Assembly (NCBI GenBank): GCA_020630335.1
Contig: JAHDBN010000010.1
Span: forward strand, 1 to 64,000
DNA length: 64,000 nt
Reading direction: 5' to 3'
Source of the DNA: Bacteriovoracaceae bacterium
GTDB taxonomy: Bacteria > Bdellovibrionota > Bacteriovoracia > Bacteriovoracales > Bacteriovoracaceae
In this document: in pieces, positions 1 to 64,000 of the stretch
Layout of the letters: the number at the start of each line of letters is the position of its first letter
Position numbering within the stretch: position 1 is the first letter of the stretch
Position numbers and translations under genes: made by a program
Notes under the pieces: generated by a model
Told to the model about the DNA's origin: nothing
The model's database searches: none
The model's input: the letters and a program-made list of their open reading frames with translations, nothing else

Positions 1-4063
<4,063 letters not shown>

Positions 4064-4304
4064 AACGTACGTACCTCTATAAAGAATTTATTAAATATAA
4101 AACATAGCTTTACACAAAGCCTATAACTAAACTTAGATCGGAATTTTCAAAAAAATTCTTAATATAGTTTAAGAGAAACTACTTTAAGGAGAACTTTAAA
4201 AGCATCATAGTCTTGTAAATCCAATAACTTATACTCTTTTATTGAGAAGAACTTATAAGTATTTAAAAGATAAAATATGCCTACTTTTAGTGGAGTTTTT
4301 TAAT

Positions 4305-4997
4305 TCATCTTCCAAAGACTCTTCTCAGTAATTGAGAAGTTCTTTCGGCTGGATTACTTCTAATACTAGCCTCAGTTTTGGCGATCTCTTTAAACAAACC
4401 TTCTACTGCTAGATTAGTTACATAAGATTTTAAATCAGGGTTCACTTTTTTAAGAAAGGGAACTTTATTATATTCGCTAATCGCATCCCCCCAATACTTT
4501 GTCGCATGAACTGCTTTTAAGCTATTACCTATATCGGGTGCAAACGCTTGAACTAATTGATTTCCAGTGGTTCTTTTCAAAAAATTCGTCGCTTCATTAG
4601 AATTACCTCTTAAAATTTTTACAACATCAACAAAGCTTAATTGAGAGATTGCGTTAGCAAAAATTGGTTTTGCTTTTATTGCAGCATGCTCTGCTGCTCT
4701 ATTTAAAGAAGTCGTCACCTTACTAGTTAGAGATGTCATCCCTAGGCCATCGAGAGTACTCTTTAGAAGCTTAGCTTCTTTAGGGAAAGGAATTTTAATA
4801 AGTGAATTTCCTAAGTATCCATTTTTTTTCGATGTATTCATTACCGCTTTAACCAAACCTTTTGTTAAAGCTTCTTTAAGGCCCAATCTCATTTCATTTT
4901 CTGTAACTGGCCCTTGATTTGTTAAGACGGCACCAGCTATCTGGGCTATTTCTGCGCTACTACAAGAAAATAATAAAACAAATAATAAAAATTTCAT
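4305..4997 (-). CDS. DUF4197 family lipoprotein
   Basis: 230 residues. A short signal peptide ends in LLFSC with lipobox Cys12, so it should be lipid-anchored in the envelope. The rest matches the layout of DUF4197 proteins: an N-terminal segment rich in GLKEAL and KNGYLGN..IKIPFP, and helical repeats ending in YVTNLAVEGLFKEIAKTE...RSNPAERTSQLLRRVFG. The family has no established biochemical role. The start is supported by AGGAG seven bases upstream. It lies 17 bp after the secreted 629-residue protein and is probably cotranscribed with it. Family assignment is from remembered sequence pattern, with good confidence. Confidence 0.8.
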   Translation of the reverse strand: MKFLLFVLLFSCSSAEIAQIAGAVLTNQGPVTENEMRLGLKEALTKGLVKAVMNTSKKNGYLGNSLIKIPFPKEAKLLKSTLDGLGMTSLTSKVTTSLNRAAEHAAIKAKPIFANAISQLSFVDVVKILRGNSNEATNFLKRTTGNQLVQAFAPDIGNSLKAVHATKYWGDAISEYNKVPFLKKVNPDLKSYVTNLAVEGLFKEIAKTEASIRSNPAERTSQLLRRVFGR

Positions 4998-5014
4998 AAA
5001 GGCTCCTAGAATAC

Positions 5015-6904
5015 TTAATCTAGATAAGTATCTACATGAGGAGAGAAGAATTCAATACCTTTTTGAAAAGAAGAGAAATACTCGACTACTTCGCCAATTT
5101 CTTCTTTCTTAAACTTTAATTTATTTAATTTACTCTGAAAAATTTGTCTATTTATGAGTTTAGTGAATACAGTTTCTAATTGATTCTGATCTTTTATTGA
5201 TGTTGACTCTTGAAAAGCAGTTTGATTAAAAACCCACTGAATATTCATGTTTTTTTGTGACCCTAAATAAGCAGTCATCAGAAAATCAAAGACTAACTCT
5301 CTTTCAAGACTTCTTATTCCCATAATATCTTTTGAATAATTCTTCATTTCCTTGATATAGATTTTTTTATTCTTTTCATAAACAAAATCAGCTTTTCTTT
5401 TCTGAACAATATTCAATCTTTGATGTCCATACATTATTATAGTCTTGGAAATCTTTACTTTTTCTTCATCAAGTAGCTCTTGAGAGCCATTTTTTTTAAA
5501 TCTAATCCATTTTCTTTGATGACCAAAATGAGTTTGCATTAAAAATTCAAACTTACCATTTTTGTTTTTCACTAAAAAAATTGGAACCTCGAACCCTAGA
5601 ACTTTAGTTTTCCTGAAAATATTCTTAAAAAAACTATTGTTTTTCTTTAGAAAAAAATCAAAGTACTCAAAAGTAAAAAATGCTCCTCGAAATTTGTCAT
5701 TATTTTTATCTGACTTAGAACCGATCTCAGCTAGAAGTTGCTCTATCCCTATTACATGTTCAAATTCTTCAAAACGAGAAAACACTTTATCAAACTCTTT
5801 AATAATCAAAGTGGTTTTCTTATTTTTTAAAAATGAATATTTTAAAAAATTATCAAGAACTCTTAGGATAACTAATACTCCATCATTATTTTCTACTTCT
5901 CTAATTTTATGAAAAACACTCACCGGTACTTTACTCCAGTTAATTTCTTGCAATACTCTGAATAATCTTTTATCAAAATACTCATCTTCTTTTAACTTTT
6001 TGAGATCTTCTAATTGTTTTGTTAGATTTGTAGTATCCTGAACTCTAATGCTTTGAAATAAAGTATCAATAAATCCAAGGGGATAAACTTCTCTTAATTC
6101 TTTAATCTGATCTAACGTTTTTTGTAATTTCTTTTTAGGTAAATGATAAATATTCAGAAGAGATTGCACACTTAGACCAAGATTTAAAGCGTTATCCTGG
6201 TTTCTTTTCATGATTTTTGCTATCACTGCTTTAAAATTAAATTTAATCTGTGAACCAATATATTTAAGATTGATGCTTTTCTCAAGCTCTGCTTTCAAGA
6301 TATCATTTAATTCATTCTTACTTAATCTTTTGTTCCCTATACTCTCTAAAACATTTACTGCAAGCTTTCTTCCTGCTCTATTTTCTTCTTGCATGGCCAA
6401 GATAAAATTGATCGTCTTTTGCATCTTAGATTTAGAGTAATCAACCCCACTCAAGGTTTTAAGTCCAAGCCAAGCATCTTGATTATCGCTTAAGGAATTT
6501 AAAAAATTCACAAATCTTCTATGAGGATTTGAATTATTTGAGTTTAATAATGAACTCCACGAACGAACCTTTTTCCCAAAGAAAGCGTATTCTAAAATAT
6601 ATACAATTTGCTTTTCATTAAAATACTCAAAAAGGTTTCTCACTATCCGCTCGTCTAGGAAATTATTTTTATTAATTAAATAAATAAAGAAATCTCTTTG
6701 TGAACTTTTTGCCAAGATTTCCATCATTCTCGGCGTAATCACTTTAAATCTTTCTAGCTCATTTAGATTTAACTTATCTAAGTCGACAACAGGAGTTTGA
6801 GCAAACTGATAATCTTCTACACTTCTAAAGTAAACATCACAAATATTTTGATGATGTCCACTGACAGCAGGCAAGCTTAAAAATAAAAATATTAATATCT
6901 TCAC
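5015..6904 (-). CDS. Large exported protein of unknown function with a PD-(D/E)XK-like motif
   Basis: 629 residues starting at a GTG. A hydrophobic signal peptide (MKILIFLFLSLPAVSG) indicates export. Most of the protein is Lys/Asn/Leu-rich, probably alpha-helical, and resembles no family I can name. Near the C-terminus, residues 505-523 read ADFVYEKNKKIYIKEMKNY. D506, then E519-x-K521 on a predicted strand, has the spacing of the D...ExK active site of restriction-endonuclease-like folds. That would fit a secreted nuclease in a predator, but a single motif is weak evidence. It precedes the DUF4197 lipoprotein gene by 17 bp. No Shine-Dalgarno sequence is obvious before the GTG. Confidence 0.7.
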   Translation of the reverse strand: MKILIFLFLSLPAVSGHHQNICDVYFRSVEDYQFAQTPVVDLDKLNLNELERFKVITPRMMEILAKSSQRDFFIYLINKNNFLDERIVRNLFEYFNEKQIVYILEYAFFGKKVRSWSSLLNSNNSNPHRRFVNFLNSLSDNQDAWLGLKTLSGVDYSKSKMQKTINFILAMQEENRAGRKLAVNVLESIGNKRLSKNELNDILKAELEKSINLKYIGSQIKFNFKAVIAKIMKRNQDNALNLGLSVQSLLNIYHLPKKKLQKTLDQIKELREVYPLGFIDTLFQSIRVQDTTNLTKQLEDLKKLKEDEYFDKRLFRVLQEINWSKVPVSVFHKIREVENNDGVLVILRVLDNFLKYSFLKNKKTTLIIKEFDKVFSRFEEFEHVIGIEQLLAEIGSKSDKNNDKFRGAFFTFEYFDFFLKKNNSFFKNIFRKTKVLGFEVPIFLVKNKNGKFEFLMQTHFGHQRKWIRFKKNGSQELLDEEKVKISKTIIMYGHQRLNIVQKRKADFVYEKNKKIYIKEMKNYSKDIMGIRSLERELVFDFLMTAYLGSQKNMNIQWVFNQTAFQESTSIKDQNQLETVFTKLINRQIFQSKLNKLKFKKEEIGEVVEYFSSFQKGIEFFSPHVDTYLD

Positions 6905-6972
6905 TATATTACTTTATCGGGAAGACTTTCTGAATAGATTAACAAAAACATGTGAAATGATAGTACGGTAAA

Positions 6973-7764
6973 TTATTCTACTTTTAATTCTTTAGATCTT
7001 CTGTAAGCGGCTTGAACAGCTAGTTTACTTGTCTCGAATAGTCCTCTGTCTTCAAATACCTTGAGGGCCTCATGAGTCATCCCACCTTTAGAAGTCACAC
7101 TTTTTCTGAGATCTTCTAATGAGGTATTCTTATTAAGCCAAAGATCTACAGAACCTTTACACAAAGTTTTAATGAATTTATCTATCTCTAGCTTTTCCAT
7201 ATTCTTTTTTTCAAGAACATCTACCAAACTTTCAAAAAAATAATATAGAAGAGCAGGGCCACTACCACTCACTCCGGTGAGTTGGTCTAATTCATCGTCA
7301 TTTTTTGTTTTATAATTATACCCAACACTAGAGAAGATTCTTTCAAAAACCTTCAGATCTAATTTATTAGAGTGAGTATAAAGATTTATGCTTTCTCCAA
7401 CCTCTGCACATATACTTGGCATTATTCTTAAAATAGAGTTTTCTGGGAAATCATTACCTAATATCTCAGTATCTATTCCTGCGAGAACGGACCAGATTTG
7501 CTTGCCCGCAGGGATAATCTTTTTGTATTCCAAAACAGCTTCAGAGTAATTTTGAGGTTTAAAGCCAAAGAGAAAAATATCACAGTCTCTTAAATCTTGA
7601 AAGTTTTCTACAGCTTTCCCCTTGATCTCTTTTGCTAGCTTTTCAGCTCTGTAGTGAGTTGGAGTGTAAGTTAATATTTCAAAGTTATAATCTGGGTTCT
7701 TTTGATAAAAACCTTTAAAGATAGCACTAACTAAATTCCCACAACCAAGAAGTGCTATTTTCAT
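6973..7764 (-). CDS. proC: Pyrroline-5-carboxylate reductase
   Basis: Catalyses the last step of proline synthesis, NAD(P)H-dependent reduction of 1-pyrroline-5-carboxylate, in the cytoplasm. The N-terminal Rossmann motif is GCGNLVSAIFKG. The C-terminal dimerisation/active-site signature reads VSGSGPALLYYFFESL, followed by TSKGGMTHEAL. The length of 263 residues is normal for ProC. The ATG at 7764 overlaps the TGA of the upstream CheA-like gene (TGATG), which argues for translational coupling. An in-frame TTG one codon upstream is less likely. The pairing of proline synthesis with a signalling protein is unusual. Confidence 0.93.
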   Translation of the reverse strand: MKIALLGCGNLVSAIFKGFYQKNPDYNFEILTYTPTHYRAEKLAKEIKGKAVENFQDLRDCDIFLFGFKPQNYSEAVLEYKKIIPAGKQIWSVLAGIDTEILGNDFPENSILRIMPSICAEVGESINLYTHSNKLDLKVFERIFSSVGYNYKTKNDDELDQLTGVSGSGPALLYYFFESLVDVLEKKNMEKLEIDKFIKTLCKGSVDLWLNKNTSLEDLRKSVTSKGGMTHEALKVFEDRGLFETSKLAVQAAYRRSKELKVE

Positions 7765-8573
7765 CAAGCCGCTTCTTGCTGTCTGTGAATACGCGGAAGG
7801 ACTATAGAAATTTTTGTTCCACGCCCTATATTGTTTTGGATATCAATAGATCCATTGTATTCAAGAAGTTGCCACTCTACTAATCTCAAACCAACTTTTC
7901 TTCCTGATAGCATAGTATTTTCAGGAAGCCTCGCCTTTAAATTAATTCCACATCCATCATCTTTGATCAGTATAGATATTTCTCGAGAGGTATTCTTTAA
8001 TTGAAAAAATATTTTACCTTTAGCTGATTTTCCTAGATTAATTCTTTCAGCTTCTGTCTCTATACCATGATCTAAGGCATTAATTAACAACGGATTAACT
8101 ATATCTTTTAACACACCTATTTCTTTTGCATTCAAATCAAGAGAGTCAGAATCTATAATAAATGTAACTTTTTTCTTAGAAACCTTTGATATATTATTCA
8201 CAAAAACTTTTAGATAATCTGGGAAATTTTCAGAGCTTATACTTAAATTATTTTTCACCAACTGATTGATCGTAAAGAACTTTCTTTTAAACTCATCTAA
8301 CCCGACTTTCTTGCCAGCTTGCAACTCTAAAATTTGCTCTTCAAAAAGATGAAGCTTACTTGCTAGAAATGAATTATCAGTTCCCAGACTTAAGCCTTTG
8401 ATGGAATGAATTACATAAAACAACTCATCTATATTTTTCAAGCTGAAGTTGTTATACAGGTTCTCTAATTTAAATGAATACTCGCAATACTCTTTTAAGG
8501 TTGTCATATTACCTATATCGTCTAAGTGGCACTCAGCCATAATCTTTAGTTTAGATGAGGAAAATCTCTCCAC
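7764..8573 (-). CDS. Compact CheA-like histidine kinase (HPt plus HATPase)
   Basis: 269 residues, GTG start; an internal ATG at 8540 is an alternative. Residues 50-60 contain the HPt phosphorylation signature HSIKG with His56. An ATPase domain of CheA type follows: N box INALDHGIETEAER (Asn165) and G1 box KDDGCGIN (residues 204-211), ending in GRGTKISIVLPR. It lacks a CheW-like P5 domain, a CheY-binding P2 domain and a recognisable long dimerisation helix pair, so it is much shorter than CheA (about 650 residues). It probably acts as a soluble phosphotransfer kinase or ATP-binding signalling module; its partner is unknown. It is translationally coupled to proC. Confidence 0.8.
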   Translation of the reverse strand: MERFSSSKLKIMAECHLDDIGNMTTLKEYCEYSFKLENLYNNFSLKNIDELFYVIHSIKGLSLGTDNSFLASKLHLFEEQILELQAGKKVGLDEFKRKFFTINQLVKNNLSISSENFPDYLKVFVNNISKVSKKKVTFIIDSDSLDLNAKEIGVLKDIVNPLLINALDHGIETEAERINLGKSAKGKIFFQLKNTSREISILIKDDGCGINLKARLPENTMLSGRKVGLRLVEWQLLEYNGSIDIQNNIGRGTKISIVLPRIHRQQEAA

Positions 8574-8602
8574 TTATCCATTGAAAAGAGAATCTTATTA
8601 TG

Positions 8603-8633
8603 AATTAGGTAGGCATTTCTATCCTACCTAATT
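8603..8633 (-). terminator. Hairpin after the vWA/LRR lipoprotein gene
   Basis: AATTAGGTAGG and CCTACCTAATT form a perfect 11-bp stem with a 9-nt loop, 16 bp beyond the stop of the minus-strand gene at 8649. The following U-tract is weak, so it may be a weak terminator or an mRNA-stabilising stem. Confidence 0.55.
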
Positions 8634-8648
8634 TATAATTACTCAGAT

Positions 8649-11600
8649 TTATCTTACTTGTTTTACGTTATAATTAATTTTAGCTTCACCAATTATTTCA
8701 TTATTAATATTAAATGCTTCTACTTCATCAGCAGAGAATTCTGGAGTTGATATGTATCCTATATTTATAAAAACTTTATCAGCATTTATAAATTCTAGAA
8801 TCTGACTTTGATCCAATTCAATATTCACATTTAGGTTATTCGTGAAAGTCACCTTCTGACCTTCTCCTTGATAATTTAAAACATCTACTCTATCAATGTC
8901 ATCAGAATAAATGATTTTATCGTCAGCTTTTATCTCAACACTTAACTTTTCATTCAAAGTTAGTGAGAAATTAGAAACATCTGTTGATTGAACCTCACGA
9001 TTAATATCAGCTACTAATATAACATTTAAATTCTCTATCGATTCATTTGAATTTAATTCGATAGGTTCAAAAGTAGTATTATAACTTCCACTCATTTCAT
9101 CTACAGAATTACTCGTATCAAAATCTCCAAAAAATTGCATTCCAAGGCCTTTAGAATCCGCTATTTCATAAAAACTTTCAGTGACACCTGGTTGATAGAC
9201 ATGAGGACATCCAGGCACAGATGTATATAGAATCGTCTTTCCCTCGTACTGAGCATCCACTATCTTTTTTTGATCATCACATGAAATATTATTATATCTT
9301 AAATCAAAATATGAATAATTTTCTTTATCTAATATTGAGATATTATTCATATTTACATTTCTCATGATAAAACTTGCCAATTTTGGAAATGTAGAAAAAT
9401 TAATATCATTAAAAGATGAAATATCTGTATTTGTAATATCAAGATAACTCAAATTTTCTAATGCTTCTAAACTATCTAGCCCTGTCCCTGTTGTGCTTAG
9501 AGCATAAATCACACTAAGTCCTGAGATTCCAGATAATGGAGTTAGTGACTCCAAGTTATTATAAGAAACATTTACTCTATAAAGATTAGGATAAAGAACT
9601 ATTCCTGAAATATCTGTTATACCTGCAGACTGTACATAAAGCGTTCGCAAAGTGCTATGGGTAACCTCTGGTTGGATATCATAAATTAAATTCGCATTAA
9701 AATTTAAAGTCTGTAAAGCAGGAAGTTTTAGTACATAAAGAAAATCACTTCGGTTAAATCCATTATTACTTGCAGTCAAAGAGATTAAAGAAGGAATATT
9801 CACAATCTCACTTAAATTCTCTAAACTATTTTGACTAATACTTAAGGTCTTAATATCTATCCCTGCAAGTGATTTCAAACTCGTAAGTCTTGTTCTTCCT
9901 ATCTGAACATTATTATAAGTTATATCTGTTCTCAGTTTAAAGCTTGGAGCAGGATCATTTATACAATTATAAAGATCTAAACTCTTCAAACGAGGTATGA
10001 GTGAGAAATATGAATAGTTTGAAATTTCACAATTTCTAAATTTAAAACTCTCTAGGTTTGTTAGATCTTTTAGCAAAAACACATCAGAAACTTCAGTACT
10101 ACTCATCTGCAAAGTAATCAGGGTTGAAAGTTTATGAATATGACTTAAATTAGAAAGATTAGTACTGTTCAAGTAAAGTGTTTGTATCTTCCCTAGAGAG
10201 CTTAAAAAAGAAAAATCATCTATGTTATTTGAATTTAAATCAAGTAACTTAAGATTTGCTAAATGTTTAAGAAAAGAGATGTCTCTAGTCTTTGTATTAC
10301 CAATATATAAATGAGTTAGGTTGGGTGCGTATTCAATACCCTGAAAGGTCGTTATTTCTTTATTTCTAACATCTATACTCGTTAATTTCTCCATTGCCTC
10401 AGGAGTAATATTCCCTACTCTGATCCCTGTTGCATTTCGAACAGCTAATCTCAGGTTAGGATCAGGAATGATAACACCTTGGATATCTCGGTACCTCCAG
10501 ATGTATTCAACAATAAAGTTTCCTTTTATTCCAAGAGTTCCCTGTATTTTTTCATTTGTATCCCATTCTAAGAAATCATATGCTTTAAATATTAACTCCC
10601 CTGTTCCCTCTCCTAAAAAACTTGAAAAACTAGAACTAGGTATTTTATAAACTCCCTTTAATGTTTTACTATCTGTAAAACTACTCTCAACAAAACTCGC
10701 ACTTACGTAATTTTTTTCTAAATCTACAATTTCTTTGGAAACATCTTTAATCGAAAAGCTACTCTCTCTAGCAAGATTAATACTCCCTGATGTTGTTATA
10801 TTTAAGTTTTTACTTGATTCAAAATAAAGATTAATTCCTTGAAGCTCTTTCTTCCCGTTCTCATCATTGAAAAGTGGGAAAATAATTTTTTTCTCATAGC
10901 TTAACTCTAACTCATTTTTTCCTTCCTCTGACTCAATATCCTCTTCATCATCTATTGGATCAATTACAACTTCAGTATTTTCTTGCTCATCTTCTTCTTC
11001 TTCCTCACAAGGAATTGAGAAGCTAATAACTTTATCACCCGTAGGCCCATTCTCACTAGAGTATGAAATTTCGACTTTATACTCACCGCAGGCCATCTCT
11101 TTAGACTCAACACACACATGGTATGGAGATCTCAGATAATCTCCAATTTCTTGAAAAGCTTCTGGCATTTCCTTGAAATCACTAAGTGCCCTGTAACTAC
11201 CTCCCGTTTCATTGGATAAGTCAGATAATCCATTCGCATCAACGTCACCTCCCACTCCTATTGTGAAAATCGGAATTTTCCGCTCGTTACTTCTCAGTAA
11301 TTTCAGATCATCAAGAGTCGTATCTATTTTATCACCTGGAAATTCTTCAAGTGAGTATTCCTCATATTTTTGTTCTCTCGAATTATTCTCATATCCATCA
11401 GTCATAACAATTATAGCTTTACGCTCGACATTGCATGCTGGATCTGATTCACCTTCCCAAGACACTTTATCCTCCAGACTCTCATGACCTAGACGGATAC
11501 CATCGTAGAGAGCCGTCCAGCCGTCCTTGTTAATCATTTTTTTCATATTTTCTTTAAATAATGTCTTGCTATCAGTAAGAGGTGTGATGATTTGAGAGTT

Positions 11601-12044
11601 AGTATGAACTTCTGTTAAAGAAAAAGTACTCCCAGACTTTGCAACTTCATCTAGCAAAGCATCTACTCCACTTTCGATAATTAATCGATGACTTCTAATA
11701 GATCCCGAATTGTCTAAAACAATACCAACTTTTGACGGTTTATTCTCTTGGCATTCTACAGAAATATCTCCAGAGTCTTCTTGCAGTTGATTATTGAAAT
11801 ATTTTTTGATTGTAAAATTAATCCCTGTGCTATCACACCCTAAAGGTGTTCCATCATCTGCAACAGGCATAATATCAAAACCAACTTGAAATTCATCATA
11901 AGCAAAATGCTGTAGTTGAATTTCATTATAATTCTCGAACGAATCTCTATGCTTTTCTGTTTCCACATTTTTCTTATTTTCTTCAGCACTTTTAGATTTA
12001 GAACAAGATACAAATAACACAATTACTAAAATTAAATATTTCAT
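8649..12044 (-). CDS. vWA plus leucine-rich-repeat surface lipoprotein
   Basis: 1131 residues. The lipobox Cys14 (LFVSC) predicts a lipid-anchored envelope protein. Residues about 100-310 form a von Willebrand factor A domain with the MIDAS motif DNSGS, a conserved WTALYDGI segment and VMTDGYENN, which usually bind divalent metal and protein ligands. An acidic linker (EEEEEDEQ) follows. From about residue 525 an internalin-type LRR array begins with IPDPNLRLAVRNATGI and continues with repeats such as LTHLYIGNTKTRDISFLKHL. The C-terminal 150 residues look beta-rich. A role in adhesion to prey or matrix is inferred from the domains and from the shared control with the pilus operon. AAGGAAGGGG precedes the ATG, and a sigma-54 promoter and a palindromic operator lie upstream. 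Confidence 0.88.
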   Translation of the reverse strand: MKYLILVIVLFVSCSKSKSAEENKKNVETEKHRDSFENYNEIQLQHFAYDEFQVGFDIMPVADDGTPLGCDSTGINFTIKKYFNNQLQEDSGDISVECQENKPSKVGIVLDNSGSIRSHRLIIESGVDALLDEVAKSGSTFSLTEVHTNSQIITPLTDSKTLFKENMKKMINKDGWTALYDGIRLGHESLEDKVSWEGESDPACNVERKAIIVMTDGYENNSREQKYEEYSLEEFPGDKIDTTLDDLKLLRSNERKIPIFTIGVGGDVDANGLSDLSNETGGSYRALSDFKEMPEAFQEIGDYLRSPYHVCVESKEMACGEYKVEISYSSENGPTGDKVISFSIPCEEEEEDEQENTEVVIDPIDDEEDIESEEGKNELELSYEKKIIFPLFNDENGKKELQGINLYFESSKNLNITTSGSINLARESSFSIKDVSKEIVDLEKNYVSASFVESSFTDSKTLKGVYKIPSSSFSSFLGEGTGELIFKAYDFLEWDTNEKIQGTLGIKGNFIVEYIWRYRDIQGVIIPDPNLRLAVRNATGIRVGNITPEAMEKLTSIDVRNKEITTFQGIEYAPNLTHLYIGNTKTRDISFLKHLANLKLLDLNSNNIDDFSFLSSLGKIQTLYLNSTNLSNLSHIHKLSTLITLQMSSTEVSDVFLLKDLTNLESFKFRNCEISNYSYFSLIPRLKSLDLYNCINDPAPSFKLRTDITYNNVQIGRTRLTSLKSLAGIDIKTLSISQNSLENLSEIVNIPSLISLTASNNGFNRSDFLYVLKLPALQTLNFNANLIYDIQPEVTHSTLRTLYVQSAGITDISGIVLYPNLYRVNVSYNNLESLTPLSGISGLSVIYALSTTGTGLDSLEALENLSYLDITNTDISSFNDINFSTFPKLASFIMRNVNMNNISILDKENYSYFDLRYNNISCDDQKKIVDAQYEGKTILYTSVPGCPHVYQPGVTESFYEIADSKGLGMQFFGDFDTSNSVDEMSGSYNTTFEPIELNSNESIENLNVILVADINREVQSTDVSNFSLTLNEKLSVEIKADDKIIYSDDIDRVDVLNYQGEGQKVTFTNNLNVNIELDQSQILEFINADKVFINIGYISTPEFSADEVEAFNINNEIIGEAKINYNVKQVR

Positions 12045-12072
12045 AAACCCCTTCCTTTCTTACTTCTTATAA

Positions 12073-12088
12073 AGCAAGATCTTGGCCA
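12073..12088 (-). promoter_or_regulatory. Sigma-54 promoter of the vWA/LRR gene
   Basis: On the minus strand the sequence is TGGCCA-AGATC-TTGCT, with GG and GC ten bases apart as required for a -24/-12 element. It places the transcript start about 17 nt upstream of the ATG at 12044. The same architecture precedes the pilin gene. Confidence 0.8.
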
Positions 12089-12148
12089 TGTTTTAAAGTT
12101 TATAAACGATTGATTTTACTTGTTTTTTTTATGATGAAGAATGCTGAC

Positions 12149-12165
12149 TGTTTCATTGTGAAACA
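12149..12165. promoter_or_regulatory. Palindromic activator site TGTTTC-N5-GAAACA
   Basis: A perfect 17-bp dyad, TGTTTCATTGTGAAACA, about 60 bp upstream of the -24 box of the vWA/LRR promoter. Near-identical half-sites lie upstream of the pilin promoter beside the NtrC-type regulator gene, so it is probably that regulator's enhancer site. Confidence 0.7.
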
Positions 12166-12175
12166 TAGTGGTTCA

Positions 12176-13045
12176 TTACATTTCAGATGTAATGTTTACT
12201 CTAATAACATCTAGATATTCACCGGCGGGCAACTTATCAACATTTTGATTGATTTCAAACTTAAGGCCAACTTTATCACCTTGCTTAGAACTTATCTCAG
12301 AATTTGAATAAATACTCTGAGGGCTAGAGTTTAACTGTCCTCCAAGATGTTGATTAACATAATACTGATAACTGATTTTTTCTCCTAGGCCTTCATGCTT
12401 TAGAAAACCATTGTTTTCGCTTTGAATAGAAACTGAGTGGCCTAGATTGGAAATCATTAGTACATCAAACTCTACGAAACTTCCTTTCTCTATACGATTA
12501 AATTTCAATGATTCCCCAACCCTCAAAGAACTTCCTTTTTGTAAAAGTTCTAGGCTAATTTCTGGAGGAATTTCAAGATTGAAGTTAATCTGTATGACAT
12601 CTAAAACTTTTTCTCCATTTAAAACTTCAATTCTCTCTGAATAAATGTATTTCCCAGACTCAAAGAAAGCATTGCCTAGAAGATCATTAACTCGTAAAAA
12701 CAACTCCAATGAATGACTAAATTGAGAGACAGGGAAATTAATAATCATTTGCTCGCTACTGCTACCAAGTAAGAAATCTTGTGTACCAGATGGATCAAGA
12801 AAAATAGAAAATGGTATCATTTTGTTTTTAAGAACTAGGTTGCGAGAAGAAAAGCTTAGTTCGTTTTTAACACTTAAGTTATTACATGTATCTGTAGTAT
12901 TACTTCGTTTCAAGTTCAAAACGATTTTTTGATAACTTTGGTTTTTATCTAATTTTATATTCACACTGTTTTGTTGCCAGCTAACACTACAATTTGAATA
13001 ACCAATCCTAACGAAGAATAATATGCCCAAGATCCAAAACTTCAT
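12176..13045 (-). CDS. Putative minor pilin/tip subunit of the chaperone-usher pilus
   Basis: 289 residues with a signal peptide ending near YSNC. Two beta-rich halves are visible: residues about 18-165, and 165-289 starting at PPEISLELLQKGS and ending in PAGEYLDVIRVNI. The ending resembles the final strand of pilin-like and spore-coat-U-like domains. A two-domain subunit at the end of a chaperone-usher operon is typically the tip adhesin, which is the inferred role. I chose the ATG at 13045 because AAGGAG lies exactly 6 nt upstream; an ATG at 13051 directly abuts it. The gene overlaps the usher gene by 38 bp. Confidence 0.65.
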   Translation of the reverse strand: MKFWILGILFFVRIGYSNCSVSWQQNSVNIKLDKNQSYQKIVLNLKRSNTTDTCNNLSVKNELSFSSRNLVLKNKMIPFSIFLDPSGTQDFLLGSSSEQMIINFPVSQFSHSLELFLRVNDLLGNAFFESGKYIYSERIEVLNGEKVLDVIQINFNLEIPPEISLELLQKGSSLRVGESLKFNRIEKGSFVEFDVLMISNLGHSVSIQSENNGFLKHEGLGEKISYQYYVNQHLGGQLNSSPQSIYSNSEISSKQGDKVGLKFEINQNVDKLPAGEYLDVIRVNITSEM

Positions 13046-15371
13046 CTCCATCTCCTTTTATTTTAATACTTTTTTCTGGTGCATAGTCTCCAAAATCTAA
13101 AATGTAATCACCATCACCAAGCCCTTCAATCAAGACCTCTCCTGTTTCATCACAAAATGCTTGAGTTAGACTTTTTCTATTTTCATCTAATACATCTACC
13201 ACCACATTGGTTAGACTTTTTTCTTTATAAGAGAACTTTGCTTTAATATAAAACTTACTTTTCCTTGATATTTTAATAACATTCCCAGACTTATAACTAG
13301 GCACAATAAATGTTGAGTCATTCTCAACCTCTTCTCCAGGTTTAATATCAAAATTATTGATTTCAAAATTATTCCCAACATATGGAGTAAGGTTACCAAT
13401 CGCTATAGGTAGGCCTCCTAATTTTGCCTGATAGTTTCCTTCTTCATCTGCATTCATTTTTACTCTTCTTGATTTTTCAAACTCATTCAACTCAAAAATA
13501 CTAAAACTTCCAAAGATTGGTCGCGAGAGAGCAAACTTACCATCGACCATTACCAATGCATGCCCAATATTAAGCTGATTTTTAAATTTCTCAGTATCTG
13601 AATCCCACTGAGTATCAGATCGGGCGGTAAAATAAGGATTGTCATAATTCCCACTCAAGCTTAAATTCTCTCTATCATTACTTTTTACGTAGCCAAGATC
13701 AACACCATAACCAGGTAGACTGCTAACTGACTCATATCCAGCGTTAAGCGAGTGATCTCCATTCGAGTGCAAAGTTCCATTCAGTTCTATAGGTTTTTTA
13801 TCATTAATATAATCAAAACTAAGCGATAAAGTATAATCCTCATCGTTGTTAAATCTTTCTTTGATAAAACTTAAACTAGAAGTCCAATTTTTAGAAAAGC
13901 GCTTTCCAACTTTGAGTTGAATTTTTTCTTGCTCTCCTATCCCCCACTTTCTCCCGTAATTAAGACTAACATTCCACTGATTTTCAATTCGAAACTGAGC
14001 ATTCGCATCGAACGTCCACATATCTGATACATTCGGAGAAAAATTATACTTAGGTGAAAAATCTTTAGATTCATGTGATAAGTTTACAGAAATTCCTCCA
14101 AGCCCAAGGTTTGATTTATTGTGATATTGATAATACCAACCTAGATCAACTGCATACCCTCGTTTACTCGATTTTCTCAATGAACTTAAACCAGTAGCAA
14201 GACTCATATTCCCTAAGATACTTGCATAGCGTCCTTCTAAACCAATTAAAGAAAAATTATCACTAAAGTTTAATTGATTAAACAAACTTAGATTTTGGCC
14301 TATACCATACCCAAAGTTTGAAGAAAAATTTTTAGTATTGTGAAATTTATTTTTGAAATCTCTTCCTAAAGAAAGTTCATCATCAAAATAACTGATCTGG
14401 AAATCACTATATCCTTTACGAAGCAATGAATAGTCATAAGCTTCTCCAAACTCTAAAGTTTCAACTTGCCCGTCTAGATATCTTATTTTAAGTTCTATTT
14501 TACTTACACCTCGTGGTAAAGAAAAGCCTGATATAATATGCTCTCCTGCTGGATATGATTTTTTTTGATAAATTCTTTTATTAATAAAAATGCTTACCCA
14601 GGCGGGGCGATCTAAAAAGAAAGAATACTCATTGTTTTTTCTAGTTTTAAGTTCAGGTCGAAGAGACTGTTCTTTTATTATAGAAATCCCTCCTCCCTTT
14701 AATCCCTCCATAACTCCTGATCGAGAATGAATAATATCTCCACCTTGAATACGTAGCGAAGGCCTTCTTAAGTCTTTTACCAAGGTTACTTTTTCAAACG
14801 AAAACCGCTCGTTAGCTTTTCTCGAATACTCTCCCTCTAAAACAATATCTGAGATATTCAGCCCAAAATCACCATGATAATCAAGATCATTTGTTGACTG
14901 ATTATAGTTATAAAAATGGTTAGTAAATAGTGACCATGATTTATTAGTATTCACTTCTAAGAAGTTTTGATCTGAAAAGTTATCAAAACTTCTTAATCTC
15001 TGTTTTGCTTTTGGTATAATGAAAAGTGCAAGACGTTCATGATTTAGCTCATAATCAAGAGAATACTTCTTTAAATCTTCAATTTTTATTTTCTCATATT
15101 CATCTAAGAAGACTAATGCCTCATTTTTAAAATACTTTCCCAGGATTTCTTTAAATATCACTGTATCTTCAATTAAATGATCTCCTGATTGAATAGTTAG
15201 ATTTATTTCTTTAAGTTTTTTCCCATCGATGAAAACTCCATATAGAGCATTCTCACTTGTTAGTTTTTCACCGAAAGCTTCAAGGTAAAGAGATTCTTCA
15301 TCAAGGAATGGTTCTTCACTTTTTAACTCCATACTAGCTAGGAATAAAAAAATGAAGAACACATAATTCAT
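13008..15371 (-). CDS. Outer-membrane usher of a chaperone-usher pilus
   Basis: 787 residues with a signal peptide. The usher forms the outer-membrane pore that catalyses pilin polymerisation. An N-terminal region (about 20-130) precedes a long beta-barrel. The segment YPAGEHIISGFSLPRGVSKI resembles the plug-proximal YPAG...LP.G motif of ushers in the alternative (CFA/I-Coo/alpha-like) and archaic branches. Alternating aromatic/polar strands continue to about 640, and a C-terminal carboxypeptidase-like beta domain (VVVDVLDENRKSLTQAFCDETG) follows. The length is slightly shorter than classical FimD (about 850). The gene lies 5 bp after the chaperone gene. The exact usher clade is uncertain. 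Confidence 0.85.
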   Translation of the reverse strand: MNYVFFIFLFLASMELKSEEPFLDEESLYLEAFGEKLTSENALYGVFIDGKKLKEINLTIQSGDHLIEDTVIFKEILGKYFKNEALVFLDEYEKIKIEDLKKYSLDYELNHERLALFIIPKAKQRLRSFDNFSDQNFLEVNTNKSWSLFTNHFYNYNQSTNDLDYHGDFGLNISDIVLEGEYSRKANERFSFEKVTLVKDLRRPSLRIQGGDIIHSRSGVMEGLKGGGISIIKEQSLRPELKTRKNNEYSFFLDRPAWVSIFINKRIYQKKSYPAGEHIISGFSLPRGVSKIELKIRYLDGQVETLEFGEAYDYSLLRKGYSDFQISYFDDELSLGRDFKNKFHNTKNFSSNFGYGIGQNLSLFNQLNFSDNFSLIGLEGRYASILGNMSLATGLSSLRKSSKRGYAVDLGWYYQYHNKSNLGLGGISVNLSHESKDFSPKYNFSPNVSDMWTFDANAQFRIENQWNVSLNYGRKWGIGEQEKIQLKVGKRFSKNWTSSLSFIKERFNNDEDYTLSLSFDYINDKKPIELNGTLHSNGDHSLNAGYESVSSLPGYGVDLGYVKSNDRENLSLSGNYDNPYFTARSDTQWDSDTEKFKNQLNIGHALVMVDGKFALSRPIFGSFSIFELNEFEKSRRVKMNADEEGNYQAKLGGLPIAIGNLTPYVGNNFEINNFDIKPGEEVENDSTFIVPSYKSGNVIKISRKSKFYIKAKFSYKEKSLTNVVVDVLDENRKSLTQAFCDETGEVLIEGLGDGDYILDFGDYAPEKSIKIKGDGDEVLDLGHIILR

Positions 15372-15376
15372 TTAAG

Positions 15377-16099
15377 TTATATTTGGATTTCAATGTTACT
15401 AGAACTTATATTTTTACTACTAAACTCCCTTGGTAACTCTACAACAAACTCTCTTTGTGAGTTTGCAAGGATACTATAAAGATATATTCCCCTCATCTCA
15501 TTTTTTAATAATTTACGAGAAACTCCATTTACCTTAATCCTTACGATTAAATCGCTTAGTAAATGATGCTTATTGCCTGAGTTATCCATTTTCACTATTA
15601 GTCTTCCATTTTCAATTTTACTAGAAACTACTTTTACTTTTGATTTAAATTTTTCAGAAGCAACATAAACAGAAGCTATATACCTTGAAACGATTTGCAT
15701 TTTTCCACCATTAATTTTCTTCTTAGAAAAATTTAATGGCACTTGTTCTACTACTAATCTAAACGATCTTTCCAAATCCTTAATTTCCCCACCTTTCCAA
15801 ACAATTTTAATATCTTTTTTGTGAGATTTTCCTGATTTTTTAGGAAACAAAATTGCCTTCTTAGGATACACCTGAAAAAGTTCTTCTGCTGGCTTCCCAT
15901 ACTTCTTACGATCTTCTTCTTTTCTATACTCAATTCTAACTTTAATTGCTTCTGGAAGCTCAGTCGAGTTGATGGCCGTAAAATTGAATACTGATTGATT
16001 TCCTGAAGGAGCTAAGTATCCGGCCATTGGTGTTAATCTTAAAGCGTAAATATTAAATGAACTAAAAATTAAAATACTTAAAAAAATTATTGATTTCAT
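15377..16099 (-). CDS. Periplasmic pilus chaperone
   Basis: 240 residues with a signal peptide ending near IYA. It has the two-domain immunoglobulin layout of PapD-like chaperones. The first domain carries VYPKKAILFPKKSGKS, the G1-type donor-strand region with alternating hydrophobics, and FRLVVEQVPL. The second domain includes RLIVKMDNSGNKHHLLSDL, corresponding to the N.G..H.....L motif of the family. It should bind pilin subunits in the periplasm and deliver them to the usher encoded just downstream. AAGGAG precedes the ATG. An intercistronic stem-loop separates it from the pilin gene. Confidence 0.85.
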   Translation of the reverse strand: MKSIIFLSILIFSSFNIYALRLTPMAGYLAPSGNQSVFNFTAINSTELPEAIKVRIEYRKEEDRKKYGKPAEELFQVYPKKAILFPKKSGKSHKKDIKIVWKGGEIKDLERSFRLVVEQVPLNFSKKKINGGKMQIVSRYIASVYVASEKFKSKVKVVSSKIENGRLIVKMDNSGNKHHLLSDLIVRIKVNGVSRKLLKNEMRGIYLYSILANSQREFVVELPREFSSKNISSSNIEIQI

Positions 16100-16117
16100 T
16101 TTGATTCTCCTTTTTTA

Positions 16118-16152
16118 TTAACCAAGGTAGAGCTAAACTCTACCTTGGTTAA
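16118..16152 (-). promoter_or_regulatory. Intercistronic stem-loop between pilin and chaperone genes
   Basis: TTAACCAAGGTAGAG and CTCTACCTTGGTTAA pair perfectly over 15 bp with a 5-nt loop, 10 bp after the pilin stop. No U-tract follows, so it looks like an mRNA-stabilising or partial-attenuation stem that would raise pilin over chaperone and usher. Such stems are known after major pilin genes in other pilus operons. Confidence 0.8.
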
Positions 16153-16162
16153 TCAAGTTTTC

Positions 16163-16669
16163 TTACTTCCCTTCTCCTGGAAGTGAACAAGATAAGTAAA
16201 CTACATCTTCATACGTACCGGCTGCTTTTGTTGAATCTCCTGAAAGAGTAATGTCTAGAGCTCCTTTCATCGAACCGTGACTACTTCTTCCATCTAACTT
16301 CTCATACACATTAGGCTGAATCATACTAATTGTTGAGTTGTCGTTCCCTTCACTCGCTACATACTTTAAAGCATAATCAAAGATTTGAGTAGAATCACTA
16401 TTATGTACAACTTTGGCTCCTTGTCCTGATGCAATTTGGATTTCTAATCCACTTGGATCATTCCCGTAAGCAACCATGTTGGCCACAACACTTCTACTTT
16501 CTCCATTAGCTAAGTCTAATGCAGTTGCCTTTGCAGTTGGCTGTACATCAATCTCGCAAAAGCTTTCTAGTTTTCCTCGTAAGATAAAACTATCAGTAGT
16601 TGCTCCTAGTGTACTTACTGAATACATAATTGCTAATGTTAACATTCCTAAAGTCTTTGTTCCTTTCAT
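16163..16669 (-). CDS. Major pilin subunit, chaperone-usher type
   Basis: 168 residues; the signal peptide cleaves near STLGA. The mature protein starts with the beta-strand ATTDSFILRGKLESFCEIDV, a plausible donor strand followed by the first cysteine. It ends in GTYEDVVYLSCSLP with the second cysteine, the disulfide and end-strand arrangement of small pilins in the spore-coat-U/archaic and alternative families. It is first in the operon, is followed by a stable stem-loop and has a strong GGGGA ribosome site, as expected for the most abundant subunit. Transcription should start at the sigma-54 element about 50 bp upstream. Identity as pilin depends strongly on context. Confidence 0.8.
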   Translation of the reverse strand: MKGTKTLGMLTLAIMYSVSTLGATTDSFILRGKLESFCEIDVQPTAKATALDLANGESRSVVANMVAYGNDPSGLEIQIASGQGAKVVHNSDSTQIFDYALKYVASEGNDNSTISMIQPNVYEKLDGRSSHGSMKGALDITLSGDSTKAAGTYEDVVYLSCSLPGEGK

Positions 16670-16719
16670 TCTTTTCCCCTTTTGGTTATCACCCTTTATT
16701 GAGTGTTACCATCAAGTAA

Positions 16720-16735
16720 AGCAAGACCAATGCCA
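16720..16735 (-). promoter_or_regulatory. Sigma-54 promoter of the pilus operon
   Basis: The minus strand reads TGGCAT-TGGTC-TTGCT, very close to the -24/-12 consensus TGGCAC-N5-TTGCA with the invariant GG-N10-GC. It lies 51 bp from the pilin start, next to a divergent sigma-54-dependent activator gene. Confidence 0.88.
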
Positions 16736-16776
16736 ACCTTAAGCTACTGAAATTAAAAGAAATTTTTCAAATACTT

Positions 16777-16823
16777 TGTTCCGAAAAGAAACAGTGTTTC
16801 ATTTTTGATATAATAGAAACACT
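16777..16823. promoter_or_regulatory. Activator sites in the divergent pilin/regulator region
   Basis: TGTTCC-GAAAA-GAAACA (16777-16793) is a one-mismatch copy of the 17-bp dyad at 12149-12165. Next to it AGTGTTTC (16793-16800) and GAAACACT (16816-16823) form a perfect 8-bp inverted repeat around a TATAAT box. The block sits 42-88 bp upstream of the pilin -24 element, a suitable enhancer distance. Confidence 0.7.
16809..16814 (+). promoter_or_regulatory. Likely -10 box of the NtrC-type regulator gene
   Basis: TATAAT lies 36 bp upstream of the GTG start, inside the spacer of the GTGTTTC/GAAACAC inverted repeat. Binding there would cover the promoter, which suggests negative autoregulation. 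No good -35 hexamer is visible. Confidence 0.6.
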
Positions 16824-16849
16824 AATTAACTCTTCGAGAGGAGCATTCG

Positions 16850-18166
16850 GTGGACACTATATTAATCTGTGAAGATGACTTATATCTCGCGAATATTGTA
16901 GAGAAAGCAATTTCTCAAAAATTAAATTTAAGGAGTTCTAAAACTCATACTTATGAAGATGCAAAAAAACTAAATGAAGACTTCTCTATCATTCTTCTTG
17001 ATATCAACTTACCTGATGGAAACGGAAAAGAACTCGTAACTCACTTTAAAAAGACGCTTCCAAATTCAAAGATTATTATGATGTCAGCAGAGAAATCCTC
17101 AGCTCAAATCATTGAGTGTATGAAGTTAGGCGCACATAACTATATACCTAAGCCTTTTAAACTAGCAGAGATCACTTCCGCTGTAGAAGAATGCCTTAGT
17201 AAAGATAGTCAACTCTCAAGTCACTCTTCAACGAAATTTGAGATAAAAAGTAAAAGTGAGAAGGTTCTTTACGCATATAGTGTTATCGATAAAGTTAAAG
17301 ACAAAAACATTAATATCCATATTCAAGGTGAAAGTGGTACAGGAAAAGAAATTTTCACCAAAGCTCTTGCCTTGAAGAGTAATAAAAAAGTGGTCAGTGT
17401 TAATTGCCCTGCTATTCCTTCTAATTTAGCTGAGTCAGAACTTTTCGGTCATATAAAAGGATCTTTCACGGGTGCCGATTCTGATAGAACAGGAAAGTTC
17501 GAAGAAGCAAATGGTGGAATTCTCTTTTTAGATGAAATTGCTGATTTATCTTTAGAGATACAATCTAAAATTTTGAGAGTGCTTCAAGAAAGAGAAATTG
17601 AAAAACTGGGATCTAATAAAAAAATTCCTCTTGATGTTCAACTAGTCTCTGCAAGCAGTAAGAATCTAAAAAAAGAAATTGATGAAGGCAACTTTAGATT
17701 AGATTTATTTTATCGATTAGCTGATATCGAAGTAGAATTACCCTCTTTAAAAGATAGGACTGAAGATATCGAGTATCTTTGCTCTGAATTTCTAAAAGAG
17801 TTTTCATTGGAGTTTTCCGAGCCAACTAAAACTCTAACTCAAAAAGCTCTTAACATACTTAAAAAATACACCTGGCCAGGAAACATAAGAGAGTTAAGAA
17901 GCATTATTAGAAGAGTAGCAATATTATCTGATGGCCAAGTTATCGATGAGGATAATATCCCAGAACACTTGACACAAAACAAGACAAAAGAAGCAAGGCC
18001 TGAAGTAAGTTCTAGGAGTTTAGCAGGAAAAGAAAAAGACTTAATCATAGAAGTTCTCAGTAAAAACAATCAAAACATGTCGGCTTCCGCTAAGGAACTT
18101 GGTATCGGTAGAACAACACTTTACAGAAAATTAAAAAAATATGGAATCAACTCAGATGAAAACTAA
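16850..18166 (+). CDS. NtrC-family sigma-54-dependent response regulator
   Basis: 438 residues. The receiver domain (1-118) carries the acidic pocket CEDD, phosphoacceptor Asp51 (LLDINLPDG) and Lys101. The AAA+ domain (about 135-365) has Walker A GESGTGKE (160-167), the sigma-54 contact loop GSFTGA (204-209, a Ser variant of GAFTGA) and Walker B GGILFLDEI. A Fis-type helix-turn-helix closes the protein (ASAKELGIGRTTLYRKLKKY). It should activate -24/-12 promoters on phosphorylation; the two found here, for the pilus operon and the vWA/LRR gene, are the obvious targets. The GTG start is fixed by GAGAGGAG six bases upstream. The mini-kinase-like gene overlaps its end. Confidence 0.93.
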   Translation: MDTILICEDDLYLANIVEKAISQKLNLRSSKTHTYEDAKKLNEDFSIILLDINLPDGNGKELVTHFKKTLPNSKIIMMSAEKSSAQIIECMKLGAHNYIPKPFKLAEITSAVEECLSKDSQLSSHSSTKFEIKSKSEKVLYAYSVIDKVKDKNINIHIQGESGTGKEIFTKALALKSNKKVVSVNCPAIPSNLAESELFGHIKGSFTGADSDRTGKFEEANGGILFLDEIADLSLEIQSKILRVLQEREIEKLGSNKKIPLDVQLVSASSKNLKKEIDEGNFRLDLFYRLADIEVELPSLKDRTEDIEYLCSEFLKEFSLEFSEPTKTLTQKALNILKKYTWPGNIRELRSIIRRVAILSDGQVIDEDNIPEHLTQNKTKEARPEVSSRSLAGKEKDLIIEVLSKNNQNMSASAKELGIGRTTLYRKLKKYGINSDEN

Positions 18167-18329
18167 AGAAGAAATTAAATTACTTCACCATCAACTTATA
18201 AATCACTTTAACTGCATTCAAGGATTTGTTGAGCTCTTAGAGATGTCTCCAGATGATAAAGAACTACTTCAGCAGATAAAAGAAGTCTTACCTATATTCA
18301 AGAAAGACCTTGATAGAATTATTGAGTAA
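18141..18329 (+). CDS. Mini DHp-like protein overlapping the response regulator
   Basis: 62 residues, or 57 if translated from the ATG at 18156. The sequence LHHQLINHFNCIQGFVELLE resembles the H-box helix of histidine kinases and Spo0B/ChpT-type phosphotransferases (H-x-L...N....I.GF.ELL). A second helix (ELLQQIKEVLPIFKKDLDRI) could complete a two-helix hairpin that dimerises to a four-helix bundle. No ATPase domain follows. The gene overlaps the regulator by 26 bp, suggesting coupled synthesis. It may be a phosphotransfer partner for the regulator, or what remains of a degraded kinase. Confidence 0.55.
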   Translation: MESTQMKTKEEIKLLHHQLINHFNCIQGFVELLEMSPDDKELLQQIKEVLPIFKKDLDRIIE

Positions 18330-18581
18330 TGAATATTTTGAAAAAACATCCATTAAAGTTAAATCTTTCGGAGATGCTCAATAACTAGTAATAAGAGAAG
18401 AGCCGATACAGTTAGGATTGGTTGTTTCACGGAAGGTATTGCCTCTATATGTCTGCAAATACTACAGAAATTTGGAGCTCAAAGCTATGGTTTGAGTGCA
18501 ACTCAAAAAAAGTAAATACTTTAAATACATAGAGGAAGGCAAGACATTCGGGAAATTATTCCAAAATGGGTTTTAATAAAA
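18330..18581 (+). other. Gene-free stretch, possible relic of a kinase ATPase domain
   Basis: No intact gene is present. After the mini-DHp stop, one plus frame around 18440-18522 reads EGIASICLQILQKFGA, reminiscent of the last helix of a histidine-kinase ATPase domain (GLGLSI...I....GG), but the N and G1 boxes are absent and frames are broken. A short palindrome TTTGAGT-GCA-ACTCAAA is also present. Decay of a longer kinase gene is a guess. Confidence 0.25.
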
Positions 18582-18611
18582 TCAGCAAGAGAATAACTCT
18601 TCTCTTGCTGA
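18582..18611 (-). terminator. Terminator of sodA
   Basis: TCAGCAAGAGAA and TTCTCTTGCTGA make a perfect 12-bp stem with a 6-nt loop. On the minus strand it is followed by TTTTATTAAAA, and it lies 15 bp past the sodA stop. Confidence 0.85.
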
Positions 18612-18625
18612 TTATCTATAGATCC

Positions 18626-19234
18626 TTATTTATGCTTAGCAAACTCAGCAGAAACAAAGTCCCAATTTACTACATTCCAAAAAGCTGAAACATAATCTGG
18701 TCTTCTGTTTTGATAATTAAGATAATATGCATGCTCCCAAACATCTAACCCCATAATTGGTGTTCCATTAACAGACTCAGAGTTCATTAATGGATTATCT
18801 TGATTAGCTGTTGAAGTAACTTTTAATTTACCGTTCCCGTCAACAATAAGCCATGCCCATCCAGATCCAAATCTTGTTTTAGCAGCATTAGAAAACTCTT
18901 CTTTTAAATTATCAAAAGATCCAAAAGAATCATTTATTGCATCTGCTAACTCACCACTGGGAGCACCACCACCATTTGGTGACATCGAATTCCAAAAAAT
19001 TCCATGATTATAATAACCTCCACCATTATTTCTAATTCCAGCTGATTCATTTGTGATATTAGAAAAAATATCATTTAAAGATTTGTTAGCGTTATCAGTC
19101 CCTTCAATCGCTTTCATAAATTTATTGAAATACCCTTGATGATGCTTTGAATAATGAAGCTCCATTGTACGAGCATCCATATGAGGCTCAAGTGCATCAT
19201 AAGAGTAAGGTAATTCTGGAAAACTAAAACTCAT
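18626..19234 (-). CDS. sodA: Superoxide dismutase, Mn/Fe type (probably Mn)
   Basis: 202 residues, cytosolic (no signal peptide). It dismutates superoxide to peroxide and oxygen. Metal ligands are visible as His27 ([10 protein letters not shown]), His77 (YNHGIFW), Asp164 and His168 (DVWEHAYY). Gln145 in NQDNPLM and Gly residues before the second ligand (GGGYYNH) are the positions that mark manganese rather than iron enzymes; metal use remains inference. AAAAGGAG precedes the ATG and a strong terminator follows. It is preceded by gpmA with a 28-bp gap. Confidence 0.93.
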
Positions 19235-19262
19235 TTTTTTCTCCTTTTAAGTTAGTTCTAAA

Positions 19263-19925
19263 TTAATTAATAAATTCTCTACTTATAAAATTTAATTCTT
19301 TATTTAAGGTAATTTTAATAGGCCTTCCTGTTGGAATTTCTAATTGGTTAATATCATCATTACTTATATTTTCTAAATGCTTAATTAGAGCACGTAAACT
19401 ATTACCATGAGCTGCAATCAACACTGACTCTCCCATTAAAACTTTTTTTGAAATTTCATCTTCCCAAAAAGGAATAACCCTTTGACAAGTATTTTCAAGA
19501 CTCTCTCCAGTTGGATAAGTATTTAATCCTTTATAAAGCGTAGGAACTTCTTGAATTTCTGATTGTGGAGGTTTAGTCGAAAAACTTCTTCTCCAGGTAT
19601 GAACTTGCTCTTTACCATGAAGTTCTCGCATCTCTTCTTTATTTTTCCCTTGAAGAGATCCATAATGCCTTTCATTTAAGCGCCAATCTTTTAAAACAGG
19701 AATATTCATCTGATCTGCATTTTCTAATAAAAGCCAACAAGTGTGAATGGCCCTTTTAAGCATTGAAGTGTAAGCAAAGCTAAACTTATGGTTTTTTAAC
19801 TTGGTGCCAGCATCTTTAGCTTCTTTAATACCTTGTTCAGAAAGAGAAACATCTGTCCAGCCAGTAAAAAGCCCTAATTTATTCCACTCACTTTGCCCGT
19901 GTCTAACTAAGATTAATTCATACAT
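19263..19925 (-). CDS. gpmA: 2,3-bisphosphoglycerate-dependent phosphoglycerate mutase
   Basis: 220 residues. It interconverts 3- and 2-phosphoglycerate in glycolysis. The catalytic signature is LVRHGQSEWN with phospho-His9, followed by LFTGWTDVSLSEQG. ERHYGSLQG supplies the catalytic Glu, and the second histidine is in AAHGNS. It is shorter than the E. coli enzyme (250 residues), like the compact forms in several other bacteria. AAAGGA lies upstream of the ATG. Confidence 0.93.
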   Translation of the reverse strand: MYELILVRHGQSEWNKLGLFTGWTDVSLSEQGIKEAKDAGTKLKNHKFSFAYTSMLKRAIHTCWLLLENADQMNIPVLKDWRLNERHYGSLQGKNKEEMRELHGKEQVHTWRRSFSTKPPQSEIQEVPTLYKGLNTYPTGESLENTCQRVIPFWEDEISKKVLMGESVLIAAHGNSLRALIKHLENISNDDINQLEIPTGRPIKITLNKELNFISREFIN

Positions 19926-20015
19926 AGATATGTCCTTTCAGCAGCTAGCTTATCAAATTTTTTATCTTCTTACTATTGCCTCTAATTCAAAAGAAAGCAT
20001 TAAATCTATGAAAAA

Positions 20016-20885
20016 ATGACCTACTCATCGCAAAGACTAGACTTTTCTTGTATACTATCACTTCACATGATTTATGATTCTCTATTTCAATGGCATGCAA
20101 GCAAAAGTAGCTACACAAAATCAGTTGTGTTAATGTGCCACGGCCTTACTTTAAAACCTGAAAGACTGCACTCAATTATTGAAGAATTCAATAAAAGAAA
20201 CATTTCAGTTTTGAATATGGCCCTCACTGGACACCGTCAGAATGCAGATAGTAAAAAAAGTACATCTAACTTGTGGTTAGACGAATTTTTCAAGGCATAC
20301 ACAATTGCAAAAAATAAAGCAGATGAGTTAAATGTTGATCTACATTTTCTAGGCTATTCAACAGGTGCTCTTTGTGCTTCTCTTCTTGAAATTCAATCAA
20401 AAGTTTCATTTAAAAGAAAAGTATTTTTGGCTCCAGCTCTAGAGATGAAACCTCTAAGTTTTGGGATGAAATACTTCGCTTATCTTTTTCCATTTTACAG
20501 TATCACTCATACCTCTGCAGATGGGATTGCCTATGACTTTCATATGAATGGTTATAAAGCTTTCTTTTCTCTTTTAAAGAATTTTCAACAAACAAAAACA
20601 AGTATAAAAAACTCTCCTACGCTTATTTTCATGAGAGAAAAAGATGAAATTGTCTCCTATAAAAAACTCATGGATTTTATAGAAAAGAAAAATCTTAATA
20701 ATTGGCAAATTAGAAAGTTCTCAGAAAATCCCAAAACCAAATGTCATCATTTTTGTTTTAGTAAAGATACTATTCATGAGAATGATTGGATAAATTTTAT
20801 TAAAGAGACTTGCTCATACTTAAACGAAATCAATGATGTCGATTTTTCCAAAGCTTATTTCTTGTCTCAAGAAATATCTTTATAA
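20016..20885 (+). CDS. Alpha/beta-hydrolase (serine hydrolase)
   Basis: 289 residues, or 272 from the ATG at 20067, which may be the true start because hydrolase similarity begins after it. The oxyanion region is VVLMCHGLTLKPE and the nucleophile elbow is GYSTGA. An acid residue sits in FMREKDEIVS and the catalytic His is likely in TKCHHFCF, matching the Ser-Asp-His order of monoglyceride-lipase/carboxylesterase-like enzymes. No signal peptide. The substrate is unknown. Its 3' end overlaps the convergent gene by 56 bp. Confidence 0.75.
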   Translation: MTYSSQRLDFSCILSLHMIYDSLFQWHASKSSYTKSVVLMCHGLTLKPERLHSIIEEFNKRNISVLNMALTGHRQNADSKKSTSNLWLDEFFKAYTIAKNKADELNVDLHFLGYSTGALCASLLEIQSKVSFKRKVFLAPALEMKPLSFGMKYFAYLFPFYSITHTSADGIAYDFHMNGYKAFFSLLKNFQQTKTSIKNSPTLIFMREKDEIVSYKKLMDFIEKKNLNNWQIRKFSENPKTKCHHFCFSKDTIHENDWINFIKETCSYLNEINDVDFSKAYFLSQEISL

Positions 20886-21216
20886 AGCTTTTTCCTAAAT
20901 CTCTTGACTCTTCTACTATGGACTCTGTAATCATATCTTCTCTTCTTACTTGATTATTATCATCTTCTCTAACTCTGAAATCGCCAATTTTTAACACTTC
21001 GGAAAGGCATCTTCGATCTCCAAGTATCGCTTTAGCATCTTTACACTCTTCAACTAAAAGTTTTTGATCAACAAGTGTTTTCTTTCTAGATTTTGGCAAT
21101 TCTGTATATCTACAATCTGCATCTTTTATTAAATCTAAATGAGAAGGACAAACTGAATAAATTTGAAAATCTGAACCTAGGCCAAGCAGACTAAAAAATA
21201 AAACTATATATTTCAT
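20830..21216 (-). CDS. Small exported protein of unknown function
   Basis: 128 residues. The start is the ATG at 21216, three bases after the stop of the upstream haem lipoprotein gene and preceded by GGAG. A signal peptide (MKYIVLFFSLLGLGS) is followed by a mature part with four cysteines (CPSH, DCRYTE, EECKD, RRCLSE), which suggests disulfides in the periplasm. I do not recognise the family. Tight spacing indicates an operon with the mono-haem lipoprotein. Confidence 0.7.
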   Translation of the reverse strand: MKYIVLFFSLLGLGSDFQIYSVCPSHLDLIKDADCRYTELPKSRKKTLVDQKLLVEECKDAKAILGDRRCLSEVLKIGDFRVREDDNNQVRREDMITESIVEESRDLGKSFIKIFLETRNKLWKNRHH

Positions 21217-21218
21217 CA

Positions 21219-22676
21219 CTAATTCTCCATGCAATCAGCAACAGATAACTGAAATTCTAATTCTTCTTTTCTGTTCTGAAGATCTTCTAATAAAAAAATA
21301 GTTGGCAGGCCATCTTTATTAACATGTAAAAAATTAATAGTTGAATTAATATTAGAAAAATCAATAGATGGTTTACCCAAAGCAGCAGCTGTAGTTCCAA
21401 GGTTCGGAATCATATTTTGATTTGATCTAAAAGTTCCGCCATGACAACCATTGCAAGTATTGAGAGAAAATCTGTACTTCGCAAAAGATCTCTCCGCGGC
21501 TGGAGAGAGTGCTGAAATAGAAGCATTATTATTTAATAATGTTCCCCAGCTTGTATTCCTAACGTAATCATTTTGCCACGCTTCTAGTTTAGAAGGCAAA
21601 TTATAATCTTTTGAATCATCTTTTATAAAAGAAAAGTTTGAAGTAAAAAAGTTAATAAGCTCTGTTGGCCCTGGATTTACTAAGCCTTGATTTTTAATTT
21701 CAGCAGAGAAATCATTAGAAAAGTTATCTTTAGGAGTTAAAGGCATTCTATGTCTTTCTAATTTTCCACTACTGCCTAGACGATACTCAAATAAACTCCA
21801 ATCTTGTCCAACAGGATTTGCCGAGGCAGGTGTATTAGGATTTAAGAAATCATTGACTCTTAACTGCCCAAGAGCACTGCCATTTCTCCATTTACTAGTA
21901 GGATAATCAGCGATCGCGACTCGTCTTAAAACATTTCTCAAATGATTTTTAAAATCATCACCATTCAAGCAGTGTAATTTGGAAACAAATCTTAACCAGT
22001 GAATTCTTTTAAAACTTCCAATTGCTTGTCCTTGAAGAGTGGCAGGTTCTAAAGGAAGTTTATACTCTAAAATAATATGATTTTTTTTATCACCTAATGA
22101 TGCTTGACTTTGAGACGCTGGATGAAATTTATAAATAAATCTGAATTCTCCAGCATGTAATAAGTTTCCAGAAGCATCATTTTCAATTAATTCAGGTCTA
22201 AATAGCAAGGCTATTAATTGATAGGGCGAACCACTTGCTTGAAATTGCCCACCACTTTGAGGCCAATTATTTACAATCTCATTTTTAGAAAAATTTCTTG
22301 CTCTTAGATCATTCACCTCTCCAGGCACTGCCTTTCCACTAGGAATGGCACTTAATCCATAACCGTCTGTATAACTTCTTACAAATTGATCAAAGCTTAA
22401 ATTCGCTGGCTTCATAGCACTCATTAATTTATGAAAACCAAACTCACCTTCTAGCTCATCCATTAAAGACTGATCGTTAAGAAATAAAACTTTTCCTTGA
22501 TTAATATTAACAGCGGAACCATTCGCTCCACACAAACAACTCTCTTTTAAAGGAGCAATTAATCCCTCGTCTACAAAAAGAGGAAGATTAGAATCTCCGG
22601 CTTCGACATCTGCTGATTCTGGAATCAGACAGGAAGATAGAAGAAAAAAGAATGACAAAATGATTATTGTTTTCAT
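21219..22676 (-). CDS. Lipoprotein with a single c-type haem motif
   Basis: 485 residues. Lipobox Cys16 (LLSSC) anchors it in the envelope. A CxxCH haem attachment site sits at NTCNGCHGG, about 70 residues from the C-terminus. The remainder is an unrecognised, mostly beta/coil domain with two further early cysteines (SCLCGANG). A lone CxxCH late in a large lipoprotein recalls uncharacterised predicted cytochromes of myxobacteria and bdellovibrios. A redox role is plausible but the partner is unknown. It is cotranscribed with the small exported protein gene 3 bp downstream. Confidence 0.75.
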   Translation of the reverse strand: MKTIIILSFFFLLSSCLIPESADVEAGDSNLPLFVDEGLIAPLKESCLCGANGSAVNINQGKVLFLNDQSLMDELEGEFGFHKLMSAMKPANLSFDQFVRSYTDGYGLSAIPSGKAVPGEVNDLRARNFSKNEIVNNWPQSGGQFQASGSPYQLIALLFRPELIENDASGNLLHAGEFRFIYKFHPASQSQASLGDKKNHIILEYKLPLEPATLQGQAIGSFKRIHWLRFVSKLHCLNGDDFKNHLRNVLRRVAIADYPTSKWRNGSALGQLRVNDFLNPNTPASANPVGQDWSLFEYRLGSSGKLERHRMPLTPKDNFSNDFSAEIKNQGLVNPGPTELINFFTSNFSFIKDDSKDYNLPSKLEAWQNDYVRNTSWGTLLNNNASISALSPAAERSFAKYRFSLNTCNGCHGGTFRSNQNMIPNLGTTAAALGKPSIDFSNINSTINFLHVNKDGLPTIFLLEDLQNRKEELEFQLSVADCMEN

Positions 22677-22800
22677 CTAAAATCTATTTTAATAGATAAA
22701 GATTATTTTCATTAAGGAAGGCAAGATTTGTCGTAATTCCCGACTGTTTTGATTTTATGTGAATTTTATTCTCATTTTCTTGAAAAAAAAGATCAAAACT

Positions 22801-22829
22801 AGATAATAATATTTCAATTATTATTATCT
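22801..22829 (+). promoter_or_regulatory. AT-rich hairpin in the leader of the OmpA-like lipoprotein gene
   Basis: AGATAATAATA and TATTATTATCT form a perfect 11-bp stem with a 7-nt loop ending a few bases before the AAGGAG ribosome site. It could protect the mRNA 5' end, act as an RNA thermometer-like stem, or be a DNA operator. Confidence 0.6.
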
Positions 22830-22845
22830 ACTAAGGAGATAGGAA

Positions 22846-23502
22846 ATGAAAAATTTATTAATTGCCATTGTTATTGGTGGACTTTTTGGATGTGCCACAA
22901 ACCCAGATGGAACTTTAAAAAGCAAAACAGGAATGGGAGCCGGGATTGGAGCAGCCGCTGGAGCTGCCATAGGTAGTATTTTTGCTAAAAAAGGAAAAAA
23001 AACCAAAGGAACACTAATCGGAGCTGGAATCGGTGGACTTCTTGGTGGTGGAGTTGGACTAATTTTAGATAAAAGAAAAAAAGAATTAGAACAAGTTGCT
23101 GAAACTGAAGTGACTCCTGAAGGTGAGTTAAAAACAAAAATCAAAGGTGACGTTACTTTTGCTACAAATAGTTCCACAGTTAATGGAATGGGAAATGAAA
23201 AGATAAGGCAATTAGCTGCGATTCTATCAAAATATCCAAATGATAAGATTGAAGTTACTGGACACACAGATAGCCAAGGATCAAATTCTTGGAACCAACA
23301 ACTGTCTGCTCAAAGAGCTGCATCTGTAAAAAACTTATTAGTAAGTAATGGTGTTATGCCTTCAAATATAACAACAATGGGTTACGGCCCAGCTGTTCCT
23401 GTGGCTGACAATTCAACAGCAGATGGAAGATCAATGAATAGAAGAGTTGAAATTAATATTGAGGTAGCTGAAGTAGAAGCTGAAAAAGCAAAAATGCAAT
23501 AA
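22846..23502 (+). CDS. OmpA-family peptidoglycan-binding lipoprotein with glycine zipper
   Basis: 218 residues. Lipobox Cys16 (LFGC) is followed by a glycine-zipper segment (about 28-75: GMGAGIGAAAGAAIGS and GAGIGGLLGGGVG). An OmpA/Pal-type domain follows: DVTFATNSSTVNGMG, then IEVTGHTDSQGSNSWNQQLS..RA and NRRVEI. The TGHTD and NRRVEI motifs bind meso-diaminopimelate of peptidoglycan, so it probably links the outer membrane to the wall. A monocistronic unit is suggested by the leader hairpin and the strong terminator. Confidence 0.9.
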   Translation: MKNLLIAIVIGGLFGCATNPDGTLKSKTGMGAGIGAAAGAAIGSIFAKKGKKTKGTLIGAGIGGLLGGGVGLILDKRKKELEQVAETEVTPEGELKTKIKGDVTFATNSSTVNGMGNEKIRQLAAILSKYPNDKIEVTGHTDSQGSNSWNQQLSAQRAASVKNLLVSNGVMPSNITTMGYGPAVPVADNSTADGRSMNRRVEINIEVAEVEAEKAKMQ

Positions 23503-23517
23503 GGTTTTTTTAAATAC

Positions 23518-23551
23518 AAGAGAAAAGAAAGTTCATACTTTCTTTTCTCTT
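23518..23551. terminator. Bidirectional terminator
   Basis: AAGAGAAAAGAAAGT and ACTTTCTTTTCTCTT form a perfect 15-bp stem with a 4-nt loop between convergent genes. It overlaps the stop codon of the HTTM gene on the minus strand. Confidence 0.75.
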
Positions 23552-24977
23552 AATAACAATTTCCACTCCAGTCAATTCTACTTTCAATGTCTTCTTCTTC
23601 ATCTCCGTAAAGAGTTACTTTTTGTCTATAGCGAATAATTTGAAAGTTTTTCAATCTATTTTTTTCATTATTAAATCTTCTACAATGATAAAAAACAAAT
23701 TCCTGTAAGGCCTGTTCATCATCAGAAATAACACTTAAGAATTTTTTCATTAAAGAGTTACTCCAAGTTAAAGTTTTATAGTCTAATTTTTTTGCACTAC
23801 CCTTATAACCATAATCCATAAGATCTTTTTTAAATCCATCTTGAAACTCTCCAGGCATACTTAACCATTCATTATGAGAATAAGGAAAAGGAGCAAACAT
23901 ATTCCATCTTTGATAGAGATGAAACAACCTTGTAGAATTTTTTAAGACATTGATCTCTGGAACTTTTTTAGGATATAACTCCTGGAGATTCCAATAGAAA
24001 ATACTTAAGATGCTAAGAAGAGCAAGGCCATTACTTAATATTTTTATAAAAGTGGATTTTCTTCCTACACTATCCTTAATAGATAATGTTTTTGACCAAA
24101 ACTTCAAACGCTTATTTATAATGATTAATATTCTATTCTCACCTAGTCTTTCCCAAAATTCTGAAGGTAATAAAGCAACCCACATAGCAAGACAAAAGAA
24201 TGCAAAATCTCCTAAAGTCATAAAAATGATCAAGCCTAAATGAAAACTTAAACCGATGAACACTGAAATGAATCTTAAATAATGAGAATACTTAAAGGCT
24301 AAAAAGCCAAATAACAAAAAGGTACCACAAATAAACTCTCCAATAATTGTAAACCCCGTCAAAACTTTTAGTATAACCGGAAATTCTCTTAAGAGTGCTC
24401 CCATATAAGAGACGAAGTTATCAATTCCTAAAGCATACTCAGTGGCCGTAAAATCACTTCGCCATTCAGGAGAATCTTTATAAAGAACAGTGGTCAAATA
24501 AATCAAGCTTACTTGGATAAAGTATCCAAAAGTCCAGAATGAAAGTTCTTTATCTTTTTTAAATGCATCTAAATTACCACTAATTGGTAGAAACATCATA
24601 AAGAACAAATAAATTCTTAGAACATCATCTCCCCCATTTAAAACCCACCAGTTTCTATCGTGAAGAGAAACTGTAAAGATCCATAAAAGAAAGGTAACTA
24701 ATTTAGTTTTGTAACCAACGATAAAAGCTACTGCCAAGAAAAAATAAACAAAGAAAAACAGGTAAGTAAAAGACGAGCTACCATTAATTAGTAATAAAGA
24801 ATAACTCCAACTATGGGCCATCTCACTAATAAAAAAATCTCTAGATAAAACACCTTCATCTGTATAAAACATCTCGATATAAGGCAGTCGATGAAGTAAA
24901 TCATAAATAATAAAAAATCCCATTAGAACACGACTAAGCACTAAAGATCTTCTATCTAGATAAAAGTATTTTAACAT
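23550..24977 (-). CDS. HTTM-domain multipass membrane protein
   Basis: 475 residues with about eight to ten hydrophobic segments. The N-terminus (LVLSRVLMGFFIIYDLLHRL, then YTDEGVLSRDFF) matches the opening of HTTM proteins, the membrane domain shared with vitamin-K-dependent gamma-carboxylase. The C-terminal 130 residues are soluble, with LYQRWNMFAPFPYSHNEW, a conserved family feature. No enzymatic role is established for bacterial stand-alone members. Its stop codon lies in the shared bidirectional hairpin. Confidence 0.8.
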   Translation of the reverse strand: MLKYFYLDRRSLVLSRVLMGFFIIYDLLHRLPYIEMFYTDEGVLSRDFFISEMAHSWSYSLLLINGSSSFTYLFFFVYFFLAVAFIVGYKTKLVTFLLWIFTVSLHDRNWWVLNGGDDVLRIYLFFMMFLPISGNLDAFKKDKELSFWTFGYFIQVSLIYLTTVLYKDSPEWRSDFTATEYALGIDNFVSYMGALLREFPVILKVLTGFTIIGEFICGTFLLFGFLAFKYSHYLRFISVFIGLSFHLGLIIFMTLGDFAFFCLAMWVALLPSEFWERLGENRILIIINKRLKFWSKTLSIKDSVGRKSTFIKILSNGLALLSILSIFYWNLQELYPKKVPEINVLKNSTRLFHLYQRWNMFAPFPYSHNEWLSMPGEFQDGFKKDLMDYGYKGSAKKLDYKTLTWSNSLMKKFLSVISDDEQALQEFVFYHCRRFNNEKNRLKNFQIIRYRQKVTLYGDEEEDIESRIDWSGNCY

Positions 24978-25000
24978 AATGTTAGTATAGAGCGATTTCT

Positions 25001-25468
25001 CTAGAATGGAACTACTGCAGAAGGAGAAACTTGTAATTCTTTTAAAGGAATTAGTAATTGCTTCTTATATTTTCTGTTTGCAGGTAAAGGAGCGATTTTT
25101 TGATCTTTATTAAGATACATCGCAGCTTCAAAAGCAGGAGTAGCAAAATTTTTATTAATGACAAAATCTTTTTGTTCATGAACAACAAATAAAACATAAT
25201 TAGCAGCAAATGAGCGAGCTATTCTTCTCGAAAAATTCATTTCTTTAATTACTAGATCTGGATTCGTGATTAATCTAGAGTGGATTTTAGTAATAACAGC
25301 ATTAATAACTTTCTTCTTGGAAAGAGCCGTAGACTTGGCAGAGACAAGATAAGCTGAGAAATTCATATCTTTAAAGTTATCTAACCCTCTAGCCGTAATG
25401 TTCGGGATTTTAATGTCTTGAGCAAAAGCTAAGTTGATAAAAAATAGTAACGTTAAAATATATTTCAT
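25001..25468 (-). CDS. Small exported protein
   Basis: 155 residues from the ATG at 25468, which is preceded by GGAG; an in-frame TTG four codons upstream is unlikely. The signal peptide ends LINLAFAQ-type (FFINLAFAQ). The mature part is a short alpha/beta protein with no family I recognise. It follows the 686-residue exported protein gene by 15 bp, so the two are probably an operon with linked function. Confidence 0.65.
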   Translation of the reverse strand: MKYILTLLFFINLAFAQDIKIPNITARGLDNFKDMNFSAYLVSAKSTALSKKKVINAVITKIHSRLITNPDLVIKEMNFSRRIARSFAANYVLFVVHEQKDFVINKNFATPAFEAAMYLNKDQKIAPLPANRKYKKQLLIPLKELQVSPSAVVPF

Positions 25469-25483
25469 AGTTTTCTCCAAAAC

Positions 25484-27544
25484 TTATTTTACTAAATCAG
25501 TGTAAAACATAATTCTTCCAGAGTTGTCAATCCCTACGTCTTTATGTTTAAGTCTAATAACTCCTAACTCAGTAGGAATTGGAACTCTCTTAGCCATTTC
25601 TGTGCCAGATAGTGTTGTTGTGGCCTTAATTACAGCTTCTTTAATGCCCTTCGTAAGAGATCCTTTAAAAATCTTACCAATTAGTTTGTAAGCAGCAGAA
25701 TCTACTCCTATTGAATCCTGATCTAAGTCCCCAATCGAAATCTTATAAGTTCCATCACTATTAAGGCTTAAATCTATATTAATATTCATCTTTAAAAGCA
25801 CCCAATTTTTCACAAGAAAAGTCTTCATAATAAACTTCTTAAAGCCTCCCATTTCAACACTATTTCTGGGATACGCAATATTTACTTCAGCTTTTAACTG
25901 ATTATCCTGAATAAAAACTCTAGGCTCCTTACTCAATGTAAGCACACCATCTTCTTTAGTCTCTCCTACTAACACTTCATCAAAATATTTTCTAAGAAAA
26001 CTTAACTCTAAAACTTTATTAACTACTCCAATATCAAAACTAAGCGTTACATCATAATCATCAATTTTAGAATCATTACCATCATTATTACCTTCCCCTG
26101 CATAAGGGAATTTATGATTCTTAAGAGTTTGAGCTTTGTTAGTATCTCCTACGTTTCCATCAAACTTGATAAAAAATCGCTCTTGATGAGTACCTAAATC
26201 AGACATCGAAATATTCCATTCAAAACTACAAACCAGTTTTAATTTTCCATCTTCAGTAAAAAAACTAGCGTATTCTTCACTATCTTTATTTGAAAAAATA
26301 TTTTTATAAGTATCTTCAAAATAATAGCGAAAAGCTGGAGTTTGAAGAGCTAGATCACTCTCTGATAACTCAACTTCTGTTACAGACTCTCCAGTTTCAG
26401 GATCAATTAACTTTGTAGCAGCTTCATGGTATTGCCTTTTGCCTTCTTTATCTAAAATGAACTCTCCAGTCTTATAGTTTTCTTTTGCAGTTCTTAGTGA
26501 ACAGTCATGATTTAAATACGTTAAGTCCGCTGCTACAGCTGGCAGTAAATCTCCTGATTTAACTCCTGTAGCAAAAAAAGCATTCACACTTTCTTCAAAA
26601 TAACCTTGAGCAGATTCATCAAAAACTTTCTGCACTGTATCTTTAATGGCCTTAACTGTTTGAGCATACTCTTTGACTAAGTACTCATCGACTTGAACAG
26701 GAATGAAAGCAAGTAAATCATTTTTTAAAGCTTGGCTATCAAGCTTTGCTTGCTTGGTATCATAATCATCACTTTCTAAAGGAGCTCCATTTTTATAAAG
26801 CCAAATTTTATCGCCATCTAAACTTACCTCTATATCAGCAATAGATAAATCAAGAGGGATCTTGTGCTTATAATTTAAATTCAAAAGTATTTCAGCAACG
26901 TTTATATAGGGTTTTAACACTTCTACTTTAAAAACATCTCCATCTTTGTAAAAACCGATTTCAACTTTAAATTTGAGTGAGGTGGAATCTGAACTTGTAA
27001 AAATATTTAATTCATTTTGATCATATAGCGATAAGTACTTATTTTTAAGCTTTAGCCCTTTCATATAAAAATTGAGGTTTGATGCCTCCACAACTGCATC
27101 TAAAGAAAATAAGAAATCTTTTTTTGAAAAAGAAAATTTATCTGAATATTTACTATTTGCTTTAAAGCTCGCTTTATCCCACTGAGCTTGAAAAATCATA
27201 CTATCAAGGGATAATTGAGAAGACTTTTTGTTAATAAGTCTTAAAAATCTATTATTAAGCCTTGTTAACATTTTGCTTTTCATTTTCTCTAGAGTTTTAG
27301 CTCCTGGTATCTGTTCTTTATAAATATCTGGAAATTGAAACTCAGTAACATAATCCATTCTTTCTATATATCCAGGATTCACCCCTATATTCTCTTCAAT
27401 AATACTCATAATATTTTCTTCAAAATATTTAATCCCATCTTGACTAAAATACACTCGGATACTGTCCTTAATAGGATCATTTTGTTTGTCTTGAGAAAAT
27501 AATAGTGAAGATAAAATGAGTATAAAAAGAGTAATATTTTTCAT
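25484..27544 (-). CDS. Large exported protein of unknown function
   Basis: 686 residues with a signal peptide (LFILILSSLLFS). No motif I recognise. The protein is rich in amphipathic beta-strands (for example FKVEVLKPYINVAEILLNLN) with long helices around residues 260-330, and ends in a positively charged tail with RVPIPTELGVIRLKHKDVGI. The overall look recalls lipid-binding TULIP-like or other elongated periplasmic folds, but this is an impression only. Operon with the small exported protein downstream. It is divergent from cdd. Confidence 0.6.
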   Translation of the reverse strand: MKNITLFILILSSLLFSQDKQNDPIKDSIRVYFSQDGIKYFEENIMSIIEENIGVNPGYIERMDYVTEFQFPDIYKEQIPGAKTLEKMKSKMLTRLNNRFLRLINKKSSQLSLDSMIFQAQWDKASFKANSKYSDKFSFSKKDFLFSLDAVVEASNLNFYMKGLKLKNKYLSLYDQNELNIFTSSDSTSLKFKVEIGFYKDGDVFKVEVLKPYINVAEILLNLNYKHKIPLDLSIADIEVSLDGDKIWLYKNGAPLESDDYDTKQAKLDSQALKNDLLAFIPVQVDEYLVKEYAQTVKAIKDTVQKVFDESAQGYFEESVNAFFATGVKSGDLLPAVAADLTYLNHDCSLRTAKENYKTGEFILDKEGKRQYHEAATKLIDPETGESVTEVELSESDLALQTPAFRYYFEDTYKNIFSNKDSEEYASFFTEDGKLKLVCSFEWNISMSDLGTHQERFFIKFDGNVGDTNKAQTLKNHKFPYAGEGNNDGNDSKIDDYDVTLSFDIGVVNKVLELSFLRKYFDEVLVGETKEDGVLTLSKEPRVFIQDNQLKAEVNIAYPRNSVEMGGFKKFIMKTFLVKNWVLLKMNINIDLSLNSDGTYKISIGDLDQDSIGVDSAAYKLIGKIFKGSLTKGIKEAVIKATTTLSGTEMAKRVPIPTELGVIRLKHKDVGIDNSGRIMFYTDLVK

Positions 27545-27608
27545 GCGCTCAGTATATCTCTTAACACTCTGAAGAAATGAGAATATGTAAATTTAACTTT
27601 CTTCCCTA

Positions 27609-27633
27609 AAACTGTCTAAATTCTAGACAGTTT
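27609..27633. promoter_or_regulatory. Perfect palindrome upstream of cdd
   Basis: AAACTGTCTA-AATTC-TAGACAGTTT is a 10-bp inverted repeat with a 5-bp spacer in the divergent gap, about 50 bp before the cdd start. The two-half-site geometry suits a dimeric repressor or activator. Confidence 0.6.
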
Positions 27634-27681
27634 CCTTGAGATATGATTAACTGAGGAACTTTCACTTAAGGATAAGTACTA

Positions 27682-28080
27682 ATGGACTTAAAAACTGAGT
27701 TATTCAAAGCTGCCAAAGAAGCTAGGGAGAAATCTTACTCTCCATACTCTAAATTTAAAGTTGGCTCAGCAATTAAATTCAAAGAAAGCTCGGAGATATT
27801 CAAAGGCTGCAATATTGAAAATGCAAGTTTTGGAGGAACGATTTGCGCCGAAAGAATCGCTATTCTAAAAGGAATATCAGACCTAGGGAAGCTTACCCTT
27901 GAAGCAATTATGGTCGTTACGGATTCTCCTGAAGGCGATCCTCCATGTGGGCTTTGCTTGCAAACAATGTCTGAATTTTCAGATGAGAGCACTATGGTTT
28001 ATCTAGCTAATTGCTCAGAAATCAAGCAAGAATTTACACAAAAGCAATTGCTTCCAAATTCATTTATTCTATCTAAGTAG
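27682..28080 (+). CDS. cdd: Cytidine deaminase
   Basis: 132 residues, the size of tetrameric bacterial/eukaryotic-type cytidine deaminases. It hydrolyses cytidine and deoxycytidine to uridine nucleosides for pyrimidine salvage. Substrate loop YSKFKVGSA is followed by the zinc and proton-shuttle motif TICAERIAI (Cys, Glu) and the second zinc pair PPCGLCLQ. The start follows AAGGATAA. A palindrome in the upstream gap may be its operator. The last 8 bp overlap the convergent gene. Confidence 0.93.
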   Translation: MDLKTELFKAAKEAREKSYSPYSKFKVGSAIKFKESSEIFKGCNIENASFGGTICAERIAILKGISDLGKLTLEAIMVVTDSPEGDPPCGLCLQTMSEFSDESTMVYLANCSEIKQEFTQKQLLPNSFILSK

Positions 28081-28522
28081 TCTGTTTCGTTTCATTACAA
28101 CCATCAAGCTTTTCACTAAGATCTAGATAAAAACCAGTTGGCGATTTCAGTAATCCTTCTTTTTGTGAAAGATAAATAACATCAGGAAAATTATAACATC
28201 TTTCAAACCCAGTTTTACTTTTTGATTTTTCAGATAAGAACCAAGTACCAAGAGATTCCTTATAAGATCCTTTTTTATATGAAACTTGATCAATCAGTGT
28301 CTCACCGTCTTCAGAGTAAAGATTAAGAGTTACTCCATGTAAACTCCACTTGTAATATTCTTTTTTCTTAATAAACTGCTTAACATCTAAACTCACTTTG
28401 TTAGAAAAATTCGAGCTAAAATATAAAGTACCACTTTTCATTCGGACTTTATAGTTAGGAAGGCCGCTCTCTTGCGAGACGGCCTGCAAAGTTATTAATA
28501 AAAAAAGTAATCTAAACATCAT
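28073..28522 (-). CDS. Small exported protein of unknown function
   Basis: 149 residues. A signal peptide (MMFRLLFLLITLQAVSQ) precedes a beta-rich mature domain with two cysteines (ERCYNFPD, LDGCNET). I do not recognise the family. It lies 5 bp after the 442-residue exported protein gene and is probably in the same operon. Confidence 0.6.
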   Translation of the reverse strand: MMFRLLFLLITLQAVSQESGLPNYKVRMKSGTLYFSSNFSNKVSLDVKQFIKKKEYYKWSLHGVTLNLYSEDGETLIDQVSYKKGSYKESLGTWFLSEKSKSKTGFERCYNFPDVIYLSQKEGLLKSPTGFYLDLSEKLDGCNETKQTT

Positions 28523-28527
28523 GATAT

Positions 28528-29856
28528 TTATCTATTCAATTCATCTAACTTATTTTGTAGATCAGCTTGTGGGAATAAACCATTATAAGTTCCACTAGCT
28601 TTGTAAACCGGTGCTCCATTTCTAGTAAATCTAGTAGGTAATAATGTTTTTAAATCTTGAATCGGATTTGAAAGAAAAGCTGATACATTTGTTAATATAG
28701 ATACTGACTTACCAGTACTATTAGTCCCTATTTTAACTTTTGAAGGACCAGAAATACTATTCAATACTTCTCTAATTGCATCTTCTGAATCTAAATCTAA
28801 GCATAAAGATGTTAATGAAGCATACCCAGATCTTAATCTATCGTTACATAAAACATCTCTTAAATCAGCAAGATCTAGAGCATCTTCTAGCGTATCTGAT
28901 ACAGAAACTACTATTTCAGATAATTCATGATCTGTATTTAATGTTAAAAATCCTGAGTGCTTTTTTATCAAGGCAACAGCGTTCTTAGGGCTTAATGTAC
29001 CTGCTCTATCCATCAATTCAGCTGTCGCATAAAGGCTATCAGCTTGTTCAATATTATAAGCTGTAGCAATTCTCATTGAGTTTAACATTGTACTAAGGGC
29101 TCCTTTTAATACTTTAAAATCTACTAAAGAGAGCTTATAAAGTTTCGCTTTTTTGCTTTCAGTTGAAGTGCCCTTGTAAGAATAATCATAACAATGATAA
29201 TCATACGACCCATCATTATTCTGAGTTGAATAACACTCTTGATAATAATAACCTGGACTCGAACCTGAAAAAGTATATTTTGCTTCAATGTTTTCAGGAG
29301 CAATTAAAGTAACATCTGCCTTAATATCGCCAAGCAATGAAATCGCCTCTTTAAATGAAACCATTAGATTATTTTTAATAAATCCTGAAACTGCTGCTTT
29401 TTTCTTAAGTTCTTTAATATGAGATGGTAAATTAAAGGCCATATCTATGGCTTCAGGATACTTTGTGCTCAAAATCTCTTTTTTTAACTTCTGAGCATCT
29501 TCAACTTTCATGTGATTTTTAGCATGAGCATAGAAACCTTTAAAATTTAAACTTATTTTTGTAATTGCACTATAAAACTTAGCTTTATCATTCGTAGGAT
29601 CCAAAACTAACGCTTCAGCTAAAATTCCTGCAGCTAATTCCATATTCTGAGGGTTTTCAATTAAAATTTCAGCTATTCTAACTTTTCTAGCAGCTTGTGC
29701 TTTATCAGTATCAATTTTTAATCTCTTAGAAGTAATATTTAATTTAGACTTAATTTTTAAGCTTTTTATTGCCTTTAAGTCTTTTAATGTGCTCGTCTTT
29801 GCCTGTACAGACATGCCTATAAAAGCCATACCTAGCATAATTATTGTTTTTCTCAT
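28528..29856 (-). CDS. Exported TPR-like protein of unknown function
   Basis: 442 residues; the signal peptide ends VQAK. The region ENPQNMELAAGILAEALVLDPTNDKAKFYSAI resembles one or two tetratricopeptide helices. A small loop with YQECYSTQNNDGSYDYHCYD could form a disulfide. The remainder is helical, ending with VYKASGTYNGLFPQADLQNKLDEL. Similar uncharacterised TPR-containing secreted proteins are common in bdellovibrios and deltaproteobacteria. GGAGACGGA precedes the ATG. The gene heads an operon with the small exported protein. Confidence 0.55.
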   Translation of the reverse strand: MRKTIIMLGMAFIGMSVQAKTSTLKDLKAIKSLKIKSKLNITSKRLKIDTDKAQAARKVRIAEILIENPQNMELAAGILAEALVLDPTNDKAKFYSAITKISLNFKGFYAHAKNHMKVEDAQKLKKEILSTKYPEAIDMAFNLPSHIKELKKKAAVSGFIKNNLMVSFKEAISLLGDIKADVTLIAPENIEAKYTFSGSSPGYYYQECYSTQNNDGSYDYHCYDYSYKGTSTESKKAKLYKLSLVDFKVLKGALSTMLNSMRIATAYNIEQADSLYATAELMDRAGTLSPKNAVALIKKHSGFLTLNTDHELSEIVVSVSDTLEDALDLADLRDVLCNDRLRSGYASLTSLCLDLDSEDAIREVLNSISGPSKVKIGTNSTGKSVSILTNVSAFLSNPIQDLKTLLPTRFTRNGAPVYKASGTYNGLFPQADLQNKLDELNR

Positions 29857-29965
29857 TCCGTCTCCTTATTGTGTGAAATTTAGATTTATATAAAATTAAC
29901 ACGAAAGAAGTTCGTCATAGATTAAGTATGTAAATTTAGAAAAAAGTGACTAAAAACTAGGCAAG

Positions 29966-30286
29966 TTAAATATATCTCCCGGATTCACGAAGCTCTTTCG
30001 TAAATGCTTTAAATTCCTTTTTCTTATCCTCTGGAGTATCTTGCCAATCTATCTCGTGAATAGCTCCATAAATAGCATAAAGATAAATAGCATTTACACA
30101 TTTTGCACTTTTATTAAGAGCTAATCTGCCATCAAGCATCTTTAAAAAAGACTTCCTCGCACCCATTTTGATAATTTGCTCAGCATAAAAAATACCAGCA
30201 GTATTAAAATCTTCTTCACATTTAGGTCCAAGATTCATCATCTCGGAGACTGATTTCTTAGCACTCATACTAAGAGATTTAAGCAT
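29966..30286 (-). CDS. Stand-alone TfoX C-terminal-domain protein
   Basis: 106 residues. The segment MMNLGPKCEEDFNTAGIFYA, then IIKMGARKSFLKML, a run ending AIYLYAIYGAIHEIDW and the helix SPEDKKKEF-type (TPEDKKKEFKAF) matches the TfoX C-terminal domain (LGP...L...GI.....L...GA...Y.......N..LLYAL.GA..G..W..L). The N-terminal TfoX half is absent, as in other single-domain members. The function of such short forms is not established. The ATG at 30268 is an alternative start. Confidence 0.75.
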   Translation of the reverse strand: MLKSLSMSAKKSVSEMMNLGPKCEEDFNTAGIFYAEQIIKMGARKSFLKMLDGRLALNKSAKCVNAIYLYAIYGAIHEIDWQDTPEDKKKEFKAFTKELRESGRYI

Positions 30287-30356
30287 TAGTAAGAACTTTT
30301 TACAATATTCAATCTCTTTTTAAACGCTTCGGCTCAAAAATATGCTATGTAATGTC

Positions 30357-31184
30357 ATGAGATTTTTTACTGCCTTTCTCCTCCTGATCATTCTCACAAA
30401 TACTCATATTTTAGCTGCTCCTGATATTATAGGAGGTCAGCTCATAAAATCTTCAGATTTTCCAGGCATTATCAAATATGAATTTCAAAACCTAGATAAA
30501 AATTTATTTGAATGCACCGGAGCTTTTATTGCTTCTAATATTATTCTTACGGCAGCTCATTGTTTGGTAAAATTGGATCAACATGAAACACAAGAAGTTC
30601 AATTAGATTCAATTAAGATCTTAGGGTTCCCCGATTTAGTCGTAAATAAAATCGAATATCTTGATGATTTTTTAGATCCTCCAAGTCTAAACTCAAAAGG
30701 AGAATGGCAAAGACTTTTAAACTCTCGTTATGATATTGCCTATATGGTTTTATCTAGAAATGTTGATATAGCTCCATTGAAAATTTCTTTTAAAACTCCT
30801 GATTATAATAATAAATTTAGACTTGTTAGTTTTGGAAGAAGTAATATTGCTAGCTTTACAGATGAAAAATCAGGAAAAAAGCAGAGTGCATTTTTTTCGA
30901 TTACAAACCCCTACACCGTTGGCCCACATATTAGCCAAGTAAGTACTTATGAGTTTCAAAATCAGCTACAAGTTATCTCTCAAATTCAACCTGGAGATTC
31001 AGGAGGACCTCTCTTGAATAAAGATAATGAGATTATTGGTATTGCGAGTAAATACTCGTTAACAAATATCTTTGATGATTCTGGATACCTCAAAGGCCAT
31101 AAGTTACAAAGTTACTTTACCCCTTTGCACAAAAAAAGCAGTTTTAACTTTTTAAAATCTATTCTTCACAATCAAGAAAACTAA
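30357..31184 (+). CDS. Secreted trypsin-like serine protease (S1)
   Basis: 275 residues from the ATG at 30357; an upstream ATG at 30342 would disrupt the signal peptide. After FFTAFLLLIIL...ILAA comes the mature IIGGQ N-terminus typical of S1 proteases. The triad is visible as His68 in LTAAHC, Asp in SRYDIAYMVL and Ser in QPGDSGGPL. The protein should be exported and may degrade prey proteins. It precedes a subtilase gene on the same strand. Confidence 0.92.
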   Translation: MRFFTAFLLLIILTNTHILAAPDIIGGQLIKSSDFPGIIKYEFQNLDKNLFECTGAFIASNIILTAAHCLVKLDQHETQEVQLDSIKILGFPDLVVNKIEYLDDFLDPPSLNSKGEWQRLLNSRYDIAYMVLSRNVDIAPLKISFKTPDYNNKFRLVSFGRSNIASFTDEKSGKKQSAFFSITNPYTVGPHISQVSTYEFQNQLQVISQIQPGDSGGPLLNKDNEIIGIASKYSLTNIFDDSGYLKGHKLQSYFTPLHKKSSFNFLKSILHNQEN

Positions 31185-31262
31185 ATAGTCAGGTTTATTA
31201 GTCATTAGATTCCTAGAACGCTAAAATTATAAAAAACTAAAAAAATAACAAAAGGAATTGTT

Positions 31263-32672
31263 ATGCTAAAAATATTTTTCTTTCTCACACCACTTTTAAT
31301 GTTTTCAAAGGTTGAACTCATTCCTAATAATGATGTTCTCTTATCACATGAATTCAACTCAATTTTTATGAATGGAAAAGATTGGTTTAACCAATCACCT
31401 CAAGAATCAACAGTTCATGGTATTTCTGTCGATAAAACTTATGATGCTTTTGGAGAACCAGGCACTGAGATCATTGTCGCCGTCATTGATTCTGGAGTTG
31501 ACGTGAATCATGAAGATTTAAAAGGAAAAATTTGGATTAACAAAGATGAAATTCCCAATAATAACAAAGATGATGATGGTAATGGCTATATTGATGATTA
31601 TTATGGTTGGAATTTCCTAGGGTCCAAGAAAGGAATGGGAAAAGTTTTATCAGATGGAACTTTTAAGAAAGGTGAAGGAAAATATCAAGCAGATAAAGAA
31701 AACTTAGAGTTTGCAAGAGAGATTAAACGTCTTCAAAGTTTAAATCGAGACCTTACTACAAAAGAACAAGCTTATTTAAAGAAACTTAAGGATTACTCCA
31801 AATCAAGCCCATATTGTTTGTATGGATCTTATGATCCTGAAATGAAGCATTACTGTGATATTAATTTTCAATCTGAAGCCAGAAAACTAATAGAGAAAGA
31901 GAAAAGAAAAGGGAAATATGGGAATAATGATATTATAGGGCCTGATTCAATGCATGGCACTCATGTAGCAGGAATTATTGCGGCTAATAGAAAAAACTCT
32001 TTAGGAATCAAAGGTGTTGCTAGTAATGCCAAAATCATGGCCATTAGGGCCATACCAAACGGTGATGAAAGAGATGATGATGTTGCTAATGCAATAAGAT
32101 ATGCTGTTGATAATGGGGCCAAGATAATTAATATGAGCTTTGGAAAAGCATTTGGAAGTGACAAAAAACTTGTAGAAGAAGCTACTCTTTATGCAAGAGA
32201 AAAAGGTGTATTATTAGTGCATGCAGCTGGTAACGATGGGAAAGAAAATACTGCCAATAATAATTTTCCCAATCATTTCATGATTTCAGCCAACAAAATT
32301 GCTTCTAATTGGCTTGAGGTAGGCGCATCGTCAGCAAAAAATAATAGCTCATTATCTGCATCTTTTTCTAATTATAGTAAAACGATTGTGGACCTCTTTG
32401 CTCCCGGAGTTGCTGTCTACTCTACTCTTCCAGATAATAAGTACAAAGCATTAAGTGGGACTTCAATGGCTTCTCCTGTCGTTTCTGGGGCAGCAGCATT
32501 ACTACTTGGATACATGCCAAGCTTGAGTCCAGAGAAAATAAGATTTATCTTTATAGATTCTTCTAGGCAATACAGTACTCAAGTTTCTAAACCTCTTCTA
32601 GGACCATTTAAAAATTTATCAGTGTCTGGAGGGATTCTAGATATTTATAATGCTCTTAGTGAAACATTTTAA
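31263..32672 (+). CDS. Secreted subtilisin-like serine protease (S8)
   Basis: 469 residues with a signal peptide. The triad is Asp76 (VAVIDSGVD), His234 (HGTHVAG) and Ser401 (SGTSMASP), with oxyanion Asn in HAAGNDG. An insertion of roughly 100 charged residues between Asp and His, with an EF-like DDDGNGYIDD segment that may bind calcium, is characteristic of large S8 peptidases in marine and predatory bacteria. There is no obvious long prodomain. AAGGA precedes the ATG and a strong terminator follows. Confidence 0.93.
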   Translation: MLKIFFFLTPLLMFSKVELIPNNDVLLSHEFNSIFMNGKDWFNQSPQESTVHGISVDKTYDAFGEPGTEIIVAVIDSGVDVNHEDLKGKIWINKDEIPNNNKDDDGNGYIDDYYGWNFLGSKKGMGKVLSDGTFKKGEGKYQADKENLEFAREIKRLQSLNRDLTTKEQAYLKKLKDYSKSSPYCLYGSYDPEMKHYCDINFQSEARKLIEKEKRKGKYGNNDIIGPDSMHGTHVAGIIAANRKNSLGIKGVASNAKIMAIRAIPNGDERDDDVANAIRYAVDNGAKIINMSFGKAFGSDKKLVEEATLYAREKGVLLVHAAGNDGKENTANNNFPNHFMISANKIASNWLEVGASSAKNNSSLSASFSNYSKTIVDLFAPGVAVYSTLPDNKYKALSGTSMASPVVSGAAALLLGYMPSLSPEKIRFIFIDSSRQYSTQVSKPLLGPFKNLSVSGGILDIYNALSETF

Positions 32673-32682
32673 ATAAAACATT

Positions 32683-32709
32683 TACCCTTAATTATAAAAA
32701 TTAAGGGTA
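32683..32709. terminator. Bidirectional terminator between convergent genes
   Basis: TACCCTTAATT and AATTAAGGGTA form a perfect 11-bp stem with a 5-nt loop followed by TTTTATTTTTTT. It serves the subtilase gene and lies directly beside the stop of the convergent gene at 32712. Confidence 0.88.
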
Positions 32710-32711
32710 TT

Positions 32712-33758
32712 TTATTTTTTTAAAACACATACTCCATGATGTCTGTATTGATTTTCAGAACATTTGGAACTTCTTTCAACTTCCTTAACTTCACTTAATT
32801 CAGGAAGAATATTTATGATTTTCTGATCTAATTCTCTACGAGCATTCATTTCTTCTCTAAAAACAAATAACCTAGCATCAAAATTTTCTATTCTTTTTTC
32901 AATTAAATCAGATCTCTCTAAAGCACCTGAAGCAAAAACTGGTAACGCAAGTTTCACTTTTTGAAAAAACTTCACTTTCTTTCCTACAGACTTAACAATT
33001 GGCTCAGCTTGAATATAAAGTCCATTTGTGCAATTAAAAACTAATGTATTATAAATAAGAGAATACCCATGTTCTGTACCTTTACTAACATAATGTTCTA
33101 GAAGAACTCTCTTATTTCTCTGTTTTTCAAACTTAATGATAAATTGCTCAATTTTATCGTTATTATTCCGTATAGCTTTATCGGCAACATCTCTTACACT
33201 CTTCATTCTAAATACTGCTAAAAACTTATCTTGAGTCCCAGCAACTAATCCATAATTACGGCCAAAAGGCCTCATTGCTTCTATACTTGTTACAATATCT
33301 TGAAGCTTAACATCTGGCTCTTTCCCTGCATCTAGATCATCAAGAGTTTCATACAAGTGAACTATTTTTTCAGGAAACCTATATCTGAGTTGAGTATGCC
33401 CAGCAATCCAAGTCGGCGCAAACCTTTCTAGTTGCATCATAACTTCTGTTCTTGAATCAATTGCTCCTACTTCAATTAAAGCATAATAATATTTTCCTTT
33501 ATGCGAGAAATTCTCTACTAACAAAAAATCTTTTTCACTTAAATGCTCAGGGAGTTCGAGCTTATCTACCGCTCTCATCATTTCATCGTTAAAACAAGCC
33601 CCTTTATACTCGCCTACATTTAAAGTGATTCCTTTACTCTGTGCATTTGTTTCTAAGTTTAGACACTTTTGATAATCTCTATTTGGATGATCATAGATTT
33701 TCAACCTAGATTGAGAAAAAACATTTAGTGTTAAAATTAATAATATTAAGTATTTCAT
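32712..33758 (-). CDS. Exported protein, possibly DUF4105-like
   Basis: 348 residues with a signal peptide (MKYLILLILTLNVFS). Segments such as YYALIEVGAIDSRTEVMMQL, AGHTQLRYRFPE and YSLIYNTLVFNCTNGL resemble DUF4105-type proteins, where an N-C-T motif follows a Y..L..N pattern and a cysteine-peptidase-like fold has been suggested. The likeness is partial. The C-terminus carries an additional Cys pair (SSKCSENQYRHHGVC). The next gene upstream is 7 bp away, indicating an operon. Confidence 0.5.
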   Translation of the reverse strand: MKYLILLILTLNVFSQSRLKIYDHPNRDYQKCLNLETNAQSKGITLNVGEYKGACFNDEMMRAVDKLELPEHLSEKDFLLVENFSHKGKYYYALIEVGAIDSRTEVMMQLERFAPTWIAGHTQLRYRFPEKIVHLYETLDDLDAGKEPDVKLQDIVTSIEAMRPFGRNYGLVAGTQDKFLAVFRMKSVRDVADKAIRNNNDKIEQFIIKFEKQRNKRVLLEHYVSKGTEHGYSLIYNTLVFNCTNGLYIQAEPIVKSVGKKVKFFQKVKLALPVFASGALERSDLIEKRIENFDARLFVFREEMNARRELDQKIINILPELSEVKEVERSSKCSENQYRHHGVCVLKK

Positions 33759-33765
33759 ATAAACC

Positions 33766-34494
33766 TTATTCTAATATTTTTACTTTTTTGCCAATCAAAC
33801 GCTTCACTATATATGCAGCAGTGTCTTTACCTCTTGATTGAGACTTAGATCTTAAAATACTTTCAGGTAGCAAATTAGGTTTAGCAGTCATTACAACATT
33901 ATTAATAATGATGTCTATGTCTCTATTGACTTCTTCGATATGGATTTCTTGAGCACTCATTTTTAAATGTCCAACTTCTCCATTTTTATCAAGGCAATTC
34001 GTATTAAAAAGTTTTAAGATTTTTTTCTTTCCAAGATCTTCCACTCTAAATTCAGAGTCACAATCATATTTATATGTCGTCTTAAAAACGGCTTTTACTG
34101 TCAGCTCAATCCTAGAGGTGAAGTTCTTATCATACTCATCTCCAGATAAGTGCTCAATATTAGAGATTTTCTTAATAGGACTAAGTAGCTCTTTTTGAGT
34201 AGGTATAAAAAGTTTTTCTACTTCTTCAATAGTTTTATTTTTAAATCTTAAATGTCTCGTCCCTATAATAAAGTAATCATTTTTATCTTTGCTAAACTCT
34301 GGATTTATCTTGCTAACTGGCGTTGCCTCAGGAGACTTAGCATTACTAGCATATTCATCGGACTCACTAACATCGTTAAAATCTTCAATTTCATAGAAAA
34401 AATCTCTCACCGGAGCGAGCAGCTCTTCATGAGTTTGGGCTTTTGAAATGTTCGTTATAAACAAACATAAAAATAAAAAATATCTTTTTTTCAC
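33766..34494 (-). CDS. Exported protein of unknown function
   Basis: 242 residues, GTG start supported by AAAAGGA ten bases upstream (the nearby ATG is out of frame). The signal peptide reads KKRYFLFLCLFITNISKAQ. The mature part is a basic beta-rich domain with a likely Cys pair (KYDCDSEF and FNTNCLDK). No family is recognised. Operon with the 348-residue exported protein downstream. Confidence 0.6.
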   Translation of the reverse strand: MKKRYFLFLCLFITNISKAQTHEELLAPVRDFFYEIEDFNDVSESDEYASNAKSPEATPVSKINPEFSKDKNDYFIIGTRHLRFKNKTIEEVEKLFIPTQKELLSPIKKISNIEHLSGDEYDKNFTSRIELTVKAVFKTTYKYDCDSEFRVEDLGKKKILKLFNTNCLDKNGEVGHLKMSAQEIHIEEVNRDIDIIINNVVMTAKPNLLPESILRSKSQSRGKDTAAYIVKRLIGKKVKILE

Positions 34495-34617
34495 TGGGCA
34501 TAATCCTTTTTAATTTATTCTATACGAATCGATTAACGGATTATGACTTCTCATTACTTATTACATAGTTGTAAATTTATTCAACAATAAATTGTACTAG
34601 GTTAACTCTAACGATAA

Positions 34618-35871
34618 TTACAGTAACTTAGACCGAAGTTCTGCTGCATTTAAATTAGCATCTAGTAGCTGATGAAGGCTTTCTTGATTACTCTTTTTTT
34701 GATTTAAAATTAAATCAGAGTAATCCTTCATAATTTCTACTGCTTTTTGAAGTTCATTTTTAGTGTGTGTTGCCATTACAGAGCATCTAATTAACGCCTG
34801 TCCTTTAGGGACTGCAGGGAAAACCACAGGAGTAACAAAGACACCTCTTTTTATTAGATCACTACTTAATTTCAACGCAAGTTTATCATCTCCAATAAGA
34901 ATTGGAATAACACATGTTTTAGATCCCATAGTATCAAAACCTATATCATCAAACCCTTTTTTAAGAAATGCTGCTTTGTCATTTACTTCTTTTACGAGCT
35001 CAGGAGTTTTGATTAAGATTTTGAGAGCTTCTAATGCAGCTGCCGTAGCTGCTGGCGCAAGAGCCGCGGAGAACATAAAAGTTTTCCCTTTATGTTTGAT
35101 CCAATCGATGACATCAGTGGAGGCTGCAATAAATCCTCCCTGGCTTGCGAGAGATTTAGAAAAAGTTCCCATCAAAATATCTGGCATAATATCGTAATAT
35201 TCACTAGATCCTTTTCCTGTCTTTCCTATTGTTCCTAGTGAATGTGCTTCATCTATATAAAGTCTAGCACTATACTTATCTGCTAATTCTTTCATCTTTG
35301 GAAGATTTACAATACTACCATTCATAGAAAAAACACCATCAGAGATAATGAGTTTTCCTGCATTATGAGGGACACTTTGAAGTTTTCTTTCAAGATCTTC
35401 CATATCATGACTTTCAAAAACAACTGTACTAGCTTTAGAGATAGCACAACCCTCTATGATACAAGCATGATTATCAGAATCAGAAAAAATAAAATCATTC
35501 TCGTCTGTAATTGCTTGTATTGCACCTTGATTTGCCATGAACCCTGAAGCAAAAACTAGACAATCTTCATAACCCAAATAATTTGAAAGTGTTTCTTCTA
35601 GCTCTTGATGAAGCGATAAATTCCCATTTAAAAATCGTGATCCCGTACAACCTGTTCCCCACTTATCTAGAGCATTCTTAGAAGCTTCAATAACCTGAGG
35701 ATGATGAGTCAGACCTAAATAATTATTTGATCCAAGCATTATAAGTTCTGATCCTTTATGAATAACTTGAGAACCAGACGTTCCTTCTATTTCTCTTAAA
35801 TAAGGATATAGGTTTACAGATTTTAATAAACTTATGAGGTGCATGCCTTTTGTTTTTTCAAAAATATCCAC
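34618..35871 (-). CDS. Serine palmitoyltransferase-like alpha-oxoamine synthase
   Basis: 417 residues, PLP-dependent fold type I. Landmarks are LGSNNYLGLTHHP, the GTGCTGSRFLNGNLSLHQEL loop, SDNHACIIEG, ISDGVFSMNGSIVNLP, PLP-aspartate DEAH (207-210) and PLP-lysine Lys239 in GTFSKSLASQGGFIAA, followed by FSAALAPAATAAALEAL. These resemble bacterial serine palmitoyltransferases more than BioF or Kbl. SPT condenses serine with an acyl thioester to 3-ketosphinganine. The neighbouring MDR dehydrogenase and GNAT genes could supply later steps; that is inference. Kbl acting with a threonine dehydrogenase is the main alternative. Confidence 0.78.
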   Translation of the reverse strand: MDIFEKTKGMHLISLLKSVNLYPYLREIEGTSGSQVIHKGSELIMLGSNNYLGLTHHPQVIEASKNALDKWGTGCTGSRFLNGNLSLHQELEETLSNYLGYEDCLVFASGFMANQGAIQAITDENDFIFSDSDNHACIIEGCAISKASTVVFESHDMEDLERKLQSVPHNAGKLIISDGVFSMNGSIVNLPKMKELADKYSARLYIDEAHSLGTIGKTGKGSSEYYDIMPDILMGTFSKSLASQGGFIAASTDVIDWIKHKGKTFMFSAALAPAATAAALEALKILIKTPELVKEVNDKAAFLKKGFDDIGFDTMGSKTCVIPILIGDDKLALKLSSDLIKRGVFVTPVVFPAVPKGQALIRCSVMATHTKNELQKAVEIMKDYSDLILNQKKSNQESLHQLLDANLNAAELRSKLL

Positions 35872-35971
35872 AATTTACTCCTGATGTATTTATCTACAAG
35901 TAAATCACCTTATCACAACTAGAAAACTATACTAATGACGAAAGTAATAAAATGCGGCAAAAATGCAGCAC

Positions 35972-37213
35972 TTATTTCTGAATATTAAAGACAACTTTTA
36001 CAGATTTAAATTCTTTCTTGTTTAGAGACACTCTCAAGGCTTTTTTATAATCATTCAAGCCAAATTCATGTGTTAGCAATTCACTTGCATCATTTTGACT
36101 TAATAAATCTATAGCGATGGAATAAACGGATTTTAATACTTTATCTCTAGGATCATAATTTTTCCCAGACATACAAGATCCTCTTAAATTTACTTCTTTA
36201 AACCATAGTGGTGTGGGATCAACTCCTTTAAGATCATGCCCTGTAGCTATTAAAACAACTTCACCTCTGGCCTTAGTCATTCTTAAACTATCATCAAGTG
36301 TTTTAGCACTTCCAACACAATCAAATACTATATCAACTCCACCTTCTATATTGGGTTTACCAATACTAACTGGTTTTAGTGATGATTCAGTTATATCAAT
36401 AAAATTTTCTATAAATTTATTCCCAGTTTGAATAATATGATCCGCTCCCATCTTTTTAGCGATTTCACCTTGAAAACTATGCCTATAGCCACAAATAACT
36501 TTCCAAGGTAGATTTAATGCTTTAATCGCAAAAACTCCTAATAACCCAAGTGTTCCCGCTCCATAGATAAAAACTGTTTTTCCTTTATTTTTATTATTAT
36601 CTTCAGCAAAACTTCTCAAGATAGGTTGTAAAACAGAGCTTAAAGGATCAACTAAAACTGCTTGTTTTAAATCAAGATTTTTAGGTATTCGATGGAGCAT
36701 ACTTTGATGTGCTTGAAAATACTCAGACCATCCCCCACCTGTGCTTTCATGATATCCTAAACTCATACCTGGCCCTAAGGCCGACTTATCTCCAAAGTGG
36801 TTGCAAAGAGCATTTTGATCATTACTACAATACTCACAAGGAGTTCTTTCGTGCACAAAACAATCCATAACTGGGTTTACAACAACTTTATCCCCAATAG
36901 AAAATCCTTTTACATTTTCACCAAGCCTAACGATCTCGCCTACATTTTCATGTCCTAAAACACAAGGAAAACTAGCATAAGGTTCCATAGAGAAAGATTC
37001 ATTACCTAAAAGCATATTTTGATCCGATCCACAAATTCCACTAAAATATGATTTTATAATCACCCAATTTTCATTAAAGATTTCAGGCTGCGGCAAATTT
37101 GCCTCAAAATATAAATTAGGAAAAATAGGTGGAAGTTTTTTTTTAACTAAAGAATGATACCCTTTCGCAAGAATGTATTTAGGTATAGATAGTTTGTATT
37201 GAAGAGCTTTCAT
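35972..37213 (-). CDS. Zinc-dependent MDR alcohol dehydrogenase-like protein
   Basis: 413 residues, longer than typical threonine dehydrogenase (about 343). Catalytic zinc ligands are in GICGSD and GHENVGEI; a structural-zinc cysteine cluster is CEYCSNDQNALC with an unusual CFVHERT lead-in. The NAD(P) Rossmann motif is YGAGTLGLLGVFAIK. The N-terminal 40 residues (KALQYKLSIPKYILAKGYHS) are an extension not usual in the family. The gene precedes the SPT-like gene by 100 bp on the same strand. It may act on the product of that enzyme, but the substrate is unknown. Confidence 0.8.
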   Translation of the reverse strand: MKALQYKLSIPKYILAKGYHSLVKKKLPPIFPNLYFEANLPQPEIFNENWVIIKSYFSGICGSDQNMLLGNESFSMEPYASFPCVLGHENVGEIVRLGENVKGFSIGDKVVVNPVMDCFVHERTPCEYCSNDQNALCNHFGDKSALGPGMSLGYHESTGGGWSEYFQAHQSMLHRIPKNLDLKQAVLVDPLSSVLQPILRSFAEDNNKNKGKTVFIYGAGTLGLLGVFAIKALNLPWKVICGYRHSFQGEIAKKMGADHIIQTGNKFIENFIDITESSLKPVSIGKPNIEGGVDIVFDCVGSAKTLDDSLRMTKARGEVVLIATGHDLKGVDPTPLWFKEVNLRGSCMSGKNYDPRDKVLKSVYSIAIDLLSQNDASELLTHEFGLNDYKKALRVSLNKKEFKSVKVVFNIQK

Positions 37214-37255
37214 AACTTATAGACCTATCACGAATGAAAAAAATTGGATAGATAA

Positions 37256-38344
37256 ATGATAGAATTAATAAAAGTCGAAAATAATAAAGCATTTAGTGAC
37301 TTCTTGAATTTTCCAGAAAAACTTTATTTCCATATTTTGAAAAACACACATTATATTATGCCTCTCAAGTTAATAACCAAGCTCAGTATAGGAAATTTTA
37401 AAAAGAAAACATCTATCAGTTTGTTTATGATCAAAGAAAAGGGGGAAGTAAAGGCAAGATTAGGACTTAAGCTTCATAAAGGAAAAGTTCACTTCGGTTT
37501 TTTTGAAGCAGTCCCTGATCGTTTTGATATAGTCGAGAAATTATTCTCTCATGCTTTTTCTTTATATAAAGATCACGAATTTATTGGTCCCTATAATTTT
37601 AGAATGGAAGATCCTTATGTTGGATTAATGGTTGAGGGACACAGTACAGACCCTTATTTCATGATGAGCTATAATCCGTCTTACTACAAAGAATACTTTG
37701 AGAAATTAGAACTACATAAAGTAATGGATCTTCTAACTTATGATGTTCTAGGAAAAACAGAACTTCCTGTTGAAATGAAAGAAAAAGCAATTGCTCTTCA
37801 AAACCAAGGCTACAGTCTTAGAGCTCTAACTCATCGTTCAATGAAAAGAGATGTTAAAATTATTGCGGGAATTTTTAATGACGCTCTATCTGATAACTGG
37901 GGATATGAAGAGTTAACAAAAAATCAAATCCAAGACATGTATTTAATGTTTAAGTTTTTCATTAATCCGAAGCTTGTTGTCATCGCAAGTGATGAAACAG
38001 GAAATGAAGTAGGATGCCTAATTATGTTACCTAACTTCAACAAGTTCTTAAAAAATAATAAAGGTCGTCTTACACCTTCTCTTCTTTGGAATGTCTTAAC
38101 AAAACGAAAAAAAATTGACTCAGCTCGCGGTTATGCCTTAGGTATAAAAAAGAGTCATCACGGTAAAGGTGTAGGGAGTTATCTTATTTGGCATGGCTGG
38201 AAGAGATCTGTGAAAATTGGAGGAATAAAAAAGGGAGAAATTTCTTGGATTTTATCTAATAATGAAAAAATGAATTCTCTAACTGTAAAAATGAAAGGGA
38301 AACCAAATAGAAAGTACAGAGTTTATTCTAATATCAAGCCTTAG
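37256..38344 (+). CDS. GNAT-superfamily N-acyltransferase
   Basis: 362 residues, cytosolic. Two halves are visible: the N-terminal half has HEFIGPYNFRMEDPYVGLMV and YFMMSYNPSYYKEYFEKL; the C-terminal half has IFNDALSDNWGYEELT and the acyl-CoA-binding motif A in IKKSHHGKGVGSYLIW. This layout matches large lipid-associated GNAT-like proteins, among them, as far as I recall, the bacterial ceramide synthase group. It lies divergently 42 bp from the MDR dehydrogenase gene and close to the SPT-like gene, so N-acylation of a sphingoid base is a reasonable hypothesis. Other acyl acceptors are possible. Confidence 0.65.
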   Translation: MIELIKVENNKAFSDFLNFPEKLYFHILKNTHYIMPLKLITKLSIGNFKKKTSISLFMIKEKGEVKARLGLKLHKGKVHFGFFEAVPDRFDIVEKLFSHAFSLYKDHEFIGPYNFRMEDPYVGLMVEGHSTDPYFMMSYNPSYYKEYFEKLELHKVMDLLTYDVLGKTELPVEMKEKAIALQNQGYSLRALTHRSMKRDVKIIAGIFNDALSDNWGYEELTKNQIQDMYLMFKFFINPKLVVIASDETGNEVGCLIMLPNFNKFLKNNKGRLTPSLLWNVLTKRKKIDSARGYALGIKKSHHGKGVGSYLIWHGWKRSVKIGGIKKGEISWILSNNEKMNSLTVKMKGKPNRKYRVYSNIKP

Positions 38345-38357
38345 TATATTAGGCTAA

Positions 38358-38483
38358 TTACTTACTTAACACTCTTCCTGTCGGCCCTTTAGGTGTAGTA
38401 TCTCCATTTCCTTTTTCTCCAGTATCACCCGTTGTCGAAAATGCTAATCCTGAGATAATTAAGAGCAAAAATAAATATTTCAT
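38358..38483 (-). CDS. 41-residue exported peptide coupled to a TIGR02147 regulator
   Basis: A short gene. Its ATG overlaps the TGA of the upstream TIGR02147 regulator (ATGA), and AAGGA lies ten bases before the start. Residues 1-16 (MKYLFLLLIISGLAFS) form a clear signal peptide. The predicted mature 25 residues are Gly/Thr/Lys-rich and hydrophilic, with TGDTGEKGNGDTT and KGPTGR. The overlap, ribosome site and signal peptide argue for a real gene. A processed secreted peptide sensed by the regulator is an attractive guess; a structural or toxin-like role is equally open. Confidence 0.65.
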   Translation of the reverse strand: MKYLFLLLIISGLAFSTTGDTGEKGNGDTTPKGPTGRVLSK

Positions 38484-39262
38484 TGTTTATTCCTTCGATT
38501 TAAATCAGTTAATGGAAATAACTGTATTGAAGTTTGGTAGACTTCTGTTTTGTTTCCTACTTTAGAAAAAGCGGAGATTTTCTTCCTAAATTCTCTAATG
38601 AGTTCTTTCAACTCAGGTAGTCTATCTGGATCTATCGCAAATGAGCAAGAAGAAAAGTCTCTTTGATCTAAGTCGAATTCTCGGATTTTTTCTTTTGCGA
38701 TATCAAGGCCTTCAAGATGTGAGACCATTAAGGCAGCGCTCTCTATACCATCAGATGTTTTAACGTCATTATGGGTTTGGATATATTTCCCATCTTCATC
38801 TTTAGAAATTAATTCAACCTTTAATAAATTCTCAATAACTTCTTGAGCTCGTGTTAAGTCTATATTTAAAGAATAGCTTACTGTTTCAGCACTGAATTCT
38901 TTCAAATCATCTAAGCTGAATAATTCTAGAGCAGCATAGTATTCCCATTCTGCAATAATTTCATAATATGATTCATCTAATTCAAATCTAGGATCCAAAA
39001 TTTCTGATCCAAGTAAGTTTAAGTCTTTTTTGAAAAAACTTTCAAGAAACAAACTCTTCTCTAGTGGTGTTAAGTCAATCTTGTTGGCAACTTCCTTCAC
39101 ACTTCTTAAAGGAAGTTTTCTTTTTCCTCTGATAATTTGGCTAAGACTCGCACTATCAAGATCTAAATCTCTTGCAAAAGCTCTTAAGGAATACTTTGGA
39201 TTACTGCTCTTTCTTGCTTCTAAAACGTCATTTAATTTTTGAACATAGTATAAATCGCTCAT
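38480..39262 (-). CDS. TIGR02147/DUF4423-family regulator
   Basis: 260 residues. Residues about 22-62 form a Xre-like helix-turn-helix (YSLRAFARDLDLDSASLSQI, then RGKRKLPL). The C-terminal half matches the TIGR02147/DUF4423 region: LDESYYEIIAEWEYYAALEL, LLKVELISKDEDGKY and a terminal FPLTDL after a conserved SSCSFAID stretch. It is homologous to the protein at 58584-59345. The family is thought to be DNA-binding; targets are unknown. A TATAAT only 9 nt before the ATG, and no Shine-Dalgarno, suggest a leaderless mRNA. Its stop overlaps the start of an exported peptide gene. Confidence 0.85.
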   Translation of the reverse strand: MSDLYYVQKLNDVLEARKSSNPKYSLRAFARDLDLDSASLSQIIRGKRKLPLRSVKEVANKIDLTPLEKSLFLESFFKKDLNLLGSEILDPRFELDESYYEIIAEWEYYAALELFSLDDLKEFSAETVSYSLNIDLTRAQEVIENLLKVELISKDEDGKYIQTHNDVKTSDGIESAALMVSHLEGLDIAKEKIREFDLDQRDFSSCSFAIDPDRLPELKELIREFRKKISAFSKVGNKTEVYQTSIQLFPLTDLNRRNKQ

Positions 39263-39271
39263 CGTTTAGAG

Positions 39272-39277
39272 ATTATA
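39272..39277 (-). promoter_or_regulatory. -10 box giving a probable leaderless regulator transcript
   Basis: The minus strand reads GCTATAATCTCTAAACGATG. The TATAAT ends 9 nt before the start codon, so transcription should begin within about three bases of the ATG. A TGTTTT hexamer 16 nt upstream may be the -35. Confidence 0.65.
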
Positions 39278-39354
39278 GCAAAGAATCTAATTGAAAACAC
39301 TCTGCAATATAGATTTTACACGTTACTTAGTTTTTTTGAGCACCTGCCCCTTAT

Positions 39355-39906
39355 TTATTCTTGAAACTCAGGAACATCAGGATAAATCCCTTGAACATAT
39401 CTCAGCATATCAATAACTTCCCTTGCTGCGCCGTGTCCACCAGGGCGAGTACAATTATAATCACATACTTCGTGAACTTCATGACTTGCATGCTTAACCG
39501 TTGCAGAAAAACCAACTTTTTTTAATAAAGGAATATCAAAAAGATCATCTCCCATATAAAGGATCTGCTCATCAACAACGTTAAATTTTTCTTTTATTTC
39601 AAGATACGCATCTCGTTTATCTTCACAGCCTAAATACATTGTTTGCACTCCTAAATGACTTAAACGCTTATGAAGTCCTTTAGAATTCCCTCCCGAGATA
39701 ACTCCTATATGTATGCCGGCCTTCATTAAGACCCTAAACCCATAACCATCAGCGACATGAAAGAATCTATTAAAACCCATCTCCTCACCTTGATAGAAAA
39801 CTCTTCCATCCGTAAGAATCCCATCGCAATCAAAAAGAGCTACTTTAATTTTTGAAAGTTTCTCTGAAAAACTCTTTGCAACTTCTCTTAAGTTTACTTC
39901 ACTCAT
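39355..39906 (-). CDS. kdsC: 3-deoxy-D-manno-octulosonate 8-phosphate phosphatase
   Basis: 183 residues, a capless C0-type HAD phosphatase acting as a tetramer. It dephosphorylates Kdo-8-P to Kdo. HAD motif I is LFDCDGILTDG (Asp26, Asp28), motif II is VISGGNS, and motif IV is YMGDDLFDIPLL. PGGHGAAREVIDMLRY is the conserved C-terminal tail of KdsC. It overlaps kdsA by 4 bp and ends the kdsB-pyrG-kdsA-kdsC operon. Confidence 0.92.
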   Translation of the reverse strand: MSEVNLREVAKSFSEKLSKIKVALFDCDGILTDGRVFYQGEEMGFNRFFHVADGYGFRVLMKAGIHIGVISGGNSKGLHKRLSHLGVQTMYLGCEDKRDAYLEIKEKFNVVDEQILYMGDDLFDIPLLKKVGFSATVKHASHEVHEVCDYNCTRPGGHGAAREVIDMLRYVQGIYPDVPEFQE

Positions 39907-40700
39907 AACTGCTCCACATGTTCTTTTATACTAACTAACTCTTGAATAATTTGAGGAATTCTTTCTAAAGGCATTTGAGTTGTTGCATCACTTAATGCCT
40001 GATCTGGATTAGGGTGTGCCTCCATAAAAATACCATTAGCTCCCGCCGCCATAGCAGCTCTTGCTAAAGGAATCATAAATTCTCTAGCTCCACCAGTGCT
40101 CTTACCTAGGGCCCCAGGTCTTTGAACTGAATGAGTAGCATCATGAATAGTTTTAACACCAAAACTTTTCATAATCTGAAAGCTAGTCATGTCAACCATA
40201 AGGTTATTATATCCAAAGCTTGTTCCTCTCTCAGTTAAATAAATAAAATCTTTGCTTAAGATACTAGATGCTTTTTCTACTATGTTTTTTGTATCAAATG
40301 GTGATAAGAATTGACCTTTTTTTATCTTAAGAGCTCTTCCATTTTTTTTACAAGCCTTAGCACCGGCGACAATAACATCAGTCTGACGACATAGAAAAGC
40401 TGGAATTTGAAGAACATCAACAACTTCAGCCACACTCTCAGCTTGTTCTGGCAAATGAAAGTCCGTAATGACTTTTAACTCAAACTCTTTTTTTATCGTT
40501 TCTAAAATTTTAAGTCCTTCATCTATACCTGGCCCTCGGTAAGAATCAATACTACTTCTATTTGCTTTATCAAAACTTCCTTTAAAATAGAGATCTACTT
40601 TTTTATGATCTAAATCTTCTTTTAAAAAACCGGCTACTCTTTTAGCAAGTTCTAAACTTTCAAGAGCACATGGACCTATAAAAACTGGTGTCTTAGACAT
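39903..40700 (-). CDS. kdsA: Kdo-8-phosphate synthase
   Basis: 265 residues. It condenses phosphoenolpyruvate with arabinose 5-phosphate to Kdo-8-P. Landmarks are FIGPCALES, KGSFDKANRSS, GPGIDEGL, TDFHLPEQ, IPAFLCRQTD, KIKKGQFLSP, TERGTSFGYNNLMVDM, FDATHSVQ-like DATHSVQRPG and FMEAHPNPDQALSD. The missing metal-site Cys (KGQFLSP with CALES retained) does not allow a firm metal or non-metal class call by eye. It overlaps pyrG by 8 bp and kdsC by 4 bp. Confidence 0.93.
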   Translation of the reverse strand: MSKTPVFIGPCALESLELAKRVAGFLKEDLDHKKVDLYFKGSFDKANRSSIDSYRGPGIDEGLKILETIKKEFELKVITDFHLPEQAESVAEVVDVLQIPAFLCRQTDVIVAGAKACKKNGRALKIKKGQFLSPFDTKNIVEKASSILSKDFIYLTERGTSFGYNNLMVDMTSFQIMKSFGVKTIHDATHSVQRPGALGKSTGGAREFMIPLARAAMAAGANGIFMEAHPNPDQALSDATTQMPLERIPQIIQELVSIKEHVEQL

Positions 40701-42312
40701 TTAGACCTCCAGTTTTAAATTTTCTAGATGCATGAATAAACTCAAAAAATAAAGGGTGAGTCTTATCAGGTTTAGACTTAAATTCTGGGTGGTACTGACA
40801 AGCAATAAAATAAGGATGACTTGGAAGTTCTATAATCTCAACTAGATCTAATTCTTTATTAATTCCTGAAACTTCCATCCCTTTCTTTACTAATTCATCT
40901 ACAAAGTCATTATTAACTTCTAATCTATGTCTATGTCTTTCTGATATAAATTCTGATTTATAAACCTTGAAACCAAGAGACTCTTTTTTTACATGGCAAT
41001 CATAGGCCCCAAGTCTCATCGAGCCACCCTTGGCCCCATCTTTACTCTGACCTTTCATATAATGAATTACCGGACTACCTTTTCCACTAAATTCTTCACT
41101 TGTAGCATCTTTTATACCAGCAACGTTTCGAGCGAACTCAATAATAGCTAATTGCATTCCAAGACAAATTCCAAAGTACGGAATATTATTTTCTCTAGCA
41201 AACTTAATAGCATTAATTTTTCCTTCAGTTCCTCTTTCTCCAAAACCTCCTGGCACTAAGACACCATGAACACTTTCAAGAACAGAAAAATCATTTTTCT
41301 TCTCTAAATCTTCAGCATCAATATAAATTAAATTGAGCTTTACTTGATTTGAAAAAGAAGCATGCTTTAAGGCCTCATCTAAAGATTTATAAGATTCAAT
41401 GAGATCAGTATACTTACCAATAATCCCAATATTCACTTCATCTTGAGGGTTTTCAGCGTTATGAACTACTTTCTTTAAAGAACTTATATCTGGATCTTTG
41501 GTCCACATCCCAAGATGCTCTGTAATTTTTTGATCTAACCCTTGCTCATGAAAAGAAAGAGGCACTTTATAAATTAAATCTTGATCTAAAGACTTAAAAA
41601 CATTTCCTTTCTGGACATTACAAAAAAGTGCTATTTTATCTAAAATTTCTTGGTCAATTTCTTGTTCAGCCCTTAATAAAATCATCTGTGGACTTAGTCC
41701 AAGTGATCTTAACTCCTTAACAGAATGCTGTGCTGGCTTGGACTTTAATTCTCCTGCCGCACTCAAATAAGGAACTAATACCAAATGCATAAAAAGAACG
41801 TTCTCGACCCCAACGTCATGAGATAACTGTCTGATCGCTTCTAAAAAAGGTTGGGACTCAATATCACCAACAGTTCCGCCAATTTCTCCTATTAAAAGCT
41901 CACATCCTTCAGCTGCTAAATGAATCCTTCTTTTTATTTCATTGGTAATATGAGGAACAACTTGAACTGTTTTTCCTAAATATTTTCCTTCACGTTCATT
42001 TTCAATAACTTGTAAGTAGACTTGCCCTGTCGTGAAATTATTTCTTTTTGATAAAGTTAAAGATGTAAATCTTTCATAATGTCCTAAATCCAAATCAGTC
42101 TCAGCTCCATCATCAGTAACAAAAACCTCTCCATGTTGAGTTGGGCTCATTGTTCCGGGATCAACATTTATATAAGGATCCATCTTTAAAAGATTTATAT
42201 TCAGACCTCTTCTCTCTAAGAGGCTTGCAATACTAGCTGCAGCTAACCCCTTACCTAAAGAACTTGCTACACCACCTGTAATAAAAATATATTTCTTTAC
42301 TTTATTACTCAT
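40693..42312 (-). CDS. pyrG: CTP synthase (glutamine-hydrolysing)
   Basis: 539 residues, normal length. It aminates UTP to CTP. The N-terminal synthetase domain opens with FITGGVASSLGKGLAAASIA and contains KMDPYINVDPGTMSPTQHGE and DLDLGHYERF. The C-terminal class I amidotransferase has GGFGERG, nucleophile Cys in YFGICLGMQLA, and the His/Glu dyad in CQYHPEFKSKP. It lies between kdsB and kdsA with 4- and 8-bp overlaps; CTP is the cosubstrate of KdsB, so the placement makes sense metabolically. Confidence 0.96.
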   Translation of the reverse strand: MSNKVKKYIFITGGVASSLGKGLAAASIASLLERRGLNINLLKMDPYINVDPGTMSPTQHGEVFVTDDGAETDLDLGHYERFTSLTLSKRNNFTTGQVYLQVIENEREGKYLGKTVQVVPHITNEIKRRIHLAAEGCELLIGEIGGTVGDIESQPFLEAIRQLSHDVGVENVLFMHLVLVPYLSAAGELKSKPAQHSVKELRSLGLSPQMILLRAEQEIDQEILDKIALFCNVQKGNVFKSLDQDLIYKVPLSFHEQGLDQKITEHLGMWTKDPDISSLKKVVHNAENPQDEVNIGIIGKYTDLIESYKSLDEALKHASFSNQVKLNLIYIDAEDLEKKNDFSVLESVHGVLVPGGFGERGTEGKINAIKFARENNIPYFGICLGMQLAIIEFARNVAGIKDATSEEFSGKGSPVIHYMKGQSKDGAKGGSMRLGAYDCHVKKESLGFKVYKSEFISERHRHRLEVNNDFVDELVKKGMEVSGINKELDLVEIIELPSHPYFIACQYHPEFKSKPDKTHPLFFEFIHASRKFKTGGLNV

Positions 42313-43031
42313 TTCTTTCCTTTTGAGTTTAAATATTCTTCCACTTCTTTTATATTTTCAGGAGTATCAACCCCTATTAAAGTATCATTAACCTCTAGTG
42401 CCCCAATACTTAGATTATTATCTAGTGCTTTAAGTTGCTCCAATCTCTCAGTGGATGCGTTCTTAGAAGGTAATCCCATAATATATTTTGTTAAAGCATC
42501 AACTTTATAAGAATAAACTCCAATGTGTTGAAACCACTCATCATTACCAAAAGGAATAGCCGATCTTGAAAAATAGTGACATTTTCCTACTTCATTTTTT
42601 ACAAGTTTTACAATATTGGAATTATTTTTCTGATCATCTGTTCTGCGTTTACAAAGTGTGACTATGTCAAAATTAGAGTTTTCATGAAACTCTAATACTC
42701 GCTTAATTAGATCGGCATTTATTAAAGGTTCATCTCCTTGTACGTTTATTATAAAATCAAAATCTTGCTCATCAAAAAATTTTTTATAAGCGAGATAAAT
42801 TCGATCAGTACCACTTTCAGTTTCGTCATTCACTCTTACGACTTGTCCGTTGAAATCTTTGATATGTTTTTCAATACGATCATCATCAGTCACTATAACA
42901 CTTTCCCATTCAGAGCTAAGTAGATTTTCATAAACTCTTTGAATAAGACTTTTGTCATTAATTAACTCTAGAGGCTTGCCTGGGAAGCGAGTCGAGAGAT
43001 ATCTTGAAGGAATTAATACTAGGGGGTTCAC
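42309..43031 (-). CDS. kdsB: CMP-Kdo synthetase
   Basis: 240 residues. It activates Kdo with CTP to CMP-Kdo for lipid A-core assembly. Signatures are LIPSRYLSTRFPGKPL (nucleotide loop), VIVTDDDRI, ETESGTDRI, INVQGDEPLI and HIGVYSYKVDAL. First gene of the kdsB-pyrG-kdsA-kdsC operon; it overlaps pyrG by 4 bp. The family is well conserved and the assignment is firm. Confidence 0.94.
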   Translation of the reverse strand: MNPLVLIPSRYLSTRFPGKPLELINDKSLIQRVYENLLSSEWESVIVTDDDRIEKHIKDFNGQVVRVNDETESGTDRIYLAYKKFFDEQDFDFIINVQGDEPLINADLIKRVLEFHENSNFDIVTLCKRRTDDQKNNSNIVKLVKNEVGKCHYFSRSAIPFGNDEWFQHIGVYSYKVDALTKYIMGLPSKNASTERLEQLKALDNNLSIGALEVNDTLIGVDTPENIKEVEEYLNSKGKK

Positions 43032-43090
43032 TTACTTATTTTATAAATTTCTGATAACATTGACCATGAATAAATCAATAAGGATTTAAG

Positions 43091-43573
43091 ATGAGCATCT
43101 ATAATTTAAAAGCAGAACTAAACAACAAAAAGATTAAGTCATTTGAAGATTACAAGGACAAAGTCTTACTTATTGTTAATACTGCTAGCCAATGTGGCTT
43201 TACTCCGCAATATAAAGGCCTTCAAGTCTTATTTGAAAAATACAATGAAATTGGCCTCGAAGTCTTAGCTTTTCCTTGTAATCAATTCGGAGCTCAAGAG
43301 AAAGGTAACGCAGAAGAGATAAAGAATTTTTGTGAAATGACTTACTCCATTTCATTTCCAATATTTTCTAAAATTTCTGTCAATGGGCCGACAACCCACC
43401 CACTCTACGCTTTTTTAAAAAAAGAAAGACCTGGTTTACTAGGTAGTGAGAAAATTAAATGGAACTTCACAAAATTTCTTGTTGATAAGAAGGGTGTCGT
43501 CACTGAGCGTTTTTCACCTCAAACGAAACCAGAAAAAATTGAAAGCAGCATTATCAAGTTACTAGGTTTATGA
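43091..43573 (+). CDS. Glutathione peroxidase-family thiol peroxidase
   Basis: 160 residues, typical size. It reduces hydroperoxides, most likely with thioredoxin in bacteria. The peroxidatic Cys35 is in NTASQCGFTPQY, with the Gln in FPCNQFGAQE and Trp-Asn in KWNFTKFLVDK completing the catalytic set. A second cysteine in FPCNQFG and one in NFCEMT could resolve the sulfenate. No signal peptide. AAGGAT precedes the ATG. Its stop overlaps the acyltransferase start (ATGA). Confidence 0.92.
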   Translation: MSIYNLKAELNNKKIKSFEDYKDKVLLIVNTASQCGFTPQYKGLQVLFEKYNEIGLEVLAFPCNQFGAQEKGNAEEIKNFCEMTYSISFPIFSKISVNGPTTHPLYAFLKKERPGLLGSEKIKWNFTKFLVDKKGVVTERFSPQTKPEKIESSIIKLLGL

Positions 43574-44148
43574 TTTTTATAAAACTTATTTTCAGATCAC
43601 TTTTCTTTTTAAATGGTTGGAAAACAGATCATTCAACAATAGAGGTTCCAAAATCAATTGTTGTTGTTGTTGGACATACATCAAACTGGGATTTTATTTA
43701 TGGAGCTGTGACTTCATGGAAAAAAAACCTCTTTATTCATTTTGCCATAAAAGAAGCTTGGGTGAAATTTCCCTTTAGAAGCTTGATGTTAAATATGGGA
43801 GCTTTTGCCGTAAAAAGAACTAAGACCGGTGAAATACAAAAAAGTAATTTCGTGTCTCAAGCAATTGATCAGTTTAATAATCATGAAACCTTTCATCTAA
43901 CAATAACTCCTGAGGCATCTAGATCTCCAAGAGATCAATGGAGAAGTGGATTTTATCATATTGCAAAAGGTGCTAATGTTCCTTTAGTTCTTGGTTTTGT
44001 AGATTACAAAAGGAAGATGACAGGCTTTGGTCCAGTTATTTCAGTGAAAGATAAAACTTTTGAAGAAGTTTTAATAGAGCTTAATAGTTTTTACAAAAAC
44101 ATCACTCCCAAATATCCTGAAAAATTTAAATTTGCTAAGACGCAATAA
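43570..44148 (+). CDS. PlsC-like 1-acylglycerol-3-phosphate acyltransferase family protein
   Basis: 192 residues. The acyltransferase motif I is HTSNWDF (H-x4-D) and motif III is PEASRSPRDQWRSGF, a variant of PEGTRS with Ala-Ser replacing Gly-Thr. An N-terminal hydrophobic stretch suggests membrane association. The family acylates lysophosphatidate or related lipids; the short length and variant motif leave the substrate open. Translationally coupled to the glutathione peroxidase gene (ATGA), an unusual pairing possibly tied to lipid peroxide handling. Confidence 0.8.
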   Translation: MIFIKLIFRSLFFLNGWKTDHSTIEVPKSIVVVVGHTSNWDFIYGAVTSWKKNLFIHFAIKEAWVKFPFRSLMLNMGAFAVKRTKTGEIQKSNFVSQAIDQFNNHETFHLTITPEASRSPRDQWRSGFYHIAKGANVPLVLGFVDYKRKMTGFGPVISVKDKTFEEVLIELNSFYKNITPKYPEKFKFAKTQ

Positions 44149-44512
44149 CTTCAAATTCTTTTAAAATATGAAGCGGAACAATGGCAAGAGTTTCCTCATG
44201 AGTAGCTTTTAATATTACTTTGGGTGCAGCTCCTGCTTTATATGCTTCCACCCATCTTGGAGCACATAAACACCAATTATCACCTGGTTTTAAGCCTGGA
44301 AAATTAAATTGAGGATTTGGAGTTGAAAGATCATTTCCTTGAGATTTAGAAAATGATAAAAAATCGGCAGTTAGCTCAACACAAACCGTATGCATGCCTC
44401 TGTCTTGATGATTGGTATTACAACACCCATCTCTAAAAAATCCAGTCATCGGGTTAGTACTACAAGCAATGAGAGGTTCTCCAAAAACATTTTTAGAATC
44501 AAATTTTTTCAT
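44135..44512 (-). CDS. DUF2237 family protein
   Basis: 125 residues. The sequence KNVFGEPLIACSTNPMTGFF, then RDGCCNT, D.G.HTVCVELTADFLSFSKSQGNDLSTP, FPGLKPGDNWCLCAPRW and HEETLAIVPL is diagnostic of DUF2237. Conserved Cys residues (ACS, GCC, WCLC) and histidines suggest metal or redox chemistry, but no function is established. The end overlaps the convergent acyltransferase by 14 bp. Confidence 0.9.
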   Translation of the reverse strand: MKKFDSKNVFGEPLIACSTNPMTGFFRDGCCNTNHQDRGMHTVCVELTADFLSFSKSQGNDLSTPNPQFNFPGLKPGDNWCLCAPRWVEAYKAGAAPKVILKATHEETLAIVPLHILKEFEVIAS

Positions 44513-44578
44513 ATCAAAATATTTGATTAAAAGCTCTTTTAAGTCAATAAAACTTATAGTTTCTCTTTCTTTTATTTC

Positions 44579-44613
44579 CTCTAATTGACATCAGTTAGAG
44601 AAGAGAATTTAAT
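44579..44613 (+). promoter_or_regulatory. Promoter and overlapping dyad of the YceI lipoprotein gene
   Basis: TTGACA (44585-44590), a 17-bp spacer and TTTAAT (44608-44613) form a good sigma-70-type promoter. An inverted repeat CTCTAATTG/CAGTTAGAG (44579-44600, one mismatch) covers the -35, a natural place for a repressor. Confidence 0.65.
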
Positions 44614-44657
44614 AACCTTTAAATTCATTTAAAACATTCACAAATAAGGAGAATATA

Positions 44658-45362
44658 ATGAAATTTTTATTACCTATTTTACTCGTTTTCACAATTTCTT
44701 GTTCTAAAACAAAACAAGTTGTTTCTGATACAGCTAATGTTGTAAAAGATGCAGGAAGTGCTGTCGTTGAAAAAACAGGAGAAGCTGCTACTGCTGTTGC
44801 AGATGGAGCAAGTAAAGCTGCAAAAGCCGTGACAGGATCAAATGTGGTAAAACTTACAAATGATAGCTCAATTGGCTTTTCAATTATTAAATTTAAAATC
44901 GGTTCCGCTGTAACTGGAAAATTTAATAAGTTTCAAGGAAGTGCGAAATATGATGGAAAAAATATTTCAAACATCATGGCTGCCGTTTTCACTAATTCTA
45001 TTGATACAGGTGATGAGAAAAGAGATGGCCATTTAAAGACTGGAGATTTCTTTGATGCTGCAAAACATCCTGTAATTGGTTTCAAAGTAGATCAAGCCGT
45101 GACTCTTGCACCTTCATTTGACCTTGCTGGTGAGTTAAATATGAAGGGTGTAAAAAAAGATGTTGTATTAAAAGCAAAAACTATTTCTCAAGATGAAAAT
45201 GGAGTTGTGATTGAAGCAACTGGTGCTATTAATAGATCTGACTTTGGGATTACTTGGAATAAAGATTTAGAAGGTGGCCCTAAAACAGTTTTAGGAAAAC
45301 TTGGAAAGTTAATTCTTGATGATGAAGTAACTTTAAATATTAAGATTGTTGCTAAAAAATAA
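44658..45362 (+). CDS. YceI-family lipoprotein
   Basis: 234 residues. Lipobox Cys15 (FTISC) is followed by an Ala/Val-rich amphipathic linker (about 20-62, ANVVKDAGSAVVEKTGEAAT) and a YceI lipid-binding barrel: SIGFSIIKFKIGSAVTGKFN, SIDTGDEKRDGHLKTGDFFD, HPVIGFKV, AGELNMKGVKKDV and NRSDFGITW. YceI proteins bind isoprenoid lipids in the periplasm; cargo here is unknown. It has its own promoter, an AAGGAG site and a terminator, so it is monocistronic. Confidence 0.93.
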   Translation: MKFLLPILLVFTISCSKTKQVVSDTANVVKDAGSAVVEKTGEAATAVADGASKAAKAVTGSNVVKLTNDSSIGFSIIKFKIGSAVTGKFNKFQGSAKYDGKNISNIMAAVFTNSIDTGDEKRDGHLKTGDFFDAAKHPVIGFKVDQAVTLAPSFDLAGELNMKGVKKDVVLKAKTISQDENGVVIEATGAINRSDFGITWNKDLEGGPKTVLGKLGKLILDDEVTLNIKIVAKK

Positions 45363-45384
45363 TTACAAATAAATTTATATACTT

Positions 45385-45409
45385 AAGGCCTTGAGATACT
45401 CAAGGCCTT
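45385..45409. terminator. Terminator after the YceI gene
   Basis: AAGGCCTTGAG and CTCAAGGCCTT pair perfectly over 11 bp with a 3-nt loop, followed by TTTTTTT on the plus strand. It may also serve the convergent nhaC-like gene. Confidence 0.9.
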
Positions 45410-45420
45410 TTTTTATTCTT

Positions 45421-46827
45421 TTAATCAGTTCGTCTTTTTATATAAATACCTAAGAAACCTACTATTACAGAGATACAGGGACTAAGTAAGTTAAAAAAGC
45501 AATATGGAAGATAACTTAAAGTTGGCACTCCTAAAATCCCACTAAAATACGCTCCTCCAGAGTTCCAAGGAACCAATACCGATGTAACTGTTCCACCATC
45601 TTCTAGCGTTCTTGAAAGATTTATTGCTGCCAACCCTTTCTCTTCAAAAGCTGTTCTAAACATTCTTCCTGCCACAACAATTGCAAGATACTGATCTGAA
45701 GCCGTGACATTTAAGAGAATACAAGTTGAAACAGTTGATAAAATCAAAGAGCCTGTTCCTACTACAAACTGAAGTAAAGTTGTTGCAATTTTTTGTAAAT
45801 ATCCACAAGCCTCCATCATTCCACCAAAAAACATTGCTGTAATAATAAGCCACACTGTACTTAACATCCCACTCATTCCACCTCTTGAAAAAAGAGAATC
45901 AACAAATTTATTTCCAGACTCAGAAGAAAACCCATCCGCTGCAACTTTAATGATTTTTTTATAACTATTAGTATCAAGTAGATGAGGTTGAAAAATTAAT
46001 GCTAGCAAACCACCAAGTGAAGCCCCTAAAAACATCGCAGGTAAAGCGGGAACTTTTTTAATGACTAATAATAAAACAAAGATAGGAGCAATAAAAAGAA
46101 AAGGAGTAATTTTAAATTGAGAATTAATAACACTTAAAACTTCTTCTACATTTGATAAATTAATATCACTTGGAGCGTATTTCAAACCTACTATCAAAAA
46201 TAAGATCAAAGCAATTACAATTGCTGGGAAGGTAGTAATTAACATATACTTAATATGATCAAATAAGTTCGCGCCTGCCATTGCGGGAGCAAGATTAGTT
46301 GTATCAGATAAAGGAGAAAGTTTATCTCCAAAATATGCTCCACTAATAACTGCACCTGCAACCATTGGTAGAGGTATTCCTAAGGTATGCCCTATTCCAA
46401 TTAATGCAATCCCTACTGTCCCTCCAGTAGACCATGAGCTTCCAGTTGATAAAGAGACAAAACAACAAATAAGACAAGTTGTTGGTAAGAAAAATTTTGG
46501 ACTAATAACTTGGATTCCGTAATAAATCATTGTTGGAACAACACCTGATAAGATCCATAAACCAATCAATGAACCAACGAGCAAAAGAATAAGGTTTGCC
46601 TGTAAAGAATTTCTAATCGAATCAATGGCAACTGATTCTAAGTCTTTATAAGAAATTTTTCTAAGACTCACTCCTAAAATACAAGCAACGAATCCAGAAA
46701 TAAATAATGCTAATTGATTTGGGCCTGAAGTTGCTGAATCACCATAAACATTTACATTGATAATTAGTAAGGCAATTAAAACAATCACTGGGATTAAGGC
46801 CTCAAATAAGCGAACATTTTTTTTCAA
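45421..46827 (-). CDS. NhaC-family Na+/H+ antiporter
   Basis: 468 residues with 11-12 transmembrane segments. NhaC/ArsB-superfamily signatures include SLSTGSSWSTGGTVGIALIG, PMVAGAVISGAYFGDKLSPL and SDTTNLAPAMAG. It should exchange sodium for protons (or a malate/lactate pair in NhaC relatives) across the inner membrane. The start is TTG: AAAGGAG lies 7 nt upstream and no better codon is nearby. Divergent from the LOG gene. Confidence 0.92.
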   Translation of the reverse strand: MKKNVRLFEALIPVIVLIALLIINVNVYGDSATSGPNQLALFISGFVACILGVSLRKISYKDLESVAIDSIRNSLQANLILLLVGSLIGLWILSGVVPTMIYYGIQVISPKFFLPTTCLICCFVSLSTGSSWSTGGTVGIALIGIGHTLGIPLPMVAGAVISGAYFGDKLSPLSDTTNLAPAMAGANLFDHIKYMLITTFPAIVIALILFLIVGLKYAPSDINLSNVEEVLSVINSQFKITPFLFIAPIFVLLLVIKKVPALPAMFLGASLGGLLALIFQPHLLDTNSYKKIIKVAADGFSSESGNKFVDSLFSRGGMSGMLSTVWLIITAMFFGGMMEACGYLQKIATTLLQFVVGTGSLILSTVSTCILLNVTASDQYLAIVVAGRMFRTAFEEKGLAAINLSRTLEDGGTVTSVLVPWNSGGAYFSGILGVPTLSYLPYCFFNLLSPCISVIVGFLGIYIKRRTD

Positions 46828-46925
46828 AATTATCTCCTTTAAACAATCATTAAAGCTTAGGCTAAATGGCTTTAATTGACAAAAATCTAGCGAATTGTGA
46901 CAATTTAAATGGAGGCAAATTATCT

Positions 46926-47471
46926 ATGTCAAGGCCCATTTCTTTAGGAGTTTTTTGCTCTGCTAGTTCTCATCTTAATCCTAAGTATTACGAATATGCT
47001 AGAACCTTTAGCAAGTTAATGAGAGAAAATCATTGTAACCTCGTTTATGGAGGGGCCACAATTGGAATCATGGGCGCCATTGCTGATGAGTTAAAAAAAC
47101 TTGGTGGACATGTTACAGGTATTATTCCGAAAGTCATTACGAATAGAGAAATAGAACACGAAGGCCTCGATGAACTTATTATCACTGAAGATATGCATGA
47201 AAGAAAAAAACTTCTTTATAAGAAATCAGAAATGCTTGTTATCTTACCTGGTGGTTATGGAACCTTAGATGAAGCATTTGAAGCCATGACTTGGAATCAG
47301 CTTGATATACACAAACTCCCTGTCGCATTTATTAATTGGTTTGGTTATTTCGATGGAATCAAACAGTTTTGTGATACAGCAAGTAAAGAAAAATTTACGG
47401 GAGTTTATGATAATTTCAAGCCTCACTTTTTTAACACTAATGAAGATTTTTTTAATTGGATGAATACATGA
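46926..47471 (+). CDS. LOG-family nucleoside 5'-monophosphate phosphoribohydrolase
   Basis: 181 residues from the ATG at 46926, which has GGAGG ten bases upstream; an upstream ATG at 46866 lacks a ribosome site. Landmarks are VYGGATIGIMGAIADE, ERKKLLYKKSEMLVILPGGYGTLDEAFE, the R...PGGxGTxxE phosphoribohydrolase motif. It releases a base from an N6-modified or plain AMP nucleotide. TIGR00730 family. The stop overlaps the start of the permease gene (ATGA). Confidence 0.9.
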   Translation: MSRPISLGVFCSASSHLNPKYYEYARTFSKLMRENHCNLVYGGATIGIMGAIADELKKLGGHVTGIIPKVITNREIEHEGLDELIITEDMHERKKLLYKKSEMLVILPGGYGTLDEAFEAMTWNQLDIHKLPVAFINWFGYFDGIKQFCDTASKEKFTGVYDNFKPHFFNTNEDFFNWMNT

Positions 47472-48529
47472 ATAAAAAACAAACTGAAACCATCTTTTTT
47501 GCGGTGATATTTATTATACTGATTTATCTCATGTACTTGATCTTCTCTCCTATGCTAGGGCCTATCATATTTGGTTGTATCCTAGCAGGGAGCTTTGTTT
47601 CAGTTCATAGATTTCTTCAAAGAAAATATAAATGCTCAAAGAATTTTAGTGCAATACTAACATGTTTGATTATTACCATTGGGCTAGTTCTCCCAATGCT
47701 CTATTTGATTATTCAAATTTCAGGGGAAGCTTTTCAGCTTTATTCAATTACAAAAGGTTTTATTGAAAGTGGGAAACTAGAAATTTTTCTAACTGATGAT
47801 GGTTTTTTTGCTAGAAACCTAAGAAGAGTTTTGGGATTTTTAAATATTCAACCAGACACACAAGCTATTGCTCAAAAACTTTTAGAAATTTCAAAGGATT
47901 TGTCTGGATCACTATTAGGTTTAGTTAACACAGTAGCTGGAAATTTGTGGTATTTCTCTGTTGATTTTTCCATTGCAATTATTACTACTTTTACGCTTTT
48001 ATCACAGGGAGATATTTTAAAAAAATATGTGCTAGCTCTTTCTCCTTTAGAAACCTCCGAAGAAGAATTGCTTATTAAAAATTTTAATCAAATGAATTAT
48101 GTCTCTTTAGTTTGTAATGGCCTAGGAGGATTAATCCAGGGTGTGCTTGTAGGAATAGCCTTTTTATTTTTAGGCATTGACTCTCCTTTTTTATGGACTG
48201 CGATTATGGTGATATTAGCTTTCATTCCTGTTTTGGGTGTTTCTTTAATTAGTATTCCTGCTTCACTATATTTAATTATTTTTGAAGAACGAACTGGTGC
48301 TGGAGTGTTCTTACTTATTTTTTCTTTATTTGTTGGATTTATTGTTGAAAATTGGTTTAAGCCTAGATTTATTGGAGATAGGATAAAAATTAATTCTATG
48401 TTTGTTTTGTTTACTATTATTGGTGGGTTAAGTGTCTTTGGGATTGCAGGGGTTTTCTATGGACCTTTGATTGGGACTCTTTTCTTAACTATGGCGAGTT
48501 TGTTTCAAAATAAGTTTATGCGGGTTTAA
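47468..48529 (+). CDS. AI-2E/PerM-family membrane permease
   Basis: 353 residues from the ATG at 47468 that overlaps the LOG stop. Seven or eight hydrophobic segments are visible, with the C-terminal family block AFIPVLGVSLISIPASLYLI, VENWFKPRFIGDRIKINSM and GVFYGPLIGTLFLTM. The family includes transporters for AI-2, sodium/proton and other small molecules; substrate cannot be told from sequence. Coupled to the LOG gene. Confidence 0.88.
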   Translation: MNKKQTETIFFAVIFIILIYLMYLIFSPMLGPIIFGCILAGSFVSVHRFLQRKYKCSKNFSAILTCLIITIGLVLPMLYLIIQISGEAFQLYSITKGFIESGKLEIFLTDDGFFARNLRRVLGFLNIQPDTQAIAQKLLEISKDLSGSLLGLVNTVAGNLWYFSVDFSIAIITTFTLLSQGDILKKYVLALSPLETSEEELLIKNFNQMNYVSLVCNGLGGLIQGVLVGIAFLFLGIDSPFLWTAIMVILAFIPVLGVSLISIPASLYLIIFEERTGAGVFLLIFSLFVGFIVENWFKPRFIGDRIKINSMFVLFTIIGGLSVFGIAGVFYGPLIGTLFLTMASLFQNKFMRV

Positions 48530-48622
48530 TTTAGCCCCTTGACTAAAAAACTCCAGTTTATTTTTACAAACTCTCCTAACATCAAGCACAATAAATTATT
48601 ATTTTTAGAAAAAGGATTTTCT

Positions 48623-49462
48623 ATGAAATTTTTATTAATTTTATTTTTTTCTCTTCCTATTTTTTCCTATGATACTTTTTTTATTTTAGATTCAGAAAAG
48701 CCAACTCACTATAAAAAAAGAAAGTCTAGTACTTTAAATATCGCTCTTCTAAACTATGGTAATGAATTAAAGAAAAGTGATCTTGAAAGAATTGGAAAAG
48801 TTTTAAAGAAAAGATTTTCTAGGGCCACAAATCATCACCTAAATCTTAACATTAAAGTTATGGCAGTCATTCCCTATCTACATAACATATCATCTTATCC
48901 AGATTTTAAAGCTGAAGAAATTACTGACCCTTTAAGGCTTCAACGTCTTTGGTATTACTATAATATGAGAGTAGATCATCTTATGTATGAAATTAGACGA
49001 GAAGCTATTAATCAGCTAGGTGATAAGCTAAAAAATGTTGATGCTTTACTTGCAGTCACTGGAGCTCAATTTGAAGGTATCGGATATAATGTTGGGGCCA
49101 TAGGAATTACGGAGCAACCTATCGAAATAGCTTGGGGACTTGCAGATAAGGGAAAAGTAAAATTCAGCACTGATTATGAACTTGTAGATGAACTTATTCA
49201 CGAATTAGGACATGTTTTAGGCTTAGGTCATGCAAGCACACAATGTTTTCAAAATGAAATGAGTTATGATGAGATACAACTTTGTTGTTCAAAGTCAATA
49301 AATAGAAACGATGTCATGAGTTATTGTAGGAAAAGAGATAAAGTAAATATCAATTTTCAACATAAATTTGAACAATGTCATTTAGACAGATTAATTAAAG
49401 AAGTTAAGCCTAATTTGCTAAATGGAAAGAAGAGAAAAATTCCTTATATTCGATGTGATTAG
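48623..49462 (+). CDS. Secreted metzincin-type metalloprotease
   Basis: 279 residues from the ATG at 48623, which is preceded by AAAGGA and begins a signal peptide (MKFLLILFFSLPIFS). The zinc site is LIHELGHVLGLGHA (HExxHxxGxxH) and the Met-turn is in DVMSYCRK, so it belongs to the metzincins. Several cysteines surround the active site (TQCFQNE, QLCCSK, SYCRK). The closest named family is uncertain. It adds to the secreted proteases of the window. A hairpin terminator follows. Confidence 0.9.
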   Translation: MKFLLILFFSLPIFSYDTFFILDSEKPTHYKKRKSSTLNIALLNYGNELKKSDLERIGKVLKKRFSRATNHHLNLNIKVMAVIPYLHNISSYPDFKAEEITDPLRLQRLWYYYNMRVDHLMYEIRREAINQLGDKLKNVDALLAVTGAQFEGIGYNVGAIGITEQPIEIAWGLADKGKVKFSTDYELVDELIHELGHVLGLGHASTQCFQNEMSYDEIQLCCSKSINRNDVMSYCRKRDKVNINFQHKFEQCHLDRLIKEVKPNLLNGKKRKIPYIRCD

Positions 49463-49520
49463 AACATCTAGTACAGAGAGTGGTAACTTCCTTGACGCTA
49501 CAAAAGCTTATCTTGCCTCA

Positions 49521-49540
49521 AGAGCACCTAGCTCTTTTTC
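49521..49540 (+). terminator. Terminator after the metalloprotease gene
   Basis: AGAGC-ACCTA-GCTCT followed by TTTTCTCCC forms a short 5-bp stem with a U-tract. It is modest but well placed. Confidence 0.5.
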
Positions 49541-49561
49541 TCCCAAGTCCTTAAAAAGAAC

Positions 49562-52174
49562 CTACCTCACATCACTTTGAATTATCAATCGATTAGGATG
49601 CGTCGCTAAAAATGGATTCACCCCATAAATCCTGAAAGGTTTTTGCGCTTTCTGTACCCTCCAAACTTCACCTGCTTCTTCTGGGTCAACGAAAATTTTA
49701 TGATAGCTATCTTTTTGAGATACATCTGAATTCTCTTGTAAATCCAAAACTACCTGCCCAGAAGGATTCAAAATCTTCCCCCGTCCACTACCTGAATAAA
49801 AAGTGAACTCTGAAACTCCTGCTGGAACATAAAAATATCGATAAGCCCCATGATCACCAAAAGCATCAAGTGAGAGTTTCACATCTTCTTTTTCAAGTTT
49901 GATAACTAAATCTTCTGAAACCTCTGAGACATTTAGATCATTTTTAAATTCGAGCACTCCCCCCCCAAGTGAAAAAACGTCAATAAGATATAACCCTTCC
50001 TCGGAAATACTCTCATCAAATTCATAAAACAATCCATCTTTCTTTAAATCTCTATAGTCAGCAATGAGCTCTTTCCTATCATTTAGCTTACTAATAGAAA
50101 TTCGAGGAGAAAATCCTAATTCTCTATAATGCTTGATATACCCAAAAAGATACTTAAACTGCAATTCTTGACCTTTTTTCAGATAGATCAAATAAGACTT
50201 ATCGCCTTGAAAGTAATGACCTCTATTAAATAGATCATAATAATTTCCTTTAAAACTAGCAGTACTTAGCTCATCTAGATAAACAACTGGCGAGGATAAG
50301 TTTAAGTGATCTGGTAAAATTAAATCATCTTCTGCTCCTAAAAAACCTAATATCTCTTCTTGAGTATATGGCTCACTACTCTTCCAAGGATTCAAGGACT
50401 CCCTGACATTTCTGGTAGCTCCATCTGGTATTTTGACCAATCCATCATTGGCATCTAAGAGAACATAAGCCGCATGGCTATGATTAAGATGTAGTTTTCT
50501 AAACCTATAGGTGAACATAATATATTTCTTAAACTTCTCTTGCCTAGTGTCTAGATTTAAATCTTTTTGATACTCATAAAGAAGCCTTAAGCTCTGTGTG
50601 TATATAACTAAGTGCTCAATTCTTTTTCTTGATTGCTCTGAGAGCTCATGAGTCAAAGCAGCCCTTAGCACTGAAAATTGTTTTCTTACTTTCTCCAAAC
50701 TAAACTTTAGGGGATGCTTATGATCAAGATATAAGAAAAACTCTCTCATCTCTTCTTTTGCATCCTCAAACATTTGTTCTAAAAACTCTTCGTAGTATTT
50801 GTCTTTATTTTTTATCTCTTTAATATCCCAAAGCGATCGTTTAATCATAAAATAATTAAAGGCATAAGGTGTGTAATTATCTGCTCCTTCTGATTTGTAG
50901 TACTTCCCATTATTATCATGAACAAACTTTATAGTCTTAAGCATAGTATCTAGATCAGCAATTCTTGAGCGCTCATCAACTCCTTTGTACCATTGATAGA
51001 CTGCAGAGTATTCATACATTCCCAGTTCTTTTACTTTTTCAGACCAAAGCTTGTAAGCTTCTTCAAATTTCATATCTTTTGCACGAATAAATCCATTTGC
51101 AAGATAAGTGATAACATTCTCTTCAGCTTTTAAAGCTGGTGGATGAGAATGCTGGTTATAAGCATAAAATCCAACAAACTTTTTTCTTCCATTAAAATCT
51201 ATCGATGATATTTTCCTGGCAAGAGTATTTGCAATATGGACAACATGATCAGATGCATATTCTCCAATATCCAAGCAAGGAATAGAATTACAAATCCCTC
51301 CATTACCATCATCTGGTTCCACTGAAAATGCCTCGTCATTAGGATTTTTTTCTAGCCAATCAAGTGCAAACTCCTCAAAGATTTCATGGACTCTCGCCTC
51401 AGATGGATTTAGATTTCCTCCGACTTGGTATTCATTATTCACTTCAACAAAGTATGAAGGATTTTCTTCTAACTCTTCAGCATATTCTTGTTTTATTTTC
51501 CACTGAAAGTGTCTTAAAGCAAGATAGTTTTCTGTAAACTGATTTACTTCTTTATATTTTCCCAGTGAACTCTCTAGTTCTGGCCATGTTGAATATCCCT
51601 CAAAAGAAGTTCTTCCTAAAAAGCTAGGAGAGAAGCTTTCTTTATAACTAACCCACAAAGAATCACTAGAAGGTATATATTCCCAATAATCAGCAGGTGA
51701 ATATAATCGATACCCTAGATCAAATAAAATCTTATAAACTGCTCTTTTTACTCCTTTTTTATGATGAGACAATACTAAAAGTTGCTTCTTGGCTGTATTG
51801 CTCTCTAAAATAAATGCTTCTCTGTCTTTAAAGTTTTTATGTTCTACTAATGAGGTTGTAAGTTCAAAATGCTTATTAGGGTTAATATAGCCTAAATAAA
51901 TACCCGGATCGTCAGCACTTTTGGTAAAGTCTCTTTGTTCTATCTTAAAATGAACTTGGGTGATTTCAGATAATATCTCTTGTAATTGTTGAGCACTATC
52001 CAAGAAGTCATCTTTTGAGTTCTTACTTATATAAATATTGGGATGATTAACAAGATTAATTCTTTTCTTAAAAACTCTTCTTTCCCCCAAATTATAAAAG
52101 TTTTCAAATGAAGCATTATTGCCACAAGAAATAAGTAAGAAAACAAGAATACTCTTTATTAGTAATTTATTCAT
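49562..52174 (-). CDS. DUF4838 lipoprotein, glycoside-hydrolase-like
   Basis: 870 residues. Lipobox Cys17 (LLISC). The N-terminal third has the GH-accessory-like segment GYRLYSPADYWEYIP, found before DUF4838 and alpha-glucuronidase-like domains. The DUF4838 core follows: ENPSYFVEVNNEYQVGGNLN, then SVEPDDGNGGIC and a helical region with FVGFYAYNQHSHPP. The C-terminal 250 residues are beta-rich, possibly carbohydrate-binding. DUF4838 proteins occur in polysaccharide-degradation clusters, so action on a surface glycan is plausible. No companion sugar genes adjoin it. Confidence 0.8.
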   Translation of the reverse strand: MNKLLIKSILVFLLISCGNNASFENFYNLGERRVFKKRINLVNHPNIYISKNSKDDFLDSAQQLQEILSEITQVHFKIEQRDFTKSADDPGIYLGYINPNKHFELTTSLVEHKNFKDREAFILESNTAKKQLLVLSHHKKGVKRAVYKILFDLGYRLYSPADYWEYIPSSDSLWVSYKESFSPSFLGRTSFEGYSTWPELESSLGKYKEVNQFTENYLALRHFQWKIKQEYAEELEENPSYFVEVNNEYQVGGNLNPSEARVHEIFEEFALDWLEKNPNDEAFSVEPDDGNGGICNSIPCLDIGEYASDHVVHIANTLARKISSIDFNGRKKFVGFYAYNQHSHPPALKAEENVITYLANGFIRAKDMKFEEAYKLWSEKVKELGMYEYSAVYQWYKGVDERSRIADLDTMLKTIKFVHDNNGKYYKSEGADNYTPYAFNYFMIKRSLWDIKEIKNKDKYYEEFLEQMFEDAKEEMREFFLYLDHKHPLKFSLEKVRKQFSVLRAALTHELSEQSRKRIEHLVIYTQSLRLLYEYQKDLNLDTRQEKFKKYIMFTYRFRKLHLNHSHAAYVLLDANDGLVKIPDGATRNVRESLNPWKSSEPYTQEEILGFLGAEDDLILPDHLNLSSPVVYLDELSTASFKGNYYDLFNRGHYFQGDKSYLIYLKKGQELQFKYLFGYIKHYRELGFSPRISISKLNDRKELIADYRDLKKDGLFYEFDESISEEGLYLIDVFSLGGGVLEFKNDLNVSEVSEDLVIKLEKEDVKLSLDAFGDHGAYRYFYVPAGVSEFTFYSGSGRGKILNPSGQVVLDLQENSDVSQKDSYHKIFVDPEEAGEVWRVQKAQKPFRIYGVNPFLATHPNRLIIQSDVR

Positions 52175-52256
52175 GAATTACTAATCGTGAATTTATATTT
52201 TCTCTAAAGTAAATTCTTGTAATTTTTAATATTAAATTTTGGGCAAAAACAAAAAA

Positions 52257-52274
52257 ACCTCGACGAATCGAGGT
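52257..52274 (-). terminator. Terminator of the giant lipoprotein gene
   Basis: On the minus strand ACCTCGA-TTCG-TCGAGGT is a 7-bp GC-richer stem with a UUCG-type tetraloop followed by TTTTTTTGTTTTTG. It lies 35 bp past the stop at 52310. Confidence 0.88.
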
Positions 52275-52309
52275 CTTCTTGTTTTCTATTTTAGTTTAAA
52301 ATACTGATA

Positions 52310-55300
52310 CTATCTATTAGCATTCCATAACGCACAATCAGGAAATCCTGTTGGACACCTAAGAGCTGGTAACCTTCCTGGGAGTGCTTCCCAGACTGTA
52401 GTAAAGTCCCATGTAGTATATACAGGATGAGTACTTAAATAGAAATTTGAAAGCGTCGCCTCTGGTGCTGCAAATTCTGGTGTTGTTGTAGGATGAGATC
52501 CATCACATGGTGATCCGACACAAGTTGCTCCAGAATAATAATATGAATCAGTAAGAGTTCCTGATGGGTCCATTGAATGAGTCCCCATAAAATAATCCGA
52601 AGTCACACAATCGACATCACCAACAGAAAAGACATTATCAAAATTATAAGTTTGCAGAGGCTGAACATTTGCAACAAACCCACCACATCGATTACCAGTA
52701 ACAGCTTTAAGATTAGAAATAGTATAAGAATTAGAAATACTATATGTCTGAGTAGTTGTTCCAGTCCCTGCAATAAAGCCTGCACTATGAGTTTCTACGC
52801 CAGTAAGAGTACCCACTCTATTTACATTTGTAACCAAAGAATAACTATCTGTTATTATATTATTACCTCCATTTTCAGTCATGCCTGCAAATCCTCCAAT
52901 TTTCCCTGCTCCTTCAACTAAAGAACCTGCTGAGAAGCTTTCTCGAATTTCAAAAGAATTCCCTCCAAACCTTGCAACAAAACCACCGGCATTTCCATTA
53001 GGATTTCTGACTGAACCTAATGCAAAATTTTTCTCAAATATAATATGATTTGGAGCTGAGTTAGCTGATCTAATTGATCCAACAAATCCTCCTGATCCAA
53101 CTGCACTCCTATTTGCATTACTAAGAACATCACCTGTTACATAGTTGTTCTTGATTAATGTAGGAAATGTCTGAGTTGATGCTATTGCCATTGCTCCCAT
53201 GAAACCTCCAGCTCCTCCATTCCCTGTCCCTGTACTATTTGATTCGACATTACCTGTTGCAAAACAGTTCTCTATAGTTATGCCTCTGTAAGCTCCTCCT
53301 ATAAAACCACCTGCGCTTGCAGCAGAAGCTTCTGTATAAACATCACCTGTTGCGTGAGTATTTTTTATATACGCATTCGCATTAGTCAAATTAATTGAAC
53401 CAATTGCTCCTCCAACGTTTCCAGCCTTCCCATCTACATCTGCATGAGTTTCAGAACTTTCTATCTGAACACCTTTAATCATGTATCCTACTAATCCCCC
53501 AATCATTCCACTCGCTATATCTGCAGTTGGCAAACTTAGTGCATCTACTTTAGAAGAAGATAGAACTTTAACTCCAATTAATTTTGCATTATCTTCCATA
53601 TAACCTGCTGCACCACCACATCTAGTTTTTAAGCAGGTCACAGTTCCTAAAACTTCTGAATTCGAAATAGATGAATTATCACTCATCTTTCCAGCCAAGC
53701 CACCTGTCTGAGTACCATGACCTACAGTGTTTCCACTTGATTTAACGAATTCAAGAAATGAGTTATCAAGTAAAGCACCCACAAAACCACCACAGCTACC
53801 GAAACAATTAACATCACCCTGAGACTCCGTATCACCTAAGCTACTCCCAGATGCCTTAGAGCTATCATTCATTATACCTACTGCCCCACCTATAGTTGAT
53901 GAACTATTAGTAAACCCATCAACATCAATATCAAAAACCAGATCAATTAATTCAGATGTATTATCCATAGCCCCAATTAGGCCACCACACTCAGAAGAAC
54001 CGCAAACAACTGGAGTAGTAATTGTTAAACTGATTGCTCCAGCACTAGCTGCTTGTATTTTTGCAGAATTTTTCATGTATCCAACAAGCCCACCTGTCTT
54101 CTTAGCTGTATTACTAACTGTACCTGTATAAACTATATTATCGAGAACCACAGAATTCGCCATAATTCCAAAAGCTCCACCACATTGATCATGTGTACAA
54201 GTCACTGTAAGTGCTGTTCCGTTAACTTGATCTAGTGTGGCGTCATCAAAGTTTCCAATAATACCACCAGTATTTAACCCACCAGAGACAACACCTGAAT
54301 TGCTTATTTCTATGCTCTGAAGATCTGCTCCTCCTGTTGCTTTGCTCGCTAACACTCCACAATCAGCTGCCCCACAGGTTACTGCATAATTATCAATCGT
54401 AAGATCATAAACCTTACCACCAGCGATTTCAGTAAACACACCTGTATCATCAGCTCCGTTATAAATCTTTTTATTGTTTCCGTTGAAGTCCCCTGTGAAT
54501 GAACCAATACCAGTGTCATTTCCGATTGAGCTCATATCAATGTCATTACAAAGAATATAAAACTTATCCATTGGTCCATTCTGAGCTAGATCTTCAAGTT
54601 GAGTTTCGTTATAAATCTCCCAAGCAGTTGCCGTTGCTAGACCGTCACCAAAATCATCATACTTAGTCGCACTCGGCCCTGTCGCATCTACACATTGCTT
54701 CGCTTCTCCTGAAACTTTTGCTGTATCATTTGTTACTCCATCAGAACAAGTTGCCGTATAAGCAAGATCCCAAACCCCAAGAGCCGTCGGTGTAATCACT
54801 ACGTTTGGTAGAGTCCCCGTAAATGTACAGTTAGTACATGCTCCAGCTGTATAAGTTATAGGAGCGCAAGATGAATCTGTATCATTAGTTGAAACGTCTA
54901 TACTTGAAAGTGCAACACCTGGCGCACTATCCGTTTGAGGATCGTCTACTGCATCTATACTTGCAGCTGTTCCAAAAACTTTTGCATTATCTGTAGTCGA
55001 ACCATCAGAACAAGTTGCTGTATAAGCAAGATCCCAAGCTCCTGCAGCTGCAGGTGTAATAACCACGCTTGGCAATGAACCTGTAAATGTACAGTTTGTA
55101 CAAGTTCCTGTTGTATATGTAATGGGAGCACACGCATTTGATGTATCATTACTTGATACATCAATGCTTGCTAATGCCACACCTGCTTCACTAACGCTTA
55201 CCTCATCATCCACAGCATTAATTTCAACAGCACTTACTGCATTACCAAAAAGTTTACCACTATCGGCAGTTGATCCATTCGCACAAGTTGCAGTGTAAGG

Positions 55301-58219
55301 CACTTCCCATGCCCCTGGATTAGTTGGAGTAACTATAACACTTGGTAAAGTTCCACTCACAGTCGCATTAACGAGAGTTCCCAAAGTATAAGTGATAGGA
55401 GTACAACTTGAACTCGTTACCAAAAGACTTAAATCTTCTGCTCCAAGTGCTATACCTTCTGTCGATGGATCAATCTCTTTATCAGGAGAATCTACTTCCG
55501 CTGCTGTTCCAGTAACATCTGCCGTATCCGAAGTTGAGCCATTAGCACAAGTTGCAGTATAGGTTAGCTTCCAAGCTCCAGCAGCTGTAGGAATAATATT
55601 ATAACTTGGACCAGTTCCTGAAAAAGTACAATTCAGCACACAGTTTGCACTGTAAGTAATTGGTGCACAGTTTGAACTCGAATCGGCCGTTCCAGTTGAA
55701 CCTGCTGCAGTATCTACATTTACTATTGAGGTCACTGCCGGCTCACTTACAGTAACAGGGTTATCATTAGCTGTTATATCCGCTGCCGTTCCTAAAACTT
55801 TCGCATTGCTTGTTGTTGTTCCATCTGAACAAGTTGCTGCATAAGCAAGGTTCCAAGTTCCTGCAGCTGTTGGAGTAATATCTACACTAGGCAGAGAACC
55901 TGTAAAAGTACAATTAGTACAAGCTCCTGCAGTATAAGTAATAGGTGTACAATTTGTATTACCATCATTTAAAGATACATTTACGGTAGGAACAACAACC
56001 CCTGCTTCACTAGCACTCACTGGATCATCTGTAGCTGTAATTGCTGGAATAGCAAGTGCTGTTCCTATTACACTTGCAGTGTCTGAAGTCGATCCGTCAG
56101 AACAAGTTGCTTTATAAGTAAAACTCCAAGCTCCTGCTGCTGTTGGAGTAATATCATAATTAGGTGCACTTGGATTAGCTACTGCTGTACAGTTCGTACA
56201 TGCCACTTGAGAATATACAATTGGTGCACAAAAAGAATCCGTATCGTTTCCTGATACATCTATTGCATTTACTGATCCTGCTTGTGAACTTGCTACACTA
56301 TCATCCATAGCATCTATCTCTACTGGTAAAACATTTTCACTATCCGTTGCAAGTTGCCCACTTGGGTCTACTAAATCAGCTGAGCATGTCCAAGGACCTG
56401 AGCCTGCAAAAGTTACTGAAGGTACTGTAAAGCTTCCTCCACTACAAGTTACTGGTGCACTAGGTCCAGCTCCGCAATCAACTGTAATGCTAGATCCCTC
56501 TGGAGAGCACGCTCCACTTGTAGGGTGATTACCCGCTGCTGATACTGCTGGTATATCTAAATCAACACTAGGATTATTCATCCCTGTAATGTCACTATCT
56601 GTATCTACTAATCCACTTGGTGCTACTAAGGTAGCTGTACAAGTTGCTGGCACTGAAGAAATCACTGTGCTAGCTCCACTATAAACTCCACCACTACAAG
56701 TTACTGCTGCACTTGGACCTGCTCCACAATCAAGTGTCACACTTGATCCATCCGGAGAACACGTTCCGCTTAAAAAATGAGTCCCTGGAGTTGTAATTGT
56801 ACTTATATCATCAATTGTTACCTCTGGGTTTCCATCAACAGGTGCTGCTGTTGATTCTGTATCCGAGTCACTTAAACCAGTTGCTGAATCAGTTACTACT
56901 GAAACACAACTAGCTGGAAGAGATGCTATGTTTACACTTGCAAGACTAAAAGATCCACCAGAACACGTCCCACTCACTGGGCCTGATCCACAATCAACAC
57001 TTACAGCCGCTCCATCTGGTGAACAAGACCCGCTCATTGAATGAGACCCTGGAGTCGTTATTGAGATTATTGGATCTAAATTTATCTCTGGAAGAGGAAT
57101 TAAATCCGTTGAATCAGTTGCTTGATTTGAATCTTGATCTATTAAATTTGCCGAGCACGTTGCAGGCAATGTTGATACATTTACTGAAACTACTGAATAA
57201 CTTCCTCCGCTACAAATCACAGGCGCACTTACCCCTGAACCGCAATCAACCGTTACACTTGATCCATCTGGTGAACATGACCCAGTCATAGGATAACTAC
57301 CTGGAATGTAAACTTCAGGATCATCGATACTAACCTCTGGAAGAGAGATAGCAGTAATATCGCTATCTGAATCAGTTTGTCCGTTAGGAGCAACTAAGCT
57401 TGCTGTACAAGTTGCTGGTATAGAAGAAATTGTTGTATTCGCTCCGCTATAAACTCCGCCACTACAAGTAACTGGAGCACTAGCTCCTGCTCCACAATCA
57501 ACAGTAATACTTGATCCATCTGGGGAACAACTTCCACTCATTGGATAAGTTCCAGGAGCAGTAATTGAACTTATATCATTTAAAGTCACCACTGGATTTA
57601 CTCCTGATGGAGTTGACTCTGTATCTGTATCACTTAAACCAGTTGATGAATCAGTAATTATCGAATGACAACTAGCGGGCAAACTAGGCACTCCAACTAC
57701 AGGTATATTGAATATTCCTGAACTACAAGCAACTGGAGATGTAGGACCTGACCCACAATCAACACTCACCAATGCTCCATCTGGTGCACATGAACCTACC
57801 ATTGGATGATTACCGGTAGTTGAAATTGAATCAACCGGATCTAGATCAACAAAAGGAGTAACTAAAGGGTTCGAGCTTTCTGTATCTCCGGCAACCGGAG
57901 TCCCTCCAGAGCTTAGAGTTGTCACACAAACAGCTGGGCAAAGAGTTGGGAAAGGAACGTTAGGCACCATGAAGGATCCAGAATTACAAGTTGTACTTAC
58001 CGGACCAGCTCCACAATCAACTTCAATGTCTGCTCCACCTGTACATGTTCCTGATAAGTTATGAGTAACACCTGAACCACAATTTAAACTTGAAATAGAG
58101 TCAAGATTTACATTGGGTGCTACTGACGAAGAGGAATCAAACAAATAAGCATTGTCATTATCCGCACAAGAGACAAAAAATAAAACTACTAATAAAACTA
58201 CTGATTTAAAAAACTGCAT
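52310..58219 (-). CDS. Giant repeat lipoprotein with GLUG-type C-terminal repeats
   Basis: 1969 residues. Lipobox Cys18 (FFVSC). Residues about 30-640 carry seven or eight repeats with SGSCSPDGSSVTVDCGAGPS and an alternating SLPATC. About 640-1180 hold six repeats of about 90 residues (CAPITY...CTNCTFTGSLP...ITPTAAGAW.LAYTATCSDGST.D.AKV.GTA). From about 1200 a different region starts (AWEIYNETQLEDLAQNG), followed by some twenty 20-25-residue GLUG-type repeats (TGGLVGYM, GGFVGAL, GGAIGSI), which usually fold as a beta-helix. It shares both N-terminal repeat types and the start leader with the partial lipoprotein at 1-4063. An adhesin-like function is inferred. Confidence 0.9.
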   Translation of the reverse strand: MQFFKSVVLLVVLFFVSCADNDNAYLFDSSSSVAPNVNLDSISSLNCGSGVTHNLSGTCTGGADIEVDCGAGPVSTTCNSGSFMVPNVPFPTLCPAVCVTTLSSGGTPVAGDTESSNPLVTPFVDLDPVDSISTTGNHPMVGSCAPDGALVSVDCGSGPTSPVACSSGIFNIPVVGVPSLPASCHSIITDSSTGLSDTDTESTPSGVNPVVTLNDISSITAPGTYPMSGSCSPDGSSITVDCGAGASAPVTCSGGVYSGANTTISSIPATCTASLVAPNGQTDSDSDITAISLPEVSIDDPEVYIPGSYPMTGSCSPDGSSVTVDCGSGVSAPVICSGGSYSVVSVNVSTLPATCSANLIDQDSNQATDSTDLIPLPEINLDPIISITTPGSHSMSGSCSPDGAAVSVDCGSGPVSGTCSGGSFSLASVNIASLPASCVSVVTDSATGLSDSDTESTAAPVDGNPEVTIDDISTITTPGTHFLSGTCSPDGSSVTLDCGAGPSAAVTCSGGVYSGASTVISSVPATCTATLVAPSGLVDTDSDITGMNNPSVDLDIPAVSAAGNHPTSGACSPEGSSITVDCGAGPSAPVTCSGGSFTVPSVTFAGSGPWTCSADLVDPSGQLATDSENVLPVEIDAMDDSVASSQAGSVNAIDVSGNDTDSFCAPIVYSQVACTNCTAVANPSAPNYDITPTAAGAWSFTYKATCSDGSTSDTASVIGTALAIPAITATDDPVSASEAGVVVPTVNVSLNDGNTNCTPITYTAGACTNCTFTGSLPSVDITPTAAGTWNLAYAATCSDGTTTSNAKVLGTAADITANDNPVTVSEPAVTSIVNVDTAAGSTGTADSSSNCAPITYSANCVLNCTFSGTGPSYNIIPTAAGAWKLTYTATCANGSTSDTADVTGTAAEVDSPDKEIDPSTEGIALGAEDLSLLVTSSSCTPITYTLGTLVNATVSGTLPSVIVTPTNPGAWEVPYTATCANGSTADSGKLFGNAVSAVEINAVDDEVSVSEAGVALASIDVSSNDTSNACAPITYTTGTCTNCTFTGSLPSVVITPAAAGAWDLAYTATCSDGSTTDNAKVFGTAASIDAVDDPQTDSAPGVALSSIDVSTNDTDSSCAPITYTAGACTNCTFTGTLPNVVITPTALGVWDLAYTATCSDGVTNDTAKVSGEAKQCVDATGPSATKYDDFGDGLATATAWEIYNETQLEDLAQNGPMDKFYILCNDIDMSSIGNDTGIGSFTGDFNGNNKKIYNGADDTGVFTEIAGGKVYDLTIDNYAVTCGAADCGVLASKATGGADLQSIEISNSGVVSGGLNTGGIIGNFDDATLDQVNGTALTVTCTHDQCGGAFGIMANSVVLDNIVYTGTVSNTAKKTGGLVGYMKNSAKIQAASAGAISLTITTPVVCGSSECGGLIGAMDNTSELIDLVFDIDVDGFTNSSSTIGGAVGIMNDSSKASGSSLGDTESQGDVNCFGSCGGFVGALLDNSFLEFVKSSGNTVGHGTQTGGLAGKMSDNSSISNSEVLGTVTCLKTRCGGAAGYMEDNAKLIGVKVLSSSKVDALSLPTADIASGMIGGLVGYMIKGVQIESSETHADVDGKAGNVGGAIGSINLTNANAYIKNTHATGDVYTEASAASAGGFIGGAYRGITIENCFATGNVESNSTGTGNGGAGGFMGAMAIASTQTFPTLIKNNYVTGDVLSNANRSAVGSGGFVGSIRSANSAPNHIIFEKNFALGSVRNPNGNAGGFVARFGGNSFEIRESFSAGSLVEGAGKIGGFAGMTENGGNNIITDSYSLVTNVNRVGTLTGVETHSAGFIAGTGTTTQTYSISNSYTISNLKAVTGNRCGGFVANVQPLQTYNFDNVFSVGDVDCVTSDYFMGTHSMDPSGTLTDSYYYSGATCVGSPCDGSHPTTTPEFAAPEATLSNFYLSTHPVYTTWDFTTVWEALPGRLPALRCPTGFPDCALWNANR

Positions 58220-58583
58220 ACGTACAACCTATTCCTTTACTTTATAATTCAATCAAGACTTAACTGATATTCATTTACCCTTCACACAAAATTTCCTAAA
58301 TTAATTATCGAACATATTAATCTCTTCCAGTTTCACAAATTGCTCTTTCAATACTTTTCTCTAGATTTAAAGATATTCTAGACCCTAATACAAAAAAACA
58401 ATCTTAAAGTTATTATCGGGCAATCTTGGATAGTACTAAAGAAGGTATTGGCAATATTCGTGGTTAATTTTGTCCATCATTCTGAAATCACGACTCCTTT
58501 ATGATAACAAATTGGGGTCACAGGCAACCTCTTGCATAAGATCTCATATTGCCGACCTCAAATCACAGTGCTACCCTAAGAAA
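58220..58583. other. Divergent non-coding region between giant lipoprotein and regulator
   Basis: No gene is visible. An in-frame TTG at 58470 could extend the regulator, but its N-terminus would not resemble the family. GGGGTC (58514) with GGCAA (58523) and TTGCC (58549) with GACCTC (58554) form an 11-bp stem with a three-base bulge, one G-T wobble and a 21-nt loop, ending about 25 nt before the regulator ATG. Confidence 0.5.
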
Positions 58584-59345
58584 ATGAGTTCTATTTTCAC
58601 CAGAATATTAAAAAGAGAGTTTGAGAAAAAAAAACAAAAAAACACTCAGTATAGCCTAAGGGCCTTTGCTAAATATTTGGAGGTTGATCACTCTTTATTA
58701 TCTAAAGTCTTGAGGTCTAAAAGAGAATTTTCAACAAAGATGATTCTTCGAATAGCTCCGAAGATTGGACTTTCTAGTGATCAAGTAAAGCTAATTTCAA
58801 AACATCAAGGAAGCGGTAAGTTCTTGTGGGAAAAAATTGATAAAGATTTATTCAACAAGGTTGCGACATGGCTAACATTTGCAATACTAGAAACTATCAA
58901 AATACCTCATATTTCTTTTTCAGCATCTAAAATTTCAAAAGCTTTATCACTTGATATTAGTGAGATCCAACCAACTTTGGATAAGCTAGTATCTCTTGAG
59001 GTCATATCTAACAATAATGGTGTGTATAAATTTGATAATCCATCGACCAACTGGTTTGATTTTGAACACACTAGCGAAGTAAGAAAAAGGCTCCAAGAAG
59101 AATTTTTGATAAAATCAATTGAAGCTCTAAAAAGTGTTAACTTTAAAGAGCGAATTCATTCGTCACTTACCATTTCAATGAATAGAAAAGATTTACCTGC
59201 AGTAAAAGAAATTACTCAAGATTATATAAAAAAAATGAATACTTTTATCTCGACAAGCGACAAAGATAAAGAAGTCGTCTATCAACTTTGTACTTCATTT
59301 TTTCCTCTTTCTCAAATTGATTTCCAAGGAAAGGAGTACTTGTGA
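58584..59345 (+). CDS. TIGR02147/DUF4423-family regulator, second copy
   Basis: 253 residues from the ATG at 58584, which restores the usual family N-terminus (MSSIFTRILKREFEKK). Xre-like HTH: YSLRAFAKYLEVDHSLLSKV, then LRSKREF. The C-terminal region has LDKLVSLEVISNNNGVYKF and SSLTISMNRKDLPAVKEI, ending in FFPLSQI, as in the copy at 38480-39262. It is transcribed away from the giant lipoprotein gene at 52310 and could control it. Its TGA overlaps the GTG start of an exported-protein gene (GTGA). Confidence 0.85.
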   Translation: MSSIFTRILKREFEKKKQKNTQYSLRAFAKYLEVDHSLLSKVLRSKREFSTKMILRIAPKIGLSSDQVKLISKHQGSGKFLWEKIDKDLFNKVATWLTFAILETIKIPHISFSASKISKALSLDISEIQPTLDKLVSLEVISNNNGVYKFDNPSTNWFDFEHTSEVRKRLQEEFLIKSIEALKSVNFKERIHSSLTISMNRKDLPAVKEITQDYIKKMNTFISTSDKDKEVVYQLCTSFFPLSQIDFQGKEYL

Positions 59346-59962
59346 GAAAAATATTATTTTTTTTAACCATTGTTTTAAGTCATAATTCCATTGCTACTAA
59401 TGGACATGGAGGAAATGGAGGAGGCGTTCATTATTGCCCTAAGAAATCTATTGAATTTTATGATTTATATGAAGCAAGAGAGATTTATCGTTTTAAACAA
59501 AGTAAACTGACGGAATCTTTAAAAGAAGAAGATGTTCAGAACCTCGATTCACTTATTAGGCAATACCTTGAGAAAGTTTTTTTAGTTGATCCTCTATTAG
59601 AAAAAGAGATTTATAAAATAGTCAAAACGATAGATACTAAATTTGTTTTTATTCACCAGAAAAATTTAACTCGCTTACACGACAGCAACATTCCTTTTAC
59701 TGATATAAATTGCCAATATAGACAACTTGCAAATTGGCATAATTTAAGTGATTCCATCTTTATAGATATCACTTTATTTAATGAGTTAAGAAACTCTCCC
59801 CAAAATAGAGCGAACCTTGCTGCTTTTTATGTTCATGAAGCTTTATATAAGCTATATCGAGTCAGAAATCCTAATTTCAAGAACTCAGATGTTGTCAGGA
59901 AATTTGTGGCTGAAATCTTCTCAGACACACCTTTGACAATGCATCCACTATTTAAGCCTTAA
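59342..59962 (+). CDS. Exported protein coupled to a TIGR02147 regulator
   Basis: 206 residues, GTG start overlapping the regulator stop by 4 bp and preceded by AAAGGAG. After a signal peptide (RKILFFLTIVLSHNSIA) the mature protein opens with GHGGNGGGVHYCPKKSIEFYDLYEAREI, a Gly-rich start typical of a group of uncharacterised exported bdellovibrio proteins. Two cysteines could pair. Near the C-terminus FYVHEALYKLYRV has an isolated HE that does not make a clear zincin. Function unknown. Confidence 0.75.
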   Translation: MRKILFFLTIVLSHNSIATNGHGGNGGGVHYCPKKSIEFYDLYEAREIYRFKQSKLTESLKEEDVQNLDSLIRQYLEKVFLVDPLLEKEIYKIVKTIDTKFVFIHQKNLTRLHDSNIPFTDINCQYRQLANWHNLSDSIFIDITLFNELRNSPQNRANLAAFYVHEALYKLYRVRNPNFKNSDVVRKFVAEIFSDTPLTMHPLFKP

Positions 59963-60261
59963 CTAAAAATAATTTTCAAAGGCAACTTCTTTAAAGTTTA
60001 CTAAAGACCAAATTTAAATCAAAAAATCTCCCTATATTATTTAATATAGAAACTATGGAGAAACAAATAAGATATTATCCGGTCTTAAAAAGAACGATAA
60101 AAATAAAAAAATTTAGTAATATTCATTGCAAATGCTGGTGCCTGTGTTTCTAGAAGTCTTTGTAGAGCGCTAGAAAACAAATATAGTGTACTTACTTATT
60201 TTAAAGGAATTATTTACTTTGCTTACGCAAAATCTATTTACCCATATAAAGGTAAGTATTT

Positions 60262-60315
60262 ATTCCAAGTGTCTGCACATTTAGCGAAAAAGATAAATGT
60301 TCAGGCACTTGGAAT
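60262..60315. repeat. 22-bp imperfect inverted repeat (20 of 22 paired)
   Basis: Arms at 60262-60283 and 60294-60315 are complementary at 20 of 22 positions, with a 10-nt loop. The ends are ATTCCAAGTG and CACTTGGAAT. There is no T-tract and no adjacent plus-strand gene to terminate. It could be a small mobile palindromic element or a structured RNA. Confidence 0.75.
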
Positions 60316-60347
60316 GATGTTTCAGTAAAAAAGACTAAAAACTAAAA

Positions 60348-60372
60348 GCACTAGATGTAAAAAACCTAGTGC
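60348..60372 (-). terminator. Terminator of the BI-1 family gene
   Basis: On the minus strand GCACTAG and CTAGTGC make a 7-bp stem followed by TTTTAGTTTTTAG, 8 bp after the stop at 60380. Confidence 0.75.
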
Positions 60373-60379
60373 CCTATTA

Positions 60380-61087
60380 TTATCTTCGATCCATAAAGCG
60401 AACAACATACCAAAACATCAAGATAATATCAGAAAACAACGCAAGCGAAGCTGCAACATATCTAGAATCGCCTGGCATTCTTCTCATAACATTTGAAGTA
60501 TTATAAAGAATCGCCATTCCAGCATAAGCAATCATTCCAACAGAAAACCATGTTCCAAGAGTAAAAGCAAAACCACTCCCAAAAAGCATAGGCCCTAAAA
60601 AACTTGTCACAATTAAAGCAATTGCTACAAACCCAAGCCATCTAAGAATTCCACCTAAAAATGAAAAATCAACTTTCGTAACGTAAACACCAATTGTTAA
60701 AAGAGCAAAAGATATTAAAGTGACTAAAGCTGCATTTTGAACCACAGCTCCTTGGCCATATAAAAACCTAGAAAAAATAGGTAATGAAATAACAGCATAA
60801 AGAAATACATATGCAAACAAAGCTACATACTGCATTCCTAAACTTTTTACTCTGTAGGCCATTCTTGATGCCATACTCGAAACAACACCAAAGATCATGA
60901 GAACGAAAAGCCAATTAATTGCGCCCATCGCTTTCATAAAAATTTGTGCTACTCCAGTTTGAAACATTACGTATTGCATTGCTACAAATGCTACAACAGC
61001 AATAAAAACATGCAGGTATGTTTTTACTAAAAATGATTTTTTACTAGGATTTGATAATTCAATTCCTTCGAATTGTAATCCGCGCAT
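60380..61087 (-). CDS. Bax inhibitor-1/YccA family membrane protein
   Basis: 235 residues from the ATG at 61087, which follows AAAGGAG; an in-frame TTG upstream at 61144 is not needed. Seven transmembrane segments are visible. Family features are LVKTYLHVFIAVVAFVAMQY, the central YVFLYAVISLPIF, and ALFSDIILMFWYVVRFMDRR with the conserved Asp near the end. Members are proton-sensitive calcium-leak or FtsH-linked proteins (YccA). Last gene of the sppA-lapB-zupT group. Confidence 0.9.
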   Translation of the reverse strand: MRGLQFEGIELSNPSKKSFLVKTYLHVFIAVVAFVAMQYVMFQTGVAQIFMKAMGAINWLFVLMIFGVVSSMASRMAYRVKSLGMQYVALFAYVFLYAVISLPIFSRFLYGQGAVVQNAALVTLISFALLTIGVYVTKVDFSFLGGILRWLGFVAIALIVTSFLGPMLFGSGFAFTLGTWFSVGMIAYAGMAILYNTSNVMRRMPGDSRYVAASLALFSDIILMFWYVVRFMDRR

Positions 61088-61140
61088 ATAAACTCCTTTG
61101 AAATATGATGCTTTAATTTTCTTAAGAATTTTCTTTTGGG

Positions 61141-61959
61141 TCAAATAAACAGAATTAAGCTAAGTGCCATGACACCCATTCCTAGAATTAGTCCATAAAT
61201 CGAGAGATGGTGTTCTCCATACTCTCTAGCAGCTGGTAGGAGCTGATCTAAGCTGATAAAAACCATAATTCCTGCTACTCCAGTAAAAACACACCCAACT
61301 AGCGTTTCACCCATAAATTGAGATAAAAAGAAATACCCAATTAACCCACCAATTGGCTCGGATAAACCAGATAAAAAAGAGTAAAGAAAAGCTTTTTTTC
61401 TATCTCCAGTTGCATAGTAGATTGGAACTGAAACAGCAATTCCTTCTGGAATATTATGTATAGCAACGGCAAAAGCAATTGCCATTCCCATTTTAGGATC
61501 TTGCATGGCAGAAAAAAAAGTAGCAAGCCCTTCAGGAAAATTATGAATAGCAATAGCTGAAGCTGTAATTAACCCTGTTTTATAAAGTGCTCGATAATCT
61601 TTTTTCTTATCTGGATTTTCTAAATCTTCTACTAGCATATCTTCATGAGGATTTTCTATACCAATCATATGAATCACTCTATCAATAATAGCAATAAGAA
61701 AAATCCCAGCAAAAAAGCTTACGACATTTAAGATTGTTCCAAGTCTAAGGCCATGAGATTCTACTAATAATTCTTGTCCTTTAAAAAAAATTTCAACAAA
61801 AGACACATAGATCATTACTCCTGCTGAAAACCCAAGAGCAATACTTAAGGCCTTTGTGTTTGTTCTTTTAGTAAAAAAAGCTAACGCACTACCAATTCCC
61901 GTTGAAAGTCCTGCAAATAAAGTTAAACCAATTGCTAAAATAATATTTGAGTTTTCCAT
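61141..61959 (-). CDS. zupT: ZIP-family zinc transporter
   Basis: 272 residues, eight predicted membrane helices. Metal-site motifs are AIHNFPEGLATFFSAM and AVAIHNIPEGIAVSVPIYYA, the double HN(F/I)PEG signature of ZupT. An acidic/His-bearing loop (IENPHEDMLVEDLENPDKKK) lies between TM3 and TM4. It imports zinc and perhaps other divalent metals. The ATG overlaps the lapB stop (TAATG). Confidence 0.92.
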   Translation of the reverse strand: MENSNIILAIGLTLFAGLSTGIGSALAFFTKRTNTKALSIALGFSAGVMIYVSFVEIFFKGQELLVESHGLRLGTILNVVSFFAGIFLIAIIDRVIHMIGIENPHEDMLVEDLENPDKKKDYRALYKTGLITASAIAIHNFPEGLATFFSAMQDPKMGMAIAFAVAIHNIPEGIAVSVPIYYATGDRKKAFLYSFLSGLSEPIGGLIGYFFLSQFMGETLVGCVFTGVAGIMVFISLDQLLPAAREYGEHHLSIYGLILGMGVMALSLILFI

Positions 61960-63200
61960 TATACACTAAGCCTTGAGTTAATTGTTTCCCATTCAAAACA
62001 TTGGGGGCATCTCCAAAAAATCTCATCAGACTTATAGCCACAATTACTACAATAATGCTTGGTTGAAGAATGCTCTAATTGTTCAATCAAACTTGATGCA
62101 AGCTCAGTAGCTTCCTCTGTTTTATTCATTTCATGTAAAATTTTAAAAAACTCAATCTTAACCATCTCTGAGGTTTTTTTCTTATTTTTCATCCAAGACT
62201 TCACATAAGAATAGGTATCATCCAAGTTCCCTGTTTTTTTCATTAAACGAGCTTTAGATAAAAACACTGAAGGTTTTTCCTCCTGAGAAGTTGTATCTGC
62301 TTCTAAAAAAAACTTTCTTAAATACGCTAGTTTTTCAGTGTATTGCTTTTGTTCTTTTTCATTTTCACTTTTATAATTCTCAAGTTCTTGAAACATAGAG
62401 CTTAAAAACATCTCATGTTCATTAATCATTTCTAAAACTAAAGTTTTAGCGGCGTCTAGCTTTCCAGTAATAAGGTAAAGTTTTAATTGATGAATTTTAG
62501 CAGAAACACTTGGAGCATATCTAAAGGCCTGTTCTATTCTTTCAAACGATTTGGAATACTCACCTTTTCTTAAATGCTGATCTGCTAACTTCACATAAAT
62601 ATGTGAAATTGTATCCAGATTTTTTTCTGAAGATAGGCTAGATAATTGTCTTCTATACTTTAAAGCTTCTTCCCAATCTTCTAAATCTTCTAAGATTCGA
62701 CACATTGATTTTAATACATCTACTTGTTCATCATTAATCTCAAGGACATCTTTATATGTCTGCATGGCTTTTTCTAAAAACCCACCTTTCTCAAAATCTT
62801 TCCCTAGCTCTTTTAATGCCTCTAGTCTTGTTGATTCTAAGATATTTTCTCTAGCTGCAATGGATCTATGAATACTAACTGCTTTATCAATCTCTCCATT
62901 AGATCTAAAGAGTCTCCCTAAAGTAAGATAGGTATCTATTGTTTCTTTATTTAACTCCACAGCGTTTAAAAACTCTTTTATGGCAAGATCTTTATTTCCT
63001 GAAATTAAATAATGAGTTGCATTTAAAAAAATCTGAGACTGCTTTTCATAAATAGAATTTTTATACTTTCTAGAAAGTCCAATAACTTTATTTCTATCTA
63101 CAAAGTAGTAATAAAAAAGAAAGATCGTTACAAGTGCAATAGCTATAGTTAGCAAATGCTCACTTAGAAAACTTAGTATTATGGCTTGATTAAAAAACAT
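61959..63200 (-). CDS. lapB: LPS assembly protein B (TPR/rubredoxin-like)
   Basis: 413 residues. One N-terminal membrane segment (LLTIAIALVTIFLFYYYF) is followed by about nine TPR units (AIKEFLNAVELNKETIDTYL, then LEKAMQTYKDVLEI and similar) and a C-terminal rubredoxin-like zinc knuckle: HYCSNCGYKSDEIFWRCPQC. The layout matches LapB/YciM, which regulates LpxC turnover through FtsH in E. coli. It fits the Kdo genes elsewhere in the window. Start and stop overlap sppA and zupT by TAATG. Confidence 0.88.
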   Translation of the reverse strand: MFFNQAIILSFLSEHLLTIAIALVTIFLFYYYFVDRNKVIGLSRKYKNSIYEKQSQIFLNATHYLISGNKDLAIKEFLNAVELNKETIDTYLTLGRLFRSNGEIDKAVSIHRSIAARENILESTRLEALKELGKDFEKGGFLEKAMQTYKDVLEINDEQVDVLKSMCRILEDLEDWEEALKYRRQLSSLSSEKNLDTISHIYVKLADQHLRKGEYSKSFERIEQAFRYAPSVSAKIHQLKLYLITGKLDAAKTLVLEMINEHEMFLSSMFQELENYKSENEKEQKQYTEKLAYLRKFFLEADTTSQEEKPSVFLSKARLMKKTGNLDDTYSYVKSWMKNKKKTSEMVKIEFFKILHEMNKTEEATELASSLIEQLEHSSTKHYCSNCGYKSDEIFWRCPQCFEWETINSRLSV

Positions 63201-64000
63201 TATTTATACAAAAACATGGGAGTTTGAGTTTTAGAGAAAAAGCTCTTAACTTCTTCTTCTAAGTTTCCAAATAGATCAAGCATTTGAAACTTCTTTTTTT
63301 TCTTTATAAATTTTACTCCAAAGTCACTTTCTAATTCCAAGTCTTTATGAATTGATCGAGCTGCTCCCCATAAGCCTAGGACCTCATCTGCTAATCCTAA
63401 ATCAACTGCTTCTTCCCCAGAGAAAATTTGCCCTTGAGCTAATTCTTCTATATCAACTTTTAAAACCTTCGCTCTTCTTCTAGTTATGTCATTTTTAAAC
63501 TGCTGATGAACTTTAGTAATCATTTTATCCATGAACACGCGTTCTTCTTCATTCATAGCTCTAGCAGGGTTACCGATGTCTTTATATTTTCCGGCCTTGA
63601 TTGTTTCAGGTTTAAGTTTTGCCCACTCATAAAGCTTAGACATATCCATAAACTGCATGATGACACCAATCGAGCCAGTAATTGTTCCTGCGTTTGTAAA
63701 TATTTTCCTACAAGCAGCTCCTAGATAATATCCGCCACTAGCAGCAACACTAGAGAAACTCGCATAAATTGGTTTTTCTTTATCAATCCTAAGTATTTCT
63801 TCATAAATTTCTTGAGTTGGCCCTACAGCTCCACCTGGACTATCAATTCTTAAAAGAATTGCTTTAACTGAATCGTCTTCTTCTGCATTGTGAAGAAGTT
63901 TAATTGTTTTATCAGACTCCATAATCACGCCTTTAACTTCTACAACTCCAATCTCTTTATCTGCACTTCCCTCGCTAATTATTTGATCAGCATTGAAATT
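63200..64000 (-). CDS. sppA: Signal peptide peptidase SppA-type S49 protease (5' end off window)
   Basis: The frame continues past the right edge; 267 codons are visible, so an ATG at 63928 is internal. Upstream residues read GVVEVKGVIM, the conserved start of the S49 core. The Ser nucleophile lies in FSSVAASGGYYLGAACRKI and the Lys in KAGKYKDIGNPARAM; the active-site geometry is that of the short (bacterial SppA_36K-like) S49 peptidases. It degrades cleaved signal peptides in the inner membrane. Coupled to lapB (TAATG). Confidence 0.9.
   Translation of the reverse strand, partial: NFNADQIISEGSADKEIGVVEVKGVIMESDKTIKLLHNAEEDDSVKAILLRIDSPGGAVGPTQEIYEEILRIDKEKPIYASFSSVAASGGYYLGAACRKIFTNAGTITGSIGVIMQFMDMSKLYEWAKLKPETIKAGKYKDIGNPARAMNEEERVFMDKMITKVHQQFKNDITRRRAKVLKVDIEELAQGQIFSGEEAVDLGLADEVLGLWGAARSIHKDLELESDFGVKFIKKKKKFQMLDLFGNLEEEVKSFFSKTQTPMFLYK

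Follow-up and report, generated by a model that had tools for sequence, protein, structure and literature searches.

Activators of the NtrC family, such as NtrC, PilR, ZraR and FlrC, have a common domain order and a GAFTGA-type loop, and act on -24/-12 promoters from dyads lying upstream of them. Known NtrC sites are built from two 6 bp arms around a 5 bp spacer. Archaic chaperone-usher pili, among them Csu of Acinetobacter and the spore-coat U type, are encoded in the order pilin, chaperone, usher and two-domain tip. In the H-NOX/HnoK/HnoC nitric-oxide circuits of Shewanella and Vibrio, an H-NOX gene and a kinase gene stand beside a DNA-binding response regulator. HnoC is the transcription factor of these circuits and affects biofilm (PMC6335343).

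A gene cluster from a member of the Bacteriovoracaceae can be set beside these systems. It lies in a stretch of 64,000 nucleotides (the window) from a genome of 2.36 Mb in 39 contigs, and its features are collected in Table 1. The regulator of the cluster resembles the NtrC family in its domain order and GAFTGA-type loop, in a 17 bp dyad with a 5 bp spacer upstream of a -24/-12 promoter, in the divergent placement of its gene and in probable autoregulation. It differs in having two apparent targets only, both in one cluster: an operon for a chaperone-usher pilus and a gene for a vWA/LRR lipoprotein. The pilus genes follow the archaic order, but are highly diverged, include a single pilin gene, are followed by the vWA/LRR gene and appear to be under sigma-54 control. 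The mechanism proposed below is standard for NtrC-type activators, and what would be new is the make-up of the regulon, in which a dedicated activator brings together a chaperone-usher pilus and a vWA/LRR lipoprotein restricted to the genus. No title or abstract in the open-access literature, which leaves most subscription journals outside the scope, was found to describe sigma-54-controlled chaperone-usher pili or chaperone-usher pili in Bdellovibrio.

Table 1. Coordinates of the cluster, its predicted control elements and neighbouring or candidate signalling genes (window positions, except where a locus is named)
Feature	Position	Strand	Description
Predicted sigma-54 promoter, vWA/LRR gene	12073-12088	minus	TGGCCA-AGATC-TTGCT (TGGCCAAGATCTTGCT), read from sequence
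Predicted sigma-54 promoter, pilus operon	16720-16735	minus	TGGCAT-TGGTC-TTGCT (TGGCATTGGTCTTGCT), kept in 4/4 species
Operator dyad, vWA/LRR promoter	12149-12165		perfect TGTTTC-N5-GAAACA
Operator dyad, pilin promoter	16777-16793		TGTTTC-N5-GGAACA (minus-strand reading), one mismatch
Extra half-site beside pilin dyad	16795-16800		GAAACA; GRAACA in 4/4 species
Outer half-site beside regulator -10 region	16816-16821		TGTTTC; TGTTYC in 3/4 species
Regulator extended -10	16809-16814	+	TATAAT within TGATATAAT (16806-16814); probable sigma-70 promoter; 3/4 species
NtrC-type response regulator (REC - sigma-54 AAA+ - Fis HTH)	16850-18166	+	438 aa, GTG start; proposed activator
Major pilin-like subunit	16163-16669	minus	168 aa, signal peptide; profile matches pilins of chaperone-usher operons in other genera
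PapD-like periplasmic chaperone	15377-16099	minus	240 aa; weak PapD_N; profile match to orthologue 3.9e-36
Outer-membrane usher	13008-15371	minus	787 aa; profile match to orthologue ∼1e-54
Two-domain pilus tip subunit (SCPU-like)	12176-13051	minus	291 aa; own SCPU match E=0.014, below cut-off
Lipoprotein-like vWA + internalin-like LRR protein, second target	8649-12044	minus	1131 aa; VWA_2, LRR_4/LRR_8
CheA-like protein	7764-8573		269 aa; HSIKGLSLG phosphotransfer-type motif and HATPase_c; no linked partner
H-NOX + hybrid kinase pair	L046:1230-3070; L047:6840-8680; L118:7956-9762; L119:6881-8695		

The initial annotation of the window had described two sigma-54 promoters, a dyad of the form TGTTTC-N5-GAAACA shared between them and an NtrC-type regulator encoded divergently. 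Both promoters are present exactly as described, the dyad is perfect at one of them and carries one mismatch at the other, and the regulator gene is indeed divergent. Both promoters read on the minus strand: TGGCCAAGATCTTGCT closely precedes the start codon of the vWA/LRR gene (12044), and TGGCATTGGTCTTGCT lies upstream of the pilin start (16669) by ∼50 bp. Between the dyad centre and the -24 GG there are 70 bp in the vWA/LRR case and 51 bp in the pilin case, so that relative to the transcript starts expected there the centres fall at about -94 and -75, respectively. When the two upstream regions were shuffled, with any 6 bp arm and any spacer of 3–8 bp allowed, an equally good shared dyad arose in 22 of 4000 trials, so that the window alone is suggestive, short of decisive. 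The remaining doubt about the dyad is removed by its conservation in three more species.

Those species (G066, G067 and G068) make up, with the window's own, all that are available in the genus. The order of the cluster is the same in all four: regulator, divergent from pilin, then chaperone, usher, tip and vWA/LRR. Identity to the window's proteins is 62–69% for the regulator, 71–84% for the pilin, 39–55% for the usher and 43–48% for the vWA/LRR protein, and the upstream DNA has therefore had time to diverge. Much of the flanking DNA has done so, while both promoters and both dyads are retained in every species. From dyad centre to -24 GG, the spacing at the pilin promoter is 51, 51, 51 and 50 bp (own genome, G068, G067 and G066), and at the vWA/LRR promoter 70, 72, 72 and 66 bp in the same order. 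The vWA/LRR dyad is perfect in three species and has one mismatch in the fourth; the promoter that it accompanies keeps its -12 box, CTTGCTTT, throughout and is weaker in G067, where the -24 region reads TGGTAA, off consensus. On this comparative evidence the promoter and dyad elements are real and under clear functional constraint.

Specificity was assessed by pattern searches of whole genomes. The window's own genome contains one perfect dyad and 17 one-mismatch copies, where a control with the pattern reversed gives 8; taken by itself, then, the dyad is neither rare nor specific. Those 18 copies are what could be said for pure coincidence, in which AT-rich DNA would throw up dyads and GG-N10-GC elements side by side by accident. 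The composite of the two elements behaves differently. A strict pattern (TGTTYC-N6-RAACA followed, at 38–68 bp, by GG-N8-TTGC) has exactly two matches in each of the four genomes, and all eight fall at the orthologous pilin and vWA/LRR promoters; the reversed control has none in the same genomes, and the strict pattern reveals no other dyad-plus-promoter target there. A looser version adds a single match, in the genome of one relative, which is probably due to chance. Across the family (129 genomes), the strict pattern has eight scattered matches in the 125 genomes outside the genus, and its reversed control four; this background of ∼0.06 per genome, compared with two per genome in the genus, is at chance level. 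The dyad, then, is not strewn at random without regard to sigma-54 promoters, the outcome against which the initial annotation had asked to be checked, and coincidence, contradicted by the conservation, is scarcely credible as an explanation.

The proteins of the pilus operon in the window all fall below Pfam cut-offs, and the pilin has no Pfam match. Profiles built from the four species nevertheless recover whole chaperone-usher operons from other genera, where the orthologues of usher, chaperone and tip pass the cut-offs for Usher, PapD_N and SCPU, respectively. The predicted fold of the tip subunit matches adhesins and pilins of the CfaB/CfaE, CupB6 and CsuE kind, a likeness that lends support, short of proof, since the confidence of the model is 72. 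The structure prediction for the pilin was of too low confidence to be used, and the usher profile found no match among solved structures. Judged from these profile matches, the operon encodes a divergent pilus of the chaperone-usher type.

In the second target the signal is followed, as in lipoproteins, by C14 and S15, which are invariant in the four species. The predicted metal site (MIDAS) of its vWA domain is intact, as is expected of an adhesin with an integrin-type vWA domain: DNSGS at 111–115 (D111xSxS), T177 and D216 are invariant in all four. Among the family genomes examined, full-length relatives are restricted to the genus, and elsewhere the LRR part alone finds matches. The gene follows the tip gene in the same direction after a gap of ∼130 bp. 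No clear terminator separates the two, so transcripts that begin at the pilin promoter could include it as well. This arrangement, together with the off-consensus promoter of G067, would suit an account in which only the pilus operon is switched and the vWA/LRR gene depends mainly on read-through or another promoter, its dyad and -24/-12 element being relics of a duplicated pilin promoter. Against this, the vWA/LRR dyad has been preserved more closely than the pilin dyad while its surroundings have diverged (most clearly in G066), and the -12 box of the vWA/LRR promoter is retained in every species; this account is very improbable. The claim that one switch governs pili and lipoprotein is supported in part, by the eight composite matches and by the divergent NtrC-type regulator in each cluster, with a qualification: the targets are consecutive and in the same direction, so the second promoter is partly internal to one cluster and does not mark a second, unlinked locus.

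The regulator passes Pfam cut-offs for Response_reg, Sigma54_activat, AAA_lid_14 and HTH_8. It has the acidic pair D9/D10, the invariant phospho-acceptor D51, a GSFTGA sigma-54 contact loop (GAFTGA in two relatives) and the helix-turn-helix motif GIGRTTLYRKLKK; in NCBIfam, no equivalog cut-off was reached among the best 25 matches. Each of the four clusters has an NtrC-type regulator with the full domain set, although the G066 contig ends within its last residues, and each genome has one Sigma54_DBD protein (RpoN). Orthologues of the regulator in other genera (42–46% identity) were considered as members of the same system and rejected, for no pilus operon lies near them and the composite pattern is absent from their genomes; two of them adjoin genes that appear to be of the polysaccharide type.

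Adjacency, co-occurrence and geometry lead us to infer that the dyad belongs to this regulator. About a dozen sigma-54 activators are found per genome (14 Pfam matches in the window's own, the weakest of them doubtful), and one of these, or a repressor, might bind the dyads instead, leaving the neighbouring regulator only to respond or compete. The make-up of the pilin promoter lends this some weight, for a GRAACA-N1-TGTTYC element overlaps the 17 bp dyad there, which makes the array more complex than the site of a simple activator. Set against it are the occurrence of dyad, regulator and targets together in all four species, the absence of the composite pattern elsewhere in their genomes, and a position and geometry that fit an NtrC-type enhancer. 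A different binder is accordingly judged improbable, and the neighbouring regulator is retained as the proposed one.

The same array bears on control of the regulator itself. All four species have GRAACA-N1-TGTTYC-N5-RGAACA on the pilin side, and three have a further TGTTYC 27–29 bp upstream. In eight 120 bp regions, TGTTYC/GRAACA half-sites number 22, where shuffled sequences give a mean of 1.3 and a maximum of 6. Because this operator flanks and overlaps the extended -10 region from which the regulator is probably transcribed, autoregulation is probable: binding on the pilin side probably also controls the regulator's own level.

The cluster is very probably a small, dedicated sigma-54 regulon, in which the divergent regulator acts through the dyads on the pilus operon and the vWA/LRR gene jointly. 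A regulator dimer would bind TGTTYC-N5-RRAACA dyads ∼75 bp (pilin) and ∼94 bp (vWA/LRR) upstream of the start points, and once activated would remodel sigma-54 polymerase at both -24/-12 promoters. The output would be a chaperone-usher pilus and, simultaneously, by way of an internal booster promoter, the vWA/LRR lipoprotein of the outer surface; occupancy of the operator would also set the level of the regulator. The two products are almost certainly turned on together, given that the same promoter type and binding site, conserved in four species, occur nowhere else in the genomes. Counting against the regulon are the 6 bp variation between species in the distance from dyad to vWA/LRR promoter and the weak promoter of G067. 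We infer that the regulator is the binder, that it acts as an oligomer, that phosphorylation and autoregulation are involved and that pilus and lipoprotein serve attachment jointly; a role in attachment to prey is a guess. For a family that has predatory members and has received little study, this offers a testable regulon, made up of a single regulator, a single operator and two surface structures. It also ties the vWA/LRR lipoprotein, which is specific to the genus, to production of the pilus and marks that protein as a candidate partner or adhesin.

The usher is more widespread: of the 129 family genomes 59 have it, and of the 48 genera 20. In 20 clusters from outside the genus (L098–L117), the usher's closest neighbours include no detectable homologue of the regulator or of the vWA/LRR protein. 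TGG[CT]-N7-TTG stands no more than 110 bp upstream of the pilin gene in 12 of these 20 clusters, compared with 14 of 314 other open reading frames at the same loci (Fisher p = 3e-10). Allowing TGG[CT]-N8-TGC adds two clusters, so that 14 of 20 have such an element, 50–84 bp upstream of the pilin gene. In many of them, A, G or T takes the place of the last letter of the usual TTGC; as the -12 GC is then without its C, they are termed only ‘sigma-54-like’. The TGTTYC dyad is found at none of these pilin promoters. TGTCTA/TAGACA is present in 7 of the 14 upstream regions (L099, L105, L106, L107, L109, L114 and L115; 0.8 expected), once as the full TGTCTA-N5-TAGACA dyad; it is a lead only, as the motif was picked after looking, and is possibly a candidate operator of another activator. 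The simplest history is that a sigma-54-type promoter before the pilus operon predates the genus, which appears to have added a dedicated activator, an operator and a second target, the new lipoprotein, to an older sigma-54 pilus operon. This suggests that sigma-54 control is common among the chaperone-usher pili of the Bacteriovoracaceae, and the change of operator between genera would represent a regulatory rewiring that can be traced.

A candidate for the signal input comes from the relatives. Genes for an H-NOX protein and a hybrid histidine kinase directly adjoin the regulator in two of the four species, an arrangement like that of the HnoK/HnoC circuits, and the pair occurs in all four; H-NOX is found in 21 of 129 family genomes. 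Unlike in those circuits, the kinase is a hybrid, and in two species (the window's own and G066) the pair lies away from the regulator. The pair is a candidate sensor, no more. A scheme in which an H-NOX/hybrid-kinase pathway ends in this regulator, with nitric oxide or oxygen sensing switching pilus and vWA/LRR adhesin on or off together, and with an ancestral TGTCTA-type operator swapped for a new one, is conceivable but rather unlikely. The CheA-like gene that follows vWA/LRR in the window was also considered as the source of the cognate kinase and rejected: its orthologues in the three relatives lie elsewhere, unlinked to the cluster, so that the proximity is not conserved. In another part of the window, the minus strand carries its largest open reading frame, of 1969 codons, at 52310-58219.

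Follow-up and report, generated by a model that had tools for sequence, protein, structure and literature searches.

In the Bdellovibrionota examined here, regulators of the DUF4423/TIGR02147 family are coupled to a gene for an exported protein, and most of these exported partners share a short glycine-rich tag that covaries with the regulator. Our main reading is that the regulator controls its own operon by recognising the tag on the exported protein with which it is co-translated, a hypothesis to which, in the absence of binding data, we assign a probability of roughly 0.45. The family descriptions of DUF4423 (PF14394) and TIGR02147 mention no function, exported partner, tag or operator, and in the literature searched, whose coverage was partial, we found the association of regulator and exported partner undescribed, no paper on TIGR02147 and none joining Bdellovibrio and RNPP. 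The only paper found for DUF4423 merely lists one such protein, Bd3700, with those elevated during intraprey growth (PMC12546842).

The window, that is, the whole stretch of 64,000 nucleotides that was analysed, contains two such modules. Regulator 2 (253 aa; 58584..59345, plus strand) overlaps by 4 nt (GTGA) the gene of partner 2 (206 aa; 59342..59962, plus strand, with a GTG start at 59342), an exported protein with a signal peptide, the tag GGNGGG and a zincin-like HE motif (HEALY, residue 165). The glycine tag region of partner 2, H-G-G-N-G-G-G-V, is read from the sequence at 59405..59428 (plus strand), GNGG being encoded at 59411-59421. Regulator 1 (260 aa; 38480..39262, minus strand), a member of a clade of 22 regulators, overlaps by 4 nt (ATGA) the gene of partner 1 (38358..38483, minus strand), an exported product of 41 aa consisting of a signal peptide and the tag GEKGNGD. 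Both regulators score above the curated cut-offs of TIGR02147 (71.8 bits for regulator 2 and 124 bits for regulator 1, cut-off 50) and of DUF4423 (99.7 and 131.8 bits, cut-off 30), so that membership in these families is met. The original prediction, made from the letters only, that two TIGR02147 genes each overlap an exported open reading frame by 4 nt and that the products have 41 and 206 residues, was confirmed in both respects, export resting on a heuristic signal-peptide call.

The predicted model of regulator 2 (pLDDT 87; all our structural models are single chains only) consists of an XRE-type HTH, a winged helix and a C-terminal part with a few helices, and its winged-helix part resembles ArsR/MarR regulators with Z about 10 over 58-93 residues. 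Pfam recognised only the HTH and DUF4423, and neither the Pfam search nor the predicted model revealed a TPR array. Two other identities were rejected: HigA antitoxin, which reached 20 bits against a cut-off of 47.7 through the HTH part alone and whose neighbour here is an exported protein and not a HigB toxin, and AimR, whose match to the window regulators was confined to the HTH.

The genome to which the window belongs (G000) is a 2.36-Mb draft with six DUF4423 genes above the cut-off, five of which are followed by an exported partner, while none follows the weakest (C17). Homologs of partner 2 lie immediately behind DUF4423 genes in the same genome (C12) and in G003, which belongs to the same genus, G006, G015 and G016. 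As regards the surroundings of regulator 2, a giant surface lipoprotein gene had been predicted to diverge from it, and a gene of this kind is indeed present 365 nt away (52310-58219, minus strand), encoding a lipoprotein-like repeat protein of 1969 aa with a lipobox-like N-terminus and GLUG-like repeats near the C-terminus; no evidence was found that it is a member of the module. An 870-aa lipoprotein-like exported protein without a Pfam match at E 0.1 is encoded at 49562-52174 (minus strand).

The same prediction held that a cytoplasmic regulator joined to a secreted partner is a general design, and this was supported in the relatives examined. DUF4423 genes were gathered from 20 relatives and 80 named contigs, almost entirely inside Bdellovibrionota; the scan that collected the regulators used a narrower alignment, and the broad regulator alignment was too diverse. 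As a control, 211 gene ends were drawn from the window together with nine further stretches of 20 kb, and in both sets the next open reading frame was chosen by one simple rule and signal peptides were called by one heuristic of our own. An exported partner was found behind 131 of 150 high-scoring regulators and behind 35 of the 211 gene ends. Once the window's own pairs had been removed from both sets, along with the loci fetched solely through a partner or tag pattern, a reading frame with a signal peptide followed 123 of 142 high-scoring DUF4423 genes (87%) and only 33 of the 209 gene ends left in the control (16%; Fisher p = 3e-42). The lack of enrichment that would have refuted the prediction did not occur, and the computation supports the module and its coupling. 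Chance overlap is ruled out by the difference between 87% and 16%, and fetch bias by the unchanged result after those loci had been dropped. The exact 4-nt overlap recurs at 63 of the further high-scoring DUF4423 loci. Among weak DUF4423 matches only 2/14 have a signal-peptide reading frame downstream, so the rule holds for the main DUF4423 subfamily. The weak subfamily without an exported partner (L111, which is G000:C17, L098, L105, L106, L107 and L109) has C-termini of the ..IDFF.. style.

Most partners have in common a glycine tag, typically GNGG, located directly at the mature N-terminus or close to it, which a position weight matrix found in 121 of 156 exported partners versus 3 of 156 after shuffling. 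Synonymous variation in the GNGG codons is about as frequent as elsewhere in the genes concerned. This rules out the tag as a DNA or RNA element and means that selection on it acts at the protein level, a conservation that the computation supports. The link with the regulator is clearest in the clade of regulator 1, where 20 of the 22 regulators have a partner with a scored tag: a K or R directly precedes GNGG in 19 of these 20, against 2 of 101 in the other clades (p = 6e-19). The tag of this clade, G[DE]KGNGG, spans five body clusters, and pairwise identity among its partners is 0.8-1.0 at K-G-N-G-G and near 0.1 both in the signal peptide and past the tag. Three partners of this clade retain GDKGNGG even though it is found only 48-66 residues into the protein, and the 41-aa partner 1 of the window retains GEKGNG, which argues against its being a mere remnant. 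Over 107 non-redundant regulator-partner pairs, regulators that are farther apart tend to have more dissimilar tags (r = 0.15, p = 0.007; p = 0.0055 once body similarity is taken into account), and their distance shows no relation to that between the bodies (r = 0.01). The overall correlation is thus weak, and the strong case is that of one clade.

The tag is also nearly exclusive to these modules. DNA coding for G[DE]KGNGG gave 19 hits in 129 genomes of the family and none in the reversed control; 17 of them lie immediately behind such regulators, one belongs to an exported paralog 11 kb away and one is spurious. VGNGGD gave 8 hits in 16 genomes, and all six in exported proteins are linked to DUF4423. 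A general sorting signal was therefore rejected, since in the genomes scanned exported proteins with the tag are almost absent away from DUF4423 genes. Covariation and near-exclusivity are themselves results of the computation; that the tag acts as a specificity determinant linked to the regulator is likely, as far as it can be inferred from sequence alone and without binding data. One arrangement may be recorded here separately: at L170 (G015:C9, 1016-7410) four exported genes in tandem lie behind a single DUF4423 gene; their products share almost the same signal peptide and tag (MRNLFYIGLLMAGLISPTFAGDKVGNGG) and differ in body.

In a set of 144 partners, a signal peptide is present in 130, the glycine motif in 109 and a hydrophobic-HE motif in 92, the last being found in 23 of 111 background reading frames and in about 25 of 144 partners after shuffling. 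The idea that the partner bodies are wholly unrelated was dropped, because most have the hydrophobic-HE motif about 133 residues past the tag (the median spacing in this set). In the commonest body type, with the consensus AG-xx-V-GNGGD-xxx-C ... C-xxx-Q ... AaL-x-lHE-x-IY ... S ... R, the tag stands at a fixed spot ahead of the conserved Cys and the HE helix; no Pfam model matches the N-terminal domain of this body, and additional domains vary. The HE motif accompanies 96 of the 121 tagged partners, the other 25 including products of 40-90 aa. Most partners are 130-700 aa long, and the smallest products have 40-41 aa.

Partners resemble zincins and other HExxH folds in the hydrophobic-HE motif that most of them carry and in a weak fold likeness of the 206-aa model (pLDDT 85, pTM 0.83, single chain), for which the best of eight weak rows, several of them HExxH-type folds, was selecase with Z 3.4, alongside YbeY (2.7), the DPC-repair protease 6mdw (2.6) and the HExxH domain of ChlB (2.0). 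They differ in that partner 2 has no match in Pfam or in a sequence search of the PDB, Foldseek gave nothing below E 0.001, and the motif is HExxY instead of HExxH, so that the HExxH criterion is not met. A complete HExxH is present in only 21 of the 92 HE motifs, and it is therefore possible, by inference, that many partners are not active enzymes. The tag is missing from some partners, among them 13 lipoproteins of one family (L049, L203, L217, L218, L224, L225, L227, L228, L246, L250, L253, L256 and L257), which are putatively YcfL-like. The regulators paired with the tagless lipoprotein form one nearly monophyletic group, and their promoters have mostly TGTTTCA/TGAAACA sites.

In relatives, the computation also supports an operator with a recognition-helix code. 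Palindromes were found upstream of 72 of 175 DUF4423 regulators versus 7 after shuffling, commonly in the form TGTnnCA-N4..8-TGn'n'ACA-CTT-TGTnnCA about 59 bases before the start. An operator score of at least 6 was reached by 35 of 175 DUF4423 promoters, by none of 150 other genes and by about 0.4 in Markov shuffles. The half-site follows the recognition helix: with E at position 19 after YSLRAFA, TGGAACA-type sites are present at 15 of 18 loci, and with Q at the same position TGAAACA-type sites are present at 15 of 23, this column having the strongest half-site association in the alignment (z = 8.4). The promoter of the C3 regulator of G000 has TGGAACACTTTGTTCCA; at the two window promoters no recognisable operator was found, and nothing beyond chance. 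The perfect sites inspected, from 129 genomes, stand mostly before DUF4423 operons, in some of which another exported gene comes first. A few stand before other exported genes, and in some of these cases the genome concerned contains the half-site again at another place. For the relatives with an operator it is very likely, judging from sequence alone, that the regulator is an autoregulator.

Two arrangements around these operators deserve a separate record. At the loci L357, L358, L362 and L365 of relatives a palindromic operator is followed by a three-gene operon made up of an exported gene, the DUF4423 gene and another exported gene, in this order. At L363 (1750-2606) and L364 (2805-3539), in G086 and G087, stand-alone exported genes (..LGxPxYGGxGCP..) follow a TGGAACACTTTGTTCCA operator that recurs unchanged before a DUF4423 operon at another place in that genome, and these exported genes could conceivably be targets in trans.

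According to the main reading, each module would be a self-regulating operon composed of a cytoplasmic HTH regulator and a co-translated exported protein, the latter carrying a short tag recognised by its regulator and, in most cases, a zincin-like HE domain that is often degenerate. The regulator would occupy an operator in the promoter of its own operon and, in certain genomes, also the promoters of other exported genes. The unexported precursor would bind the C-terminal part of the regulator through the tag and so set DNA binding, and expression would follow the amount of tagged product waiting in the cytoplasm, i.e. the efficiency of export. The gene overlap would put the synthesis of regulator and partner in one place, and a 41-residue product made of signal peptide and tag would suffice for such a readout of the precursor. 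Binding of the tag to the regulator (its DUF4423 part), binding before export, the sign of the regulation (repression or activation) and the autoregulation of the two window genes are all inferred. Against this reading stand one exported tagged protein located away from its regulator, the absence of a recognisable operator at the two window promoters, the existence of tagless partners and the weakness of the correlation between tag and regulator outside the one strong clade.

The alternative that survives best, and that remains possible, is that the tag serves the structure or the sorting of the exported protein and that the regulator answers another ligand without ever touching the tag, covariation arising because regulator and leader are inherited together. 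It is favoured by the fixed position of the tag before the conserved Cys and HE helix in the commonest body, by the share of tagged partners having HE (96/121) and by the modest global correlation between tag and regulator. However, the tag is found in 25 partners without HE, including the 40-90 aa products, it tracks the regulator clade across body types, its flanks, signal peptide included, are unconserved, and few exported proteins bear the tag where no DUF4423 gene is near.

A second alternative comes from the RRNPP systems (PlcR-PapR, Rap-Phr, Rgg-SHP, AimR-AimP), whose criteria are an HTH receptor of 250-500 aa with TPR and an adjacent Sec-exported propeptide of 10-100 aa (PMC10075063). 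The DUF4423 modules share with them an HTH receptor beside the gene of a Sec-exported product and a specificity between product and receptor, which for the DUF4423 modules is inferred from covariation alone. Receptor length is met by the window regulators, adjacency by the overlaps of 4 nt seen in the window and again in many relatives, and Sec export by the heuristic signal peptide of 130/144 partners; the 41-aa product has the size of a propeptide, unlike the 206-aa one and most products of the relatives. The DUF4423 regulators lack TPR repeats, their products are mostly full proteins, and they occur in Bdellovibrionota whereas RRNPP systems occur in Firmicutes. Since TPR is unmet and a small propeptide mostly unmet, we do not file the modules as RRNPP, although by analogy they could possibly work in a similar manner. 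The specific proposal that the tag is set free as an extracellular peptide, re-imported and bound by the regulator, as a cell-to-cell or self signal, is in our opinion unlikely. It is supported by the layout, with the tag near the mature N-terminus, by the minimal products of 40-41 aa and the receptor-specific tag, and by regulator boxes before other exported genes; PlcR boxes too are found at other exported genes. It is opposed by the absence of a TPR domain from the Pfam results and the predicted model, by the 130-700 aa of most partners and by the tags placed 48-66 residues inside some of them.

In ImmR-ImmA an HTH regulator gene is followed by a zincin-like gene, and cytoplasmic ImmA cuts the repressor. 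That the HE protein is likewise a protease acting on the regulator, as the overlapping zincin-like gene and the complete HExxH of some partners might suggest, is very improbable, since unlike ImmA the partner is exported (signal peptide in 130/144), its HE site is often degenerate (HExxH in only 21/92) and tagged partners without HE exist.

Returning to the reading of the tag by the regulator, a bolder version, on which we would not bet, is that the modules represent an unrecognised signalling class of Bdellovibrionota, with many parallel DUF4423 channels per genome, each with a private partner tag, through which the cell, or its neighbours, would read the export or release of envelope proteins by a tag-and-operator code. 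The proposed mechanism offers a testable role for a large uncharacterised regulator family, which reaches as many as 17 matches in a single searched genome, and does so in bacteria for which most exported proteins have not been studied. If it is true, each genome would hold several mutually orthogonal sensor pairs whose tags, and in part whose operators, are predicted, and the sensing by a cell of its own exported proteins would be open to peptide-binding and reporter tests. Well over a hundred unstudied modules in Bdellovibrionota may thus be, with odds that we consider nearly balanced and without binding data, instances of a cell reading its own exported product.
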